Below, piece after piece: positions 1 through 64,000 of a DNA stretch of 64,000 bases. Source of the DNA: Cercospora beticola. Lineage: Eukaryota; Ascomycota; Dothideomycetes; Mycosphaerellales; Mycosphaerellaceae. Position 1 is the first letter of the stretch. Every line of letters starts with the position of its first letter. The stretch covers positions 1,674,001 to 1,738,000 of the forward strand of contig NC_088941.1 in the NCBI RefSeq assembly GCF_033473495.1. Reading direction: 5' to 3'. The notes under the pieces were generated by a model. That model was not told the DNA's origin, ran no database searches, and saw only the letters and a program-made list of their open reading frames with translations. The position numbers and the translations under genes are program-made.

Positions 1-454
1 GCGTTGCAGGATCTGAGGTGATACCTGGGTATGCACTCGATGTCGTCCAGCTCTCAGTCGTCGGACGCCCGTTGCTGTCGCAGATATTGTCCCTCGCGGT
101 GCCCGCGTAAATTGTGCATGCATCGATGCTGTACACTTGACCGGCATTGGTCTGAGCTGGGCCGCCCTCCGTCAAGGTAATGCTTCCCATAAGTATGACC
201 CTCGGCTCGTCAGACGTGGTTGTTGGAACGGCATCATTTCCAGCACCGACGGTGAATTGCACGCCGCCTGCAACCGCAGGTGTAGCAGTTGTTGTATCTT
301 GCACGCCTGCAGAGACGCCAGAAGGAAATATCGTCTTCGTGAGTTGGATTCTTTGTGTGATTTGTACCCTCACAGTACTCTTCGGCTTAGCCTCCACCTG
401 AGCACGAACACCCTCCAGCACCGCCGCACACAGCAGGAACAAAATCGACAACAT
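1..454 (-). CDS. Secreted Thr/Ser-rich protein, 3' end cut by the left edge
   Basis: An open frame starts at the ATG at 454 and runs to the left edge without a stop, about 151 codons. It opens with a clear signal peptide (MLSILFLLCAAVLEGVRA, probable cleavage before Gln19). The mature part is rich in Thr, Ser, Gly and Val, with a few Cys in the section DACTIYAG/DNICDSNG, as in fungal secreted or wall-associated proteins. I do not recognise a family. No intron is needed in the visible part. An overlapping plus-strand frame at 137-865 is a shadow of it. Product and function are unknown; confidence rests on the signal peptide and the long uninterrupted frame. Confidence 0.6.
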   Translation of the reverse strand, partial: MLSILFLLCAAVLEGVRAQVEAKPKSTVRVQITQRIQLTKTIFPSGVSAGVQDTTTATPAVAGGVQFTVGAGNDAVPTTTSDEPRVILMGSITLTEGGPAQTNAGQVYSIDACTIYAGTARDNICDSNGRPTTESWTTSSAYPGITSDPAT

Positions 455-2425
455 GATTGGCAAAATAAAATGCAAACAGAACCAATGGTGGTTTCACCTA
501 CCTCACCTGTCGTGCATTCTGCACCACTACATATACCACTCTCGCAAACGCTTTCTGCGGAGACCTCGCTCTTCTACGCGCTGGCTGTGCCTCTCGACAA
601 CATTAGCATGGTAAAACCATTCTATATTCTCTCAGCTTTGTGGAGCTGCAACATGAGGTCTAACGCAGCTTCGCAGCGTGCCGCCCTGCGAAGTCGATCG
701 CTTGTGCAGCTGCAGCCCTGGCGGGCGCTTACTGCTTCGCTGCAGATGGTTGGAATTGAACACATTGCGGAGCTGCGACGGGGCTTCCGACGAGTGGCCG
801 CACCCGCACTTTACACACGCGCGCAGGTGTGCGGCGTTGCTTGCAAGTTTCTGCGCATCGCGTAGAGAGTAAGAAAAGTGATGTTTTGCGTGAATGTTTT
901 TGGGTTCACTGTCGCTTCGGCACTTTCGAGAAAGGATCTTCTGGAATTTCTGCCACAGTGCCACAGGTGTCATTGTTGTCTGAGCGTGAGTTTCTTGGAC
1001 TTGATGAGATCTTAACTTTCTCGGCCGCTTCTCCGGCCCCTGTTGATCTTTTCTTGAACGTCGTCATGGGAGCGTTAGGTTTTGGTTCGTTGATGACTCG
1101 TGAACATTGTATTTTGGTGCTTTGAGATGTCATTCGAGTGTTGCTAGTGGTGCACATTCGGAGACGTTCGTTTGGTGGGCGATGCTACGGAAGCCGTACC
1201 GTTGCTCTTTCCACTTTGGGCAAGTACGCTTTCCAGGAGCACACTTTAGGGATTGTGACTGCGATTTGAGCTCTTCTTCCTGCCTGCGGGAAATAGACAA
1301 GGTCTTGTAGTCTTGCACATCAGTGCAACTGCGTCTTCAAAAGATCGCATTCAAACACGACTTGCGTCGGAGAAACTTGAGTGCCATTCGAAGCAAAGCC
1401 CGCATCGCTGGCGAACGTACAATATTGATACAAGCTGGTATGACACTCGCACTGAATCTCTGACTCAGAAGCGGCAGCTGGGTGATTCCAAGCCATCAAG
1501 TCGCCAGAACCTCGCTAGATGAGCAATATACAAAAGGAGGAGAATGCATCGAATTGGAAAAATGGACTTATCGCCTCCAAAGCAAGACTATCCGACGGTC
1601 CTTGCTCTCGCGTCTCAAATCCGGTTGATGTTCTTCCAAAGCGGCGCTGAAACCACGAGAAGTCGAGAGCAGAGCAAAGCCATGTCGATACTCTCGACTA
1701 GGATGCTCCGAGCCCATAAGCACTCATCGACACCTGCTGGCTCACACCAGCATTCGCGATCTAGAAGCAGCGTCCCCGGAAATTTGTATACGAGCCATCA
1801 GCTTCGCCACTTTATCTCTGGCTAGAATGTGATATTGTTCGCTACAGCGCAGTACATGTTCAGAGAACGTCAGGCGAGATAGGCGATGAACTTAATTTCA
1901 TGATTCCAGATTCGGGACAGAGTCACTCGAAGTGACTTGATTTAAAGCAACATGAACATCCGCCATTACACGAAGAACCACTCTGTTAAAACAACTAAGC
2001 TTTACACTTGCACTGCTGTTTCCACCAAAGCATACCGCGATCATTGGTGCTGTCAAGCATGAGAAAATTTGTTGATTTGCGATGAGTACCAGCGCGGAAC
2101 AGCTCTCAGTGCTCATTCACGTCCATATTGCGTTATCACCGCAGGATGAATCCGGCGCGGCGTCAATCTTTGAACGCTCGGCTTGCGAGATTTGTGCGTC
2201 TGCGGAGAGGACGCTCTAGCTCCCACGCCTTGTGCAGCTCGAGCGGAGTACCAAGGCGACGAACGAGGACGAGCGGCTCGCTCAGACATTTCACGCAGAA
2301 GCATCACCACTACGGCTTGCATTCACCCTCATGATGTTTTATATGCACCCTCGAAGGACTGCAACTGTACTCGGTACCAATCGAGAAAGTCATAATCCAT
2401 TGAATTTTCATGAATCGTGTACTAT
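455..2425. other. Intergenic, no recognisable gene
   Basis: Only short overlapping frames in several phases, none with a domain, signal peptide or matching splice sites. It includes the promoter of the left-edge secreted protein and the 3' flank of the oligopeptide transporter. Confidence 0.5.
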
Positions 2426-5081
2426 CTACCACTTCCACACCGCAGGCCCAAACTTCTCATCGCCGCTGACAGTCTTCTGGACAGCCGTCCCATTGTAGTC
2501 GAATGTGTTGATGACATTCGTTCCCCACCATGGGGCCATACTTCCGCCTGGAAGCTGGACACAGAAGAAGATGACGATGGCGCAAATCGCCAATCCGACA
2601 TCCATGGCGGCTGATGTGACATAATTGTAGTTCATCCACCAGCCTCGAGCACGGTCGCGAATATATTTGTTGAAGATCCAGCCCACGGAACAGTAAGCGA
2701 GCTAAGCAGAAAAGTTAGTATGATGCGCTGAGGAAATGAGATGAGCGGAGGACTTACAATATTCATGGCGCTGTATGGTGGAACATATCCCATGGAAGAG
2801 AAGACGAGTGGGATGTTCAGCTTTCTGAAAATCGATGTCTTCGGGAAGGCACGTGCGAGTCCGTAGACGATGAATGGCAGGAAGAATCCGATAATCCAGA
2901 AGTATTGCAGGTCCTGGTAGATGGCGCCACTGGAGAATAAGTGCTTGGGACCGACTGCACCCCAGATTACCGAGGCGTTGTAGAAGGTCTTGATGTAGCC
3001 ACAAGTGAAGTAGTTGGCGGCTTCCTCGGTACAGATGTTGGAGATCGCACCCAAAGCCCACTCGACCGTGCCCAATTGACAGAAGCATGACCATACAGTG
3101 GCGACTAGCTGAGCTGTGAAGAGAGATCGCTGAGGCACATGCATGTAGTGGCCGAGTTTCAGATCTTGGGTGAAGTAGAGAGCTTGGGTCATGGTGATAT
3201 AGCCGAATGTCTTGAACATCATCATGGCAATTGGGTGGCCTGGCTGGAGATAGCCAATGATGAACTCAGTGAACACGTTCAACCCAAGTTGGATATTGGT
3301 CATGGCTTGAATGATTCCGATTGGAATCGTCCAGACCACGGCAATGACGAGAGCGAGCACCACAGAGGACGCATGCATGCCAGTTGGATACGCATTGGCA
3401 GACGCGAACGCGAAGCCGATCATGATCAGACCGAGAATGATGTACCACCAGGTAGGTACAGTCTTGTAGTTTCTCATGATCTTCATGTGGACATCGTCAA
3501 GCTCGCCTCTGGATGCCTTCCATCGGCGCCAGATGTCTTTGCCGTGGAACAGATATGTGTGGCTGATCAGTGCCGCGATAATGGCAAAGCTAGTTCCATA
3601 TGCTAGCGCAAAGGATGTGGACAAGAAGAGCGGCGAGTACTTTTCATAAGATGCTGGGTCCACGATGTGCTCAGGAGTGAGAATTCGCGAGATATTGTAA
3701 GTCGCTCCCGTGTTGTCCGTAATTCCGTTTTGGCTGATTGGGAGATAGTCAGCGTACCAGGCACCCGTATAATGAATCGCTGGGGTAATAATCCATAGGA
3801 GGAATATGATGCCAACCAACGTGTTACCGATGGCATGCCAAGGCGCAATGAGAGGGCTGCCGTAGAAGCCGTTGATTTGAGCCCAGTCGAGCGTGAACCC
3901 AGTGAACGGGAAGCCGAGCGAGATGCCGGTTGTCTGGCCAAACAGCTGGTTGACGATCACATTGTTAGGCTTGATCCACGTTACCCATGCGAAATAGGAC
4001 AGAGCAGGCATGATAAAATCTGGAAACCAAGACCAGACAAACATCGCGATCATGATGTACAGGAACCACCGGTACCGAGAGATGGACCATCCATTCGTTT
4101 GCGAAGGGTCAGAAGGAGTCTTGTCGTGCAGTGCGTACATAAACGCAACGTTGACCAAGGCTGCGGGCCAGATCATGGAAGCCGGCTCTACCAGCCATCG
4201 ACGCACTGTACCAGCGAGAGAGAATCCAAGACACTGTGTGGACAGGGCGAACAAGATCTTGTAGCCCCAGTCGAAGCTGTTGATGTTGTAGAACTTCTGA
4301 AGGGAAACAATTGTATCCACGAAGTAGCCAGTACCACCTCCGAAAGCAGCATTTGCCATTGCCACAATTATAACATGCTCTTTGGTATTGAATGGTCCAG
4401 GATTCAGATTTGCTTTTAGGCCGAATAGCGCGAACTCAAACTCAGGCATGAATTTCGCCCAGGCCACACCTAGAGGATATGCAACCAGCTGGACAACATA
4501 TGGTGTGATGTTGATGATGGGATACCGCAGGTAGAAGAGGCCATTGACACCTGAGACAACTGTGGTCAACAGCATGCCGATGGTCCAGGCGCGAATGGTG
4601 GAAGTGGGGAGGTCCTCGTCGTAGTTGCGGACAACAGCGCGGACCTATTTAAGCAGGTCAGTGGCAGATTCCTGGTCTAGTACACTCGCAATCATACCTC
4701 GGGATATGGCGAGTCATTGACGAACTCGTCAACCAGAACTGCTTCGCCTTTCTGATCGTGGGCTCGCGTGACATCCTTGATGGCCTCGAATGCGGTATCA
4801 GGCAAATTAGGGTCGAAGCTATGCTCGGCGGCAAACGATCTCAGAGTCCGATTTGCCTCCACCTCAGACATATTCCTGACTGCGTCTGAGTGGTCGTGCT
4901 TGACATCGCCGGCGTACTCAGCTGCGATCTTGGACACAACAGGCTCGCCCGTGCCAAGATCGGTCATTTCTGTGCTGGCTCCAGTTTTGCCGTTCACTTC
5001 GACGCCTTGAATTGATCCATCGTTAGTGTTCGTTCTCTTGAAGCCAAGCCTCTTGAGTGGGTTCTTGGAAGAGCTCGCCAT
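2426..5081 (-). CDS. OPT-family oligopeptide transporter
   Basis: Proton-coupled import of small peptides (or peptide-metal/sulfur conjugates) across the plasma membrane. Three exons: 5081-4698, 4644-2758, 2701-2426, giving 848 aa, normal for the OPT family. Both introns are phase 0; the second has the donor GTAAGT and a perfect TACTAAC branch point. The N-terminal ~120 residues are cytosolic and charged, followed by the OPT entry motif DSPYPEVRAVV joined across intron 1. Then come about 14 to 16 hydrophobic segments with family motifs: NPGPFNTKEH, AYPLGVAWAK, QALYFTQDLKLGHYMHVP, PPYSAMNILAYCSVGWIFN (joined across intron 2). It resembles yeast Opt2/S. pombe Isp4 relatives; the exact substrate cannot be read from sequence. 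Start chosen at the first ATG of the charged N-terminal exon. Confidence 0.93.
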
Positions 5082-8000
5082 AATGGCCGGCTTTTGCTGC
5101 TATGCCCAAGGCTCGAGGGAGACAAAATGATGCAAGCAACGTAGCTGTGCGCCCATCGGGCGGCGCTGGTCCAACATATACTTGTGAGCGGCACGAGCGG
5201 CATTGCCGCTATCGGTACATTGGTAGGCCTGAGAAAAGCTCTAGTGCTGAGAACGACACGAGATCCGTCCATGGCGTTCCTGCAGAGCATGTACTTCACG
5301 CCACATGGTCGTTCAAGACGAACAGCTGGGGAGGGGCTCGCCTGTGCAGGAACTAGCGCAGAAGTGTAGTAGATAACGGCGAGCGCTGATACGTCCGTCT
5401 GAGCTCGATGGCCAATGCAGAGGTGTCGCATGTCCACCCGACACGCATTTTGAACGGCTCGCACAATGGCACCTTCCAGTTCAGGCTAGTCCGCCGAGAT
5501 AAGATTCGTGCCGAGGGCGTCAAGCAATGACAAGCTTGCAAAAACAGGTCTTCTTTGACATTGGCATTCTCGGGCCAGCCACGTTGCAGACACATAGATG
5601 AGCCACCAACGCCACGATGGATGATGTTGTGATAACTTGTCGCATGACGGCTTCACTCGCGCCCTTCTGTTAGTGATTTGCGGGACGAATTCGTCTGCTT
5701 GCCGCACGCAATCTCTGAGGCTGTGTGCAGATATCACGGCGGCAGAATTGGCGATTATGCTGCGAGAGTCTGGCTTACTGTCGTCCGTGGAAATCGATCA
5801 GCCGGGATACGCTCTCAGAACCATGATTCAGACCAGAATAGGAGCCAGGAAAAATACTGCGCCTCCGCCGTAGCCAGCGCTGTTGTGCCAAGAGTTGGTC
5901 GCCAAGCAACCAGAAATTCTGACGAGGAGCATCACTAGGGGTACAGTATGTGCGTAGTGCAGGCCACGGTTGGTGCTGTGGAAGTACAATGGTGATCTGG
6001 TTGTCTGTTCACGAAGCTGTCGACAGCTGTGCAGAGCACTTGCCAGAGGTGGAGTTGCCGCTTTTCCGTCAACCGAGGCTTGGCGCCCTCCACCTCCAGA
6101 GTCTCCACCACACGAAGGAGCACAGGAGCGGGGACGATTTGCACGACCTCACGTCTTCTTCGTCCAGCGTCCTCTTTCACGTGTGAATTCCGCACCGCAG
6201 GTCACGACCGCTTCGCCGCTGCCACCCTCGACGACGATCAGAAGCAGCCTGTTCGCAGCCCCTGCGGCTGTCATCCTGACGCCCGGCCCGACACCGCACG
6301 CGCCTAGAACGCCATTGCGACACGCCTCGAGACCGCAAGACACACCAGGCAACACGCAGTTTGCGAACTGACTCCCCTGCGCCTTCGTGCACGACATGAA
6401 GTGCCAGGCCACATGGCACAAGGATAGTCGGGCGAGGAGTGACATCGGAAACCCGAGTCGTTAGCCGCCGCTGTCCAGGCGCGCAACGCTGGCCGAAACG
6501 TGCAACTTCGGCTGCGTCGGAAGACAAGAAGCAGTACGAGCTGCTGACGACTCTGCACTCGTACGGACGGGCGAGTCATGACACTGGATGAGCACAGCAC
6601 AGCCTCCCTATCATGAGGAATATTCACCCACACACAGCTCGGACTCGTCGTATTCTTGTCTGCTGCCGTCGATTTCACATGGCACTACCAAATACCGATA
6701 TCGCCTGCGGACATTTGCTTCGGCAAAGGTTATTTAGGCAGTCAACCTCTGCCAAGATTGCTTCGGAGCGGTCGTCTCGCCGGAATGGGCGCCCCGGTCA
6801 GCACACTAACAATTTCGAGGGAGCGACTGTATCAGAATGCTTCGGACATATGGAAACGCCAATATCCGGAAAGAACCCCGAGCATACATCATATCAGTAA
6901 TCCACTGTCTTGACTCTGTTCACGAGCCTGCACAAAATTGCTTCAGTGCTTCCGAGAAGCACGAATGATGAAAATGACAGCGGCTGCCCAACACATTCTT
7001 GCAGGTTCGATCAGCAAACGAAATACGCCTTCGCGAATCAATTCAGTGCATCCATCGGAGCACCGCTAGAAAGAGCTTAGACCGCGGCGTCACGAGGTTT
7101 ACGATGGCCGTAGCGACGCCAGTATAACATGGAACCTTCTGGCCAATTATGCTGCCAATTCCGCTCGTGCATAACAAGAGCATCTGCGACCCTGCCATGC
7201 ATCTCAAAATTTCTTGAGGGGTGATAAGCACGTGTCCTTGTCCTAGTCCCACGCCGGAGACTTGCGACAACAGGATACCCCAAAGGCGTGCTACTCTGCC
7301 CTACATGATTCGCTACTCATAATCAGATCTGGCGGGCTGGCACCACGGCTCTCTCTGCTGCTAATCGCTCCTCAAAGAAGTGGGTTCGCGGTTATTTCAG
7401 TGCTGTGGAATCCCTGGCTCGAGACGGCCTCTGCGTTTCTTTAGACGCCTTGTTTCAATCCACAAATGCATGCCGCCAAAGCCAAGCACTCTAACACAAT
7501 CTCTTCACACATTCAATGTCTATGCTGTTGCCTTGCCGGTGCATGCCCGGACTTCCTTTCGGCCGCGTGCTTCAATCAATGACACTATGGTTCTTGGCCA
7601 GAGGTATACCGCGCTATCTGAATCTCTTGGAGTCGGCGCAGCGAAATCTTCGGTATAGCGCGCTAAGAGCCTAAGATACACAAGAGCACGGCAACTCACA
7701 GTGGTATGGTGGAAAAGGCTCAGCTTCAACGATACGAGCTGTCGCGCTTCATCTACACCAGAAGCGGGCATCGCGACATGGTCCTTAGGCGCTTCGTCCT
7801 GCAATCGCAGTGCAGCTCGGCAATCTTGCATCTCGGCGCTGTATACCGAAGGCACGTGTTGTGAGTAAGTTCTGGAACTTGCATAAATCGCACAGTCCGA
7901 TTGGAGATGGAGTCGACCTAGAGTAGCCCCTAAGCTGCCATTATCCCGGTAAAATCGCGTGCTCAAGCTCAAACATCCCAGCATTGGCTATGTTCCATGA

Positions 8001-8572
8001 CTTGTGATCATCCAGGGTGCTGGCGCGCTCGGTAAGAAGCCCGTTCGCGGCTGGTAGTGTTGGCAAGCTGTGGTCGGGCCGCATGGTAGCCACGTGCAGC
8101 TGGCCTCCAAACACTGCGAACTGTGCAGACCTAGGCCAAAGAAATATACTTTGATGACCAACACGAGGCTGACAATAGAGATGGCCATAAGACGGACCCG
8201 TCCTACGGCCTTCGAGTGCAAGAATGTTGTCGTTGATTGAGGCTGTGATGCCACTGACCGGACATCGCTGTGCAGAACTGATGCACACATTTCCGAAGGG
8301 ATTTCCAAGCATCGCCGCGAGAAAACCTGGTCGATTACCCCTGGCCGCCAGTGGCATTTTGATGTCCGCCTTTCTATCGTAGCACTGCTTGGCTACGAGC
8401 GGACTGCATGGCAAACGCGTACGCAGCATCGGCGTTGTCGCATGAATACTGTCACGGCGATTCGGTTCAAAGTATAAGTGAAGCACTCGCGCATCGTTGT
8501 TTTCTGATCTAGAGCACAAGACGACTTCTTTTCTATTCCACAGCCTCGAGCTCGCATCAACCCTCTGCCAAC
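5082..8572. other. 3.5 kb intergenic, no supported gene
   Basis: Upstream regions of the transporter (left) and carbonic anhydrase (right). Frames up to 192 codons occur on the minus strand (7941-8519) but show no family motif, signal peptide or coherent splicing. A TATA-like GTATAAG lies about 100 bp before the carbonic anhydrase ATG. Nothing else seen. Confidence 0.45.
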
Positions 8573-9512
8573 ATGATTGCTCATCAATTTCTTGGGCTTG
8601 CGGCCCTTACTGCACTCGCCTCTGCATGTGCACCAGAACTCCTCAAGCGCGATGGATGGCGCGGAGCACACCTCGCCAAACGCGCAGAGCCAGGAGCCAG
8701 AACATGGAGTTTCGAGCTCGCTGAGGCATGGAATCAACTCAACCCAGGTACGTTGCATAGGCGATGACCTCAGCCTCGCAACCACTCACTCCTTTTATTT
8801 AGAGTGGAGCACTTGCTACTCTGGCAGACGACAATCGCCCATCAATCTTCGAAGCAAATGGGGCTACTACACCCAGGAGCCACCCACTTTCCACTACCCC
8901 AAGAACCTGACTGGCAAGATTGACAACTGGGACTTTGGTCCGCAGTTCTCAGTCGAAGTCGATGACGACAACAAGACCGCTGCTTACATCGAGTTCGACC
9001 ATGACGGCGATCCAGAGATTGCTTACTTCCGACAATGGCACGTGCACACTGCGGCCGAACACACTATCGACGGCTACCGACCAAAAGGCGAAATTCACTT
9101 CGTGCACTACGACGACGCCGGCGTTCCTCGCTCTGTCATCGGTTTCTTCTTCGATCGCAAGAGCAAGTACGATGACTACAACTTCAACTTCACTGGCCCA
9201 GCTATCGATGCCACCGGCTCGGCTTTCTACAGACAACTTGAGCCACTCGAGCTTCCTGATATCTTCAGCAACAACACTCTTGAGGGTGTCGAGTTGGACT
9301 TGAACCTTCTTGTCAAGGAGGCCAAGGACTACAAGAAGTTCTGGACCTACAAGGGCTCTCTTACCACTCCTCCTTGCTCTGAGGGGATCCGCTGGTTCAT
9401 CTCGCCTGAAATCATCTGGCTTTCTGACGACCAGACCGAGAGCCTCTTGAGGGCTAGCACTTTCGGCGACCGCCCAGTGAACAGCGTTTGGGACCACGAC
9501 ATCAACGTCTAA
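8573..9512 (+). CDS. Secreted alpha-class carbonic anhydrase
   Basis: Zinc enzyme interconverting CO2 and bicarbonate outside the cell. Two exons, 8573-8747 and 8803-9512, 294 aa; the intron (GTACGT..TTTAG, phase 1) restores EWSTCYSGRRQSPINL, the hallmark start of the alpha-CA domain. Signal peptide at residues 1-18 or so, then two KR sites (about residues 25-26 and 36-37) suggesting Kex2 propeptide processing. Zinc ligands: His138 and His140 in QWHVH, His157 in EIHFVH. TTPPCSEG near the C-terminus carries the second Cys of the usual disulfide with Cys63. Several NxS/T glycosylation sites. Alpha-CAs occur sporadically in fungi beside the usual beta class and are typically secreted; a role in pH or carbonate acquisition is inference. 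Confidence 0.95.
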
Positions 9513-10110
9513 GTCTGACTTTACCTGTTCGCGCGAGCATCTGACCTCCACGTCAGATGTTGTTTGGTTGTACATAGATGGCATGGGGTTGCATTTGCAT
9601 TTGCATCAGTGGCGTTCAAGGGAATTAGCATTTGTCATTGTTATATACATGCGCCTCCGGAAGCTGCGGCATCGACAGTATCGACAGTCTTCGTAGGCAG
9701 AGCACCAGAGAGAGAGAGAGAGATAGATGAGTGAGACAGTAGTGTAGCTGGCCTAAAGACTTCTCGGAGCAAAAACAACATCATCTCGCGTGTGTGCCGA
9801 TCAAACAAACTCATGGTGCATAGAATTGAATTAATCGCAGTGAAATTTTATGCATATGTAGCTGTATGTCTGCGACATGGACTGCGGTACTGAGGACCCT
9901 TCAAAGCTTAAACAAAGTCCCCTCTTCCCTTTCTCGCGTGAGATTCAGGACCGCAACGGGGTTACCCTTACTGTGCAACTATCAGCCTCGGGTGTCAGCT
10001 GACGTGTTCCCAACAGCTTGGTAGGCAAAAGGCGACGCAATGCAAAAGTGGGATGTTGATTGTTAATTGGGACGGCACCCACCCGCTTCTGTGCTGGGAA
10101 TTTTGCCCAC
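9513..10110. other. Intergenic between convergent carbonic anhydrase and hydrophobin-like gene
   Basis: 3' flanks of both genes. Contains an (AG)n run near 9707-9722 and a TGCATT/TTGCAT triplet repeat near 9589-9606. No gene seen. Confidence 0.5.
9707..9722. repeat. (AG)n microsatellite
   Basis: Uninterrupted AG dinucleotides, about eight units, continuing into AGATAGATGA. Lies about 200 bp past the carbonic anhydrase stop. Confidence 0.8.
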
Positions 10111-10543
10111 TCACAATTGCAATGCAAGGCAGGCGACATTCACGTTGATTGTGCCCTAACAGTCACAATGTCAGCTTGCCCCTTTTGTATTTTGTTGTTG
10201 CCTTGGCTGGATTTATGTAGTCATTGAAGGTTTAGTCACGATTGACGTACGTTTTGATGGACGTTGCAGCATTGGTAAACTCCGTCGCCGCAGTTCTTGC
10301 CGGCTAAGGACGTGTGTTAGCCTTGGCTAACGTGGCAGTGTGAGTTTGAGTACGAAGGGACGAACCGATGTTTAGTGCACAGGCTGTGCCCATGATTGGG
10401 GTATCCATATTGTCGTTTTCGGAAGCACAGCATGCGAGTTCGTCGCCTGGCTGACAGGGGCTGTTGTCGCCGCTTTGACGTTTGAAGCCTGGACGAGCCA
10501 GAACAGTTGAGAAGAGAGCAGCGATGATGAACGAGATCTGCAT
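10111..10543 (-). CDS. Hydrophobin-like small secreted cysteine-rich protein
   Basis: Three exons: 10543-10366, 10303-10251, 10155-10111, 91 aa. Signal peptide MQISFIIAALFSTVLA, then a KR site. The spliced mature protein has exactly eight Cys in the order C-CC-C-C-CC-C, the hydrophobin signature. Spacings are C-x7-CC-x15-C-x8-C-x6-CC-x13-C-x5-end, and the tail INVNVACLALQL resembles hydrophobin C-termini. Intron 1 (phase 1) has donor GTTCGT and acceptor CCTTAG; intron 2 (phase 0) has donor GTACGT and acceptor TGTTAG. Cys5-7 come from exon 2 and Cys8 from exon 3, so the unspliced frame shows only four. Hydrophobins self-assemble at wall-air or wall-host interfaces. The x15 loop is shorter than the usual class I range; class assignment is open. 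Exon 3 is a model: a 44-nt alternative intron would lose Cys8. Confidence 0.72.
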
Positions 10544-13478
10544 TTTGTCTTGAGTGAAGGGGCAAGAGATATTTCTGAAATGGTAGGCTGAAGAGATTGC
10601 GATTTTGAGCGATTGTTTGCAACGATTGATGGGCTTCTGGGTCTGGTCTCGTTATTGCTCTGGCTACAACTGGACATTTATATTTACTGCGTCCACGGCA
10701 GCGTTGCGCTCAGGATCGCGTTGATCGAGAGATCGTACATGCTCGAGCAGCAGACATCGTTGATTCAATCAACTTTTTCACGCTTCTGCGGAAGACGATT
10801 CGTCTTTGAGACCAATGGAGGTGTTTTTTGTGGACAGATAGAGCAAAGTCGTTCTTGGTCGCAGGAAGTCGTTCCTTGGCTGCTTGAGACTAGGAGTGTT
10901 GGTGTGATATGAGATGCAATGTGGAGCACTTCCTGTGTGTGCGTGACTTCCAGATCCGGGTTCGTATCAGTCGAGCTCGTTGATGTGCTGCACCACAATG
11001 CCCTATCGAAGCTGAAATGCTTTTGCAGGTGTTCTCAAGCTTCATCGAATGCGACCTCACTATCTCCCGCACGTGGCTTCATCGTGTCCGAATAGTTTCG
11101 AAATGCTCGGAGGATAAGTTTTCGATGTCCACGGAAGACAAGATGATTGGCCGCGGGATTTTTTACGTAGAGGCTCGAACATAGATTGACGATGGCTGAG
11201 CGACCGCACGAGTCTTACGCTGCTCGAGAGGCCTTGCAGTAGAGCAAAGCGAAGACCACGGACATATTGGCTAACTGCATTCGTGAGTGATTGCTTACTG
11301 CAGACTTGATGAAAAAATGCCTTTTAACATCGAAGGTGCGGTTCGTACAGCGCCTATCTGCCAGAGTCGAGCAAGCTTCGTGTAAGTGGCGCTTGTGATG
11401 AAGCAGAGAGCTTGAAGCCATGTGGTTGTCATTCGCTTCTTACGGAGAATGCCGGTCCACGTTGCGGACCACGAAGTGTAAGCTGCAGCTTGTAGCCTTC
11501 ATGAGATTGTAGTGGCGTAGGCTATGGCGTCGACGACATCATCGGAACATTTGATGTTGCCTTGGGTCTCTCTCTGCTCCCGTGGTTCGTGAGGCGCACA
11601 GTATCTGAAGCGATTGAAATGCAAAGATCTGCCTGAGATTGCACCAATTCAGGACCGCACGTCCCAGATGAAGTGATGTTCGAGGCTCCATGTGCTAAAG
11701 CAGTTGATCGTGGAGAGACAGGTAGGTCGTGTCCGATGACTCGCAGCGCTATGCACGCCTCCACAGTCTACAGAATCCTTCTGCACAGCGAGCGCTAGTC
11801 ACGCAGACGTCGGCAGCACTTCCCAACAGCAGATGGGCTATCAACAGCCAGACAAGAGCTCCAGAAAAGCCCCTCGCCTATGGTATGCGCCTGGTGTGGT
11901 ATTAAGTGTCTCGGCACTTAGCTGGCGTCTCGGCACGTCAAGTAGTTCCCAACCAGAACTTTGACACCAGAGCTAGCACAATTTCACGCTTGCAGCTCCG
12001 AGTCTGCAGTATGCAGCTCGAAGCATGCGTGTGTGAGCTAGGTGCAGGCAGGATGCAAGCTAAAAGTTGGCATCTCATACACCTAAGCCGCGGACGCTAC
12101 GGCTGAACCTCTGCCGGACTCGTATGTCGAAATCTGGCAATCCCGATCCACGTGCAACCCGAGAAGCACTCGGTCTCTTCAAGTCCTCGGATGCCCAAGT
12201 CTGACCAGCAAGTAGACGACATTCTTGGAAGTACGGAGATCCACTAGCATTGCTGACGCGACCTGCAAGGCAGCAGAGACTAGACGCAGCTAGGTTCCAG
12301 CACCGCGGACATCGATCACTGATCCCATAGATTTTCGAGCGATTTCGCGTTCAAGTGGCTTCTCGAAGCAGCGACTGCACGCTATCAGTAGTCTTCGCCT
12401 CTGGCTAGTACACGACTATGTCCCGTTGAATTGGTGAGCTGGAGCATGAGCAAGACTCGTTTCGCGAATCGCAAGGAAAGCTGGATGGTGTGGCTCTTGC
12501 AGAAAGTCGCTCGTGACTGCCAGAGAATGAACTGGTCGGTATGTGGGCAGGTTGCAGAGTTAGAGATGGAAGCTGTAGTAAGGGTTCAAGGTATTCGCGG
12601 CCAGCTGGGTGCGTCGTTAGTGGTCCACTTTCATCTTTGTCTGACCATCGCTGCATCTGACATAGGACTTCTCCGACGTAAATTTGACCAAGCATGGAGC
12701 AGTGAATTTATTCACTCGTCCTCTTTGTGCTCGGAACGAGGTACCCTCCGCAAGACCGTGAGATCTCGGCTAAGCAGACGGCCTCAGATCAGGGGTGTAA
12801 GCGATCTTGTAATGTGTTACGGAGACTTTGCTGCATGGCAAAATGTGCATTTCGTTGCAAAGTGCTGCTTGACTGTTGCACCTTTGCTGCTCTGCAGTTC
12901 CATGTCTTCAGGAGTTTCCATTGCTCAGCGTGTGGTTACCTTCGTTCCATTGGTTTCTTCCCTCGTTCTCGGTTGGCACACCATGGCTGGGCATACTGGC
13001 ATGCGATATACTGAATTGAGGCATCTATGCTGATGGCGGCCTGAACAGCCTGTCGCGCAATTTGGTGTCGCATGGTTTGTCTACAGAAGGAAGTTGAAGT
13101 CAACAGATGGCCGCTTTTGCCAAGAATATCACCTCGCTTCTCGCTTCATCTTTTCTCCGACAACCTTCCGGCAACCGAGCTCGCTGTCGTCGACCCCTCT
13201 GGTGATCGACAAGAATGACCACACTGGGCCAGTATGGAGCGCAAAATGTGCTGTTGCGCCGCTTCCAAACTCGCATCTTGCACGCGACACGTACCTGACG
13301 CCCTACGAGAGCTGCCACCTTGATCCGCCGGCCGAGATAGGCGTCGCCACGCACGTACTTGGCACCGACGATAGGCGTGATAGCAGATTCTGGAGTTGTG
13401 GTATTTACCTACACAAGACCTCTGCGCGACACGGAACCAGATCTCCCACGAGACGCGAGTAACATACCTCGTTGCGAA
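10544..13478. other. 2.9 kb intergenic, no supported gene
   Basis: Promoter side of both the hydrophobin-like gene and the MFS permease. Frames up to 200 codons (12431-13033, plus strand) lack any family motif or transmembrane logic and overlap others. Just before 13479, in-frame codons continue upstream but begin only at a TTG, so they are treated as leader. Confidence 0.45.
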
Positions 13479-14906
13479 ATGGGCGCCCTACACAAAGTCC
13501 GAGTTGCCGTCTGGGGCGAACCTCCGGCGACCAAAGCAGAATCGCGCCTTCTCTTCAAGATTGACTGGTTCATCCTATCATACGTATGTCTCATGTACTG
13601 GGTAAATTACCTGGACCGAGCAAATCTCAACAATGCCTACGTCTCTGGCGCAAGAGAAGATCTCAACTTCCAGGGAACTCAATTGAATCAGATCAACACA
13701 ATTTTCTATGGAGGATATCTTCTTGGCCAGATTCCCAACAACCTCATCCTGCAGAAAGTCCCTCCTCGAATTTGGCTGCCGACAACATGCCTCTGCTGGG
13801 GACTCCTCACACTGGGCACAGGCTTTGTCCAACACCCTTGGCAGATCATGGTGATAAGATTCTTCCAAGGATTTTTCGAAGCTTCCTGTTTCGTTGGCGT
13901 ACAATGGATTCTTGGCAGCTGGTATAAGCCTGATGAGATTGGAAAGCGGACTGCCATCTTCACAAGCTCTGGACTTGCCGGCACAATGTTTTCTGGCATC
14001 ATGCAAGGCGCCATTTTCACTAACCTGGACGGCGTGAAGGGCCTGGCAGGATGGAGATGGTTGTTCGTGATCGACTTTCTCATCACGTTCCCAGTGGCCA
14101 TCTACGGGTTCCTCTTTTTCCCGGATACGCCTGGTAGCACAACAGCCAAGTATCTCACTCCCGAGGAGAGGACTCTTGCTGTAGAACGGCTACCAGAGGT
14201 CGCGAAGCAGCGAGGCGTTCTAGGCTGGTCCTTGATTAGACGAGTGGTTCTCTCGTGGCAATGGTGGGCATTTGTCCTCTTGTGGATCGCGGGATCCAAC
14301 ACCGAAATGTGGTCCACCAACGCCGTCATGCAGCTTTGGCTCAAGAGTGGCGATGCTGGATTTTATACCACGCCACAAGTCAATTATATCCCTACTTCAG
14401 TCTCTGGCCTCGGCATTGTAGCAACACTCGTACTGGGCTGGTACAGCGACTACAATATCAAGAATCGCTGGCACGTAGGAGTCTTTCTTTCCATCACAGC
14501 AGTTATATCTGGCGCCATCATGCTCTCGCCCCCGAGCACAGCTTCCAAGTTTGTTGCTTTGATCATGAATGGCTGCCAATATGCTGGCCAAACCGTGTTC
14601 TTCGCATGGGCCAACGATCTTACTCGACAGGATGATGCGAAGCGCTCGGTCGTAATTGCGAGCATGAACATGTTCAGCGTGGCTGTATATCTGTTCTGGA
14701 GCTTGTTGTTCTACAATACTACGCAGGCACCTAATTGGTACGAGGGCAGCTGCGCTATGATTGCCATGGGCACTTTCCTGATGGTCATGACTATCATTTG
14801 CTTCCTTTTGCAAAGACGACAGGAGAAGAAAGAGGGTCTACAGAACATGAGTTGGGATGCCGACGTTGGCAAGCCCGAGCAGAGTGTGCATGAGCCAAAG
14901 ATTTGA
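13479..14906 (+). CDS. MFS transporter, anion:cation symporter (Dal5/Liz1/Vht1) family
   Basis: Plasma-membrane symporter for a small organic anion or vitamin. Single exon, 475 aa from the first in-frame ATG (MGALHKVRVAVWGEP). An upstream in-frame stretch to 13359 has only a TTG and is not used. About 12 membrane segments. Family motifs: KIDWFILSYVCLMYWVNYLD, RANLNNAYVSG, LGQIPNNLILQKV, GFFEASCFVGVQWILGSWY, FFPDTPGST, CQYAGQTVFFAWAND. These resemble fungal pantothenate transporter Liz1/Fen2-like and allantoate permease-like proteins; substrate cannot be fixed. The N-terminus is rather short for the family, so a missed upstream exon is possible. Confidence 0.9.
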   Translation: MGALHKVRVAVWGEPPATKAESRLLFKIDWFILSYVCLMYWVNYLDRANLNNAYVSGAREDLNFQGTQLNQINTIFYGGYLLGQIPNNLILQKVPPRIWLPTTCLCWGLLTLGTGFVQHPWQIMVIRFFQGFFEASCFVGVQWILGSWYKPDEIGKRTAIFTSSGLAGTMFSGIMQGAIFTNLDGVKGLAGWRWLFVIDFLITFPVAIYGFLFFPDTPGSTTAKYLTPEERTLAVERLPEVAKQRGVLGWSLIRRVVLSWQWWAFVLLWIAGSNTEMWSTNAVMQLWLKSGDAGFYTTPQVNYIPTSVSGLGIVATLVLGWYSDYNIKNRWHVGVFLSITAVISGAIMLSPPSTASKFVALIMNGCQYAGQTVFFAWANDLTRQDDAKRSVVIASMNMFSVAVYLFWSLLFYNTTQAPNWYEGSCAMIAMGTFLMVMTIICFLLQRRQEKKEGLQNMSWDADVGKPEQSVHEPKI

Positions 14907-15343
14907 AGGAAAAAGTAGCATGTAGCATGCAAATTGCCATCTGTCTCTCACTGTTTGTGTTCTCGCCAGTCTCCCACACACCGGGTCGTAACCACACCAC
15001 TGCTGTTTGCTACTGAAATCTCCCATTGCTATTCTCGACATGTCGTCTTGCCACAATTTGATTAATCAACATTGAATCTGAATTTGACTGACGCAACATT
15101 CTATCTCGGTGCGATGCGGAGCGAGTTGTCAAAAGCCGATCTCCTCGGCAACGTGTGCCTCTTGCCAAGTCTATTTGACCAACCTCTCTTTGGTGGAAGA
15201 GCTGCAATTTACCCGTGCTAAGATCTTCCCCTCGTGAGCGGGTCATCATGTGGAGCCGCAATGGCACCGTACTTCAATGCTCGTGGCCGCCATGTGGTGT
15301 TGGATGTGCTCACCCCGATTCTCCCTAAGCAAAGCGATCCAAG
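14907..15343. other. Intergenic, tandem MFS to GH5
   Basis: 3' flank of the permease and promoter of the glycoside hydrolase; no distinct element recognised. Confidence 0.5.
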
Positions 15344-16750
15344 ATGGCCAAATCACGGATGGGGATGAAGGCAGCAGGACTGGCGACGATGGCCAGTTTG
15401 GCGAGCTCCTACGCGCTGCCAGGCTCAGATTTCTCGGGATCGCTCTTCACAAGGCAAGGTATCAGTGATGCGGCATGGCCGTACGGACCTTTCTCGACCA
15501 GCGGACGCGACGTTGTCAACGCCAGAGGAGAAGCTGTGACCTGGGCTGGTGTCAATTGGCCTGGCAGTGGCGAGACAATGGTGCCAGAAGGGTTGGAGTG
15601 GGCTTCTGTTGAGGACATCATTGACCAGATCCACTCTGTGGGATTCAATTTCATTCGCCTCACCTACGCGATCGAGCAGGTGGATCAGGTGTATCTTCGC
15701 AACATGAGCGATGTGCCTTTGGAGGTTGCAATGATTAATGCCCTAGGCTACGAGAACGGCACCAAGGTGACAAGAGAAATTGTTGAGAAGAATCCAGGGT
15801 GGACGAAAGACACTGGACGCTTCCAGATCTGGGACGACATTGCCAAGGCTGCAGCTGCCCGCGAAATCTATGTACATCCGGATGTGCATGTTGGCAAGGC
15901 ACAGTGGTGCTGTAACAACACGGATGGCAATGCTTGGTTCGATGATTACAACTTCCCGGTCGACAACTGGCATCGAGGTCTGAAGTTTGTGGCAGAGTGG
16001 GCGAAGGGCCACTCGAACGTAGTGAGCATGGCACTTCGTAACGAGCTCAGACGCGCGATCAACATGACAGATGGCGGAAAGACCTACGACTATAACTGGG
16101 TCACTCTCGTTGGCAATAACACTGCTGCTACCGATGCAATTCACTCAGTCAATCCCGACATTTTGGTCAGCTGGAGTGGCATGCAATACGACCAAGATCT
16201 TTCAGCTGTCACCAGCGGTCTCAACCTCCGCACGGCACCTTGCTACAAATGTGATGCGATCCGTGACGGCTATGCTGACGAGCCACTTATATTCAGTCTT
16301 GCCGACCATCCTTGGGCCGATAAGGTGTTTTACGAGCTGCACATATACAGCATGACAGAAGATCTGGACGTTACGAACAGCAACATTACTGAAGCTCAAC
16401 TGTACCGCAACGGGTTCAATGCTCTGGGCATCGACAAGCCAGCAGCTTGCGAGGCTATTGGTGGTTGTCCAGAGGCAGTTCGACAGACGCCCGTCATCAT
16501 GAGCGAGTTCGGTCATGCCCAGGACGCAACTCTTCTGAACGATACCTTGCAAGGCTTTATTCGAAACTACACGACTGCAAACAACATCAGCTGGTCAGTG
16601 TGGAGTCTTGCTGGGTCGTATCGAATCCGATCTGGAGGCCAGGGTGTGCCCGACACGTGGGCCTTGGGCAATTACGAGTGGAATGGGTGGAACTACGACG
16701 AGGGGATTGAACAGTGGTGGAAGCCATGGGTTCAGGCAATGCTTGGATAG
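15344..16750 (+). CDS. Secreted glycoside hydrolase family 5
   Basis: Retaining endo- or exo-beta-glycanase acting on extracellular polysaccharide. Single exon, 468 aa. N-terminal hydrophobic segment (about residues 8-24, AAGLATMASLASSYA) is a signal peptide; a start at Met8 would give a more compact one. GH5 (beta/alpha)8 landmarks: GVNWPGSGE, FNFIRLTY (Arg105), the acid/base in SMALRNELR (Glu234), HIYS (His333), and the nucleophile in PVIMSEFGHA (Glu388). Many N-glycosylation sequons. The subfamily (cellulase, glucan glucosidase or other) cannot be decided by eye. No carbohydrate-binding module is visible. Confidence 0.92.
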   Translation: MAKSRMGMKAAGLATMASLASSYALPGSDFSGSLFTRQGISDAAWPYGPFSTSGRDVVNARGEAVTWAGVNWPGSGETMVPEGLEWASVEDIIDQIHSVGFNFIRLTYAIEQVDQVYLRNMSDVPLEVAMINALGYENGTKVTREIVEKNPGWTKDTGRFQIWDDIAKAAAAREIYVHPDVHVGKAQWCCNNTDGNAWFDDYNFPVDNWHRGLKFVAEWAKGHSNVVSMALRNELRRAINMTDGGKTYDYNWVTLVGNNTAATDAIHSVNPDILVSWSGMQYDQDLSAVTSGLNLRTAPCYKCDAIRDGYADEPLIFSLADHPWADKVFYELHIYSMTEDLDVTNSNITEAQLYRNGFNALGIDKPAACEAIGGCPEAVRQTPVIMSEFGHAQDATLLNDTLQGFIRNYTTANNISWSVWSLAGSYRIRSGGQGVPDTWALGNYEWNGWNYDEGIEQWWKPWVQAMLG

Positions 16751-17056
16751 AGCATTCAAATCACCGAAGCGTAAGAATCAAAGCAGGATCAGTAATTCAA
16801 AATGTCCAACGAACTTCACCAGTATATCACCCTTGTTCACACCTCGGTTTTCCTCCCGAGCATTTCAATGAGTACACTTCCGGTATTCATCGGCAAATTG
16901 TGCCGAAGACAACCCCAGAAAAGCCACACCCCGCCTTCAAACGCCGAGCTCAACCCCATCCGTTGTCTCTCCGCATTCCTCGCCGCCTCTTGCGCTATGG
17001 CCGCGCCCTTTTCGGCATCACCATGACGAGGCACCAATGTCCGACATGCAATTGTC
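16751..17056. other. Intergenic, GH5 to Zn2Cys6 regulator
   Basis: Short spacer with C-rich leader-like sequence before the regulator ATG. A small frame at 16802-17026 is not supported. Confidence 0.45.
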
Positions 17057-19090
17057 ATGAGGCCCGGCAAGGGTTGCGAAGAATGTCGCACGCGCCACAT
17101 CAAATGCGTCGTCGAGAAGGGCAGTGAGTCGTGCACGCGCTGCCTCGAATCCGATCGGGCGTGCCATTTCGGGCCCAAGTACCGCTTTAAGCAGGTCGCT
17201 CATGTCGATTCTGGCTTCAATGGCGTACGTGCGAGGCAGGAACTGAACTTTGGTGAGGAGCAGGTTTGGGTGAATACTAGGAAGAGATGTGAGTTGTATC
17301 ATGCAGAGTTTTCAAGGGCATGTCCGCTTACGATCTGCCAATAGTGAGCTTCATTCTCGAGGATGGGAACGGCCTGGAATATGGCGTACCAGATGGCGAG
17401 AGTGCAAAGAGTGCTACATCAGCAGTACATGTGCCATCGCCTGTTGTAGGGGAATCGCCAGGACGCGCAGTGCCCATTACAGGATTGCTCATATCCGAGG
17501 ACAGCTCTGCTCCAGCTCAAAATGGCCAAACAAATCTATATGGCTTGGCTTCACAAGCAGAAGGAGATGCCCGCAGCAGCAACCAAGAAGCTCGCCCAAA
17601 TACTGCGCCGCTTTCGATGACATGGGATCATCTCCAGGACTTTTCAAGCTACCGCGATAGCGGCACGCCACGATCTGCCACAGCTGCGACATACCCTCTG
17701 GATTTCTCCTCGCCCTCTTCCATTGCAGAGCTCCAGAGGAGGCACGAAGATGGCCCAGGTGTCACTCCGACTCCCACAATCGCGGCTTACCCTGTTGGTA
17801 ACGCCAGCGGCGCATCTCCCATAAGTCTTGCCACACCAGGAACGATGACACAGCCAAGTCTATCTCGCCGTGAGGCCTATTTGGTTCAGCATTTCATTAA
17901 CAAAATTGGGCCATGGATTGATGTCTGCGATGCACAGATGCATTTCACTCATGGATTACCTCGCCAAGCCATGTCCAGACCCATGGTGCTGTATGCGATA
18001 CTAGCGCTGGCTTCCCGCCATCTAGGCATCATGTCTGGGCAAAGCGAAGAGCCAGCCGAAGCAGCGTTCTACCACGGACAGTGTCTAAAGTTCGTGATAG
18101 AGCAGCTCCAAGGCCCGGAAGCGTTGTATGATGATAGTCTGCTCGCCAGCGTCGTCTGCCTCCGGATCTACGAAGAAATTAACTTCACGAATGACCAAGC
18201 CCACCACTTGGCTGGGACAGACAGGCTGATGCGTGCAATTCCTACCTTCGCCATCTCAGGAGGTCTCGGGGAAGCAGCGTGCTGGCAATCGCTTAGACAG
18301 GACATTTACGTGTCTATGACGAGAAGCAAACCACCAAGCTTCAACCTGGAAAACTTTGAACTTTCATCAGTTTTTACGTTTCGAGATGACGGCGCGTGCG
18401 CGAATGTCGTTATTCTGCTTTTCGCAAAGATCTTGCGATTGACCTATACAGAAAGCGAGCAGAACAATATCGCAGCTTGGAAACGCATGGCTCAGGACGT
18501 CGAGGCGTGGAACGATCGACGCCTGAGGCTGTTCCAACCTATTTACTACGAGGATCTGGATGCGTCGCAGAATCGGCCATTTCCCATCATACATTGCATA
18601 ACACCTCCGCAGGGTAAGTGACTTATTCCATTGCATTGAGATCGCGTTGGCTGACAAAAGACTCCAGTCGCCGCACTACAGTACTTCAACGCATGTCAAG
18701 TATTTCTCCGGCTTTTCGGCCCCCAGCTTGAACCAGCCAGTTCTGGCTTCCATGCATCAAAACGCAGACGAGCATTAGAGGTAAGCCCAATCTCCTCACA
18801 CATATCGCATCCCATCATACAATGATACTGACCTTTCGCAGAGAGAAGTAACCTTCCATCTCGCAGCCATAGTCGGTCTAGCCGAACACAACCCTTTCGT
18901 GGAGAACGCGCGATTTACAGCAGCGCACCTCCTTCGAGTCGGGGGATATTGCATTGAAAATCCATTGCAACGTACACGTGTGATACAGTTTTTGGATCAG
19001 GTTGAGGAGTCTATGGGTTGGATGACGAGTCATACCGTGGCGTTGCTGAAGGAGCAGTGGCAGGATTTGGATGGGCCGAAGGATATGTGA
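17057..19090 (+). CDS. Zn(II)2Cys6 transcription factor with fungal-specific regulatory domain
   Basis: Nuclear DNA-binding regulator. Four exons: 17057-17288, 17345-18613, 18668-18780, 18842-19090, 620 aa. The binuclear zinc cluster is at the extreme N-terminus: C-x2-C-x6-C-x8-C-x2-C-x6-C in GCEECRTRHIKC..CTRCLESDRAC. A Ser/Pro/Thr-rich linker follows (about residues 85-270), then the alpha-helical fungal regulatory domain, beginning SRREAYLVQHFINKIGPWID (Fungal_trans_2-like), which is typical of regulators of this layout. All introns have canonical ends and keep frame (phases 1, 1, 0). It sits between a secreted GH5 and a kinase; a target cannot be inferred from position alone. Confidence 0.92.
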
Positions 19091-19290
19091 GATGGCCAGA
19101 GGACTGTACAGGAGGATGTGTAGACGGAAGGTCGCTGGAAAGGATTTTGTGCAGAAAGCTTTGATTCTTTGTGTAAACATGACTTTTGGTGTAGTTCTAT
19201 TGGCCTTGCGCAAGTTTTACTTTTCGCCGCCCGTTTTATGTTCTCCTTCGCTCATTTTTGGATCTCCATTTCAGCTTCTGCTCGTTTCGC

Positions 19291-20955
19291 TCAGATGCTG
19301 TGTCTTCTCATCCGTCTTCTGCCCTCCTCGATCTCGCTCGGTTTCTGTTCGATCTCCATCGGGCTTGGTGCTGCCTGGTTTGTAATTCGTCCTCCCGGGC
19401 TCGCCTCCTGGGCCTTGACTTCCAGCTCTGGTTCTTCAGCGCTGGCAGGCTGCTCATCTACGCCTGTCTGTTGTTCTATGTCCATGCTCTGGTCGTTCGT
19501 CTGCTCTGGCACCACGATGGTCTCCTGTTGCTCCTCGTCGCTGAACTTGAACCACTCATGCTCGCTGGCTTCCTGCGCCGACAAACGTCTCTCTGGCTCA
19601 TATGCCAACAGCTTCTCAAGTAGATCAGCGAAGAGCTTTGCTTCCTCGTCAGAAATCTTGCTGGCCTGCTTGCGAGGATTGCGGGGCTTGTAAGCCGCAT
19701 CGTAGAATAAGGCCGGCGCGATTGCCTCTAGCAAAGAGCGCGGTTCAATAGCGAGTCCATCTGCAGAGTGAGTATCGTGTCCGACGATCCGTCCCAGTAC
19801 CTCTGCGGTCAAAACAACTCTGCCTTGCTCGTCGGCTTCTTCCTCCAAGGTATCGCTTCGATCTTCCCAATTTGACCAAAACGGTTCTGGATACTTGCCC
19901 AACGTCATAGCGACTGTGTGGAGATACTCTCCGGTGTCGTCGTCCCACGTGCCGAAAAGCTGCCTGCCCATCCTAATCTCGAAAAGTATGCAGCCCAAAG
20001 CCCATAGATCACAGCCTCTCCCTGGTTTGCCTCCCAAGAGCAGTTCAGGTGCACGGTATGATATTGGAATGCCCAGGTTTTCTGGAGGTTCTTGTACTTC
20101 GAAAGATTCGCCCAAGTCAGTGATGCATGCGTCGCCGGTCAAGAATTTGCTCTCCATCTCAGTGGAGTCGATGGGGTACACAAGATACTGTGGTGCGCTG
20201 GGATTCTGATGTTGATCTCCGCCCATAGTCCTGACTTCCTCTCGTCTAGGCTGGCCGAGAGTCTCAATAAGCTCATCTTCCGACAACTCGTTGTATCTTA
20301 TGGTGCGGAGCAGAATGTTCGAAGCGCTGAGATCTAGCAAATATTAGCGTGCCCGAATTTTTGAAATTACGGATTACTCACCTCCATGACAGAGACCAAT
20401 TTCGTGGAGAGCTGCGACAGCCTGAGTTGCCTGCAGCGCGAAGCGCCGCAAAGAGAACTTCGAATACTCAAATTTCGCTGGCCTGCTCGAGGCACACGGG
20501 CCCAATACAGGATATACAAAGCAGAGGTGGGAGCCGTTGGGTCCTTCGATTCGAAAGTTGTCGAGTGGCAGACAGACATGTTGTCTGCCCTTCGAGTCAT
20601 GCTTGAGCAAGTTGTTGAGCTCAAGAGCACGAAGCTCCGGGCAGTCTTCTTGAGAGTAGTCCGCCATCAGAATCTTCAGTGCGACGTATCTCGAGGGCCC
20701 GTCTTGAGTGTCGCGACACAGCCAAACGTTAGCGAATCCTCCTTTACCCAGCTTGTGTATCACTCGATAGCGGTTCTGAGGTCCAAGCAAATCTTCAAGA
20801 TGGACAGGATGATGACCGCCCTTCTCGTAGTCGTACAAGCTCTCGCAGCCTTCACCCAATCCACCAATGATGAGTTGAGCCAGGATGCGCGGGTCGCCCT
20901 CCTGAGTGTGGTAGATTGGCGTCATAGGGTCGCCTGGCGCGCTTGAAGTGGACAT
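19291..20955 (-). CDS. SRPK-like serine/threonine protein kinase
   Basis: Two exons, 20955-20382 and 20333-19291, 538 aa. The splice (GTGAGT..TGCTAG, phase 1) joins the catalytic loop HGDLSASNIL. Kinase landmarks: Gly loop LGKGGFANVW (residues 69-78), Lys94 in VALKIL, HGD at 190-192 in place of HRD, DLGES (264-268) in place of DFG, YRAPELLLG with the APE at 285-287, and CDLWALGC. HGD-L and DLG are typical of SR-protein kinases, which phosphorylate RS-domain splicing factors; fungi carry many divergent copies. The C-terminal ~100 residues are acidic and Gln/Glu/Pro-rich. An in-frame ATG at 21186 would add 77 residues that look like leader sequence, so the ATG at 20955 was chosen. Confidence 0.88.
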
Positions 20956-21587
20956 TGTCGGCGATGACAGGTGTTCAGATTGTGCGAAGATTTGTAGAGG
21001 TGTGTGTACGAGGAGCGCCAGTTGTCTGCTTCGAGTGGTTGGTTTGTTGAGAGAACAAAGGGTCTCTTGTATGGTAAGAGAAGCTAGAGAAGCGAGGAAG
21101 TCACGGGCCAAACACTTCACCGGCTCTTTCACTCCTGCCTCGCCCAATCCAGAAATTTTGCTCGCTCGCCAAAGTGCGCCACGCATACAATTGTTGTATC
21201 TGTTTGTGTGTAGGGCGATAGTGGAACAAGGAAACCTGTCTTTTTCCTAGCTCGAGCGAGGCCTTATACTATAGATGCGCAGCTTGTGGGACGCCGAGTG
21301 AACATCAATCCTGGTGAATCTGGTGAATATGGCTGTAAACATGTGACAAGATCTGTGCCATCATTCACCTGAGGAACACCTGTGCCGGGGCAATAAGAAT
21401 GGCAATGCTTCATGCCACCTACCATGACCCTCGACACCCAGCAACAACAACTCGACACCCATCAAACAACCGATTGCTAGACACAAGCAAGTCTGGTATT
21501 GACGTTGCCGGGCATACGAGGACATACTCGAACGGGAAACAGTACAAACGCACATCAATCCGAGTCCCCAAACACTAGACCATCAGC
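20956..21587. other. Divergent promoter region, kinase and orphan gene
   Basis: Separates two genes transcribed away from each other. Contains the possible N-terminal extension of the kinase. No distinct regulatory repeat seen. Confidence 0.45.
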
Positions 21588-22231
21588 ATGGCGATCAAAG
21601 TTGATCCCGAATTGATCCGCAACCCTCCGAAGGAAGTTGGAAGTGGGACTCACCAAGATCCCTTGGTACGTCTTCGAAAGATACGCAACTGAGCTCGCGC
21701 GCCAAAGGTCGTTGACCAGGACGCCAATAGATCATGTTCATCTGCGTGCTACCGAAGGAATCCAAGTTTCCGGGTAGGATCGAGGCTATTGAGAAGGTGT
21801 GCCGCCACGCATGCTGGTACACTGGCAACACTGTGTGCTACATTAGGTATGCCTTACAGTGCCGCTAAGCTGATTCCTGACTGACTCGAAACTTAAGGTC
21901 CGTCGACAAGACTGGCACGACAGCGTACGATCCTAGGGTTTCTCGTAAGGAGCGAGATCCTGCCGACGACGACCGTCACATTACCGTGTACATGAGCAAT
22001 GTCCGCGGAGAGTTCAAGTACGAGGGGCATGTCTATGTCGTTAGAGACGGACCCAACCGCAAGGTTCCAAACAGGTTGACGTATCCCGAAGAGCGAAAGA
22101 CGCCTGTAGGCGGACCGAGTCCAAAGCTCCACGAGCCTGGGAGCAGTATTGCACTCACCTTCCCCACTACCCTGTGGACCTTCTACCATTCGCCACAATT
22201 CGTCTATTTGTCCGGGCTCGCGCAGAGGTGA
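21588..22231 (+). CDS. Hypothetical protein, orphan
   Basis: Three-exon model: 21588-21665, 21731-21846, 21898-22231, 175 aa. Introns are phase 0 and phase 2 with donors GTACGT and GTATGC and acceptors CAATAG and CTTAAG. The spliced frame runs from an ATG through MFICVLPKESKFPG, HACWYTGNTVCY and GEFKYEGHVYVVRDGPNRKV to a TGA. There is no signal peptide, membrane segment or recognised domain; the middle is charged and probably globular, with four Cys before the third exon. The last ~28 residues look less protein-like, so the true 3' end may differ. I do not recognise a family. Confidence 0.5.
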
Positions 22232-23608
22232 GCGGATTGGACCGCATCGCCGCTGGTAGTCGAAGCAGACACCAGGGCAGGCAACCAGCATGGTAGGTCA
22301 TGTCGATCGAAGGCTTTCTTCTTGTCTTCTTGATCGCTGGCTCTCTTTTACGACTTCTTCTTGTACTTTTGGGAACGGATCGAATCAACGAAAGGCTTGG
22401 ATCGAGTTGCTGCACGTTGCAGGCTCTCCTAGCATCAGCGCGCACGAGGTTAGCACATCGCATAAGCATACCTCGTCAGAACGCTAGAAACGTTATGACA
22501 TAATGACATTCAAAACATAAATCAACGTGCCTGTCTCAAAGTCCTCTCAGTTTAAGTGTCCTAAGCCTTGTGTGCCAGTAATTGCGCCAGCTCAGTAAAG
22601 TGGACTCGAGCTCTTTTCCTTTCGAGGGGCACAGTTTCGGCTTTCAGAAGGTTCACCTGCTTCCGAAGGTACAGAGACTTCCGTGCCCACCTGTCGAGAC
22701 AGGCTCGAAATGTGCAGCGCAGCTGTGTCCTGGAAAGCTTGATATGACGGCCCTGTCTCTTCGAAAGGCAAGGTTCGCTATGCTCCTTAGCCTAGCCATA
22801 TCGCACAAGAGCACCATAGTCGGCTGTAGGAGACATTTGCGGATCGTTATTATCTCCGAAAGGTTGGACGATACCCTGCTCCCTAGCCTGGATGAGTCGC
22901 AGAAGCCCACCAGAGCGAGCTGTCCGAGGCATGAGGCCATGAGCTCTGTCTCTCTGGGGACCCCAAAGACTCTCCGCTAATGAGCCTGACAAAGAAGCAC
23001 AACTGCATCGCATTCCGCAGTCTGAGGCAAGATCCGTGTACTTTCTCCCTAACACTGCTGGCCAACAAGTGTGCATCACAATCGTCTTTCTCTCAAGCAT
23101 TCAGCGCTGTCTCCTGCCATCGCCTGACGTGGAGTCTTCCACAGGCATGTTTTCAAATATGAAGAGACAGTCTTTTGGCCAAAGTCTTGTCATTGTTGTG
23201 AAGTGTGATCTTGAAGGCATTGTGGACGTGATTTCCGTACTAGGATCCACCGTCTCCGGTGGCAGGCACCCGATGCGCGACTTTGAGCTTCCACAAGCAT
23301 TGGATCAAGCGGTATAGATGCTCTCAGAGCTGCGATGGAAATATCTACAAGCGAAAGGGAGCAGGAGAACAGGGTGTAGGACAAAGCTGAGGTTGCCTGA
23401 CGTTGCGACCAGAACTTTTGGGCTTACGTAAGACATCCATTCTTTTGTCTTCCACTAAGTTACCACTCGCATCTGGAACTGCATCGTTCATTGGGGTGAA
23501 GATTTCATTGTTCGTTCATTAGGGGTGATAATTACAATTTCATAGTCGTGATCTATATCCTTGAATTCGTATCTTTTCTTTGTTCTCGTCAATGGTTCCC
23601 ACAGCTCT
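22232..23608. other. Intergenic, no recognisable gene
   Basis: 3' flanks of two convergent genes. Frames up to 132 codons on either strand lack motifs. Nothing seen. Confidence 0.45.
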
Positions 23609-25070
23609 CTAGTTGTCGTACGGCTGCGAAGGATAATCGCCCTCAGTCGGAGGCTCATTTTCAGGCTGCTCCTCCGGCGTCTCTGGCTCATTCAAGTACG
23701 AGCACTTAGGATACTTTGGTGCCTCAGTGTGATAAGTCTTGTAGTAGACGTTGTTGCCATTGTTGGACACCCGATCCAGGCTTGGGCCGAGTGGGCCACC
23801 AGCAGTCGTGGCATTTGGGTACAAGAAGTTGGCCGAGATGGTATCCTTTGGACAACCAAGGGTGGTGCCATCAAGACCTAGGTCGACAAGCTTGCCCAGA
23901 AGGCTCGAGACACCTGCTTGAGCGGCTTGGGATTGACCAGCGAGTGCGAGAGGTGCGATGGAGTTGAGTCCCTGGTACACGTTGCAGAGAAGAGTGCTGG
24001 CGTTGAGGTTCGGTGTCCCAATCTGTCCTACTGGCATAGCGACTGGGTTGACTGGGTAGATGCGTGTGAACCCATCAACGAGAGCCTCGACGGCATCGTA
24101 TGATGTTGAGCGACGGTACCAGTTTTCTGGCCATCTCTCTGGGACGTATTCGAAGTTGCCGGTCTCCTCGTCATATTTGGCACCGACGATGCTAGAGATA
24201 GACTCGTAGTTTGCGACACCACCAGCACCATATGTGCCGTTTGCGAAGTACTCCGGGTAAAAGTTGAACGCGACAACCGAGACGATCGATGGGAAGGGGA
24301 AGTAGTAGATCCATGGATTGTATGTTTGCGTGAATTTGCTGTTGGCCTCGTATCTGCAAGACTGTAAGCATGTTGTGTTCTTGACAGAGCCAGGCAAGTC
24401 TTACTGTTTCCGCATAACATCATAGCTGAACTCCTTGTTGGGATCCTGGTCGACGAACTCGACATTCTGCTTGAAAATGCGCGAGCTCAAGTGGTGGTTG
24501 TCTCCGCAGCCGTTGTAGTAGTCTTCCCTGTTTGGCGAGATGTCTGCCTCAACTGTCGAGTGTCGATTGAGGCCGCCAATTCCATTGTGTGAGCTACCAA
24601 TCGACCATGACAATGTTTCGATGTCACCGTCTGTCAGAATGGCGAAGACAGACAAGACGGTGCTGAGCAAGATGCCCATGTTGAAACCACGTTGCACTGC
24701 TTCGATGACTTCACCCATGGTGACGATGCCATCCCTGCGAAGCCGTGTCAGTGCCAGCCCTATGGGTCCATCACAGCAATACTACTAACCTTGGCAGATA
24801 GCCATAGTTGGCGAGAAGGTTCAGACCTGGGCAAGGACCGCGAGCATCGTCTGGTCCTGGCTCCTGGAACTCGAATCCTGGCTCTGGGCGAAGGTTGTCC
24901 TGATTCACCTGCGCAGCTATCGCACCAGCATAGCCCGAGACACTTTCGACCAGTCCAGTGACGAGTCCTCGCAACTGACGCTTTTCGAAGTCAGCAGCAG
25001 CCGTCTCCTTGTCCAGACCCGGATAAGCCAAGGCAAGTGCCGGGAGAGCCAACAGTGTAGAAGCCTTCAT
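23609..25070 (-). CDS. Heme-thiolate peroxidase (chloroperoxidase/unspecific peroxygenase family), secreted
   Basis: Uses H2O2 to halogenate or oxygenate organic substrates outside the cell. Three exons: 25070-24790, 24734-24405, 24353-23609, 451 aa. Signal peptide MKASTLLALPALALA, then a propeptide ending at KR (about 30-31). The heme-ligand motif PCPGLNLLANYGYLPRDG (Cys80) is joined across intron 1. The distal motif is EADIS..EDYYNGCGDNH, where peroxygenases have EGD and chloroperoxidase EHD. A long C-terminal half has many sequons and ends in a Pro/Glu-rich tail. The length fits the long fungal members. A TATA-like element (TATTTAT) lies about 90 bp before the ATG. In-frame upstream codons to 25268 are leader. 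Confidence 0.9.
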
Positions 25071-26656
25071 ATTGACAGTCGAAGGAGGCGTGAGAGCAAG
25101 GAGGAGAAATGAGAGCGAGGTGAAGAGCCGTCTCTTCGTCTCTGGAGAGTGCAGACGGACATAAATACCTTGACCATGACATGACCAATCTACTGCATCA
25201 GATCCCAGATCGTGATGCCACAACAGACGGATCCTCAAGCCGCGCCCCCAGCATATCTGCAACAGCAATCAGCATTCGCGCCAGCGCCGGTAGAACGGAT
25301 TGGCAACTGAGAAGAGCTTGGTCGCCGCACGCTTAACTTGAGTGAAGTCGTCGCAAGAAGAAGATCGTCTATTGTTGTGCTGGCAGCCGTTGTGGAATAT
25401 CCGCTTGTGGTAAGTCGTGCGCTCCCGTGAATGCACGATATCCACTTCGATCGAAGCACAGAGGTTTGAACAAGTATAGCCTTCAAGCTATGCAACGGTA
25501 TTCGAGTAGAAATAAAAGGAGTGCCGTTCCCAGTCGTCAGAAAAACGTCACAGCGACAGACTCATTGCATTGGATCGCCAAATATCGCGTTCACCGTCTG
25601 GACATTGACCTACGACACGGAAGATCTTGCCATGGACGAGCCGCAAATCTGGTGGGCGGTGTTCTTCGTATGAGGCCATGGTGCATAGTATCTCATGCAG
25701 CGACAAAGTGAGTAGACGTGGAGTGCCAACTCAGCTTGCACGTGTCGGAACCACGACAGAGTCTGACAGACGGACTGACTGCGATTGGCGAAGCACCGCT
25801 TGAGAAATTATGGTTGACATGGAAGATCGTGTAAAGATCGAGGATCTGCAGTTTGCGGTGCAGAGTTGAGGGCGCGGCGAAAGCGGGAGCCGCCTTAAAG
25901 TATGGAGACACGAGCGAAGTGCCGCGCGCTCAAATCGTAGTCCGGCAGATGCTAGGATTGGCCTGCGATGATGGCGATGTTATAGCATTCGTTGCTCTTC
26001 TGTCTCGCGGTGCGGCGTGGTTTTTAGTGCTGCGAAGAACAGTAGCCTCCGCGCGCACACTAAATGGCAGAGCACATTCAATCGTAAAGCGGAATGCTTC
26101 GTCATCCATTGGACGAATCTCTGTTCTATTCGCGTCTGTTTGACGAGTCAGCGGAGAGATTTGTTGGAAGGATGATCAGCACGGAATCGACGTCGTTGGC
26201 GCATGTGGCGCCGTGAGGCTCAACAACGTGCGGACGCGACTCCGTGCCACATCCGACCAGGACCAGGACGGGACATTGCACAATGGCATCGCGTCGGAGG
26301 TCGTCCGTGTAGGCGGTGACGAGATATCGTGGTGAAAGACGAGTCGTGCAGAGGGAGCCGTGAGCAGTCGTTGCCAAATGGTCGGGTCGCATCTCAGCCG
26401 GTGCCAGTGCCAGCCTCGTGGTTGTGGTTGCCTGACCGGCCTGCTGGAGTCACAGAGAGCTGCATACGAATATTGCTCTCGCCGTGTTCGCGACTTTCGT
26501 GGACGTAGATGTACGGCGGTGAGAGAGACGTGTCGTGGTGACGAGAACGCGATGAGGGGCAAACGCGAAGCTTGGCATTTTGAGCCGCATTGACTCAAAC
26601 ATTTGTGACTGACTGATGAACTTCCTCGCTGATCACATCTACATCCACCAGCAAAC
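25071..26656. other. Divergent intergenic region, peroxygenase and GUS1
   Basis: Promoters of both flanking genes. Frames up to 165 codons are in-frame leader or shadows. No gene or repeat recognised. Confidence 0.45.
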
Positions 26657-28564
26657 ATGGCAGATCGTACAGCGCAGATTCAGGAGTGGCAGGAGCGAGC
26701 CAAGGCCCTGGAGCCGCTCAACCTCAAGCAGATCGAGAAGCCGCTCGCCGAACTCGATGCCCACCTCACCCTCCGCAGCTACATCGTGGGCTACAGTGCC
26801 ACCGACGCCGACACGACGGTATGGAAGACGCTGCGAGGCAACCGAGTGGCTCATGCATACATCAAACAAGGCCTGATGGTCAACCTGACCAGATGGTTCA
26901 CCTTCATCGAGGAAACAGCAGCCCCCGCCATCGAACTGGCAACTCGCCCGGCCGAGAAGAAGGTGGTGGACGATGGCGCCAACTATGAGATTGGCTTGCC
27001 TGACACGGAGAATGGTGTGGTCACACGATTCCCGCCAGAGCCCTCAGGATACCTACACATCGGACACGCTAAGGCTGCTCTGCTCAACGACTACTTTGCC
27101 CACAAGAAGTACAAAGGCAAGCTGATCCTGCGTTTTGATGACACAAACCCGTCGAAAGAGAAGGAGGAGTATCAAGACTCTATTCTGAAGGACTGTGAGC
27201 TTCTTGGGATCGAGCCGGACGTGGTCTCGTACACGAGCGATTACTTCCAAAATCTCTACGAGCGATGCGTGCAAGCTATCAAGGATGGTTTGGCTTATAC
27301 GGATAACACTCCTCAAGAGCAGATGCAGAAGGAGCGCATGGAGAGGATTGAGAGTGCTCACCGCAATGACTCAGTCGAGGAGAACCTGAAGCATTTCGAG
27401 GAGATGAAGGCTGGCACAGATGAGGGCATCAAGTGGTCTGTTCGTGCAAAGATTGACATGTCTAGCAACAACGGTGCCATGCGAGACCCCGTCATCTACC
27501 GCTGCAATCCAGAGGCGCATCACCGCACAGGAAACACATGGAAGATCTACCCAACCTACGACTTTGCTTGCCCGATTGTGGACTCAGACGAGGGCATTAC
27601 TCACGCTTTGAGGACCACCGAGTACAACGATCGTGATGCGCAGTACCAGTGGTTCATCAAGGCCCTCAAGCTGCGTCCCGTGCACAACTGGAATTTCTCC
27701 CGCATGAACTTCATCAAGACCTTCTTGTCGAAGCGCAAGCTTACGAAAGTCGTCGATGAGGGCAAGGTTTGGGGCTGGGATGATCCGCGTATGCCTACTG
27801 TCCGCGGTATCCGTCGCCGCGGTATGACCATTCCGGCTCTGCAGGAGTTCATTGTGAAGCAGGGACCATCGAAGAACATCAACATGATGGACTGGACCAC
27901 CTTCTGGGCGACCAACAAGAAGCACATTGACCCAATCGCAAAGCGCTACACTGCTGTCGAGTCCAAGGACAAGGTGACAGTCACCGTGACTGGTGCACCA
28001 GAGGCTCCACGCACCGAGGAGAAGCCAGTGCACGCCAAGAACGCTGACTTGGGCAACAAAAAGGTCGTCTTCAGCAAGACTATCATTCTTGACCAGGCCG
28101 ATGCGCAGTCGTTTGCCGAGGACGAGGAGATTACCCTCATGAACTGGGGCAACGCCATCGTGCGCAAGAAGAAGTACACTCTGAATCCACTCAATCTGGT
28201 AAAGTCTGAGGAGAACAAGACCGTGTCTGAGCTGGAGCTTGAGCTGCATCTTCAAGGCGATGTCAAGAAGACGAGCAAGAAAGTCACTTGGCTCTCAACA
28301 GACCAGGAGCTCGTGCCTCTTGTCATGTACGACTTCGACTACCTCATCAAGAAGGACAAGCTCGAGGAGGAGGACGATTTCGAGAAGTCTCTCAACCCAG
28401 AGACCGAGTTCAAGACTGAGGCCCTCGCAGACTGCAATGTTGCTGAGCTGAAAGAGGACGATATCGTACAGTTCGATCGCAAGGGTTACTTCCGCATTGA
28501 CAAGGCTTTCAAGCATGGCGAGCCGGTCGTTGCTTTCCAGATCCCAACTGGTAAGAAGATGTAG
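26657..28564 (+). CDS. GUS1: Glutamyl-tRNA synthetase, cytosolic
   Basis: Class I synthetase charging tRNA-Glu in the cytosol. Single exon, 635 aa. The N-terminal ~105 residues are a degenerate GST-like segment; in yeast this region docks on Arc1 with MetRS, so that partner is likely but unproven here. The catalytic domain opens FPPEPSGYLHIGHAKAA (HIGH at 134-137); FDDTNPSKEKEEY and PTYDFACPIVD follow; the KMSKS-type loop is FLSKRKL (around 355-361). The C-terminal beta-barrel anticodon-binding domain is the eukaryotic/archaeal GlnRS-like type. Lack of introns and strong C-ending codon use are as expected for a housekeeping gene. It is shorter than yeast Gus1 mainly in the N-terminal part. 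Confidence 0.97.
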   Translation: MADRTAQIQEWQERAKALEPLNLKQIEKPLAELDAHLTLRSYIVGYSATDADTTVWKTLRGNRVAHAYIKQGLMVNLTRWFTFIEETAAPAIELATRPAEKKVVDDGANYEIGLPDTENGVVTRFPPEPSGYLHIGHAKAALLNDYFAHKKYKGKLILRFDDTNPSKEKEEYQDSILKDCELLGIEPDVVSYTSDYFQNLYERCVQAIKDGLAYTDNTPQEQMQKERMERIESAHRNDSVEENLKHFEEMKAGTDEGIKWSVRAKIDMSSNNGAMRDPVIYRCNPEAHHRTGNTWKIYPTYDFACPIVDSDEGITHALRTTEYNDRDAQYQWFIKALKLRPVHNWNFSRMNFIKTFLSKRKLTKVVDEGKVWGWDDPRMPTVRGIRRRGMTIPALQEFIVKQGPSKNINMMDWTTFWATNKKHIDPIAKRYTAVESKDKVTVTVTGAPEAPRTEEKPVHAKNADLGNKKVVFSKTIILDQADAQSFAEDEEITLMNWGNAIVRKKKYTLNPLNLVKSEENKTVSELELELHLQGDVKKTSKKVTWLSTDQELVPLVMYDFDYLIKKDKLEEEDDFEKSLNPETEFKTEALADCNVAELKEDDIVQFDRKGYFRIDKAFKHGEPVVAFQIPTGKKM

Positions 28565-29122
28565 GATGTTTACCACATGATCAGACGATAGATACGACGC
28601 GACACGAAAAGCAAAAAGTTTCATCGCCTTGAGCGACGTTTCTGCGCGGTTTCTTTGCGCCTCGAACCTCCCGTTCCAAACGGCTTGCGAACGGTCATGG
28701 GATGATCACTGCGCTAAAATAACAGTGAAGTTATAGACGCATTTATCCGGCGCTGTGTCACGACCGCGCGTATCACATCCTCATGGCATCCCTTGCAGAG
28801 TCGAGAACAAATTCCCTCTGCAAGCTTTCATCCAAGCGGCCACTCTTTAAGAATTCGAGGAGGCCATACAGGAGCTTGATGCTACATGTTGAACGCGACC
28901 AACTCTTCGCAACCATGCCCTTCCCACACCTTCCACGTTCCATATCCACTTTCAAAGCTTGTTTGACCTCCGCGAACCGATGGGTCAGATGAGAAGCCCA
29001 GGCGGCTGGCACGGAATGTGAACGCGGACTATGTTCGACGCGCCTGCTGATCAGCAGTTATGAGTATGGGGGACGCGCCTGAAGCATCGCGACTGTCCAA
29101 GTGGTAGACAGCCTGTGCAAAG
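28565..29122. other. Intergenic, GUS1 to wall protein
   Basis: 3' flank of GUS1 and promoter of the GLEYA-type gene; a 69-codon frame at 28783 has no support. Nothing else seen. Confidence 0.45.
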
Positions 29123-30971
29123 ATGTTTCTCAAGGGCCTGCTCGTCATTGCACTCTCGACAGTCAACCTTACAACAGCGGCACGGCAGGACGCTGGCCGG
29201 AATGCTCTCGAATCAGCCGCGCACCAACAGATCAGCTCGCCCAGCACCCTGAATAGCGACTTTGAACCTCAATTGAGTGGGAGCCATATCAATGAGCCTA
29301 TAACGGATAATCCGACATCGATAACAGGCTCGCCGAAGAGCGAACGAGAAATCGCAGATCATGGCATTGATTCGACTGGAGATGCGCATATATCTTCAAA
29401 GGCACTCAGTCAGAATACTGAACTATCGCGCGATTCATTGGTCTGGGCTCAGCGGTCCAAGCAAGAGCTTTTAGATGCCGACGAGGCATATCGGATGAGT
29501 GTACAGACAGGAGGCACAAGGAAACGTCAAACAAATGCGGTATGTCTCGCACCTCTTGGTCGCCATGGATGTTCTCCAGTGTTCTGACATACAGCCTTGA
29601 CCATGACAGGCATACAGCGATGGTAACGGCACAGTCACGAATGATTGTCGGACCGCACCTGTCTACCAGATCCGCAATGGCACTCTATCCGTCTTCCTAG
29701 GGAATACGCAGTACTTTTACACAACCAACTCAAGTGTGGATGCGCAACCATTCATTCCAACACTGAATCCAGGCAACATCGCACGGACCTTCAGGCTTGG
29801 AGCTGCCGGAGAAGTCATCTGGAGAAATGCTGCATTCGATTCAGGACAAGCGCAATTCTGCTCAATGGACGACGGCACCATCTATGCAGTATTTCGCGCA
29901 GCTGCGAGGCCAGTAGGCTGTCTCAATACGAGGCTTATGCTCTTCGTTGCATCGTCTTGTGCCAGGTTGCCTGAGTATGTGGTCACCACAACTCTTGCGA
30001 ATGGAATCCAGCAATCACTAGCGACAAGCACTTCTACAACCACGGTTGGTGTAACGACAATCACAGTAACGTATCAAGTAACTGCTCCAGCCTCAACCAC
30101 GACTGTGACAACGTACTTGGCTGCAGCAACAACTGTCGTCACGACACAACCTCTCACTACCTATGTCACAACAACCACTACTCAATCAGCCAGCCCGGCC
30201 GCTGCAAATCCAGGAACGGTCACTGTAGTTCAAACAGTCACAATCCCCACAATCACCTCCACGCTCACCCAGACAACGACACCTCCGCCTGTCACCCAAA
30301 CGACAACAGTAGCATCCGGCGTGGTGACTGTCTCCCAGCTCCCCGCCCCAACCACATGCAACAACCAAGGCGTGGAATACGCCGCCTTCCGCAACAACCC
30401 CGGCTACCAAAACAACGGCAACTTCCAACCCGAATTCATGAAATCCAGAGCCGCAGGCGGTACCTGGGAAGTCATCTACACATCCGGCATAACCGACGGC
30501 ATAGGCGGTTTCCCTCAACTCTGCGGGCCCAACCCAAGCGATAACGTAACAGTTTACGGAAACCCCCAGTCCTTCTCCTGCGTAGAATTCTCCATCATGC
30601 ATCGGTTCTATCTCTTTCCTTACATGACCGGCACTTACACGTTCTTTTGGGAAGCCAACGATGATCGCGCATGGTTATGGATCGGAAATAATGCTCGAAC
30701 AGGCTGGATTGGGAATAATGCTGATAGGCAGACGGCTTATTTGGCCTCAGCTCAGCCTTTTACACTTGACCTCGTAGCGGGAGACTACTATGCAATGCGG
30801 GTGGCGTTCTCGCAAGGCGGTGGTGGTGCGAATTGGGGGTTCAATGTCACGGATCCGAATGGGCAGGTTGCATGGGATAGGAATACGAGAGCTTCGCCGT
30901 ACATTGTTAGGAGGTCGTGCGATAATACTACCGCGCCGCAGTTTACGACGCCGTTTGGGCAGGAGACGTGA
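29123..30971 (+). CDS. Secreted wall protein with C-terminal GLEYA/PA14-type lectin domain
   Basis: Two exons, 29123-29539 and 29610-30971, 592 aa; the intron is phase 0. Signal peptide MFLKGLLVIALSTVNLTTA. Residues ~20-135 are polar and low-complexity, ending at KR, a likely Kex2 site. A globular segment with Cys (NDCRTAPVYQIRNGTLSVFL) follows, then a Thr/Val-rich stalk of TTT/TTV repeats (about 270-385), then a C-terminal domain with GTYTFFWEANDDRAWLWIG and FTLDLVAGDYYAMRVAFSQG, matching the GLEYA/PA14 adhesin fold, which binds sugars through a DD motif. No hydrophobic C-terminal GPI signal is seen, so it is probably released or wall-trapped. Known fungal GLEYA adhesins usually place the lectin domain first; here it is last. 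Confidence 0.85.
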
Positions 30972-31290
30972 TGGGACGATGAGAGAAGGTGCGAGGGCGG
31001 GTTGCGGTATGTACACGAGTAGTGCTGCATTTTGGTTTACCGGTAGCAATATTGACGTACTTCTTTGGTCTTTCGACTCCATAATGCGCACCGTATTCTT
31101 GTACTATCCAGCGCAGTACATTGATCATGGATCATGTCAAAGCATCACGTTTCTGCCAAGATGAAACCTGACGTTGAAGTCCAGTCCATCATCTCACCAC
31201 CTTGATGGGCCACCAACACTGCAAATTTGACCCCAGCGAATCCCATCTCACCTCCTCACCGCATCGACCCAAGCCATCAAGAACATCAAA
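30972..31290. other. Intergenic, promoter of S29
   Basis: Short spacer; a C/A-rich leader precedes the S29 ATG. No distinct element recognised. Confidence 0.45.
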
Positions 31291-31630
31291 ATGTCCCACG
31301 ACACAGTCTTCTACTCGCGTCCACGCACTTACGGCAAAGGCTCTCGTGGCTGGTAAGCTACATCCTTCCCTCACTTCAACCAGAAAATGCCAAGACTTTC
31401 CCGCTTTCTCTTTCTCCCGACGAAGTACATGCTGATCATGCTTGCGATAGCCGCGTCACTGGCGACAAGAAAAAGTCCGGTGTCATTCGCAAATATGGCT
31501 TGAATATGTCTCGTCAAGCGTTTCGTGAGAAGGCGGCGGATATTGGGTTTCATAAGGTGAGCAGCAAATCTCTTTGGGTTCGCGCAGAGCATAGGATAAG
31601 AAGCTGACTTGTTTGGTGAAGTACCGCTAG
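31291..31630 (+). CDS. RPS29: 40S ribosomal protein S29 (uS14), zinc-cysteine-poor form
   Basis: Small-subunit protein of the cytosolic ribosome (head). Three exons: 31291-31352, 31451-31556, 31622-31630; the last supplies only Tyr, Arg and the stop. 58 aa, against 56 for most orthologues. It begins MSHDTVFYSRPRTYGKGSRG and ends ADIGFHKYR, a clear match to S29. Canonical S29 holds zinc with CxxC..CxxC (CRVC and NxCRQCF). Here the first Cys (21) remains, but the others read Thr, Ser and Ala (CRVTG, NMSRQAF), and the loop between is two residues longer. All splice sites are canonical (phases 2 and 0), so mis-splicing does not explain the change. It is either the sole S29 or a zinc-independent paralogue; a genome search would tell. 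Confidence 0.93.
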
Positions 31631-32023
31631 AGATTTTTGAGGCTTTGGTGCAGCGGTTGTGATGGATCTGAATGGGACGATTGCGGTTTCCGATGAGGTT
31701 GTCTGAGGCCCATTAGATCCTCTAGAATGCAAACTCATGACCGGGGCCATTTTTCCCGTACCTTTTCCCCGTGCACTGCCAATTGCCACGCCATACTCCT
31801 CATGATACGAGGTCTTGCGAGGAAGCATGTCTAATGATGCTCGGCAAGGATCGTTCGCAAGTCTGGTGGGCCAAGAAAAGGTTTTCTCGCGTTTGCTCAA
31901 GTGCGTGATGACTGAGCAGGTGCTTCAGCGATGTTCCACAGCGTAGATCGAATCTAAGCAGTGTTCGTAGTGGTCTTTCACCAGCTCTATACATCCCGAT
32001 GCATAACCTGTATGTTCTGATTT
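31631..32023. other. Intergenic between convergent S29 and regulator-like gene
   Basis: 3' flanks only; no gene seen. Confidence 0.45.
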
Positions 32024-33259
32024 TCAATCATGCTCCCCGGGTGGTGGCGAATGCCGCTCCAACCGCTCCCCGATCTTCGCGCCCTCATCATTCTCGTCTG
32101 GAACACCATAGCCAGGATGCTTAGAACGAGCCGGCGAACTGGTGTTGGTAACATTGATAGCCTCGGCGTCGCTATACGAATGAACCTCTTGCAGCAATGC
32201 AGGCAGATATTCAAAATATGCTGCATTTCCTGCCTCGGCCGCCATGAGTTTATCATACCAGATCATGACTTGCAGGGTGAAGTAGGGTAAGTTACACTTC
32301 AGAATTCCGCCGCGCAACTGGATCATTCTGCAAGAGTGATGTTAGTGCTTTCCACTGAGCAAGCATAGGCAGGCCATAACGTACTTCTGCTGCGCTCGAC
32401 GGTGTCCTCTGTGGGCTAGTGCTCTGTCGCCGTAGATGTGTTCGTGCAACGCTAATTGGCCCATTGCGACGATTAAGGCGTTGCTCGTGGCTCGGTGAGG
32501 GTCATCCAATGCATCATTGATGGCTCGAATCGTCTTGCCGCGCAGCCATAGTGCCTTTACCAAGGGAAAACTTCCATTTGCAACACTGTCAACGCTGTTA
32601 GCCCAGGCGCCGAGTAAGCCGGGGTGGCAAGATACGCACGGAATGCCGGTCGCGAGCAATAGAGACATATAGTACAAAGCAGGCTCTGAGAACTCCATCC
32701 TCCTCGACCAGGTGGTATAGAGTTGAATTTGCTGCATATTGGTCTTGAGTAGACTGGTGCTTCGTGGCATTGTCCGTTCGTACCAATAGCTAGTCAGCCA
32801 ATCGAACCATGGCTCAAAAGGCACTTGATGCGCGGCGGCATTGGCCTGGCTGGTCAGATCTGACTGCCTGATGAGGAACATGGTACGATCCGTGCTACTG
32901 GCATTCTTCGTGCGTTCGCGATGCGGCGAGGCGGGCGCGCGCGAGCCCTTCCTGGGCGTGGAAGATGAAGGATTCCTCTTGCGTTGCTGGTGTCGCCGCG
33001 TGGCCTTGATTTGCGGGGATCGCACTTTACGATCATTCTTTGGGGCAGTTGCGCGTTTTGAACGCGCAGGAGCAGCTTGTGGAAAATCGGAGATGCTCAA
33101 GTTCGCCCTAAATTTTGCCTGTTTCGGACCTTCTGCTGCCAAACGGTTATTGCGATGCTGCGTGGAGGCGATATGACTTCTGATCTTTCGTCTGGTCCCT
33201 CGCGACTTGAACTTCTCGGTATCTTCCTGGCCGATGAAGGAAAAGACTTGCGGTGCCAT
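32024..33259 (-). CDS. Fungal regulator-like protein without a zinc cluster
   Basis: Two exons, 33259-32385 and 32327-32024, 392 aa; the intron (GTACGT..CTAACATC..TTGCAG, phase 2) keeps frame. The N-terminus, VFSFIGQEDTEKFKSRGTRR followed by IRSHIASTQHR, is the short conserved block found at the start of many Pezizomycotina proteins that otherwise resemble the regulatory half of Zn2Cys6 factors. A basic Arg/Lys/Ser/Pro-rich linker (about 40-125) could be a nuclear signal. The C-terminal helical region (PFEPWFDWLTSYWYERTMP, ALYYMSLLLATGIPC) resembles the fungal-specific regulatory domain. No zinc finger is present. Nuclear regulatory function is inferred from family resemblance only. It is shorter than most relatives. 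Confidence 0.75.
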
Positions 33260-33883
33260 CCTCGTCCTGCCTGCCTCACAACTCGACCTGTAGGTCTGGA
33301 TAATGCTGCAAAAACACCGCGCTGGGCGCTCGCGGAAGTCCCTGGTTGTATCTTCTTTGCAGAGAAGAGAGTTTGTCTACGAAAGTGGCGTACCGTAGGC
33401 GCGCTGCCGAGATCGAAAGATGCAGAAGCTGACATGTTCAGCGACAGCAGACTTACCTGAGTCCAAGTATATGTCGTCTTCTACGCAACGGCACAGCCAT
33501 GATGGCAGGAGTTGCGAACGCACGAGGAAGACGAATGAGGTTTCCAGAATGGCCGTTGCATACCGCCTCCCTTTTAGTTAGCGGCGCGGAGTTAGCTGCG
33601 CAGGAAGGAGCCAATGAGCGATAAGCATCGCGCAGCCCGTTTCAGCCTTTTGCTCCGGCAGCTTGTCTTCCTTCAGCAACTTCACCGTCATCATCCTACC
33701 GAAAATCCACCTATCGCTGCGGGAACATGCACCACGCGGTCTGCACTATAACCATCTTGCGGGCCATCTGCACCACGCAGCTCGCCGATACTGTAGATCT
33801 ATCCATCTCTTGAACATATAAGTGGTAGGCGGCGACTCCGACTTCTCTGTTTCTTTTCCCGGCCATTGGAATCATCTTTCGAA
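33260..33883. other. Divergent promoter, regulator-like gene and RNase T2
   Basis: A TATA-like CATATAAG lies about 65 bp before the RNase T2 ATG. No other element recognised. Confidence 0.5.
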
Positions 33884-34950
33884 ATGCGTTCAACATCACT
33901 AGTGGCCATTGCGGCTGCTGTCACCACTGCTTGTGCTTCCACATTGTACAATATATCAAACGAGAACCACACCTGCGTCCTCGACCCTGCATACCTCTCG
34001 TGCTCTGCATCGGCGAACACGAAGAATGTCGATACCTGCTGTGTTGAGACATTCGGCGGACTGGTCTTGCTAACTCAATTCTGGAACGTCTACGCCGATA
34101 AGCCAATTCCTCAGAACACATGGACGTAAGGACTATGCCGTTCGAGATCATGCATTGAACCTGTCACTGACACTGCTCCGCAGCTTGCACGGCTTGTGGC
34201 CTGACTTCTGGTATTGCAAACCTTCTGAGCCTTCCCCATCTATTAACTGACACGCATCAAAGTAATGGCAGCTATACTCAGTACTGCGATTTAGATCGCC
34301 AATACGACCCCGTCCCATCGCCAAACACCACGAACGGCCTTCCCAATGGCACCGTCGTCTCACCTTACACAGGTCCCAACATCGGCACCTTCCTTGAGCC
34401 CTTCGGCAAATACGACCTCTCAGCCTGGATGGAAAAGTACTGGATCTCGAATTACGGTCCCAACGCCGACTTCTGGGCTCACGAGTTCTCCAAGCACGCG
34501 ACATGCTACTCGACTTTCGATATCCCCTGCTACGGACCCCAATACGTTCAGCACCAAGAGGTCGTAGACTTCTTCGAGACAACGATTTGGTACTATAAGC
34601 AATATCCCACGTGGGAGTGGCTTTCCAAGCACAGCATTCTGCCGAGTAATAGCACGGGATACAGCAAGGTGGATTTCGAGAATGCACTTGCTGCGGAACA
34701 TGGTGCGGTGCCGTATGTCGGGTGCTCGGGCCCCAGGTATAATGAGACGGAAGCTGGCAGGAGGGAGAACTCGACGGATTCGGGCAGGACGGTGTTAAGT
34801 GAGGTTTGGTACTACATGCATACTTATGGTAGGCCGCAGGATCGTCGATACGTGCCTGTCGATCAGACGAGCCGCAGTGGGTGCACCAATGCTACTGGTG
34901 GCGTGTGGTATTACGAGCCAACGAAGACGGATGGGCACTACGAATTGTAG
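33884..34950 (+). CDS. Secreted ribonuclease T2
   Basis: Acid endoribonuclease cutting single-stranded RNA via a 2',3'-cyclic phosphate. Three exons: 33884-34125, 34184-34210, 34263-34950, 318 aa. Exon 2 is only 27 nt and encodes LHGLWPDF, the first catalytic block (CAS I, His83). CAS II is FWAHEFSKHATC, where most members have KHGTC. Signal peptide MRSTSLVAIAAAVTTACA. Conserved Cys include those in CSASANTKNVDTCC, DFCNGSY, CYGPQ and the C-terminal GCTNATGG. Length is usual for extracellular fungal T2 enzymes without extra domains. A nutritional (phosphate or nucleotide scavenging) or host-directed role cannot be decided from sequence. Confidence 0.95.
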
Positions 34951-35159
34951 AGCGCCCGTTGATGGAGTAACGAGAACATGTACATACAAAGACAAGAATT
35001 GGAGGCCAGAAGTTCTCACGAGAACCAGCATTGCAAATATGAAAATCTATTCATAACCTTCACAAGACGCCAGCAAAGCTACGCCAGCCCCCAACAAGTG
35101 CCAAAAGCGAACTTCACCACCCATGCCCACACCCATATACGCCTGTCCTCCTTTCTCAC

Positions 35160-36191
35160 TCAATCCCCATACTCCGGCGGCTCAAGCTCAAAAAACTCAT
35201 CATACTCCTCCTTCTTATCCTCCGCAATACAATTGTAACTCACCCAAGCATCCAACGCCATCCAAGCATAACTATCAGCATTAATCTCCGCAGCCCCCGG
35301 ATTATCATCCTGATCCTCATCTACCAACCCAAAGCAGCGTTCAGGATCATAAGCACTGGCCCCATCAGCATTATTCACATCCACAATTTGTGCTCCAACA
35401 CCAGAATCCACGCCCATGGTTTTGTAATGTAACATTTCATGTAAAGCGATACGGGAGAAAGTATCCATTTTGGTGCTGGCGTAATTGTCGAGTTTGGAGC
35501 AGGAGACGTCGATGATTGTTGTTCCGCGGTTGTAGGCTATGGGGCAGAAGTGGATTTTTTCGCGGTTGTCGGAGGGGTCGATGTCGGTGTAGGCTAGGGT
35601 TCCTTCGTTGGAGCAGGTGTTTCCTGTGTCGACGCCGAAGTCTGTTGGGGAGGGTTGTTAGTTGAGACTACCATCAGTGAATACTTGGATACTCCTGCTG
35701 AATGCTTACCTTTATTATCCACAACAAAACTTCCCACGATCTTCCCAACCATGCCTTCTGCGCTGCTTTGTCCCGAAATCTTTCTCAATACCTCTTCGAC
35801 ATTGGCTTGCGTGTCGTCTTCATCATCACTCAGAGGGAAGAATGTTTTGTAGACTTCATTCCCCTTGCCTAGAACCTCGTCAGTCCTCTGTGATCTGAAG
35901 CATTGCTGTTCCATGGGTTTACAGACCAGCAGCGTTAGCGCCCCAAGCTGACAAGGCTCGCATTTCGCCGACACAAATGATATCGTGGAGTTTTTGTAAA
36001 CGTGACTTGTCTGTTGCGTCATCTTTATTGAAGTTGAGGTATTTCCACTCGTTGCCACAGGCGCCTCCGAGAGGATAAGATGATGGTTCAGCGCTTGTCT
36101 GTCGAGCTACTTTGGTCGGTGCATTGGGCACTGGTTTTGCGTTGGCAATCGCAAGGATTGCAGAGAGGATGAAGGGGTATGAAGACACCAT
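35160..36191 (-). CDS. Secreted zincin-type metalloprotease
   Basis: Three exons: 36191-35953, 35894-35710, 35641-35160, 301 aa. Signal peptide MVSSYPFILSAILAIANA. The zinc motif is HEMLH (His209, Glu210, His213) in IALHEMLHYKTMG. Downstream PGAAEINADSYAWMALDAWV probably carries the third ligand region. This HExxH-plus-NADxY arrangement is seen in fungal secreted peptidases related to the deuterolysin/aspzincin (M35) group, but the GTxxD motif of classical M35 is not visible, so the family is tentative. Cys-containing segments (ACGNEW, GNTCSN, HFCPIAYN, VSCSK) suggest disulfides. Intron 2 is well supported (GTAAGC, CTAAC, CAACAG). Intron 1 uses a weaker GTCAGC donor and is the less certain junction. 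Confidence 0.82.
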
Positions 36192-36940
36192 CTTCGAATA
36201 AATAGATGATTTTGTGGCTGGTGCGATATGCTTCAGAATATTGTATCATCATCATCAGTGATTGTATCATCATCATCAGTGATGCTTTCATGTCTTATAA
36301 TCTTCGAGTTGCTCTCATTTGCATGGCGTTCTTGCCGACCCATCGCGGATTCGCACTGCCATAGTGATTGATTAATCCAACAACGGGGCCAGTATAGGAT
36401 TTGAGACTATATTGAGTAGCTGAGCGGAGTGCTAGGACGAGGGCGAGGGTTTCGAGAGACGGCAGGTCTTGCAATATGCGGAACCGTAACAGTGGTGCCT
36501 CTCGGACGACAATACATTTCGTCTCGAAGCGTGGCGGGGCTGTGATGCCAAGAGAAGATCGATAGTCGACCGTTATAGAACGCACTGGTGACAGAGCTCG
36601 CTCGATAGAACATCGCTGAAAGAACTGTTACATGGAGTTGTGTTGGTATGGAGTCCCGATCCTTCTCATACGCAGACATGACGTTCAGCTTGGCGTATAT
36701 GGGCTGTGCAGGCCAGAGAAAGCAGGTCGAACAACGTTGTGCAACGACTGAAGTAACAAGCATGTCCATCCATCTCGTAAATACCAACAACTCCGGTGTG
36801 TGAACAGGACGCGCGATTTGATCCTCAGTCTCCGAAGGAACTTGGCCATGAGATGACTCATCAAGTGAAGCAGGTGCCTTGTAAGCGAGCTTGAGAGTAC
36901 TTATCCGCTGTTGAGCCAGTCTCTGTACGAATCCACCAAA
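36192..36940. other. Divergent intergenic region
   Basis: Promoters of the metalloprotease and the conserved unknown at 36941. Contains a 21-bp tandem repeat (36240-36281). A minus-strand frame of 309 codons (36407-37336) enters this region but is antisense to the unknown gene and lacks motifs. Confidence 0.45.
36240..36281. repeat. 21-bp tandem direct repeat, two copies, ATC-rich
   Basis: Two identical units, ATTGTATCATCATCATCAGT plus G, back to back, 49 bp before the metalloprotease ATG, so within its core promoter or leader. Each copy has an internal (ATC)n run; copy number may vary between strains. Confidence 0.9.
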
Positions 36941-38122
36941 ATGCCCGACTTGAAGATCCACACAGCGATACACAGCCGCTATCAAGTCTTCGACCTCTCC
37001 GGAGCCCTGCCTTTCAGCATCGTCTTTGGCCTTTGTCGCCGTTCGACAGCCGACACAGATCCTCGATCTTTGATCATAGACATTGCAGAGTCCGCTCTGG
37101 ATGTTCCATATGCACTCGCTAGTGGGCTGCTGACCCTCCACGAGAGTAGAAGGGAGGAAGGTCTTGATGGCGTGGTCGACAAAAGTCGCTTGGCTCATTT
37201 GAGAAGCGAAGGGGGCAGCAAAATCACGCTGAGCTCTCCAGTGGGCCGAACTCAGCACTGGAGAAATGCTTTCGCGATTTTCCAGTATCCTGTCGATCCT
37301 GGAAGCGAACTCGGTGCTCTTTTCAAAGCTGGGCAAAGGTACACCATTCAGTTAGCCGGTCCAGACCTCGGAGTGCAACGATATCAGTACGATGAACAGC
37401 AGTCGACTGATCTCGGAGCAATTGAATTCTGTGAAAAGCCGAAGTTGATCAACAGTAAAAGCTCAGCCGGCAAAGCAAGTTTTACTGTTGTCCCAACATT
37501 GCCAGCACCGCCACGGCTTCGAACAAGCATAAACATCCGCGAGGAGCAGAAGACAAGCGCAGATGACGATGAGACCCAGCAGCTGTTTGTGAACACATCG
37601 GTGTTGAACACTGGTTCTCAGCCAATTACTGTCCAGACGCGAGGTCAACAACGCTTTCTCGTGCCATGGGGTCCATTTCAGCCTGAAGAAGATTCAACAG
37701 CGGATTCGAGACCACGAGCAATCGACCCAGAGAGCCAAGCGCCTGCCTCAAGCTTTGAGGTTGTCGACACAACATCGGGACAAATTGTGCGCGCGGCAGC
37801 TCAACCCGGTGTTTGCAGCCTCACCGAGAAGCATGATCCCAGGCCAGAGTTGGCGAAGCTACTAACTCTTGAGCCAGGTAAGCCACTGGAGAGGCGTATC
37901 GATCTTTCAGCACGTATTTCAGGCCTACCGGACGGGCAATACGGCGTTCGTCTCGAGCCTCGAGGAATGTGGTGGTGTCTTGGTTCTTGCGAAGACTTTG
38001 CGCGGTCTGGGGAAGATCGTGTGCCGCATGAGCTGTACAATACTACAATACCGCCTGTTGTGTTGGAAAGTGAGGATACAGTCACCTTCAGCATACAAGG
38101 TGGCCGCTTGAAGACGAATTAG
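36941..38122 (+). CDS. Conserved fungal protein of unknown function
   Basis: Single exon, 393 aa from the ATG in ACCAAAATGCCC; in-frame codons to 36911 start only at TTG. There is no signal peptide or membrane segment. The protein looks beta-rich: HSRYQVFDLSGALPFSIVFG, then SPVGRTQHWRNAFAIFQYPV, then AGQRYTIQLAGPDLGVQRYQ, suggesting immunoglobulin-like strands, with a charged disordered centre (EEQKTSADDDETQQ, FQPEEDSTADSRPRA) and a second beta-like half ending DTVTFSIQGG. Such two-part proteins are common as unnamed Dothideomycete hypotheticals. I cannot assign a function. Confidence 0.7.
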   Translation: MPDLKIHTAIHSRYQVFDLSGALPFSIVFGLCRRSTADTDPRSLIIDIAESALDVPYALASGLLTLHESRREEGLDGVVDKSRLAHLRSEGGSKITLSSPVGRTQHWRNAFAIFQYPVDPGSELGALFKAGQRYTIQLAGPDLGVQRYQYDEQQSTDLGAIEFCEKPKLINSKSSAGKASFTVVPTLPAPPRLRTSINIREEQKTSADDDETQQLFVNTSVLNTGSQPITVQTRGQQRFLVPWGPFQPEEDSTADSRPRAIDPESQAPASSFEVVDTTSGQIVRAAAQPGVCSLTEKHDPRPELAKLLTLEPGKPLERRIDLSARISGLPDGQYGVRLEPRGMWWCLGSCEDFARSGEDRVPHELYNTTIPPVVLESEDTVTFSIQGGRLKTN

Positions 38123-39235
38123 CTGGTGCCATTCGCGTCGAGCTCCAACGAGGCACTTCTACATGAAGTTGAGTGTCCAGTTGGGCTGGGATTGCTGCGC
38201 GCTCGACATAACTCAACTTCGGCTAGCAGCGCATCGTGCACGATGCACATGTAACTGCCGAAGACATTGACTCCATCCTCGTCGGGTTGTCCGTGTCTCT
38301 GGTCTCACTCGGCGGACTCCAGATACTGCTGTTGGCTTGATGGCATTGTCTTTGGCTTCGTGGCGTTCTATTCCAGGTCGTCCCCGTGTGCGCACAGAGA
38401 CAGGTGGCCCTTCTGGCTTGCTGAGATGCTCAAAAATACACAATGGGCGTTGTTAGAGCGAAGTAGCGGCCAGGCGATTCTACGCCCACAGTATGCATTT
38501 GTGATGGAAGGTAGTATCGGAGCAACGGCATCTGACCCCTGCTTTTCCACATGTGTTGCTATTTTCGGCACTCTAGCGCCAAGCCTAACCTCTTTTCACG
38601 CTAGGTCTTTCTTTCCGCCCACCGTCTCGACTTCACATGTTTGACTTGCCACTCGTATTTGCGTATGGCATGCAACCACACTGAACTTTGCAAGTGGCCA
38701 GTGTACACCTTCTGCAGTATGGCTGAGACTGCAAATCGGTGCAGTACTGCTGGCCGCAATAGTTACCAGGAGCTATAGGTCAGCTGCACTCACATCAAGC
38801 ATGGTTTGTCAAGAGAATACGAGGAATGATGTATTGGGTGCTGATGATCTTGGCCGTATTTGAAAAACATCTCCAGACAATATGCTCAAAGCAGTGCTCG
38901 GAATCGGATTACGCTCCACTTCGGGACGCAGTAGCTTTCCACTGACGCTCAAAATGGACATCTAGATTGGAGCCTATGCAAGTCTGACTTCACGAAGCAC
39001 TCTCGGTGTGGAGAGATGGTGACGGTGACCTCGTGTTTGCTCTGCTGTCCAGACACCGCCATCAAGGCAGACTGAGGGAATTAACAGCAGACCAGCATAC
39101 AAATAGTATCCTCAAGGCCTCCATCTTCTCGACATCATCCAGCAACACAATCTCACAGCTACAACAACATTAACACACTCCAACCCAACACATCAACATC
39201 AACACCACCTCTCAAAACTTCCACCAACCTTCAAC
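38123..39235. other. Intergenic, promoter of the small secreted protein
   Basis: The last ~110 bp form an A/C-rich, G-poor leader (AACAACATTAACACACTCC) preceded by TATA-like ACAAATAG, a style seen at strongly expressed fungal genes. Nothing else recognised. Confidence 0.5.
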
Positions 39236-39747
39236 ATGCAATTCACCACCACCGTCCTCGCTCTGCTCGCCGCAGCCAGCGCCTCTGTCGCAAACCCAGT
39301 CCCAGCTGAGGCATCAAAGAACATGATGGCCGCCGCCACTCCCCAATGGACCATCGAGAACTTCACTCGCACTTGCAACGCCAACGACAGCAACTGCAAG
39401 TACAGCTTCGGCATCAACACCAACAACGGCCAAAAGGTCACCGGATGCAACTACTCCGTCAACGGCAAGCCAGCATCCCGCGCCACCTACCAGAACATCC
39501 AGTGCGGTGATTTCCGCATCGGAAGCACTTGGTCTGGCCAGTTTGGTGCTGGTCAAGGTTTCCAGACTTTGAGTGTTGTGAAGGGTCGACAGTGAGTTTC
39601 ATTTCACCATCATGATGACAGATGAGAATATCTCGCTGATAGTTTGTCTCTTCTAGGATCGTCTACCCAGGTTACACTGACAAGCAGTTGGTGAACGGAA
39701 AGGCTGTCAAGCCAAACCAGAGCTACGCTCCACAGAACTTGCCATAG
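39236..39747 (+). CDS. Small secreted protein, hypersensitive-response-inducing (Hrip1-like) family
   Basis: Two exons, 39236-39591 and 39657-39747, 148 aa; the intron is phase 2 (GTGAGT..CTTCTAG). Signal peptide MQFTTTVLALLAAASASVA. Four Cys sit in the pattern FTRTCNANDSNCKYSFGI, TGCNYSV, IQCGDF. The C-terminal block IVYPGYTDKQLVNGKAVKPN, then QSYAPQNLP, is strongly conserved in a small fungal family whose studied members were isolated as elicitors of plant cell death; that name is recalled from family annotation and the match is by eye. Strong C-ending codon preference and the unstructured leader suggest high expression. Likely apoplastic. Whether it is perceived by a host is unknown. Confidence 0.82.
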
Positions 39748-42700
39748 ATTTTACTTCGATCTGAGACAGAACAATTGCATTGAATGGAGCACGGGACACG
39801 CATTGCATTGCATGAAACGACAGCATATTGAACGATCGCATGAGAGCATGAAGGTAGCATTGCAGAAAGGTTGCATAGTTTAATTACAATTTGTTTTTGA
39901 CTTGCGAAGGAGTTCCAGTATATTCTTCCTTGCGCTCATACCATACAACCCACTAATTTGGGGCTACTGAACTGGAATGAAAGTGTTCAATATAGCAGAT
40001 GTGCATCGCTAAATGGCATTAGCTCCGCTGGAGATCATAAAGTGTCCAAGATCAATCTGCATATTACGAGGTGTTGAAGATTCCGATGATAATAGCTGTG
40101 CAGCCAGTGGCGTCTTGATTGTTCGCCACGCGTGTGCTGATGGCCAAGAAAATTTGAAGCCTGTAAATTACCCGATTAGGCAATCGAGTAAAAGAAGCTC
40201 ATGGAGGAGTTGCATTGACAACGAGCATTGATGCATACGGGCTGTCAGTCGCAGTCGTACAACTGTAGACAGACTCAGAGTTGGTATTGTGAGTTCAGTG
40301 GTGGTTGATGGGAGACATGGGAGGCAGAAGCCTCTCGATGAGTGTCCCCTCTCAACCGCCGAATTCGCCGACCAGCACTCGCTGCTGTACATCATCGATC
40401 ACACGACATCCTGTTCTACCCGAATGACCTCTCGCCACAACACGGCAAAATACGAGACTCAATCATTGTATATTGTACGCACCGACATCTTCGTGCCGCA
40501 GCCAAGTCCGCTTCTACCTTCTCGTTGTTTCGAATATATTCGACCATTAATCAAAATAGCCGAATGGCGAAAAACTTCTCGTTGTCCAGATTTCTCCTTG
40601 ACTAGAGCATTGTAGTACGGGAAAGATATGAGTATAGAAATTCTTCATGATCTTCTCATCTCGCATGTATAGGGACGGCTCGGAGTGCAATATACTTGTA
40701 CGTAAGCTCGTTCGGATCCAAAGCCGATGATGTACATTCGGTACGTAGACGAAATTGCCGAATTGCAAAAGGCGGCAGTCGGATCCTAGAGCCTTCAGAT
40801 CTTGGAGTGGAAGAATCGATGCGACAGATGTTGTGCAGGATGAAGAGGCGTTGCTGTCATCGAGCGCCATGCGTTGGAAATCCTGCAGTGCTCGAATCAG
40901 CACAACATCATCTTCTCTCACCAAGCATTCCCAAAGCAATTCGCAGTGCTTCTCCATACTCTTCCCTCTTGTACTGTACAGTACCCACATCCAGTCTCCA
41001 CCTCAGCACGCCATAGCTCGGATCCCTTCTCTCCGCTCCGCTCCACTCCGCTCGTTCAACACACAGACCAAGCAAGCACGGCAAGCACCTCACTCTCAAA
41101 CCAGCCCAACGTTTCACGATTCTCGACCATCCTGCTCCACAACCGAGAATAACACCTCCGCACAGGACCGTCTCCATCTTCCAGACTAAGCTTCAAAGTG
41201 ACACTAGATTGCAGCAAGTGAATAAAGATCCAAAAATACAGTATGTAAACCCATGTCAAGTCAGATCTCACTCCCAAGATCGCAGATATGAGACTAGCGT
41301 GGCGGAAGCCAAGACCGAGTAGACATGTACTTAGACGCCAGGTTCAGATGTTCTCGTGCGTAAAAAAATGTGTGTGACGTGGTGTGAAAATGCCGAAGAT
41401 GCGTGTGTGTGAGAGGAGCGGGTAACAGTTGCATCGAGATAGAGCTGGAGCAAACAAGAACGCGAAACGAAAGCTGCCAAGGGGGGAATAATGTAGAGAA
41501 AGTGAGAAACTTCGATCGATTGTGCAACAGCAGTGTTCGCCAAATATGATATGACATGTACAGAGTCCTCAAAAGCAAGACGGTATCATGTCAGCCGAAG
41601 CAATGAAACAACTATATGATTGCTGGGAAGAAGGAAGCCTGCCGTATAGAATCGCAGCAAAGGAGAGTAATTGTTGAGAATCATGATCAAATTCGGGAGA
41701 GCTGAAAAAGAGCTTCGCCCATCTCGATGTGCACACCAACGATAGGGAAGCAATGAGAGCGTGACGCACTTACTGTAGCACACAGATTCCTCTGGCAGGC
41801 TTCTTTGATCGAGAGTTGTTCCTCTGCTCGATCAGAGGCAATATCATCGGAGATGCAGCATACTTCCCTTCCATACCTTGTGTAGAATTTGCCGCACTTC
41901 GTCATCGTCATGCGCAGCTGTGTCTCAATATCATGAGCTGTGATATTCTGCTTGCTGATCGCAAGGTCTGAGAGGTAGGTGGCTTTGTAGAAAATGGTTC
42001 GTCAATCGACATCTCTCATCAGTCCAGTAGCATCTGTTCGTGCCCATCAGGAGGTTGTTTGTGCTCACAGCCGCCTGAGACGCTTTGGAACAAAGGGGTC
42101 CTGTTTCAAGAGTACCAGGTCCTATCCTTCCCCATGACGACAACATCGGTGCACTATCCAGACTGGTAGCCTGGCAGACATTCCTCGTCGTCGATGCTAT
42201 TTGGGGAATTCAATGGGACTTGAAGGCGTCGTTGACTCCGGAGAATTCATGCACAACGCTGAAGCGACTGCCGTTCTTGGAATGACCCAGACCTATCGTT
42301 CGCAAGGCACCGGATCTGAGTGAAGATGCTCGTCAGCCATGCGGTGCACTGCGACATGGTAAGCATGAAACCGTACCAAACAGCGAGGCAAACGGTCGAC
42401 AACAGCACGATTGACGGCGTGGTGTCTCACCCACTCCCTACATGCAAGCCTTTTCCTCTCCTGCAGGACGGCGCCGAATGCCCCGAGGGGATGCAGAAGC
42501 GAAAACTCTACTCATGCTCGAACTCTGCTGGTAGCTTGTCGAAGAGAGCTCGCAGCCAAACGCGAGGCGCAGGATGCGTCTGCATGATGCAGCCAGCTCG
42601 TCAGCCAATCCTCAGTTCTTCCGATGGTGGCTCTGTTCACGGTCGCACACAGGCACAGAGGTCACGAAAATCTTTCTTGTTTTCGCAGGACATAAGGATA

Positions 42701-45070
42701 CTTGCATACTACGTTCGCCGAATTGCTTGACCTTATTCCACCAGTCGTGAGCGAGATAGCCTGGTTGAGTGAGCTGAGCTCACAAGCAGCTGCCTATCGC
42801 AGACATGCGAAGCTTGGGTGTTCTTGGGTTGCTGCTGTTGCTGGAAGGTTACAGCAGGAAGCAGGCTGGGCGATGCAAGCAAGAGCGCGAGATGCGATCG
42901 CATGATGGGCGACATGCGACGAGCGAAATCCATCGACAGCCGCAACTCAATGCGTCGCGCATTGGATGTCAGAGTTGGCGTGAAGAAGTGCAGTGATGTC
43001 AGGCAAAAGCATGCTGAACATGTGAAGTCGAATCTCAGATCTATTGTTGTCGATGAGGCAGCTCGTAACTTTGAAAACGAGGTGCCGGATCTATTCGCGG
43101 CACGAAGATCGCTGGTGGGGCGGGCCCAGTGAGCGATTGCTTACATGAGATTTTGCGACGTCGTCCAATGCGGTGGCACTGCCACGACACGGATGCCTCA
43201 TCGAGCCACGGCCGCGAGCGAATCGAGCACGACAGCAGGATGCAGCGCGCGAGTTGAGGCTTCATGCATGACCAGAGTCGGCTTCCGACGGAGCAGAAGG
43301 AACGCTGCAGTTTCCGACCGCGCAGTGCGTCTGATGATGCAGTAGAGTTTTCTTCTGCCGGAGTTTTCAGACGCGCTGTTGGAGGTACTGCACACAAGTA
43401 ATGCGCCGAGAAAGGTGCAGCGAAACAGCTTTGTTTTCCAGACGAAGCTCTCGCGCGGCAGGCAGCGACGGAGGAACTTCTCATCGTGACCTTCCCAGCT
43501 TGCGCAAATAGTCCGGCGAGCAGCCTGTTGCAGCGAGAGTACTGCCGATCCACGTCCGCACGTGCAGGCACACGTACCACGTGCGGTGAGCAGTGGTCGG
43601 CTTCAGGTGGAGTGACGGTTGCACTCGTATCGCGACTTGACCATCTTCGCGGTCTGGCATCGGGGCGAGATGTCGACGTCGAGGACAGTCGCCAGACATG
43701 GCCAGACATCGTCTCATGTATTTGTGACATCCGTCCACATGGCCGCCTTGGTTGGAGTTGGCTGGTGACGCTGCCTGCTTGTTGCCAGACGACATGCCAC
43801 TTCGGTGCGCTTCGCCGCATGCTGTTGCTGCCGTCAGGTTACGTGCGGGAGCGGCAAGCGATGGTGAATCCGCCATGAGCGCCTTCGCCCGCGCAGAGCA
43901 GCGTGTGGCTCAGGTCTCGCCTCGACGTGTTTCATGGTCGCCGATGAGACAGCGCACGCCTCACGCAATCTGCAGCACGAGAAGGAGGCAGCCCGCACCG
44001 GCCGCGAGTAGAGTGCCCGCCCAATATTGTTTGATTGAGGGCAATATTGAAGGCGACGGAGGACCGTCGGCAGCAGTGATTGCTTCTTGCTGCCGCGAGC
44101 TCGAGCGGTCCTGCTCTGCCGGGCTGCTGCTGGCCCCCCGTCACGCACAGGGCAGGAGCGTCCTGGCAGTAGAGCGACGCTAGCGGATCGCCCTAGTTAA
44201 GCCAACAGGGAAGGGCAGTGGGGTGGAGCTTATCGCTATCAGACTTCGGAGGGCAGGGTGCTGCACGCCTACGCTCCTCGATTCGCGCACTATTTTCCCT
44301 AGGGACGGAGAGCTGCTTTTCTGTCAGAAACATCGCCCAGCGAGCCGTCGTCCGTAGCTCGCGTCCGGCGCACCGAGGGAGTGAGGCCAATGCGCCGGTC
44401 GCCAAGTGCCTGCAGAGCTCATCTATACACGCCCTCCCGCCCTCGTGCAGCTTTTCAACGCACCACCGGTGTCCGAACCACACTCACCACCACGAGCCCG
44501 ACGACGGCGAATCGCTGAGATTGCCTGCCGTGTAACACCACTCACGAACTGACCCAAGCGGAGTGCCGCGCTTCCACTCCACCTGCAGCATTCCTGCGGC
44601 TGACATTTCTCGTCGACACGCCTTGTGCTACGCCGCCGAGCCATTCATCGGCCACGGCACCTCTGTCAGCCCGGACGTGCTGAATGAAGGCGCGTTGCGG
44701 CGACGCGGTTTGAGCACTGGCACGAACACTTCTCCCAGGACGCTCCCAACACCTGCGACACGTCTCCAACACCTTCCTCAATTGCAAGCACAGCGGGATC
44801 GAGTTACCGCACGAAACACCTCGATCACTAGAGCCTGCTTCCGAACAGCTCCAGAGCCGGACACCGACTCAGGCACTGCGGTCATCCCAGCACCAGCCCT
44901 GCAGCCTCACCCCAGACCCAGCTGGGTCCCTGATATCGAGGCCTGCAGCGTCATTATCGCGTGTCCACCCTGGTCTCACTTTACTTGACACTTGCCCATC
45001 AGTAGTCTCGATCCTCCCAGACGACCAGTAGTTCCGGCGACTGCTCCTTCAACAACCCCAACCATCCAAC
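39748..45070. other. 5.3 kb stretch without a recognisable gene
   Basis: Largest gene-free stretch in the window. 40990-41190 is C/T-rich, G-poor on the plus strand, like a fungal 5' leader, but no coding frame follows it. About 42.9-44.5 kb is visibly richer in G+C and CpG and has overlapping open frames on both strands (up to 259 codons at 43041-43820, minus) with no domain, as expected by chance in GC-rich DNA. The last ~500 bp are a C-rich leader for the gene at 45071. It may hold a non-coding transcript, a lineage-specific gene or a long regulatory region. Confidence 0.4.
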
Positions 45071-46027
45071 ATGGCGAGTGCAGCGAGAATCCGCCGTATG
45101 GACGACTTCATCATCAACCCGACCATGTCTGCCGATGCTCACATCGAGGCCTCCGACATGGCCTGGGCCAAAAGTCAATTGGTCATGCCCGGCAACAATA
45201 AAGGCAAACAGCCAATGTCCGAGCCTCACGAATCCTTCGATTTCTGGCCCACATACACCTCCGATGAAGAGGAAGCCTCACCTGTGGACGACGACTCTGC
45301 AAGCGAATACTCAGTGTGTAGCGAGATCTCCGTCGCTGAGGTCTTCGAAGTGCAGCATCTCAGATGTGCGCAACTGGTCTTGCTTCAAAACGCCGGAAAA
45401 GCCAGGATGATTGAGATGTCGAAAGCTGCCCGCTCCCCGCGAAGCAGTCTCTCCTCCAGATCATCGAAGGCGAAGAGCATCGATATTCCAAGGCCAAATC
45501 TCTCACTTCGCATGCCTCTGAACACTCGAACCAGCCAGGACAGCACCGGCTCATCGAGTCGAAATGCCTCTCTGTCATCGACAACGCCAGAATCGCCGTT
45601 GTCAACCGCACCAAGCTCGGTGTACGACGAGATGGAGGATGAGGTAATCGCGAAACGGAAACAGAACCGGGTGTCACACATCGACCTCATGCATGCCGTA
45701 CGCGATTTGCCTCAGACTCCAATCACACCCATCTCACCCGCACCACTTCCAGTAGCCAGGAAACTGTCGACCAACGCCCCATCGACCAAGTCAGTACGGA
45801 GGAAACGCAACTTCGCTTCCGGCTTCGCATCAAAGTTCGGTCGAAGAGATCCTTCAGAAGACACCATGGAGAGTGTGCTGGACCGCGTCGCAAGAGCCGA
45901 AGGCGGGCTCACACTGCAACGGCAAGGAGCACAACATCGCTACTCCGGCGGCCGGCCCAAACTCGTGGCACGAGCCGCGAACGAACGCGCACCTCCGATT
46001 GTGTTACCTCCGTTTCCGGGAGAGTAA
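45071..46027 (+). CDS. Ser-rich hypothetical protein, probably disordered
   Basis: Single exon, 318 aa, from the ATG in CAACATGGCGAG after a long C-rich leader. An acidic patch SDEEEASPVDDDSASEYSVC is followed by a short helical block (VAEVFEVQHLRCAQLVLLQN). Long Ser/Pro/Arg stretches follow (SPRSSLSSRSSKAKS, SSTTPESPLSTAPSS, PQTPITPISPAPLPV), resembling clusters of proline-directed kinase sites. A basic segment VRRKRNFASGFASKFGRRD could act in nuclear import. No signal peptide or membrane segment. I do not recognise the family; a regulatory or scaffold protein is possible but not shown. Confidence 0.72.
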   Translation: MASAARIRRMDDFIINPTMSADAHIEASDMAWAKSQLVMPGNNKGKQPMSEPHESFDFWPTYTSDEEEASPVDDDSASEYSVCSEISVAEVFEVQHLRCAQLVLLQNAGKARMIEMSKAARSPRSSLSSRSSKAKSIDIPRPNLSLRMPLNTRTSQDSTGSSSRNASLSSTTPESPLSTAPSSVYDEMEDEVIAKRKQNRVSHIDLMHAVRDLPQTPITPISPAPLPVARKLSTNAPSTKSVRRKRNFASGFASKFGRRDPSEDTMESVLDRVARAEGGLTLQRQGAQHRYSGGRPKLVARAANERAPPIVLPPFPGE

Positions 46028-48549
46028 CAATGTACGACCACGGAATCGTGCGGCCATGCAGTCATGTTGGCTTTGCAGCAACGAGACGCGTGTTCGTTTA
46101 GCGCGGCAAATCGCGCCTCTCATCAGCACTACTGCAGCAGAAAAAGCGGACCTCTTCCGCTGCTGCCAGCAGTACCACCATCTCGCACTCCGAAGATGGC
46201 ACATCATATTATTATTGTTTACATGCATTTGCAGGCGAGGAGTCGGGGCGTTGTACCATACTATTTCCGACTCGACCACTTTCGCTTTATTATTGTTTGC
46301 TTGCGCGGAGTAATGACTCTCTCAGATACCCATGGCAGGACGAGCCCGGAGTTTCTTCATGGAAAAAGGTTATTCAAAACAAGGGAAGATATACCGCGAT
46401 CCCAGTCGGATGTTCACGACGCTACGCTCGCTGTTTGAGAATTTTGGAAGAAGAATGTCGACTGCAGAATGAGAAGATGATGAAGAGAATGTGTATCAAT
46501 AGAGGAACTGCAGAGTCGCATCTCACCTTAACGACGATATGAAATATCTACGATCATCATCATCATACTTCTTTTTTCTCACTATTGATGTGCTGCTTCG
46601 TGCTGTGTTCGATCTTGCTACGCTGTATCGCACCTGCCGCCAAAACCACAACTCCTTCCACCACATCCTCCTTCACGCAATGCCAACTACAAAACCCATG
46701 CCCACACATGATCGACACTCCTTCATACAGTATTGCAAGCCCCATTTTCTTCAGGAATCATGTCCACTTCTCCTCCACTCTCCACTTTATCCGGCATTGA
46801 AATTCGGACCCCACCTGAACATCAACCTCAAAAGGTACTGTATTACCCGCCAAACGCCCGACCGGTCATTCCTACCGACCACGATCCGGTCCAAACTGGC
46901 CGAGATTTCGAGCTGCCCTTACCGTCGAGACCCGCATGTGATGTGACAGAAAATCTGCGACCACAAACAGGAAAGAACCTTGTAAGCTTGTCTAAATTCC
47001 TTTGAACTTCTTTTGGAAGTACGAAAGTGTGAAATCTGGGGTATCCTTTCCCTTTCCATTTGCACTTCGCGCTAGCTTACACTACGGCCATTCTGCACAG
47101 CTTGCCGATGCCGAAGTTCTTACATGTCTGACGCAATCTTCGTAGTGTCGGAAGGGGGCGGGTGAGATTCGGTGCAGCACTCTCGTAGATCTACAAATTT
47201 CTCGAGTCATGACTGGTGTTGCTATGTAAGATTTGCTGATGGTGAGTGTAAGCGCTAAGGTATGTGAGGACTAGTTTTGGGGTGGGAATTGATGGGATGC
47301 TGGGATGGGTTTGTTTAGATGTAACGCGATGGGGGAAAGTAGAAGAGGGTTGATTTTCGGAGACGAGAGTAGACGAGACTTGGCGATAAGAGGTGAGACC
47401 TTTTTGTGTGAGATGAGTGAGGGATGTATGTTGTGCAGGTTGACGATGGTGGACTGGGCGGCAGGGATGGTGAGGACATTGATGGTGATGGAGTCTGAGG
47501 GTTGTACAGTACAATATTGTTCTGTCAGCAGTCATCAGTCATGACTTGTGGTTGTGCTGGTTGTAGGATATCGTGCTGCGGAATCAGCGGATTACTGGTT
47601 GTGTGGAGGAACCATGGAGTGACAGGGAAGGTGGTGTGATAGCTGCTGCTGCTACAGCAGAAGATCCTAGATTGGGGTGATCGTTATTACGGTGTTTGTG
47701 AAGAGTGCTCAATTAGTCTTGAATAGCTCATGGAGTTCGCTGGGACTATGAGCATGTGCGTCAAGGCATACGCATGATTGGGCAAATCCAAGACTGCATC
47801 GACTCTCTGCTAGTAGCCCTGGAACCCGATGCTCATCAGAGCGACCGGCAATCTTCGACGCAAGAATCCGGTCTACTGTGCGACCTTTAGCAACACACAA
47901 TTGCCGACGCATAAGCTGACCACCCTCAACACTTGGATGTACATTGTACCTGTCGTACCTGCTAATGCCGCCATGTACCTACTACTTACCTGCTTCGGAA
48001 CACCATGGAACAACTCTCAAATGGACCGACTGGATCCGGATGAGGAAAACAAGCTAGCCAAGCTCATAGATGCGATGTCAGATGAGTGAATCGTGAAAGG
48101 GTATCCTAGTTTCCTGCCCTGGCTGAATTTTTGCGCCTCACTTTCGGGCAGTTCTCGTTCCTCCACGTTTGCACGGGAGATTTTTGGTTGCGGAGAAGAG
48201 GAAGTGGTATCGTCATCTATTACTTAGATCTTCCCGAGTCAGGTGTGGATTGATGTCGTGCATGACTCTGGGATGGGGGTTTTGCCGAGATGAAGTCTTT
48301 GGGGTTAGTTGCTGGGCAATGTGTCTCCGCGGGCATGTTTCGCGCATTCGGCAGCAAGATCTCTGCACCAGCACTTGTAGTCTTGGACAATGATATTTCT
48401 GTGGGGTAAGTGCCCATCATGTGCCGGAAACTCGGTACGACGCTTCGTTATTTGCAGAGACTTATGCTGTGCTGGAAGCAGTCTTGCCATGCGGATCTTG
48501 AGGGAAGAAATCGCGTGTGGCTAGCCGGGCGGGCGACTAGAATGCTGTT
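46028..48549. other. Intergenic, at most one weak small gene
   Basis: Contains the low-confidence two-exon model at 46760-47145. The rest, including a G/T-rich section at 47.2-47.6 kb, holds only short frames. An 86-codon frame at 47829-48089 lacks motifs. Confidence 0.4.
46760..47145 (+). CDS. Possible small protein, low confidence
   Basis: Two-exon model, 46760-46981 and 47101-47145, 88 aa. The first exon runs from an ATG through a Pro-rich stretch (SGIEIRTPPEHQPQKVLYYP, SRPACDVTENLRPQTGKN) to a canonical GTAAGC donor. A CTTAC branch-like site and GCACAG acceptor lead in phase 0 to a short tail and a TAG. There is no signal peptide or known domain. It may be spurious. Confidence 0.25.
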
Positions 48550-50182
48550 CTACTTCTCATCAACTCTCTTGATCGTCACCTTCACAGTCGGCTTTGTGAA
48601 GAAGCCGCTCCTGCACTCCAAACCCGTGTCCTGTGCTGGCGTGAAGTCGAACTTGCGAATGATTGTGGGCAGTAATTTCGACATCTCGAGCATGGAAATG
48701 TGTCTACCGATGCAGGTCCTTGCACCGCCTCCGAACTGTTGTTAATCCGGTCAGTCGAGGGAATAAAATAGCAGTAGGAGGAGTGTAACTCACAGCTAAG
48801 AAAGATTTGTCGATCGTGGAAGTGTCTCCGAACCATCGCTCAGGCTTGAACTCGAGAACATCGTCGCCCCAAATATCCGGTATGTGATAGATCACCCAAG
48901 GATTGACGCCTACATGTGTCTGTTCAACATTGTCAGCAATCAGAGTATGGTGCGATCGATAGTCGTTGACGAACTCCTGCTGGAAAGTATTTCCCTGCTA
49001 TTGTCGCTCCTCCTTCGGGCACCACTCGATAGAGTGTGCTTCCGACTGGCGAGTGCAGACGAAGTGCTTCTTGCATGCACGCTTGCAGGTAAGTGAGCTT
49101 TTGGCCTTGAGCGAAGGTGACCGGATCAGATAGATTGCCTGCTTCAGCCGCCTCTTCCAAATCCGCGCGGAGCTTCTCCAAGCACCTGGTATTCTGTGCG
49201 AGAAACCATATCGTGGCGCTCAAGGCAGTCGCAGTCGTGTCAGAGCCTGCGCCGAAATTCTGAGCTACAATCTCTTGCATCGAATACCTGCTCATCTTGC
49301 CTGCGCCGATAGACTTGATGCATTTGCCCATCATGTCTTCTCGATCGGTCGGGTCAGCTTTCCCTTCGAACCTGGCTTTCACCTCTCTGCCGATGACCTT
49401 GTACAAGGTGGAAAGTGGATGGATGCTAGGAATGTACTTCATGACCAGCCTCCAGAGCACATGTAATTCAGGGATCAGACCGACTCGCCCACCCCAGCGA
49501 TTATTTAGCCAGTCCACTGTGTGCAGAAGATGGTCTTTGTCGTAGCCACATTCGATCAGCCCGAACGAGCGACCGAACGTGAATTCGCCAATGACATCGA
49601 AAGCGTACAGCTGCATCCAGGTGAAAAGGTCAAATGGTTTGCCTTCTTCGGCCAGTCGATCCAAAGTCTGCACGAAACGCTCATTGGTCTGGTCAACGAA
49701 GGGCTCGTAGGAGAGTAGAGTAGAATTTGCGTAGAAATTGGCTTGAATTCTTCGTTTTTGCGCGTGTTTCTTGATGTCCATCTCAGAGAAGACATCTCTG
49801 TCATGAGCGTTCGTGCCTCCAAAAGAGGAGTAGAAGTCAGATTTCGCGAACTTGGAGCCAGCGCCGTATATTAATTGGACCGCCGCGGGATCTGTGATGC
49901 TATACCGATTGGGTGCTACGCGGACAATGTTGCCTGCCTACCATCAGCGGATTTCTACACAAAGTATAGCCTTCACAGCTGACCATGCTTCCGATGGAGG
50001 TTCTGGAGTACAACTTCGGAATCTTCCCGCCAGGCCGCATGGTAAAATTCCTAGAGACGAGTGAAACGGGCAAAAAATGGACCAGGGACATCTCTCAGGG
50101 TACTTGAATAGGCTTTCAGTAGTGAGATCAATCCATACAACACAGCGACTGCTGCTAATGGGACAAAAGAGGAAAAGAGCAT
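48550..50182 (-). pseudogene. Cytochrome P450 with a premature TAG at codon 44
   Basis: Four exons: 50182-49984, 49933-48975, 48919-48794, 48735-48550; 490 codons in all. The N-terminal membrane anchor (MLFSSFVPLAAVAVLYGLIS) and DVPGPFFARFTRL are followed by TAG (50053-50051), where relatives have Trp, and the frame continues EFYHAAWRED..LHRKHG. Everything else looks intact: NIVRVAPNRYSITDP, I-helix AGSDTTATA, EALR (ExxR), FKPERW, heme loop FGGGARTCIG with its Cys ligand. All introns are in phase with canonical ends. It resembles the fungal pisatin demethylase/benzoate hydroxylase-like group; substrate unknown. It diverges from the cluster regulator across a 0.9 kb promoter. It could be a recent null allele, a sequencing error, or rarely read through. 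An intron removing the stop would have to be about 39 nt and would delete the conserved PGP region. Confidence 0.85.
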
Positions 50183-51078
50183 GATACTTTCTCAGAGACG
50201 TGTCTCAATAATGCCTACCATGTCTTCGCACAAGGCTGCTGTGTTATACCAGCCATAACGATGGCAATGGCAATGCTTCCGAGGTCGACTGCCTTTCGGG
50301 CGATGAGCCCCAGAGCAGTGTGGGCTCAGGACGCCACACTCTCAGCTTGTCCTCGGATGTGAAGAAGACGAATGCCATGACAGAGACGGTGTTGTGAATG
50401 TGAAGTCAGTGACGCGACGAGAATTCCGACGCATTCCGGATATAAATAGAAAATCGGCTCGGCATGTCTTGGCAGCATTCGGCGCGGGAACTTCACGTAT
50501 CCTTCGGCACATCGCACCTCCTCGTCCGGATGCAAACGTTCGAGGACGTACACGACCTTGGAAGGTTGTCGTCGTCTTCACTTGCCGATGGTCGCGTAAG
50601 TTCCCCGTGGGGACGACTAGGCGCTGACTTCTGCCCCCCCGAGTGGCTGCAGACCGCTGCACCTTATTGATCTACCGGAGCCTCGTGGACATCGCAGGTG
50701 GTCGGGACTCTAGCTCGCAACTCTTCTCCAGAGCACAGATGGTCGCCATTCAGCATCGGGCCAGTGATACTCGTCTGCGTCGTCGTATTCTGCGGGAACT
50801 TTGAGGGAAGGTCTGTCGCCGTTCTGAGCAGCCAGGATTGGACACTGCCCTCAACAAACATCATGGAACTCTGCTTCTTGAGGCTGCCGCCAAAACCATG
50901 ATGGCAAAAGCGTCGACCGGGTCCAGAACACGGCAGACAACGAGAGGGTGTGGAGGCAGGGAAAGGCCGGCCACCCCGCATTAGACCAAAGCCTCCTCCA
51001 CAGCAAACCCTAATGCGCCCTTCTTGTAGCCAGTGTACGCTATGATCGCTATCCCATCAACCTGCATTCCGGGCCAAC
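50183..51078. promoter_or_regulatory. Divergent promoter of P450 and cluster regulator
   Basis: Contains TTCCG twice, 5 bp apart (50424-50438), next to a TATAAATA at about 50440-50448, and TTCCGAGGT at 50277-50285. The latter matches nine of ten bases of the inverted-repeat arm found at 58968-58977. No gene is seen here. Confidence 0.5.
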
Positions 51079-53202
51079 ATGAGCGACCGAAGACAAGAAC
51101 ATGATGGAAGTGGCAGAGTCCGCAAATACAAGCGCGACGTGTACACTCCACGAGCATGGTATGTTGCCTCGAGCAACGTTCCCGTGCCCTGGCTGATGAA
51201 AGCTTTGTACCCTACAGCGATAGCTGCAAGGCAAGAAAGATCAAATGCAGCGGCAATACTCCTTGCAGTCGCTGTGTCGATGCGAACACGGCCTGCACTT
51301 ATGCAGTGAGACAGAAGCGCTCTACACCTGCGAACAAGTCAGTCGAGCGCGCCAACAACTTGCTAGCCTCAAATCGCTAACAGAATGGTGGTCTTGTAGG
51401 CCTTCTCGCAATCGCCTGGACGAACTGGAAAAGTTTGTGCAGCTGGTTCAGGGTGGCTTAACAGCAGTCGCCAGTTGCGCCAGCCCACTACCGGCCTCTA
51501 ATCGAGCTCTGAATGGTCGTCGCGTTTCCTCAAATCGCCCTCGGCCATGTCCTTCCAGCTTCGAGAACATTCTTGGCTGGGCACAATCGTCACTGACGAG
51601 TGCTGGCATCGCTCCTGGAAGTGACGAAGAGGTGCTCTCGGTATCAACACCCGCACAAGAAGACCTCGAAGGTGGTTCATATCCCGAATGGTCGCATGCA
51701 GTCCGAGCGATCATTTCTTTGCCTCAAACCACGACTCAGGCACTGCTGGATCTGGTTGCCTCGGATGTCATATGCATGTACCCTTGTGTGAGCATCCCCG
51801 AGATCTCACTGAATCTGTTGACCTTGTATCACACAGCTTCTGCTCCTCCACGTCAAGACGACGAGGCTCCTCTGAGCCTCATGGATGTAGAGATCATCAA
51901 AGCATGCCTGCTAGTGGGTGCATGTGCTAGACAGTCAGACGACGATGGACTCGTAGCTTTGCTGGAGTCCAGTATACAATGGAGTGTCGAGACGGTCTTT
52001 GGTCAGGATGCTGTGAGCGTCGAAGATCTGGTGATGACCTGTCTCCTTGTAAGTCTTGCTCAAGCTTGTATCTTGTGTGATCAAAGAATGCTGAAGACTC
52101 GAGCAGAGTATATCTTACACCCAACGCGATCAAAGGCAGAAGGCATGGCGAATGGCAGGATGTGGTGCTAGAACTGCTCTGGAGCTATCAATTGATCTGG
52201 AGTCGTCAGTGGACCCAGAGGACGAAACCAACGCTGACAAACAACGCAAGATGCTGTTTTGCTGCATTTCGAACCTGGACTCCCGCAGCAGTCTAATGGT
52301 TGGGTTGCCACGCATCCTGCAGGATCAGATCAAGCAGCAGCATTTGAATGCATTGGTAAGTTTGCGAAGTCACTCCGGCACTATTCCTACTAAGCGCAAA
52401 TCAACAGGATCCTACTTGCCATCTTCGCGCCATGCACGAAATGGATCGCATTGCCGACGAGATCCTGGTGTTAGTCAGGGAAGCCCGCGTCGTTGGAGAG
52501 ATATCGTCCGACAAATATAGCTATCTGGATTTCCGCCTCAAGAACATCGAATCTCTATACGGCATCGGATCTGGCCAATCGCATCCGCTGACATCTGTGC
52601 AATCATGTTGTCGAATCTTTGTCAACCTGCGAGCTAATCACCTCCGCTTCCTGGTCCGTCGAGGATGCCTGAGTTCAGCTCAAGTGGCTGCGTCCAGGCG
52701 CGACTCTGTGGAGGCCCTCATGGCGGCGAACGAGCAGAACGTCTGGTTGTGTCAAAAGACGAAAGAAAATGGGCCGATCCCGACATCACTACAGTCCACT
52801 TTCCATCATTTTTTGATGGCAGCGATCTCGAGCATGTTTCTTGCTATGACCTACGACCCGACAACCTACCGAGTACAATGCCAACGCCCTTTCAACGTCG
52901 GCTTGGAAATCCTAGAGGCTCTTCCACACAAGCTACGAGGCACAGATGCGCGGCATCGCTATTCCATGGCAAATTTTAGACGACTTGCCGCTAAAGCGAA
53001 CCTCTGTGCACCGATCAAAGCGTCGACAGTGAGCAACTCAGAGGTTCTTGCCACACCAATATCGCCTGTTTCAGCTTTGCAAGCTCCTTCTGCGATTGAC
53101 AAGGCTTCCGATTCAGATTGGATGGCACTTGATTTCAATCAGCTTTTTGGACCTGTCATGTCGGATGTTAATTGGGCTTGTCTAGAGCAGAATTGGTCAT
53201 AA
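51079..53202 (+). CDS. Zn(II)2Cys6 transcription factor, likely cluster regulator
   Basis: Five exons: 51079-51158, 51218-51337, 51400-52048, 52140-52355, 52408-53202, 619 aa. The zinc cluster C-x2-C-x6-C-x5-C-x2-C-x6-C (ACDSCKARKIKC, NTPCSRCVDANTAC) is interrupted within the codon of its first Cys by intron 1. Intron 2 joins the linker PSRNRLDELEKFVQLVQ, a short coiled-coil dimerisation segment that predicts binding to paired CGG half-sites. The fungal regulatory domain follows, including KAWRMAGCGARTALELSIDL joined across intron 3. It lies inside the cluster beside the P450 and the ThDP enzyme, and the palindromes in neighbouring promoters suit such a dimer. Control of those genes is inference. 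Confidence 0.92.
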
Positions 53203-53461
53203 CCATTTGCCTCGTCTCTCGAGCTTCAGAGATGTGCAACGATATTGATCGAGAGCTATGCGGTTTGCAGACATTACCACAGCTCATGTACAATAAATTG
53301 AAATGGTTCAGAAAAAAATGTCTGAATCCGTTGTGCGGGCGAGGAGATCTGGATGGACCGTAGTGTCTTTCCTGATATATCCATTACCTCGCTCGTTGCT
53401 GCATACCGACCTCACGAAGCCGAACAATGTTGCCTGTGTCGAAGACAACTACATCAGGCGA

Positions 53462-53471
53462 TTCCGCGGAA
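53462..53471. promoter_or_regulatory. Palindrome TTCCGCGGAA, ThDP-enzyme promoter
   Basis: Perfect 10-bp palindrome about 195 bp before the ThDP-enzyme ATG, in the context GATTCCGCGGAACAT. It is identical to sites at 60308 and 62843. CCG and CGG abut as an everted repeat, a known Zn2Cys6 site layout. The remaining gap 53203-53665 shows no gene. Confidence 0.7.
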
Positions 53472-53665
53472 CATTGGCACAGGGTCCGATATAGGCAGTC
53501 AGACCGGCAGTTTTGGCCGGCATCAAGTACCGTTGCTCTGGAACCCCGGTCGCTCGATCATGCAACCGAGAAGCGGAACAAATACCACTCGGTCGCTGCA
53601 GACTGATATACAGTATAGCTAATCGACAACTATTCAACTTTTGAAGGTCTTTATCGTCCAACGTT

Positions 53666-55657
53666 ATGGCTACGTATGAAACCACCTGTCGTGTGCTGTA
53701 ATCATGCATGCTAATGGAATTATAGAGAATACTCGGCTTCGTTCGCCTTTTTCGAAGCACTATGGGATGTAAGCAACATGTCGAGGTTTCTCATTTTAGA
53801 CGAATTAATGACGATGCCACCAGGCCGGCGTTCGTTACTGCTTCGTCAATCTTGGCTCAGACCATCCCGCCATGATGGAGGCGATGGTGAAAGGGCAACA
53901 AGAAAGACGGGACAAATTCCCCAAATTTATTACCTGTCCAAGTGAGATGGTCGCACTTTCGATTGCAGACGGCTATGCTCGAGTGACTGGTGTGCCGCAA
54001 GCAGTCATTGTCCACGTCGATGTTGGCACTCAAGCACTGGGATGTGCTGTCCACAATGCCAGCGTTGGACGAACTCCGGTGCTCATATTTGCTGGCCTCT
54101 CGCCTTGCACTCAAGAAGGAGAGTATCGTGGAAGTCGAACTGAATTTATCCACTGGCTCCAGGATGTGCCGGATCAGAAAGCGATTGTTGGGCAGTACTG
54201 TCGATATTCAGCTGAGCTCAAGAAAGGCAGAAACGTCAAGCAGATGGTCAATCGAGCTTTGAGTTTTGCCACAAGGTACGTGTTTTCTTATTCCTTTTGC
54301 GAAATTGATGTTGATCTTCAACAGTGAGCCGCAAGGCCCGGTATACCTGCAAGGCACTCGAGAGGTCATGGAAGAAGTAATCGAACCATATGAGATCAAG
54401 CAGAAGTTCTGGAAACCCGCTGAGCTCGGCGGGCTCAATTCTGAACAGCTTGGTTTCGTTGTGACGACTCTGATCGATGCTGAGCAACCTTTGGTCGTTA
54501 CTGGTTACAGCGGAAGAGATGCTAAAACTGTTCCTCTGCTCGTCAAGCTTGCCGATATCTTTCCAGGTATGTGAAAAATTCACGTCTTACATCTCGCTCA
54601 GCGTGACTGATAGTGTCCAGGTCTACGAGTCCTTGATACAGGAGGCTCGAGCATGTGCTTTCCATCTGATCACCCAGGTTGGCTCAGCGTACGTTATGGT
54701 TCCCACGAAGCAATTGGAACGGCGGATGTGATTCTGGTCCTCGATTGCGATGTGCCGTGGATCAACACGCGATGCAAGCCATCAGAGACGGCCACAATCA
54801 TCCACTTGGATCTCGATCCGCTCAAACAGCAAATGCCGCTGTTTTATATCGACGCTGTCTTGCGTTGCCGTGTCAGTGTTGCAGCTGCTGTGCGACAAAT
54901 TGTTCAAGCAGTGGAAACAGACAAGGACATCGCCCAGCGAATCTCAGGCAAGCAGTACCAATACCAGCAGCGAAGGTCAGATCTGGAGAAATCCCATGCA
55001 GCTCTCCTCCAAAGCATTGCCTCAGTGGCTGTGCCCAACTCAGATGGGTCTTTCGGTGCTCCTTATCTCCTCGCTGAGGTCCGCAAGCACTGTCCACCTG
55101 AGACGATCTGGGCAGTGGAGGCTGTTACCAATACTTTCCACGTCGCAGATCAGATACAACCTACCCGACCTGGAAGCTGGTTCAATTGTGGCTCAGGAGG
55201 CCTCGGATGGTCCGGAGGTGCAGCACTTGGAATCAAGCTGGCCTCAGACGCGTTGCAAGGCGGTGCAGGAAAAGGCAGCTTTGTGTGCCAAATAGTGGGA
55301 GATGGCTGTTTCATGTTCTCTATGCCATCGAGCGTTTACTGGATCGCGCAAAGATATGGGATACCCGTGCTGACGATTTTACTGAACAATGATGGGTGGA
55401 ATGCTCCGCGGCAGAGTATGCTCTTGGTCCATCCGGATGGCCTGGGGTCGAAGGTGGATAATCAAGAGCTGAACATATCGTTCTCGCCCAACCCGGACTA
55501 TTGTACAATCGCCAAAGGAGGATCGAGAGGGACATGTTGGGCAGAGCAGGTTAGTACTGTCGAACAGTTGGCCGCCAAGCTACCAGAAGCTATTGCCGCA
55601 GTACAAGGAGGCGTTTCTGCGTTGCTGGATGCTCGAATAGTTTCTCAGAAATTGTGA
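53666..55657 (+). CDS. Thiamine-diphosphate enzyme (benzoylformate decarboxylase/acetolactate synthase-like)
   Basis: Decarboxylase or carboligase acting on 2-keto acids or aldehydes. Five exons: 53666-53673, 53726-53768, 53824-54275, 54325-54566, 54621-55657, 593 aa. The first coding exon is 8 nt (Met, Ala and two bases), joined by a GTATGA..TATAG intron to give MATEYSASFAFFEALWD. Three-domain layout: N-terminal PYR domain with the catalytic Glu58 in CPSEMVALSIADGYAR; central domain; C-terminal PP domain with the ThDP/Mg site GDGCFMFSMPSS..LLNNDGW (about 475-505). Fungal proteins of this type are annotated loosely as acetolactate synthase; lack of a mitochondrial leader argues against a valine-pathway role. 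It is convergent with the next gene, 47 bp between stops. Its promoter has the cluster palindrome. Confidence 0.9.
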
Positions 55658-55704
55658 GATCAGCTTTATACAGCTCTATTAGACACGAGATGTTTGAAGG
55701 GGTT

Positions 55705-56694
55705 TCAATTCTCCGCGATCCACTCCGCAACCTTACGTCCCCATTCCTCTTCTTCTGAAATTCCGGTCGCCAGAGCTAGAGGCGGAGAAATGTGGTTATG
55801 CCCTTTGATACTGGCAATGTCCAAGCGTGCCTTGTTCCCAAAATTTGCCTGTAATCTCTCCTTCCATTCCGTGATAAAGTTGTCCCTAGATGAGTGGAAT
55901 TCTTGCGAGTCGAGTTCTGCTGTAAGCAGAAAAGTCGGTACACCAGCTTCAATAAATTCGGGCATCTGGCCTGATACATCGAGTGAGCGAAGTAAACCCA
56001 CTGGGCTTTTCTTCGCCAGAGCATCGGGCTCGGGTCCAAAGTAGGAGCCTATGATACTAGCCAAATGCGGTGGAAACTGGAAGGGAACACTTAGAAAAAT
56101 GATGCCTCTCAGATTTGGTTGACCTGCACCACCTGCTGTGAGCTTCTGACGAGTGGCTTTGAAGTCAGGATGCAGGAGGAAAGTGGCAGTGTGTGCACCA
56201 CCTGCTGAATTGCCGACGATGTAAATCTCAATGTCAGAGCCTACTGGAGCACCAAGTTTGTCTTCATTCAGGGCGATCCAGTCGAGTGTCTTCTCCAGAT
56301 CTTCGCCTCCACTTGGGAACTTGGGTTCGCCAGCGTCGTTGATCCGTCGGTAATCTGGCACGACGACGCTGAAGCCGTAATTGTTGGCAAAGAAAGCTCC
56401 GACATTGGCATAAGCTAGTTTGTTGAAGGCTGGGAGAGGGAGGATGCGATCTCCTTGGATGAAACCTCCTCCATAGACAAAGACCAGCACTTTGTGTTTG
56501 GATTTCTCGGGAGACGAATTCGGCGACGTGTAGAGATCGAGTTTCTGTCGCTCATGGCTACCATATGAGTACGTTTGAGCGGGAGTTGACGTAATAGCTG
56601 CGGCGTTGGCATTGAGAAGGGGCGCGTAAATGTTCCATGTTGGTAGTACAACGCCTGGAAGATCTTGAGTGGCGAGAACCTTGATTTGTTCCAT
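55705..56694 (-). CDS. Alpha/beta hydrolase, hormone-sensitive-lipase type esterase
   Basis: Single exon, 329 aa. Carboxylesterase fold: oxyanion motif YGGGFIQGD (74-82; usual HGGG has Tyr for His here), VVVPDYRR, nucleophile Ser163 in GNSAGG, acid in TAELDSQEF, and His in KGHNHIS near residue 298. There is no signal peptide, so it is probably cytosolic. Likely hydrolyses a small ester or lactone made or imported by the cluster. Tandem with the MFS gene (same strand, 345 bp apart), where two CGGAA elements lie about 100 bp before its ATG. Fungal relatives are annotated as BD-FAE-like or HSL-like; the exact substrate is unknown. Confidence 0.9.
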   Translation of the reverse strand: MEQIKVLATQDLPGVVLPTWNIYAPLLNANAAAITSTPAQTYSYGSHERQKLDLYTSPNSSPEKSKHKVLVFVYGGGFIQGDRILPLPAFNKLAYANVGAFFANNYGFSVVVPDYRRINDAGEPKFPSGGEDLEKTLDWIALNEDKLGAPVGSDIEIYIVGNSAGGAHTATFLLHPDFKATRQKLTAGGAGQPNLRGIIFLSVPFQFPPHLASIIGSYFGPEPDALAKKSPVGLLRSLDVSGQMPEFIEAGVPTFLLTAELDSQEFHSSRDNFITEWKERLQANFGNKARLDIASIKGHNHISPPLALATGISEEEEWGRKVAEWIAEN

Positions 56695-56791
56695 GACGGG
56701 CGTAACAGATCCAACAGATGGGGGTGTCTGTTAAACAGTAGAACGACTGAACATTTTATATCAGTAGTTGTTGGATGCTTCTAAATTTGCT

Positions 56792-56805
56792 CGGAAGCAT
56801 CGGAA
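56792..56805. promoter_or_regulatory. Two direct CGGAA elements before the hydrolase
   Basis: CGGAAGCATCGGAA: the half-site repeated head to tail, about 98-111 bp upstream of the minus-strand ATG at 56694. It is weaker evidence than the palindromes. Further away, CGGAG..CTCCG lies near 57002-57020. The gap 56695-57039 holds no gene. Confidence 0.4.
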
Positions 56806-57039
56806 ATAGTCCATTATGTCGTGGGTGTTGCTATGCAGACAATCGCAGCTTGCGTGCTCGAACGACAGGCCATCCTGGAAGGAAGATCGCTGTGCCTGTT
56901 GCGCGAGAGAACTATCTATTCAGTGACAAAAAGAGGTCGGGATCACTTTGCGGTATGTACGGAGTTTTGAAAGGAACAGCACCCGAACTGCCGGTTCTCG
57001 GCGTCCGGAGCTTCCAATTCTCCGACCACTTCTCCGTTC

Positions 57040-58790
57040 TCACTCATCCCGACCAAACACTTGAACTTCCTCCTTATACATAGTATCAACCAAGTTGAAC
57101 GATCGCACCCACGGCCCGAAATTCACAATGAACAAAACGACTCCACCAGCAGCCACCTGAAGGAAGGCCTGCGTGCCAAATACCCATCTGGGACCGACCG
57201 CGTTGCCCCATGGAGTGAGGAAGAAGATGGAGGAGAAGCCGAGCACCAGACGATAGCAAGAGACTGCAATAGCCACCTCGTTGGCCACGTGCGAGCCAAG
57301 GGCCTCGACCAGATAGTTGCTGACAATTCCGAGTCCTGCGGCGCCACTGAACTGGCTTATTGCGACACACACAGCCAGCGACATGTAATGCCACTGCTCT
57401 TGCAGACCTGCACCGAACAAGCCGAGGCCGATGGGATAGATGATCATGATGGGCCAGATCGCGTGTAGGCGTAACTCTGGATGCCATACACCGTTGTAGA
57501 AGCGCCTGCAGATGATCAATGGCAGGCGGTCATATATTGCCGCAGCATAGAGCTGCGAAGCAATTACGCCAATCCAATTGCAGAACATGAATGTTGCGAC
57601 ACCTTTGGCCGTGAAGCTATATCCACCAGCAATCTCTGGCGTCATCAGGTAAATCGCGATAAATGTTTGGATTGCCAGGACCCAGCCCATCGTGACAGCA
57701 ACGACGAAGCCTCCTAGGACCATGATTGGGCTGAATGTCGCAAGCAGAGGTCGCAAGGCCGCTTTCTTCTCCTCCGCTGGCGTCAGATACGGCGAAACAT
57801 GGAATCCTCTAATGTTAAAATATAGTCCTTGGCGTTTCGCCCACCATCCTCGGGGCTGATCTGGCCATTGGGGTCCTCCTTCACGATGCCAGCCAGTCTC
57901 TTCGACGAACAGAAACACCAGAATGGCACAGACCGCATGGAGACCGACTTGATACCAGAACTGAATTGTCCAGCTGGCGAAGTACACAATATACCCTGAG
58001 AAGGATGGCGCGGCTGCTATACCGAACATAATCATGCCGTAGTACACGCCAATGACTTTGCCACGATCATGAAGGAAGAAGATTTCGCAGAGAAATTGCG
58101 GTCCCACTATGATAAAAGAGCTTGTCAACTCGTCGAGTCTGGTCGAGCAAGATGCGGGAGTAGTACTCACGAATACTGACGGACGCTCCCATTATACCTG
58201 CAAAAAGCCTAGAAGCCATGAAGGCTCCATAGTCTCCGCTACCTGTCATCGCCACCGACCAGATGTTCATCGCCATCGTCCCGATAACTCCCCAGAACAG
58301 CAGCCAGCATTTGCCAAATCGAGTGGATAGTGGGAACAAGAGGTACGCCCCGAATGCTAGGCCGATCATGCAGACGGCGATCTATGGGCTCAGATCAGCA
58401 CAATGTCGCTTGAGCGACACCAGAAGACCCACACTATAAGTCAGTTTTACCACTGACTGCCGGTAGAGCGTTGCCTGTGGCGCGTAACCTGAGATATTGG
58501 TGACCGATTGCATCGCCGTGGCGAATCCGGACATCATTATCGCCATGGTCAGCGCGGTCTTCTTTCCTGAGCTCCAACTCTGTAAGGACACGGATTCCAT
58601 CATTAGCCAAGAGCGACCCAGCCCTCACACGGCTACAACGTACGAGAGGATCCCGTGGATCGTCGCTCGGCTGCGGAATCAGCGCAATGCCCTGCTTGTT
58701 GAATTTGACATTCTTTTCTTTCCCGGAAGTACTTGGACTGCGCGATGCCGCACGTTCGACATGGTCGCTCTCAGTGATCTTCTCCGCCAT
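57040..58790 (-). CDS. MFS transporter, drug:H+ antiporter-like
   Basis: Plasma-membrane export or uptake of a pathway compound. Four exons: 58790-58644, 58579-58433, 58381-58171, 58106-57040, 523 aa, from the ATG of MAEKITES (codons upstream begin with TTG). The cytosolic N-terminus ends in DDPRDPLSWSSGKK, the usual entry of fungal 12-TM DHA1 carriers. Motif A-like region is AFGAYLLFPLSTRFGK; ASRLFAGIMGAS follows; the central loop VEETGWHREGG..PRGWWAKRQG is typical, as is the C-terminal half with AVCVAISQFSGAAGLGIVSN. Introns keep frame (phases 0, 0, 1). It diverges from the second hydrolase over 316 bp that contain the cluster's perfect inverted repeat. Confidence 0.9.
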
Positions 58791-58947
58791 GCCGATCAAG
58801 AGTGCAGGACAAAGTTATGTCAGAGTGTGTAGCAAGGTAACTGCTCCACTGAGACCTAGACCACTCCGAATGTATTCCCACGTGGCGATCGGTGACTTTG
58901 GCGATCTTTATGAAGTTTTGCCGGGCGAACCGCTTGCATGACAGCTC

Positions 58948-58977
58948 CACCTCGGAAGGACAATCAATTCCGAGGTG
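58948..58977. promoter_or_regulatory. Perfect 10-bp inverted repeat, shared MFS/hydrolase promoter
   Basis: CACCTCGGAA, 10-nt spacer, TTCCGAGGTG. It lies 130 bp before the hydrolase ATG (plus) and 158 bp before the MFS ATG (minus). Inverted CGG..CCG triplets with a 14-nt gap match the architecture bound by Gal4-like Zn2Cys6 dimers. The rest of 58791-59106 shows no gene. Confidence 0.75.
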
Positions 58978-59106
58978 ATAAGACATTCCAGTAAGACAAC
59001 GCCCAACCTCAAAGGTGGCGTTCGTGAACGTGACTTCGTGGATTGAGACGATACACATCACAATTTGGACAATCCGGTAACAGCAACTGTCGACAGTCCT
59101 TCCACC

Positions 59107-60168
59107 ATGTCTTCGCTCGAGCACAAGATTTACACTTTCAAGACTTTTGAATCACCGGACGGTGAAAGCCGACCGATTGATGCCAAGGTGGCGTACGGCC
59201 TCAGTGGTCCTCCAAAGAGAGCTATTGGTGAGTTGCTGGTAGTGCTCGATTCCATGTACAATGCTGAAGTGATGACCAAATAGCTGTTTGGTACCATGGC
59301 GGTGGGTTCATTACAGGAAACTACAATATGATTCCTGCTTTTGAGCTGGAGTTGCTGCATCGAAATGGGTTCGTTATTGTGTGCCCAAATTACCGATTGG
59401 TGCCAACAACCTCGCTCAAAGACGGCCCTGTCGCGGATGCAATCGATGCTTTCCAGTGGGCTCGGAACACACTTCCTGAGCTTTTCAAAGCCGATACTGG
59501 CATCGTTATCGACCCGAACAATACAGTTACACTGGGTCACTCTTGTGGCGGCGGTCTGGCATTGCTGACGGTTAGTTGATTTTTAATGGGGGAATGCTTC
59601 AGCTACAGCGGCGAACCGATGAGCATCCCAGGGTGGTCAACCCAATCCTCCTCGTGCAATCATCGACTTTTTCGGGATGAAATACTTCCGAGATCCATTC
59701 TGGACTCAGCCATCAGCTGCAATGGCAAAGCTTCCGGAATTCGATCAGTCATTTATTGACAAAGTTTTCGAAGAAGTACCCCCTCCAACTGCGACACCTC
59801 CGCCATTCGGACCAAATGGACCAGATCTGAGTAAACCGAGGAATGCGTTCATGTTCGCTCACAATAAGAAGGGAGATTATATCTCGTCTATCGTGCAGGG
59901 TGATGACTACGATGCGATCGACCCAGCGCCGTTGCTGTCGAAGCCTAATTTTCCACCGACATTCATCTTGCAAGGAACTGCGGACACAGTGGCGCCTCAT
60001 CAACATAGCGTGCAAGCGGAGGCTGATCTCAAGAAAGCAGGCAATGAGGTACAGCTGCGATTGATAGACGGTGCGCCTCACGCATTCGATATGAAGGCCA
60101 AGGAAGGGGAACCGGTGTACGACCTGATCGTGGAGGCATTCGGCTTTTTAAAAAGTCACCTGATCTGA
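59107..60168 (+). CDS. Alpha/beta hydrolase fold-3 esterase
   Basis: Three exons: 59107-59227, 59284-59570, 59632-60168, 314 aa. HSL-type motifs: YHGGGF (44-49, joined just after intron 1), CPNYRLVP, nucleophile Ser127 in GHSCGGG, LQGTADTVAP carrying the acid, and His in GAPHAFDMK. No signal peptide. It differs from the first hydrolase of the cluster in the oxyanion motif (HGGG versus YGGG) and in exon structure, so the two are not a recent duplication. Introns have canonical ends (phases 1 and 0). Shares its promoter with the MFS gene. Substrate unknown; deacylation of an ester-linked or glycosylated phenolic is possible. Confidence 0.9.
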
Positions 60169-60291
60169 ATGAACATATCGCACGATAGAACGATGTGTCA
60201 AACACTCTTCTCTCGCTTCTCTAGTGCCGAATGAGAACGTCAACCTCTCCCAACGAATCGTGCTTCCTGTTCCTGACCACGAGCCAAGCAC

Positions 60292-60317
60292 CGGAAATGC
60301 TTGACAATTCCGCGGAA
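60292..60317. promoter_or_regulatory. CGGAA-N11-TTCCG overlapping palindrome TTCCGCGGAA, dioxygenase promoter
   Basis: CGGAA at 60292-60296, then TTCCGCGGAA at 60308-60317, so three half-sites within 26 bp, about 380 bp before the dioxygenase ATG. Two more CCGCGGA sequences occur at about 60393 and 60453. The rest of 60169-60697 shows no gene. Confidence 0.65.
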
Positions 60318-60697
60318 AGGATGAGCAGCCGGTGGGCACGACGATTTCTGGCTGTCGACAATCTACTTCAACACTGTATCACTGGTCCTACCGCGGAATC
60401 GTGAATGAGCTGCAGGAGATCCTTGTGAGCGTCGTGAGTCGCATCCGAGTGACCGCGGACAAGAGTCGGCACGGCTCCAGCAGCCAAGAGCATTCTGGAA
60501 ATCCGCTGTTCTACTATGAAGCGTCATGAGACCTTCCTTTGCGAGGCCTAAGAAGCTTGCGAGATACGTCCTCGGAGCTTGCGAGTTGCGCTATTGGATG
60601 CTGAGCCGGAATGCGGCATGATGCCCTCCTCCTGTTCAAGTACTGCTAGCAGCTCACTATCTGCCGTTGTACTGATCCGCCAGATGTATCACGCAAG

Positions 60698-62450
60698 ATG
60701 TCCACCACAACTATCACCACTATCGAGACGGGCTCCAACAGGGCTGAAGAGTTGATCAAGTCTGCTGTCGCTGCGGTATGTCTCCATTCAAGTCACTTCA
60801 TTCGAGCCTTTGCGCAGACGCTCACTGCTACTAGGTCGAGAGTGTTGCCCATGGAGGTGATTTCGATGCCAAGTATGATGACGGCGACAAACCGTCGATG
60901 GAGAACCGCTTTGGTCTGAAATCATCGTGGGACCACTTCCTGCCTTCGCCAGCGGATATGCCGCAAGGACGTTTCGAGTGCGAGTTGGATGAAGTGATCG
61001 TGTATGGCGAGATACCAAAGACAATCGATGGCACCTGGTACCGGATGCTCAATGATCCACACTATCCTCCGGCCAAGGGCACTCCTTTTGTCGAGGGAGA
61101 TGGGCACTTATGCGCGTTTCGCATTCAGGATGGCAAAATTTCGATGAAAACCAAATATGTTCAAACTGAAAGATGGCTCTTGGAACGCAAGGCTGGTCGA
61201 CGACTCTTTGGAATGTACAGAAATCCATATGATGCACATCCATGCATTCGACTCGCGAACGATGCCACAGGCAATACGAACATCATCTACTGGGGAGGCA
61301 ATCTGCTCGCGCTGGCTGAGCGCGGATTACCTTATGCAATGGATCCTGATACCCTAGAGACAAGAGGAGCAGATCCATTCGCTGGACAAACTCGCGCCAA
61401 AACATTTGCAGCACATCCCAAAGTGGATCCATTCAAGAACGAATTGGTGACCTGGAGCTATAATGCAAAAGGACTGGCTACTCGTGACTTTGCCACATAC
61501 TCTATCAGTGAAGACAGCGTCATTTCGAACGAGAATTGGTATCAGCAAGACAAGACTGGGTGGCCGCACGATGGCTGGATCACAGAGAACTGGATCATCT
61601 TGGCCAACATGCCATTCACCACAAACTCGGAAGAGGTGCTGAAGCAAGGCGGTCACTATTGGACATTCGTCGATGGCCAGCCACAAGAATTCCTGGTCGC
61701 ACCACGAAAGTCTGGCGCACCTCGAAATTCTTCCTGGAAAGTTGGCGAGTTCCGCAAGTACGTCACCGATCACGGTCTAATAGTCCATGCTGGAAACGCC
61801 TGGGAAGCTGAAGATGGTACGCTGCAGCTCGAAAGCCACTTCCTGAGCTTCAACGTCTTCCCATTTTGGAACCCTCCAGGTTACAACCCCCTCTTCCAAA
61901 AGCGAATTGGGTCCGTTATACTATTGACCTCAGTCAGCCAGATGGAACCAAAGTGGCGCCTCCTGTTATTCTTCAGGAAGGCATTTATGACTTCCCAGTG
62001 TGGGATGAGCGTTTCACCACAAAGCCAACGAAATATATCATCATGGCCGAGTTTGCCAACAAATTCGAGAACCGAAGACCAGATTTCGATCGAATCGTCA
62101 GACTCAATACAGAAACTGGGGAGAAGCAAGTATTCCATGCTGGTGACGAGAGCTATGTGTTGGAGCCAGCGTTTATTCCGCGCTCTGCAGACGCGCCAGA
62201 AGGCGATGGCTATATAATTTTCTACACGACACGAGCAAGCACAAACAAGGGCGAGCTGGTAATTCTGGACACCAACGATATGTCGAAGCCTTTGGCTATC
62301 GCAGTGCTACCGTTCGCGATGAGGAAGCAGGTTCACGGCAATTGGGTTGACAATCCGCATCCGGGGAAGAAGTTACCCTCGTTGACGGCTCCCGTAAAGC
62401 AAGATGTCAGGCCAACACCCTGGCAGTCTCAGCTTCATATGGTATCATAG
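60698..62450 (+). CDS. Carotenoid/stilbene cleavage dioxygenase (RPE65 superfamily), frameshifted
   Basis: Non-heme Fe(II) enzyme splitting a C=C bond to two aldehydes; closest in style to fungal lignostilbene/resveratrol-cleaving oxygenases. Exon 1 is 60698-60775, exon 2 60835-62450. The frame is broken at a run of five C (61887-61891): one frame reads to FNVFPFWNPPGYN and the next takes up PLPKANWVRYTIDLSQPDGT. One missing C accounts for it; corrected length about 564 aa. All four iron His are present: His220 (AHPKVDP), His271 (WPHDGWITEN), His344 (IVHAGNAWE) and one in VHGNWVDN beyond the shift. The Glu of GNAWEAEDG fits the second shell. No intron of workable size can bridge the shift. 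Either a homopolymer error or true inactivation. Confidence 0.88.
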
Positions 62451-62835
62451 GAGCCCGGTGAGAGGAGTCAGAGTCTACAGTAGTGTTGCTTTGATAGTTC
62501 TAGTCGCAAGGCTTGGTGTGGGAATCGAAATATACGATTTTTTCTGGCAACCAAAACATTTCAGTGCTTGTCATCGTTTACAATTGATCTCGTTCGTCTT
62601 CCAAAAATTTGATTGGTCACAATGCCAACGAATGTGGACACCCGAAGCGTTGAAGCCTTTCGCGCAAACGAGCTAGGCTCACTCCGGTCGCCTACAAGTT
62701 GGCGGCCTCCAAATTAGTGGCCTATAGCATCGATGAGGAATAATGAGACATTGAATCCAATACTCCCGCAATCAACACAGGTATCCCTGCTGTTGTGGAG
62801 ATGTGGAGGCGCTTGATGACTTCTCCCCATCCCAG

Positions 62836-62852
62836 TTCCGAATTCCGCGGAA
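62836..62852. promoter_or_regulatory. TTCCG plus palindrome TTCCGCGGAA, monooxygenase promoter
   Basis: TTCCGAATTCCGCGGAA: one half-site and, 2 bp on, the complete palindrome (62843-62852), 230 bp before the monooxygenase ATG. The remainder of 62451-63081 has no gene. Confidence 0.7.
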
Positions 62853-63081
62853 CAGTACGAGGCCCCAGAACAACACACCTGCGGGCGACTCTGCATTCTG
62901 ACAAACACTACGGTATGTCCGGAGAACATCGTTCCTTTCGGACGGTGTAAGCAGAGTCAGTCCGGCACAAGAGTCGGGTCTCTAAACTTTAGTATTCACC
63001 GCATAGATATACAGCGACGTGAGACGGAGGTTCGATGCGCATCTCTCGTGAATACGTCTTCTCGGCCACAATACTTGAAGA

Positions 63082-64000
63082 ATGCCCTCTAAAGTCCTTT
63101 CGTCTTGGAAGCGTGCTCCAAGAGCAGAGCTCGATGAGGTTCCAACTGCAAACATACCGACAAATCCAATACCAGAAGATTTCGATGCCGATAAAATCTT
63201 TGACTCCGTCGCGGCGAGCCTTCCACGATTGAAGGCCGAGCAACTCGATGACCAAGCTTTCTGGAGAGACATTCTCGCGCTGACTGGGACATGGCGTCAC
63301 CTCCATGGTTCATCGCGAGTCGCATTGAAATGGAACGAATTGGTAGCCCTTCGCCAGCTTTCCAACTTCGCCTATGTTCGTGGGAGCGCACATGCGGCCA
63401 GGATTGGCAGTGGAGGATTTGTTCCCGGACGCTTCACATTCGATATTGGAGGAGATTGGACTGGAACTGGATCTGCGATCGTGGCGCTTTATCCTGACAG
63501 TAATGGGGATTGGAAAATCTGGTTCCTGTCCACCTTTCTTGAGTCAGTAGACGGACTTGGCAGTCCAGATGTTTTGGAGCCGGTCGTGCAGACGGATGGC
63601 TCGATCACAAACGGCCATCATGCGAACGGTGTCCGGGAAGACACGGCGTCTAGCAATGGTGTCAACGGGCATCATAGTCTCGAGGAATTTGATGTGGCCA
63701 TCGTCGGAGCTGGCCAGGGTGGTTTATCGACACTTGGACGATTCAAAGCAATCGGCTTGAAAGCTCTGGCAATCGAGAGCCATGACACCATCGGCGGTAA
63801 CTGGACGTCACGCTACGATGGAGTCAAGCTACATACTAGCAGATACTACTCGAACTTTCCATTCGGCAAACACTTCAATAGCGAGGAGTTGCCGTATTAC
63901 CTGCGACCTCAAGACCTGGCTCGTGGATTCCAGCAGTATGTTGCCGATTATGGCCTTGATGTTAGGCTTTCCTCCAAAGTCGAATCTGCGACGTGGGACG
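63082..64000 (+). CDS. Flavin-containing monooxygenase (YUCCA-like), 3' end cut by the right edge
   Basis: Open from the ATG at 63082 to the window edge, 306 codons without intron or stop. Residues ~1-170 form an N-terminal domain seen in fungal members (a SnoaL-like or steroid-isomerase-like fold is likely: WRDILALTGTWRHLHG, GRFTFDIGGDWTGTGSAIVA). A low-complexity His/Asn/Gly linker follows, then the FAD-binding motif VAIVGAGQGGLSTLGRFKAI and IESHDTIGGNWTSRYDGVKL. Such proteins use NADPH and O2 for hydroxylation, Baeyer-Villiger oxidation or oxidative decarboxylation. Last visible gene of the cluster, same strand as the dioxygenase; its promoter carries the shared palindrome. The NADPH motif and C-terminus lie outside the window. 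Confidence 0.88.
   Translation, partial: MPSKVLSSWKRAPRAELDEVPTANIPTNPIPEDFDADKIFDSVAASLPRLKAEQLDDQAFWRDILALTGTWRHLHGSSRVALKWNELVALRQLSNFAYVRGSAHAARIGSGGFVPGRFTFDIGGDWTGTGSAIVALYPDSNGDWKIWFLSTFLESVDGLGSPDVLEPVVQTDGSITNGHHANGVREDTASSNGVNGHHSLEEFDVAIVGAGQGGLSTLGRFKAIGLKALAIESHDTIGGNWTSRYDGVKLHTSRYYSNFPFGKHFNSEELPYYLRPQDLARGFQQYVADYGLDVRLSSKVESATWD

What the first reader, a model, noticed from the sequence alone, without database searches (positions are those of the whole stretch)
48550..64000. Co-regulated catabolic cluster around a stilbene-type dioxygenase and a ThDP enzyme
Eight adjacent genes (P450, Zn2Cys6 regulator, ThDP enzyme, two unrelated esterases, MFS carrier, RPE65-type dioxygenase, flavin monooxygenase) form one block. 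The chemistry links up: C=C cleavage gives aromatic aldehydes, a benzoylformate decarboxylase/benzaldehyde lyase-type enzyme could ligate or decarboxylate them, and the monooxygenase, P450 and esterases could trim them. Fungal phenylpropanoid-degrading clusters anchored by stilbene oxygenases are known as a class, but I do not recognise this combination with a ThDP enzyme. Detoxifying a plant stilbenoid is one hypothesis; making a carboligated product is another.
Basis: partly seen in the sequence, partly recalled or inferred. Interest (0 to 1): 0.85.

Follow-up and report, generated by a model that had tools for sequence, protein, structure and literature searches.

The report
Fungal gene block around alkene-cleaving oxygenase
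A leaf-spot fungus carries a compact block of eight enzyme, transporter and regulator genes that probably breaks down an aromatic plant compound; its central oxygenase lacks a residue that known stilbene-cutting relatives need, so the target is probably not an ordinary stilbene, and two genes of the block look broken in this genome.

Summary
The eight genes are real (P450, Zn2Cys6 regulator, ThDP enzyme, two esterases, MFS carrier, RPE65-type oxygenase, flavin monooxygenase), from about 48.55 to 65.04 kb, in Cercospora beticola or very close kin. (1) The oxygenase is not a typical stilbene dioxygenase: it sits in a fungal clade (support 100/100) in which the lysine that binds the substrate's 4-hydroxyl in LSD4 and MapADO is Ala or Ser. 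The genome has two other, lysine-bearing paralogues. (2) The ThDP enzyme is fold-wise nearest to benzoylformate decarboxylase but belongs to NCBIfam NF006203, reaction unknown; it is an accessory paralogue, spread over fungal classes in a way that suggests horizontal transfer, and possibly linked to the same oxygenase clade on one metagenome contig and one Coniochaeta scaffold. (3) The palindrome TTCCGCGGAA occurs exactly three times in 64 kb, before the ThDP, oxygenase and monooxygenase genes, which suggests a shared Zn2Cys6 regulator. Against a working pathway here: the P450 has an in-frame stop and the oxygenase a frame break; an intact oxygenase is listed for C. berteroae. A new variant of a known kind (fungal aromatic-catabolic cluster); substrate and co-expression are not shown.

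The parts
48550..50182 (-). Cytochrome P450 gene with an in-frame stop codon in exon 1; the piece after the stop keeps the haem-binding FGGGARTCIG, EALR and AGSDT motifs
   Evidence: pieces; PF00067 8.5e-63 on the piece after the stop; motifs
51079..53202 (+). Zn2Cys6 transcription factor, 5 exons, 630 aa; cluster CDSCKARKIKCSGNTPCSRCVDANTAC
   Evidence: PF00172 4e-10; PF04082 below its cut-off
53462..53471 (.). TTCCGCGGAA palindrome before the ThDP gene
53666..55657 (+). ThDP enzyme of family NF006203, 5 exons, about 598 aa (first exon and start are uncertain); 100% identical over the aligned part to a C. beticola protein (P0001)
55705..56694 (-). Alpha/beta-hydrolase esterase 1 (BD-FAE / Abhydrolase_3), 329 aa; nearest solved structure 4zrs esterase
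57040..58790 (-). MFS transporter (MFS_1), 4 exons, 523 aa
59107..60168 (+). Alpha/beta-hydrolase esterase 2 (Abhydrolase_3, hormone-sensitive-lipase-like), 3 exons, 314 aa
60308..60317 (.). TTCCGCGGAA palindrome before the RPE65 gene (a one-mismatch copy lies at 60389-60398)
60698..62450 (+). RPE65-type (carotenoid/stilbene oxygenase family) gene, with a frame break near 61.88-61.91 kb; the residue at CAO1 Lys164 is Ala; an intact homologue of 564 aa is listed for C. berteroae (P0121)
62843..62852 (.). TTCCGCGGAA palindrome before the flavin monooxygenase gene
63082..64000 (+). Flavin monooxygenase (Pyr_redox_3 / FMO-like) with a long N-terminal extension, 614 aa, intact; ends at 65041 outside the window

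Best explanation
This is an accessory aromatic-catabolic (detoxification) gene cluster of Cercospora. Proposed working: the MFS carrier moves the compound; esterases and, where intact, the P450 trim it; the RPE65 enzyme (Fe2+, four His) cuts a C=C bond conjugated to an aromatic ring that has no free 4-hydroxyl, giving carbonyl products; the ThDP enzyme, benzoylformate-decarboxylase-like in fold, then breaks or remakes a C-C bond next to such a carbonyl; the flavin monooxygenase oxidises a product. A Zn2Cys6 factor, probably the cluster's own, switches on at least the ThDP, RPE65 and flavin genes through TTCCGCGGAA. Shown here: gene content, family placement, loss of the lysine in the whole sampled clade, the promoter palindrome, and the accessory, class-crossing distribution of the ThDP paralogue. 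Inferred: substrate class, order of steps, identity of the regulator. In this genome the pathway is probably impaired, because the P450 and RPE65 genes are interrupted.
For: Eight catabolism-type genes without another gene recognised between them. TTCCGCGGAA: 3 exact copies in 64 kb, all in intergenic DNA of this block; 1 of 500 dinucleotide shuffles of the 15.1-kb region had any 10-bp palindrome three times. RPE65 piece nearest to N. crassa CAO1 (E 5.3e-65); the model of the intact Cercospora homologue fits CAO1 best. Of the best 120 of 161 homologues, 59 have Ala or Ser at Lys164 and 35 have Lys; the A/S rows form one clade at 100/100 (22 of 41 rows). ThDP: the catalytic Glu and the His that aligns with His70 of benzoylformate decarboxylase are in 36 of 36 sequences; Foldseek's top matches are (4-hydroxy)benzoylformate decarboxylases. 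Accessory ThDP clade of 15 rows, SH-aLRT 100; 13 between-class pairs share 72-84%, against 66-72% for 13 between-class pairs of the other copy. Possible linkage of the ThDP and RPE65 clades: one jgi contig length of 24,714 in both lists, and one Coniochaeta scaffold.
Against: Two of eight genes are interrupted here. The exact palindrome is absent from the other promoters of the block; with one mismatch the window has 5 matches against 1.98 expected (5 of 100 shuffles reach 5) and with two mismatches of the 11-base form there is no excess (17 against 15.9). A genome-wide count could not be had. The flavin monooxygenase's best listed relatives beyond Cercospora are only 48-50% identical, so it is not clearly part of the same travelling set. 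Contig identity rests on equal lengths. No expression data, no substrate test. Bacterial NF006203 genes show no consistent neighbours: at most 5 of 113 flanking frames share a Pfam family, and RPE65 lies nearby in 2 of 56 loci.
Confidence: 0.55

Rival explanations
1. A true stilbene or phenylpropanoid detoxification cluster: the RPE65 enzyme cleaves 4-hydroxystilbenes or isoeugenol-like compounds despite the missing lysine, and the other enzymes clear the aldehydes.
For: Nearest solved relatives are CAO1, MapADO and lignostilbene dioxygenases; the tyrosine of the Tyr-Lys pair is kept; some relatives are named isoeugenol monooxygenase by annotators, which is no test.
Against: Lys164 is replaced in the whole sampled clade; MapADO's Y136 and K169 are described as essential for placing the double bond (PMC12308385, abstract). 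No aldehyde dehydrogenase, gentisate dioxygenase, salicylate hydroxylase or fumarylpyruvate hydrolase family among the Pfam matches of the eight genes.
Confidence: 0.2
2. A small biosynthetic cluster: RPE65 cleavage makes an aldehyde or diketone that the ThDP enzyme joins to another carbonyl, and the P450, flavin monooxygenase and esterases decorate the product.
For: ThDP enzymes of the benzoylformate decarboxylase fold can join aldehydes (recalled); P450, flavin monooxygenase and MFS genes are usual in biosynthetic clusters (recalled).
Against: No polyketide synthase, NRPS or terpene synthase domain among the proteins scanned (not every neighbouring frame was scanned). The ThDP family also has a second copy in many of the fungi in the capped list, which points to general metabolism.
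Confidence: 0.13
3. A decaying or chance neighbourhood: the genes lie together but no longer work, or never worked, as one pathway.
For: Two interrupted genes; the flavin gene seems to have another history; GC content is unremarkable.
Against: Six of eight genes are intact in the models made; both RPE65 pieces are still 95% (356 of 375) and 97% (180 of 185) identical to the C. berteroae protein, so any loss is recent; shared palindrome.
Confidence: 0.12

Closest known systems
Gentisate-catabolism (GC) clusters with sdoG (Greene et al. 2014, PMC3914699)
   Same: A fungal cluster that can hold an RPE65-family oxygenase, with a C6 regulator and an MFS transporter; patchy distribution and horizontal transfer (passages)
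   Different: Of the four genes called fully conserved there (fphG, ctfG, gdoG, sahG) only a C6 factor is here; the word thiamine does not occur in that paper's main text
CAO1 of Neurospora crassa (resveratrol cleavage oxygenase)
   Same: Best sequence and fold match; the histidines and Tyr133 are kept
   Different: Lys164 is Ala and Phe91 is Val; 35% identity in the fold match of the intact homologue
MapADO of Moesziomyces aphidis and bacterial lignostilbene dioxygenases
   Same: Same family and fold
   Different: K169 (MapADO) and Lys-134 (LSD4) matter for the 4-hydroxyl; the residue aligned with MapADO K169 is Ala (chain numbering taken as 8 higher than the paper's, inferred from the Tyr)
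Benzoylformate decarboxylase (Pseudomonas putida)
   Same: Nearest solved fold; Glu47 and His70 have counterparts
   Different: About 20% identity in the fold match; family score far below the NF005485 cut-off
NF006203 / PRK08327 thiamine pyrophosphate-requiring protein
   Same: Passes the curated cut-off
   Different: The model names no reaction; the cluster copy is a separate fungal paralogue

Membership tests
Stilbene dioxygenase (CAO1/LSD type) | RPE65 family fold | tested here: met
   PF03055 in both pieces; model of the intact homologue P0121 fits CAO1
Stilbene dioxygenase (CAO1/LSD type) | Four iron-binding histidines | tested here: met
   Three columns checked by script: His in the query piece and in 116-119 of 120 homologues; the fourth, in HGNWV, is in piece 2 and aligns with CAO1 in P0121
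Stilbene dioxygenase (CAO1/LSD type) | Tyr that binds the 4-hydroxyl | tested here: met
   Tyr at the CAO1 Tyr133 column
Stilbene dioxygenase (CAO1/LSD type) | Lys that binds the 4-hydroxyl | tested here: not met
   Ala at the CAO1 Lys164 / MapADO Lys169 column
Stilbene dioxygenase (CAO1/LSD type) | Cleaves stilbenes in vitro | not testable with these tools
   No assay
NF006203 ThDP family | Score above the curated cut-off | tested here: met
   522.8 against 456 bits
Benzoylformate decarboxylase | Score above the NF005485 cut-off | tested here: not met
   114.6 against 493 bits
Benzoylformate decarboxylase | Catalytic Glu47 and His70 (numbers recalled) | tested here: met
   E58 and H81 of P0001, placed by the alignment, in 36 of 36 sequences
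Benzoylformate decarboxylase | Active-site His281 | tested here: inconclusive
   The pairwise alignment ends before this residue; no His in the WINTRCKP stretch, read by eye
Gentisate-catabolism (GC) cluster | fphG, ctfG, gdoG and sahG present | tested here: not met
   Only a C6 factor is present among the eight genes; definition from PMC3914699 passages
Baeyer-Villiger monooxygenase | FxGxxxHxxxW fingerprint (recalled) | tested here: not met
   The protein reads YRGTAVHSTAF; the motif is recalled and was compared by eye

The most novel reading that the evidence does not exclude
A transferable fungal module, not recognised in the papers I could search, pairs a lysine-less RPE65 oxygenase with an accessory NF006203 ThDP enzyme. 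The two act in turn on one bond: the oxygenase opens a C=C in a methylated or otherwise 4-blocked aromatic (for instance a flavonoid or isoflavone ring bond, as might occur in sugar-beet phytoalexins) to a 1,2-dicarbonyl, and the ThDP enzyme splits that dicarbonyl; an esterase removes the ester left by ring cleavage. This would be a route for cutting flavonoid-type compounds distinct from both stilbene cleavage and quercetinase-type cleavage.
Probability: 0.12. Interest if true: 0.78.

Novelty: new variant of a known kind. Interest (0 to 1): 0.55.

Why it matters
It marks out a fungal clade of RPE65 enzymes (59 of the best 120 of 161 homologues listed) that has lost a residue thought to tie these enzymes to 4-hydroxylated substrates. 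That tie is named as a limit of alkene-cleaving biocatalysts (PMC12308385, abstract), so members of this clade are natural candidates for wider substrate scope. It also gives a testable setting (partner enzyme, promoter motif, regulator) for the NF006203 ThDP family, for which the family model used here names no reaction.

Tried and rejected
Bacterial neighbours as a clue to the ThDP function: 56 loci found, several of them short. tblastn of eight queries (three RPE65 proteins, flavin, two esterases, MFS, P450 piece) against all 56 found only RPE65, in 2 (L056, L057), 8.6-9.4 kb away. Frames were listed for 26 of the 56 loci; 113 of the 150 frames, from 23 loci, were scanned with Pfam and gave no consistent partner. 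Frame calling in GC-rich DNA was crude; frames over 700 aa, the 16 frames of L032, L058 and L059 and 21 others were dropped.

P450 against solved structures: only general matches, uninformative. GC content and tandem repeats: nothing notable. Literature: searches. Judged by titles and starts of abstracts, no paper on a fungal cluster that joins an RPE65 oxygenase and a ThDP enzyme came up (the two papers listed were not opened). The library lacks most subscription journals, and a 2018 survey of plant-biochemistry-driven fungal clusters that I recall did not come up. Of six papers I saw term passages and, where these held it, parts of the abstract (PMC3914699, PMC5133782, PMC12308385, PMC8191317, PMC6097328, PMC6271817); all others as search listings.

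Idea that a short intron explains the RPE65 frame change: 48 GT-AG pairs of 23-160 nt join the two frames, 6 of them shorter than 40 nt and 42 longer; none of the 42 lies wholly in 61840-61925, so an ordinary intron would, I infer, remove residues that the intact homologue has.

The first ThDP and regulator models had wrong phases and were replaced.
Full report
What is there. The window is G000:C7:1674001-1738000 of a 36.07-Mb genome in 10 contigs. The cluster's ThDP protein is 100% identical, over 99% of its length, to a Cercospora beticola protein (P0001); the best named hits of the RPE65 and flavin proteins are from C. berteroae (95%) and C. kikuchii (94%) (each name stands for a cluster of 9 or fewer sequences). 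So this is C. beticola or very close kin. Gene models made by hand-placed splicing give, left to right: P450 (-), Zn2Cys6 factor (+), ThDP enzyme (+), esterase 1 (-), MFS (-), esterase 2 (+), RPE65 oxygenase (+), flavin monooxygenase (+, ending at 65041). Pfam agrees with each. Further right lie a GH3 glucosidase gene (C-terminal domain matched), a small frame without a Pfam match, a sugar transporter, a nitroreductase-family gene and an SPX/EXS gene. The first ThDP exon and start are uncertain.

Two interrupted genes. The P450 has an in-frame stop after its hinge. The RPE65 gene changes frame near 61.88-61.91 kb. A database protein that runs on in the wrong frame after this break (P0122, 439 aa) is listed on a contig of 2,967,425 bases, while the window's contig has 3,002,656 bases; so the break may be present in a second assembly, though shared reads cannot be excluded. 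Both pieces remain 95% (356 of 375) and 97% (180 of 185) identical to the intact C. berteroae protein, so the change is recent or an error. The other six models are intact.

The oxygenase. Its first piece is closest to N. crassa CAO1 among solved structures, and the AlphaFold model of the intact homologue (mean pLDDT 80.6, pTM 0.83) fits CAO1 best. In the LSD4 complexes the substrate's 4-hydroxyl is held by Tyr-101 and Lys-134 (PMC8191317, passages); in MapADO Y136 and K169 are described as essential for placing the double bond (PMC12308385, abstract). Here the Tyr is kept and the Lys is Ala. Of the best 120 of 161 homologues, 47 have Ala, 12 Ser, 35 Lys and 26 another letter or a gap at this column. 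On a FastTree of 105 rows (104 of the 120 plus the CAO1 fragment; seven rows among P0121-P0231 and the nine rows P0232-P0240 were left out) the 55 Ala/Ser rows need one change. On an IQ-TREE tree of 41 rows (40 of the 120 plus CAO1) the 22 Ala/Ser rows form one clade at 100/100, with Lys in the five bacterial enzymes and in CAO1. CAO1 Phe91 is Val here, but lysine-type fungal enzymes also vary there, so I give it no weight. Of six other RPE65 loci fetched from the same genome, two read Lys at this place (C9:2.24 Mb and C2:4.03 Mb), one reads Ser (L014), and three gave no reading. The two Lys-type genes are better candidates for stilbene cleavage.

The ThDP enzyme. It passes NF006203. The model (mean pLDDT 86.8, pTM 0.90) is nearest to 4-hydroxybenzoylformate and benzoylformate decarboxylases, at about 20% identity. 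The Glu and His that align with Glu47 and His70 are in 36 of 36 fungal and bacterial sequences. The genome has one further copy, at C3:3.97 Mb, 61-63% identical. In a 44-row tree (40 of the best 120 of 3,698 hits plus 4 of 56 bacterial loci) the cluster copy falls in a 15-row clade, SH-aLRT 100, apart from the other fungal copies. I compared six members of that clade and six other copies, from the same four classes but mostly other species (class names recalled): the 13 between-class pairs share 72-84% in the accessory clade and 66-72% among the other copies; for Cercospora alone the ranges are 72-76% and 67-69%. Within Dothideomycetes the accessory pair Cercospora-Elasticomyces (73%) is less alike than Cercospora-Coniochaeta (76%), while the other copies of Cercospora and Elasticomyces share 80%. 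This favours horizontal spread; a slower rate in the accessory clade is not excluded.

Linkage elsewhere. ThDP hit P0015 and RPE65 hit P0123 both list a jgi contig of 24,714 bases: probably one contig, though equal length is not proof. Coniochaeta sp. 2T2.1 has ThDP P0002 and RPE65 P0135 and P0148 on a scaffold of 4,358,774 bases; the distance is unknown. Cadophora sp. MPI-SDFR-AT-0126 lists RPE65 P0163 and flavin gene P0246 on a contig of 2,982,448 bases. Most other hits show no such match in the columns given. The flavin protein's best relatives beyond Cercospora have 48-50% identity.

Shared promoter motif. TTCCGCGGAA occurs at 53462, 60308 and 62843, about 190-380 bases before the start codons of the ThDP, RPE65 and flavin genes, and nowhere else in the window; of the 86 loci then held, 11 contain it: nine from this genome, all overlapping this block, and two bacterial ones. 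I noticed it by eye, so the fair control is any 10-bp palindrome: 1 of 500 shuffles of the 15.1-kb region had one three times. The core TCCGCGGA occurs four times in the window, once outside the block (0 of 100 shuffles reach four). It is a CCG-CGG palindrome of the kind that Zn2Cys6 factors bind (recalled). Looser forms are weak: with one mismatch 5 matches against 1.98 expected (5 of 100 shuffles reach that), with two mismatches of the 11-base form no excess (17 against 15.9). The other promoters of the block lack the exact site. The genome-wide count could not be had.

Reading. The best-supported account is an accessory aromatic-catabolic cluster with perhaps a three-gene regulon, whose oxygenase probably does not take 4-hydroxystilbenes as its main substrate. 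A review lists a flavanone (betagarin) and an isoflavone (betavulgarin) as phytoalexins of the beet family, citing work on sugar-beet leaves (PMC6271817, table passage and reference), so a flavonoid-type target is a possible but untested guess; the same gene clades in fungi such as Penicillium and Coniochaeta argue for a wider plant-aromatic role. Compared with the published GC clusters (PMC3914699, passages), the RPE65 family, a C6 regulator and an MFS carrier are shared, but the gentisate-pathway genes are missing.

Noticed in passing
L009:6179-8936 (window 66179-68936) and L010:839-2609: GH3 glucosidase gene with a signal-peptide-like start (by eye), and a sugar transporter, right of the cluster; could deglycosylate and import a plant glucoside, but they lack the promoter palindrome
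   Followed up: partly
L012 (G000:C9:2235000-2244999): Lysine-type CAO1-like gene near a Zn2Cys6-like frame (the latter read by eye): a better candidate for a stilbene dioxygenase locus in this genome
   Followed up: partly
L056 and L057: Two bacterial contigs carry an RPE65 gene about 9 kb from an NF006203 ThDP gene
   Followed up: partly
homologue list (P0197-P0209, in part): A further fungal RPE65 clade has Glu or Asp at the CAO1 Lys164 position (5 of 41 rows, support 100/99), a second change at this site
   Followed up: partly
window:61693-61731: Imperfect 18-base tandem repeat inside the RPE65 coding sequence
   Followed up: no
window:22002-22009: One further TCCGCGGA core outside the cluster
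   Followed up: no
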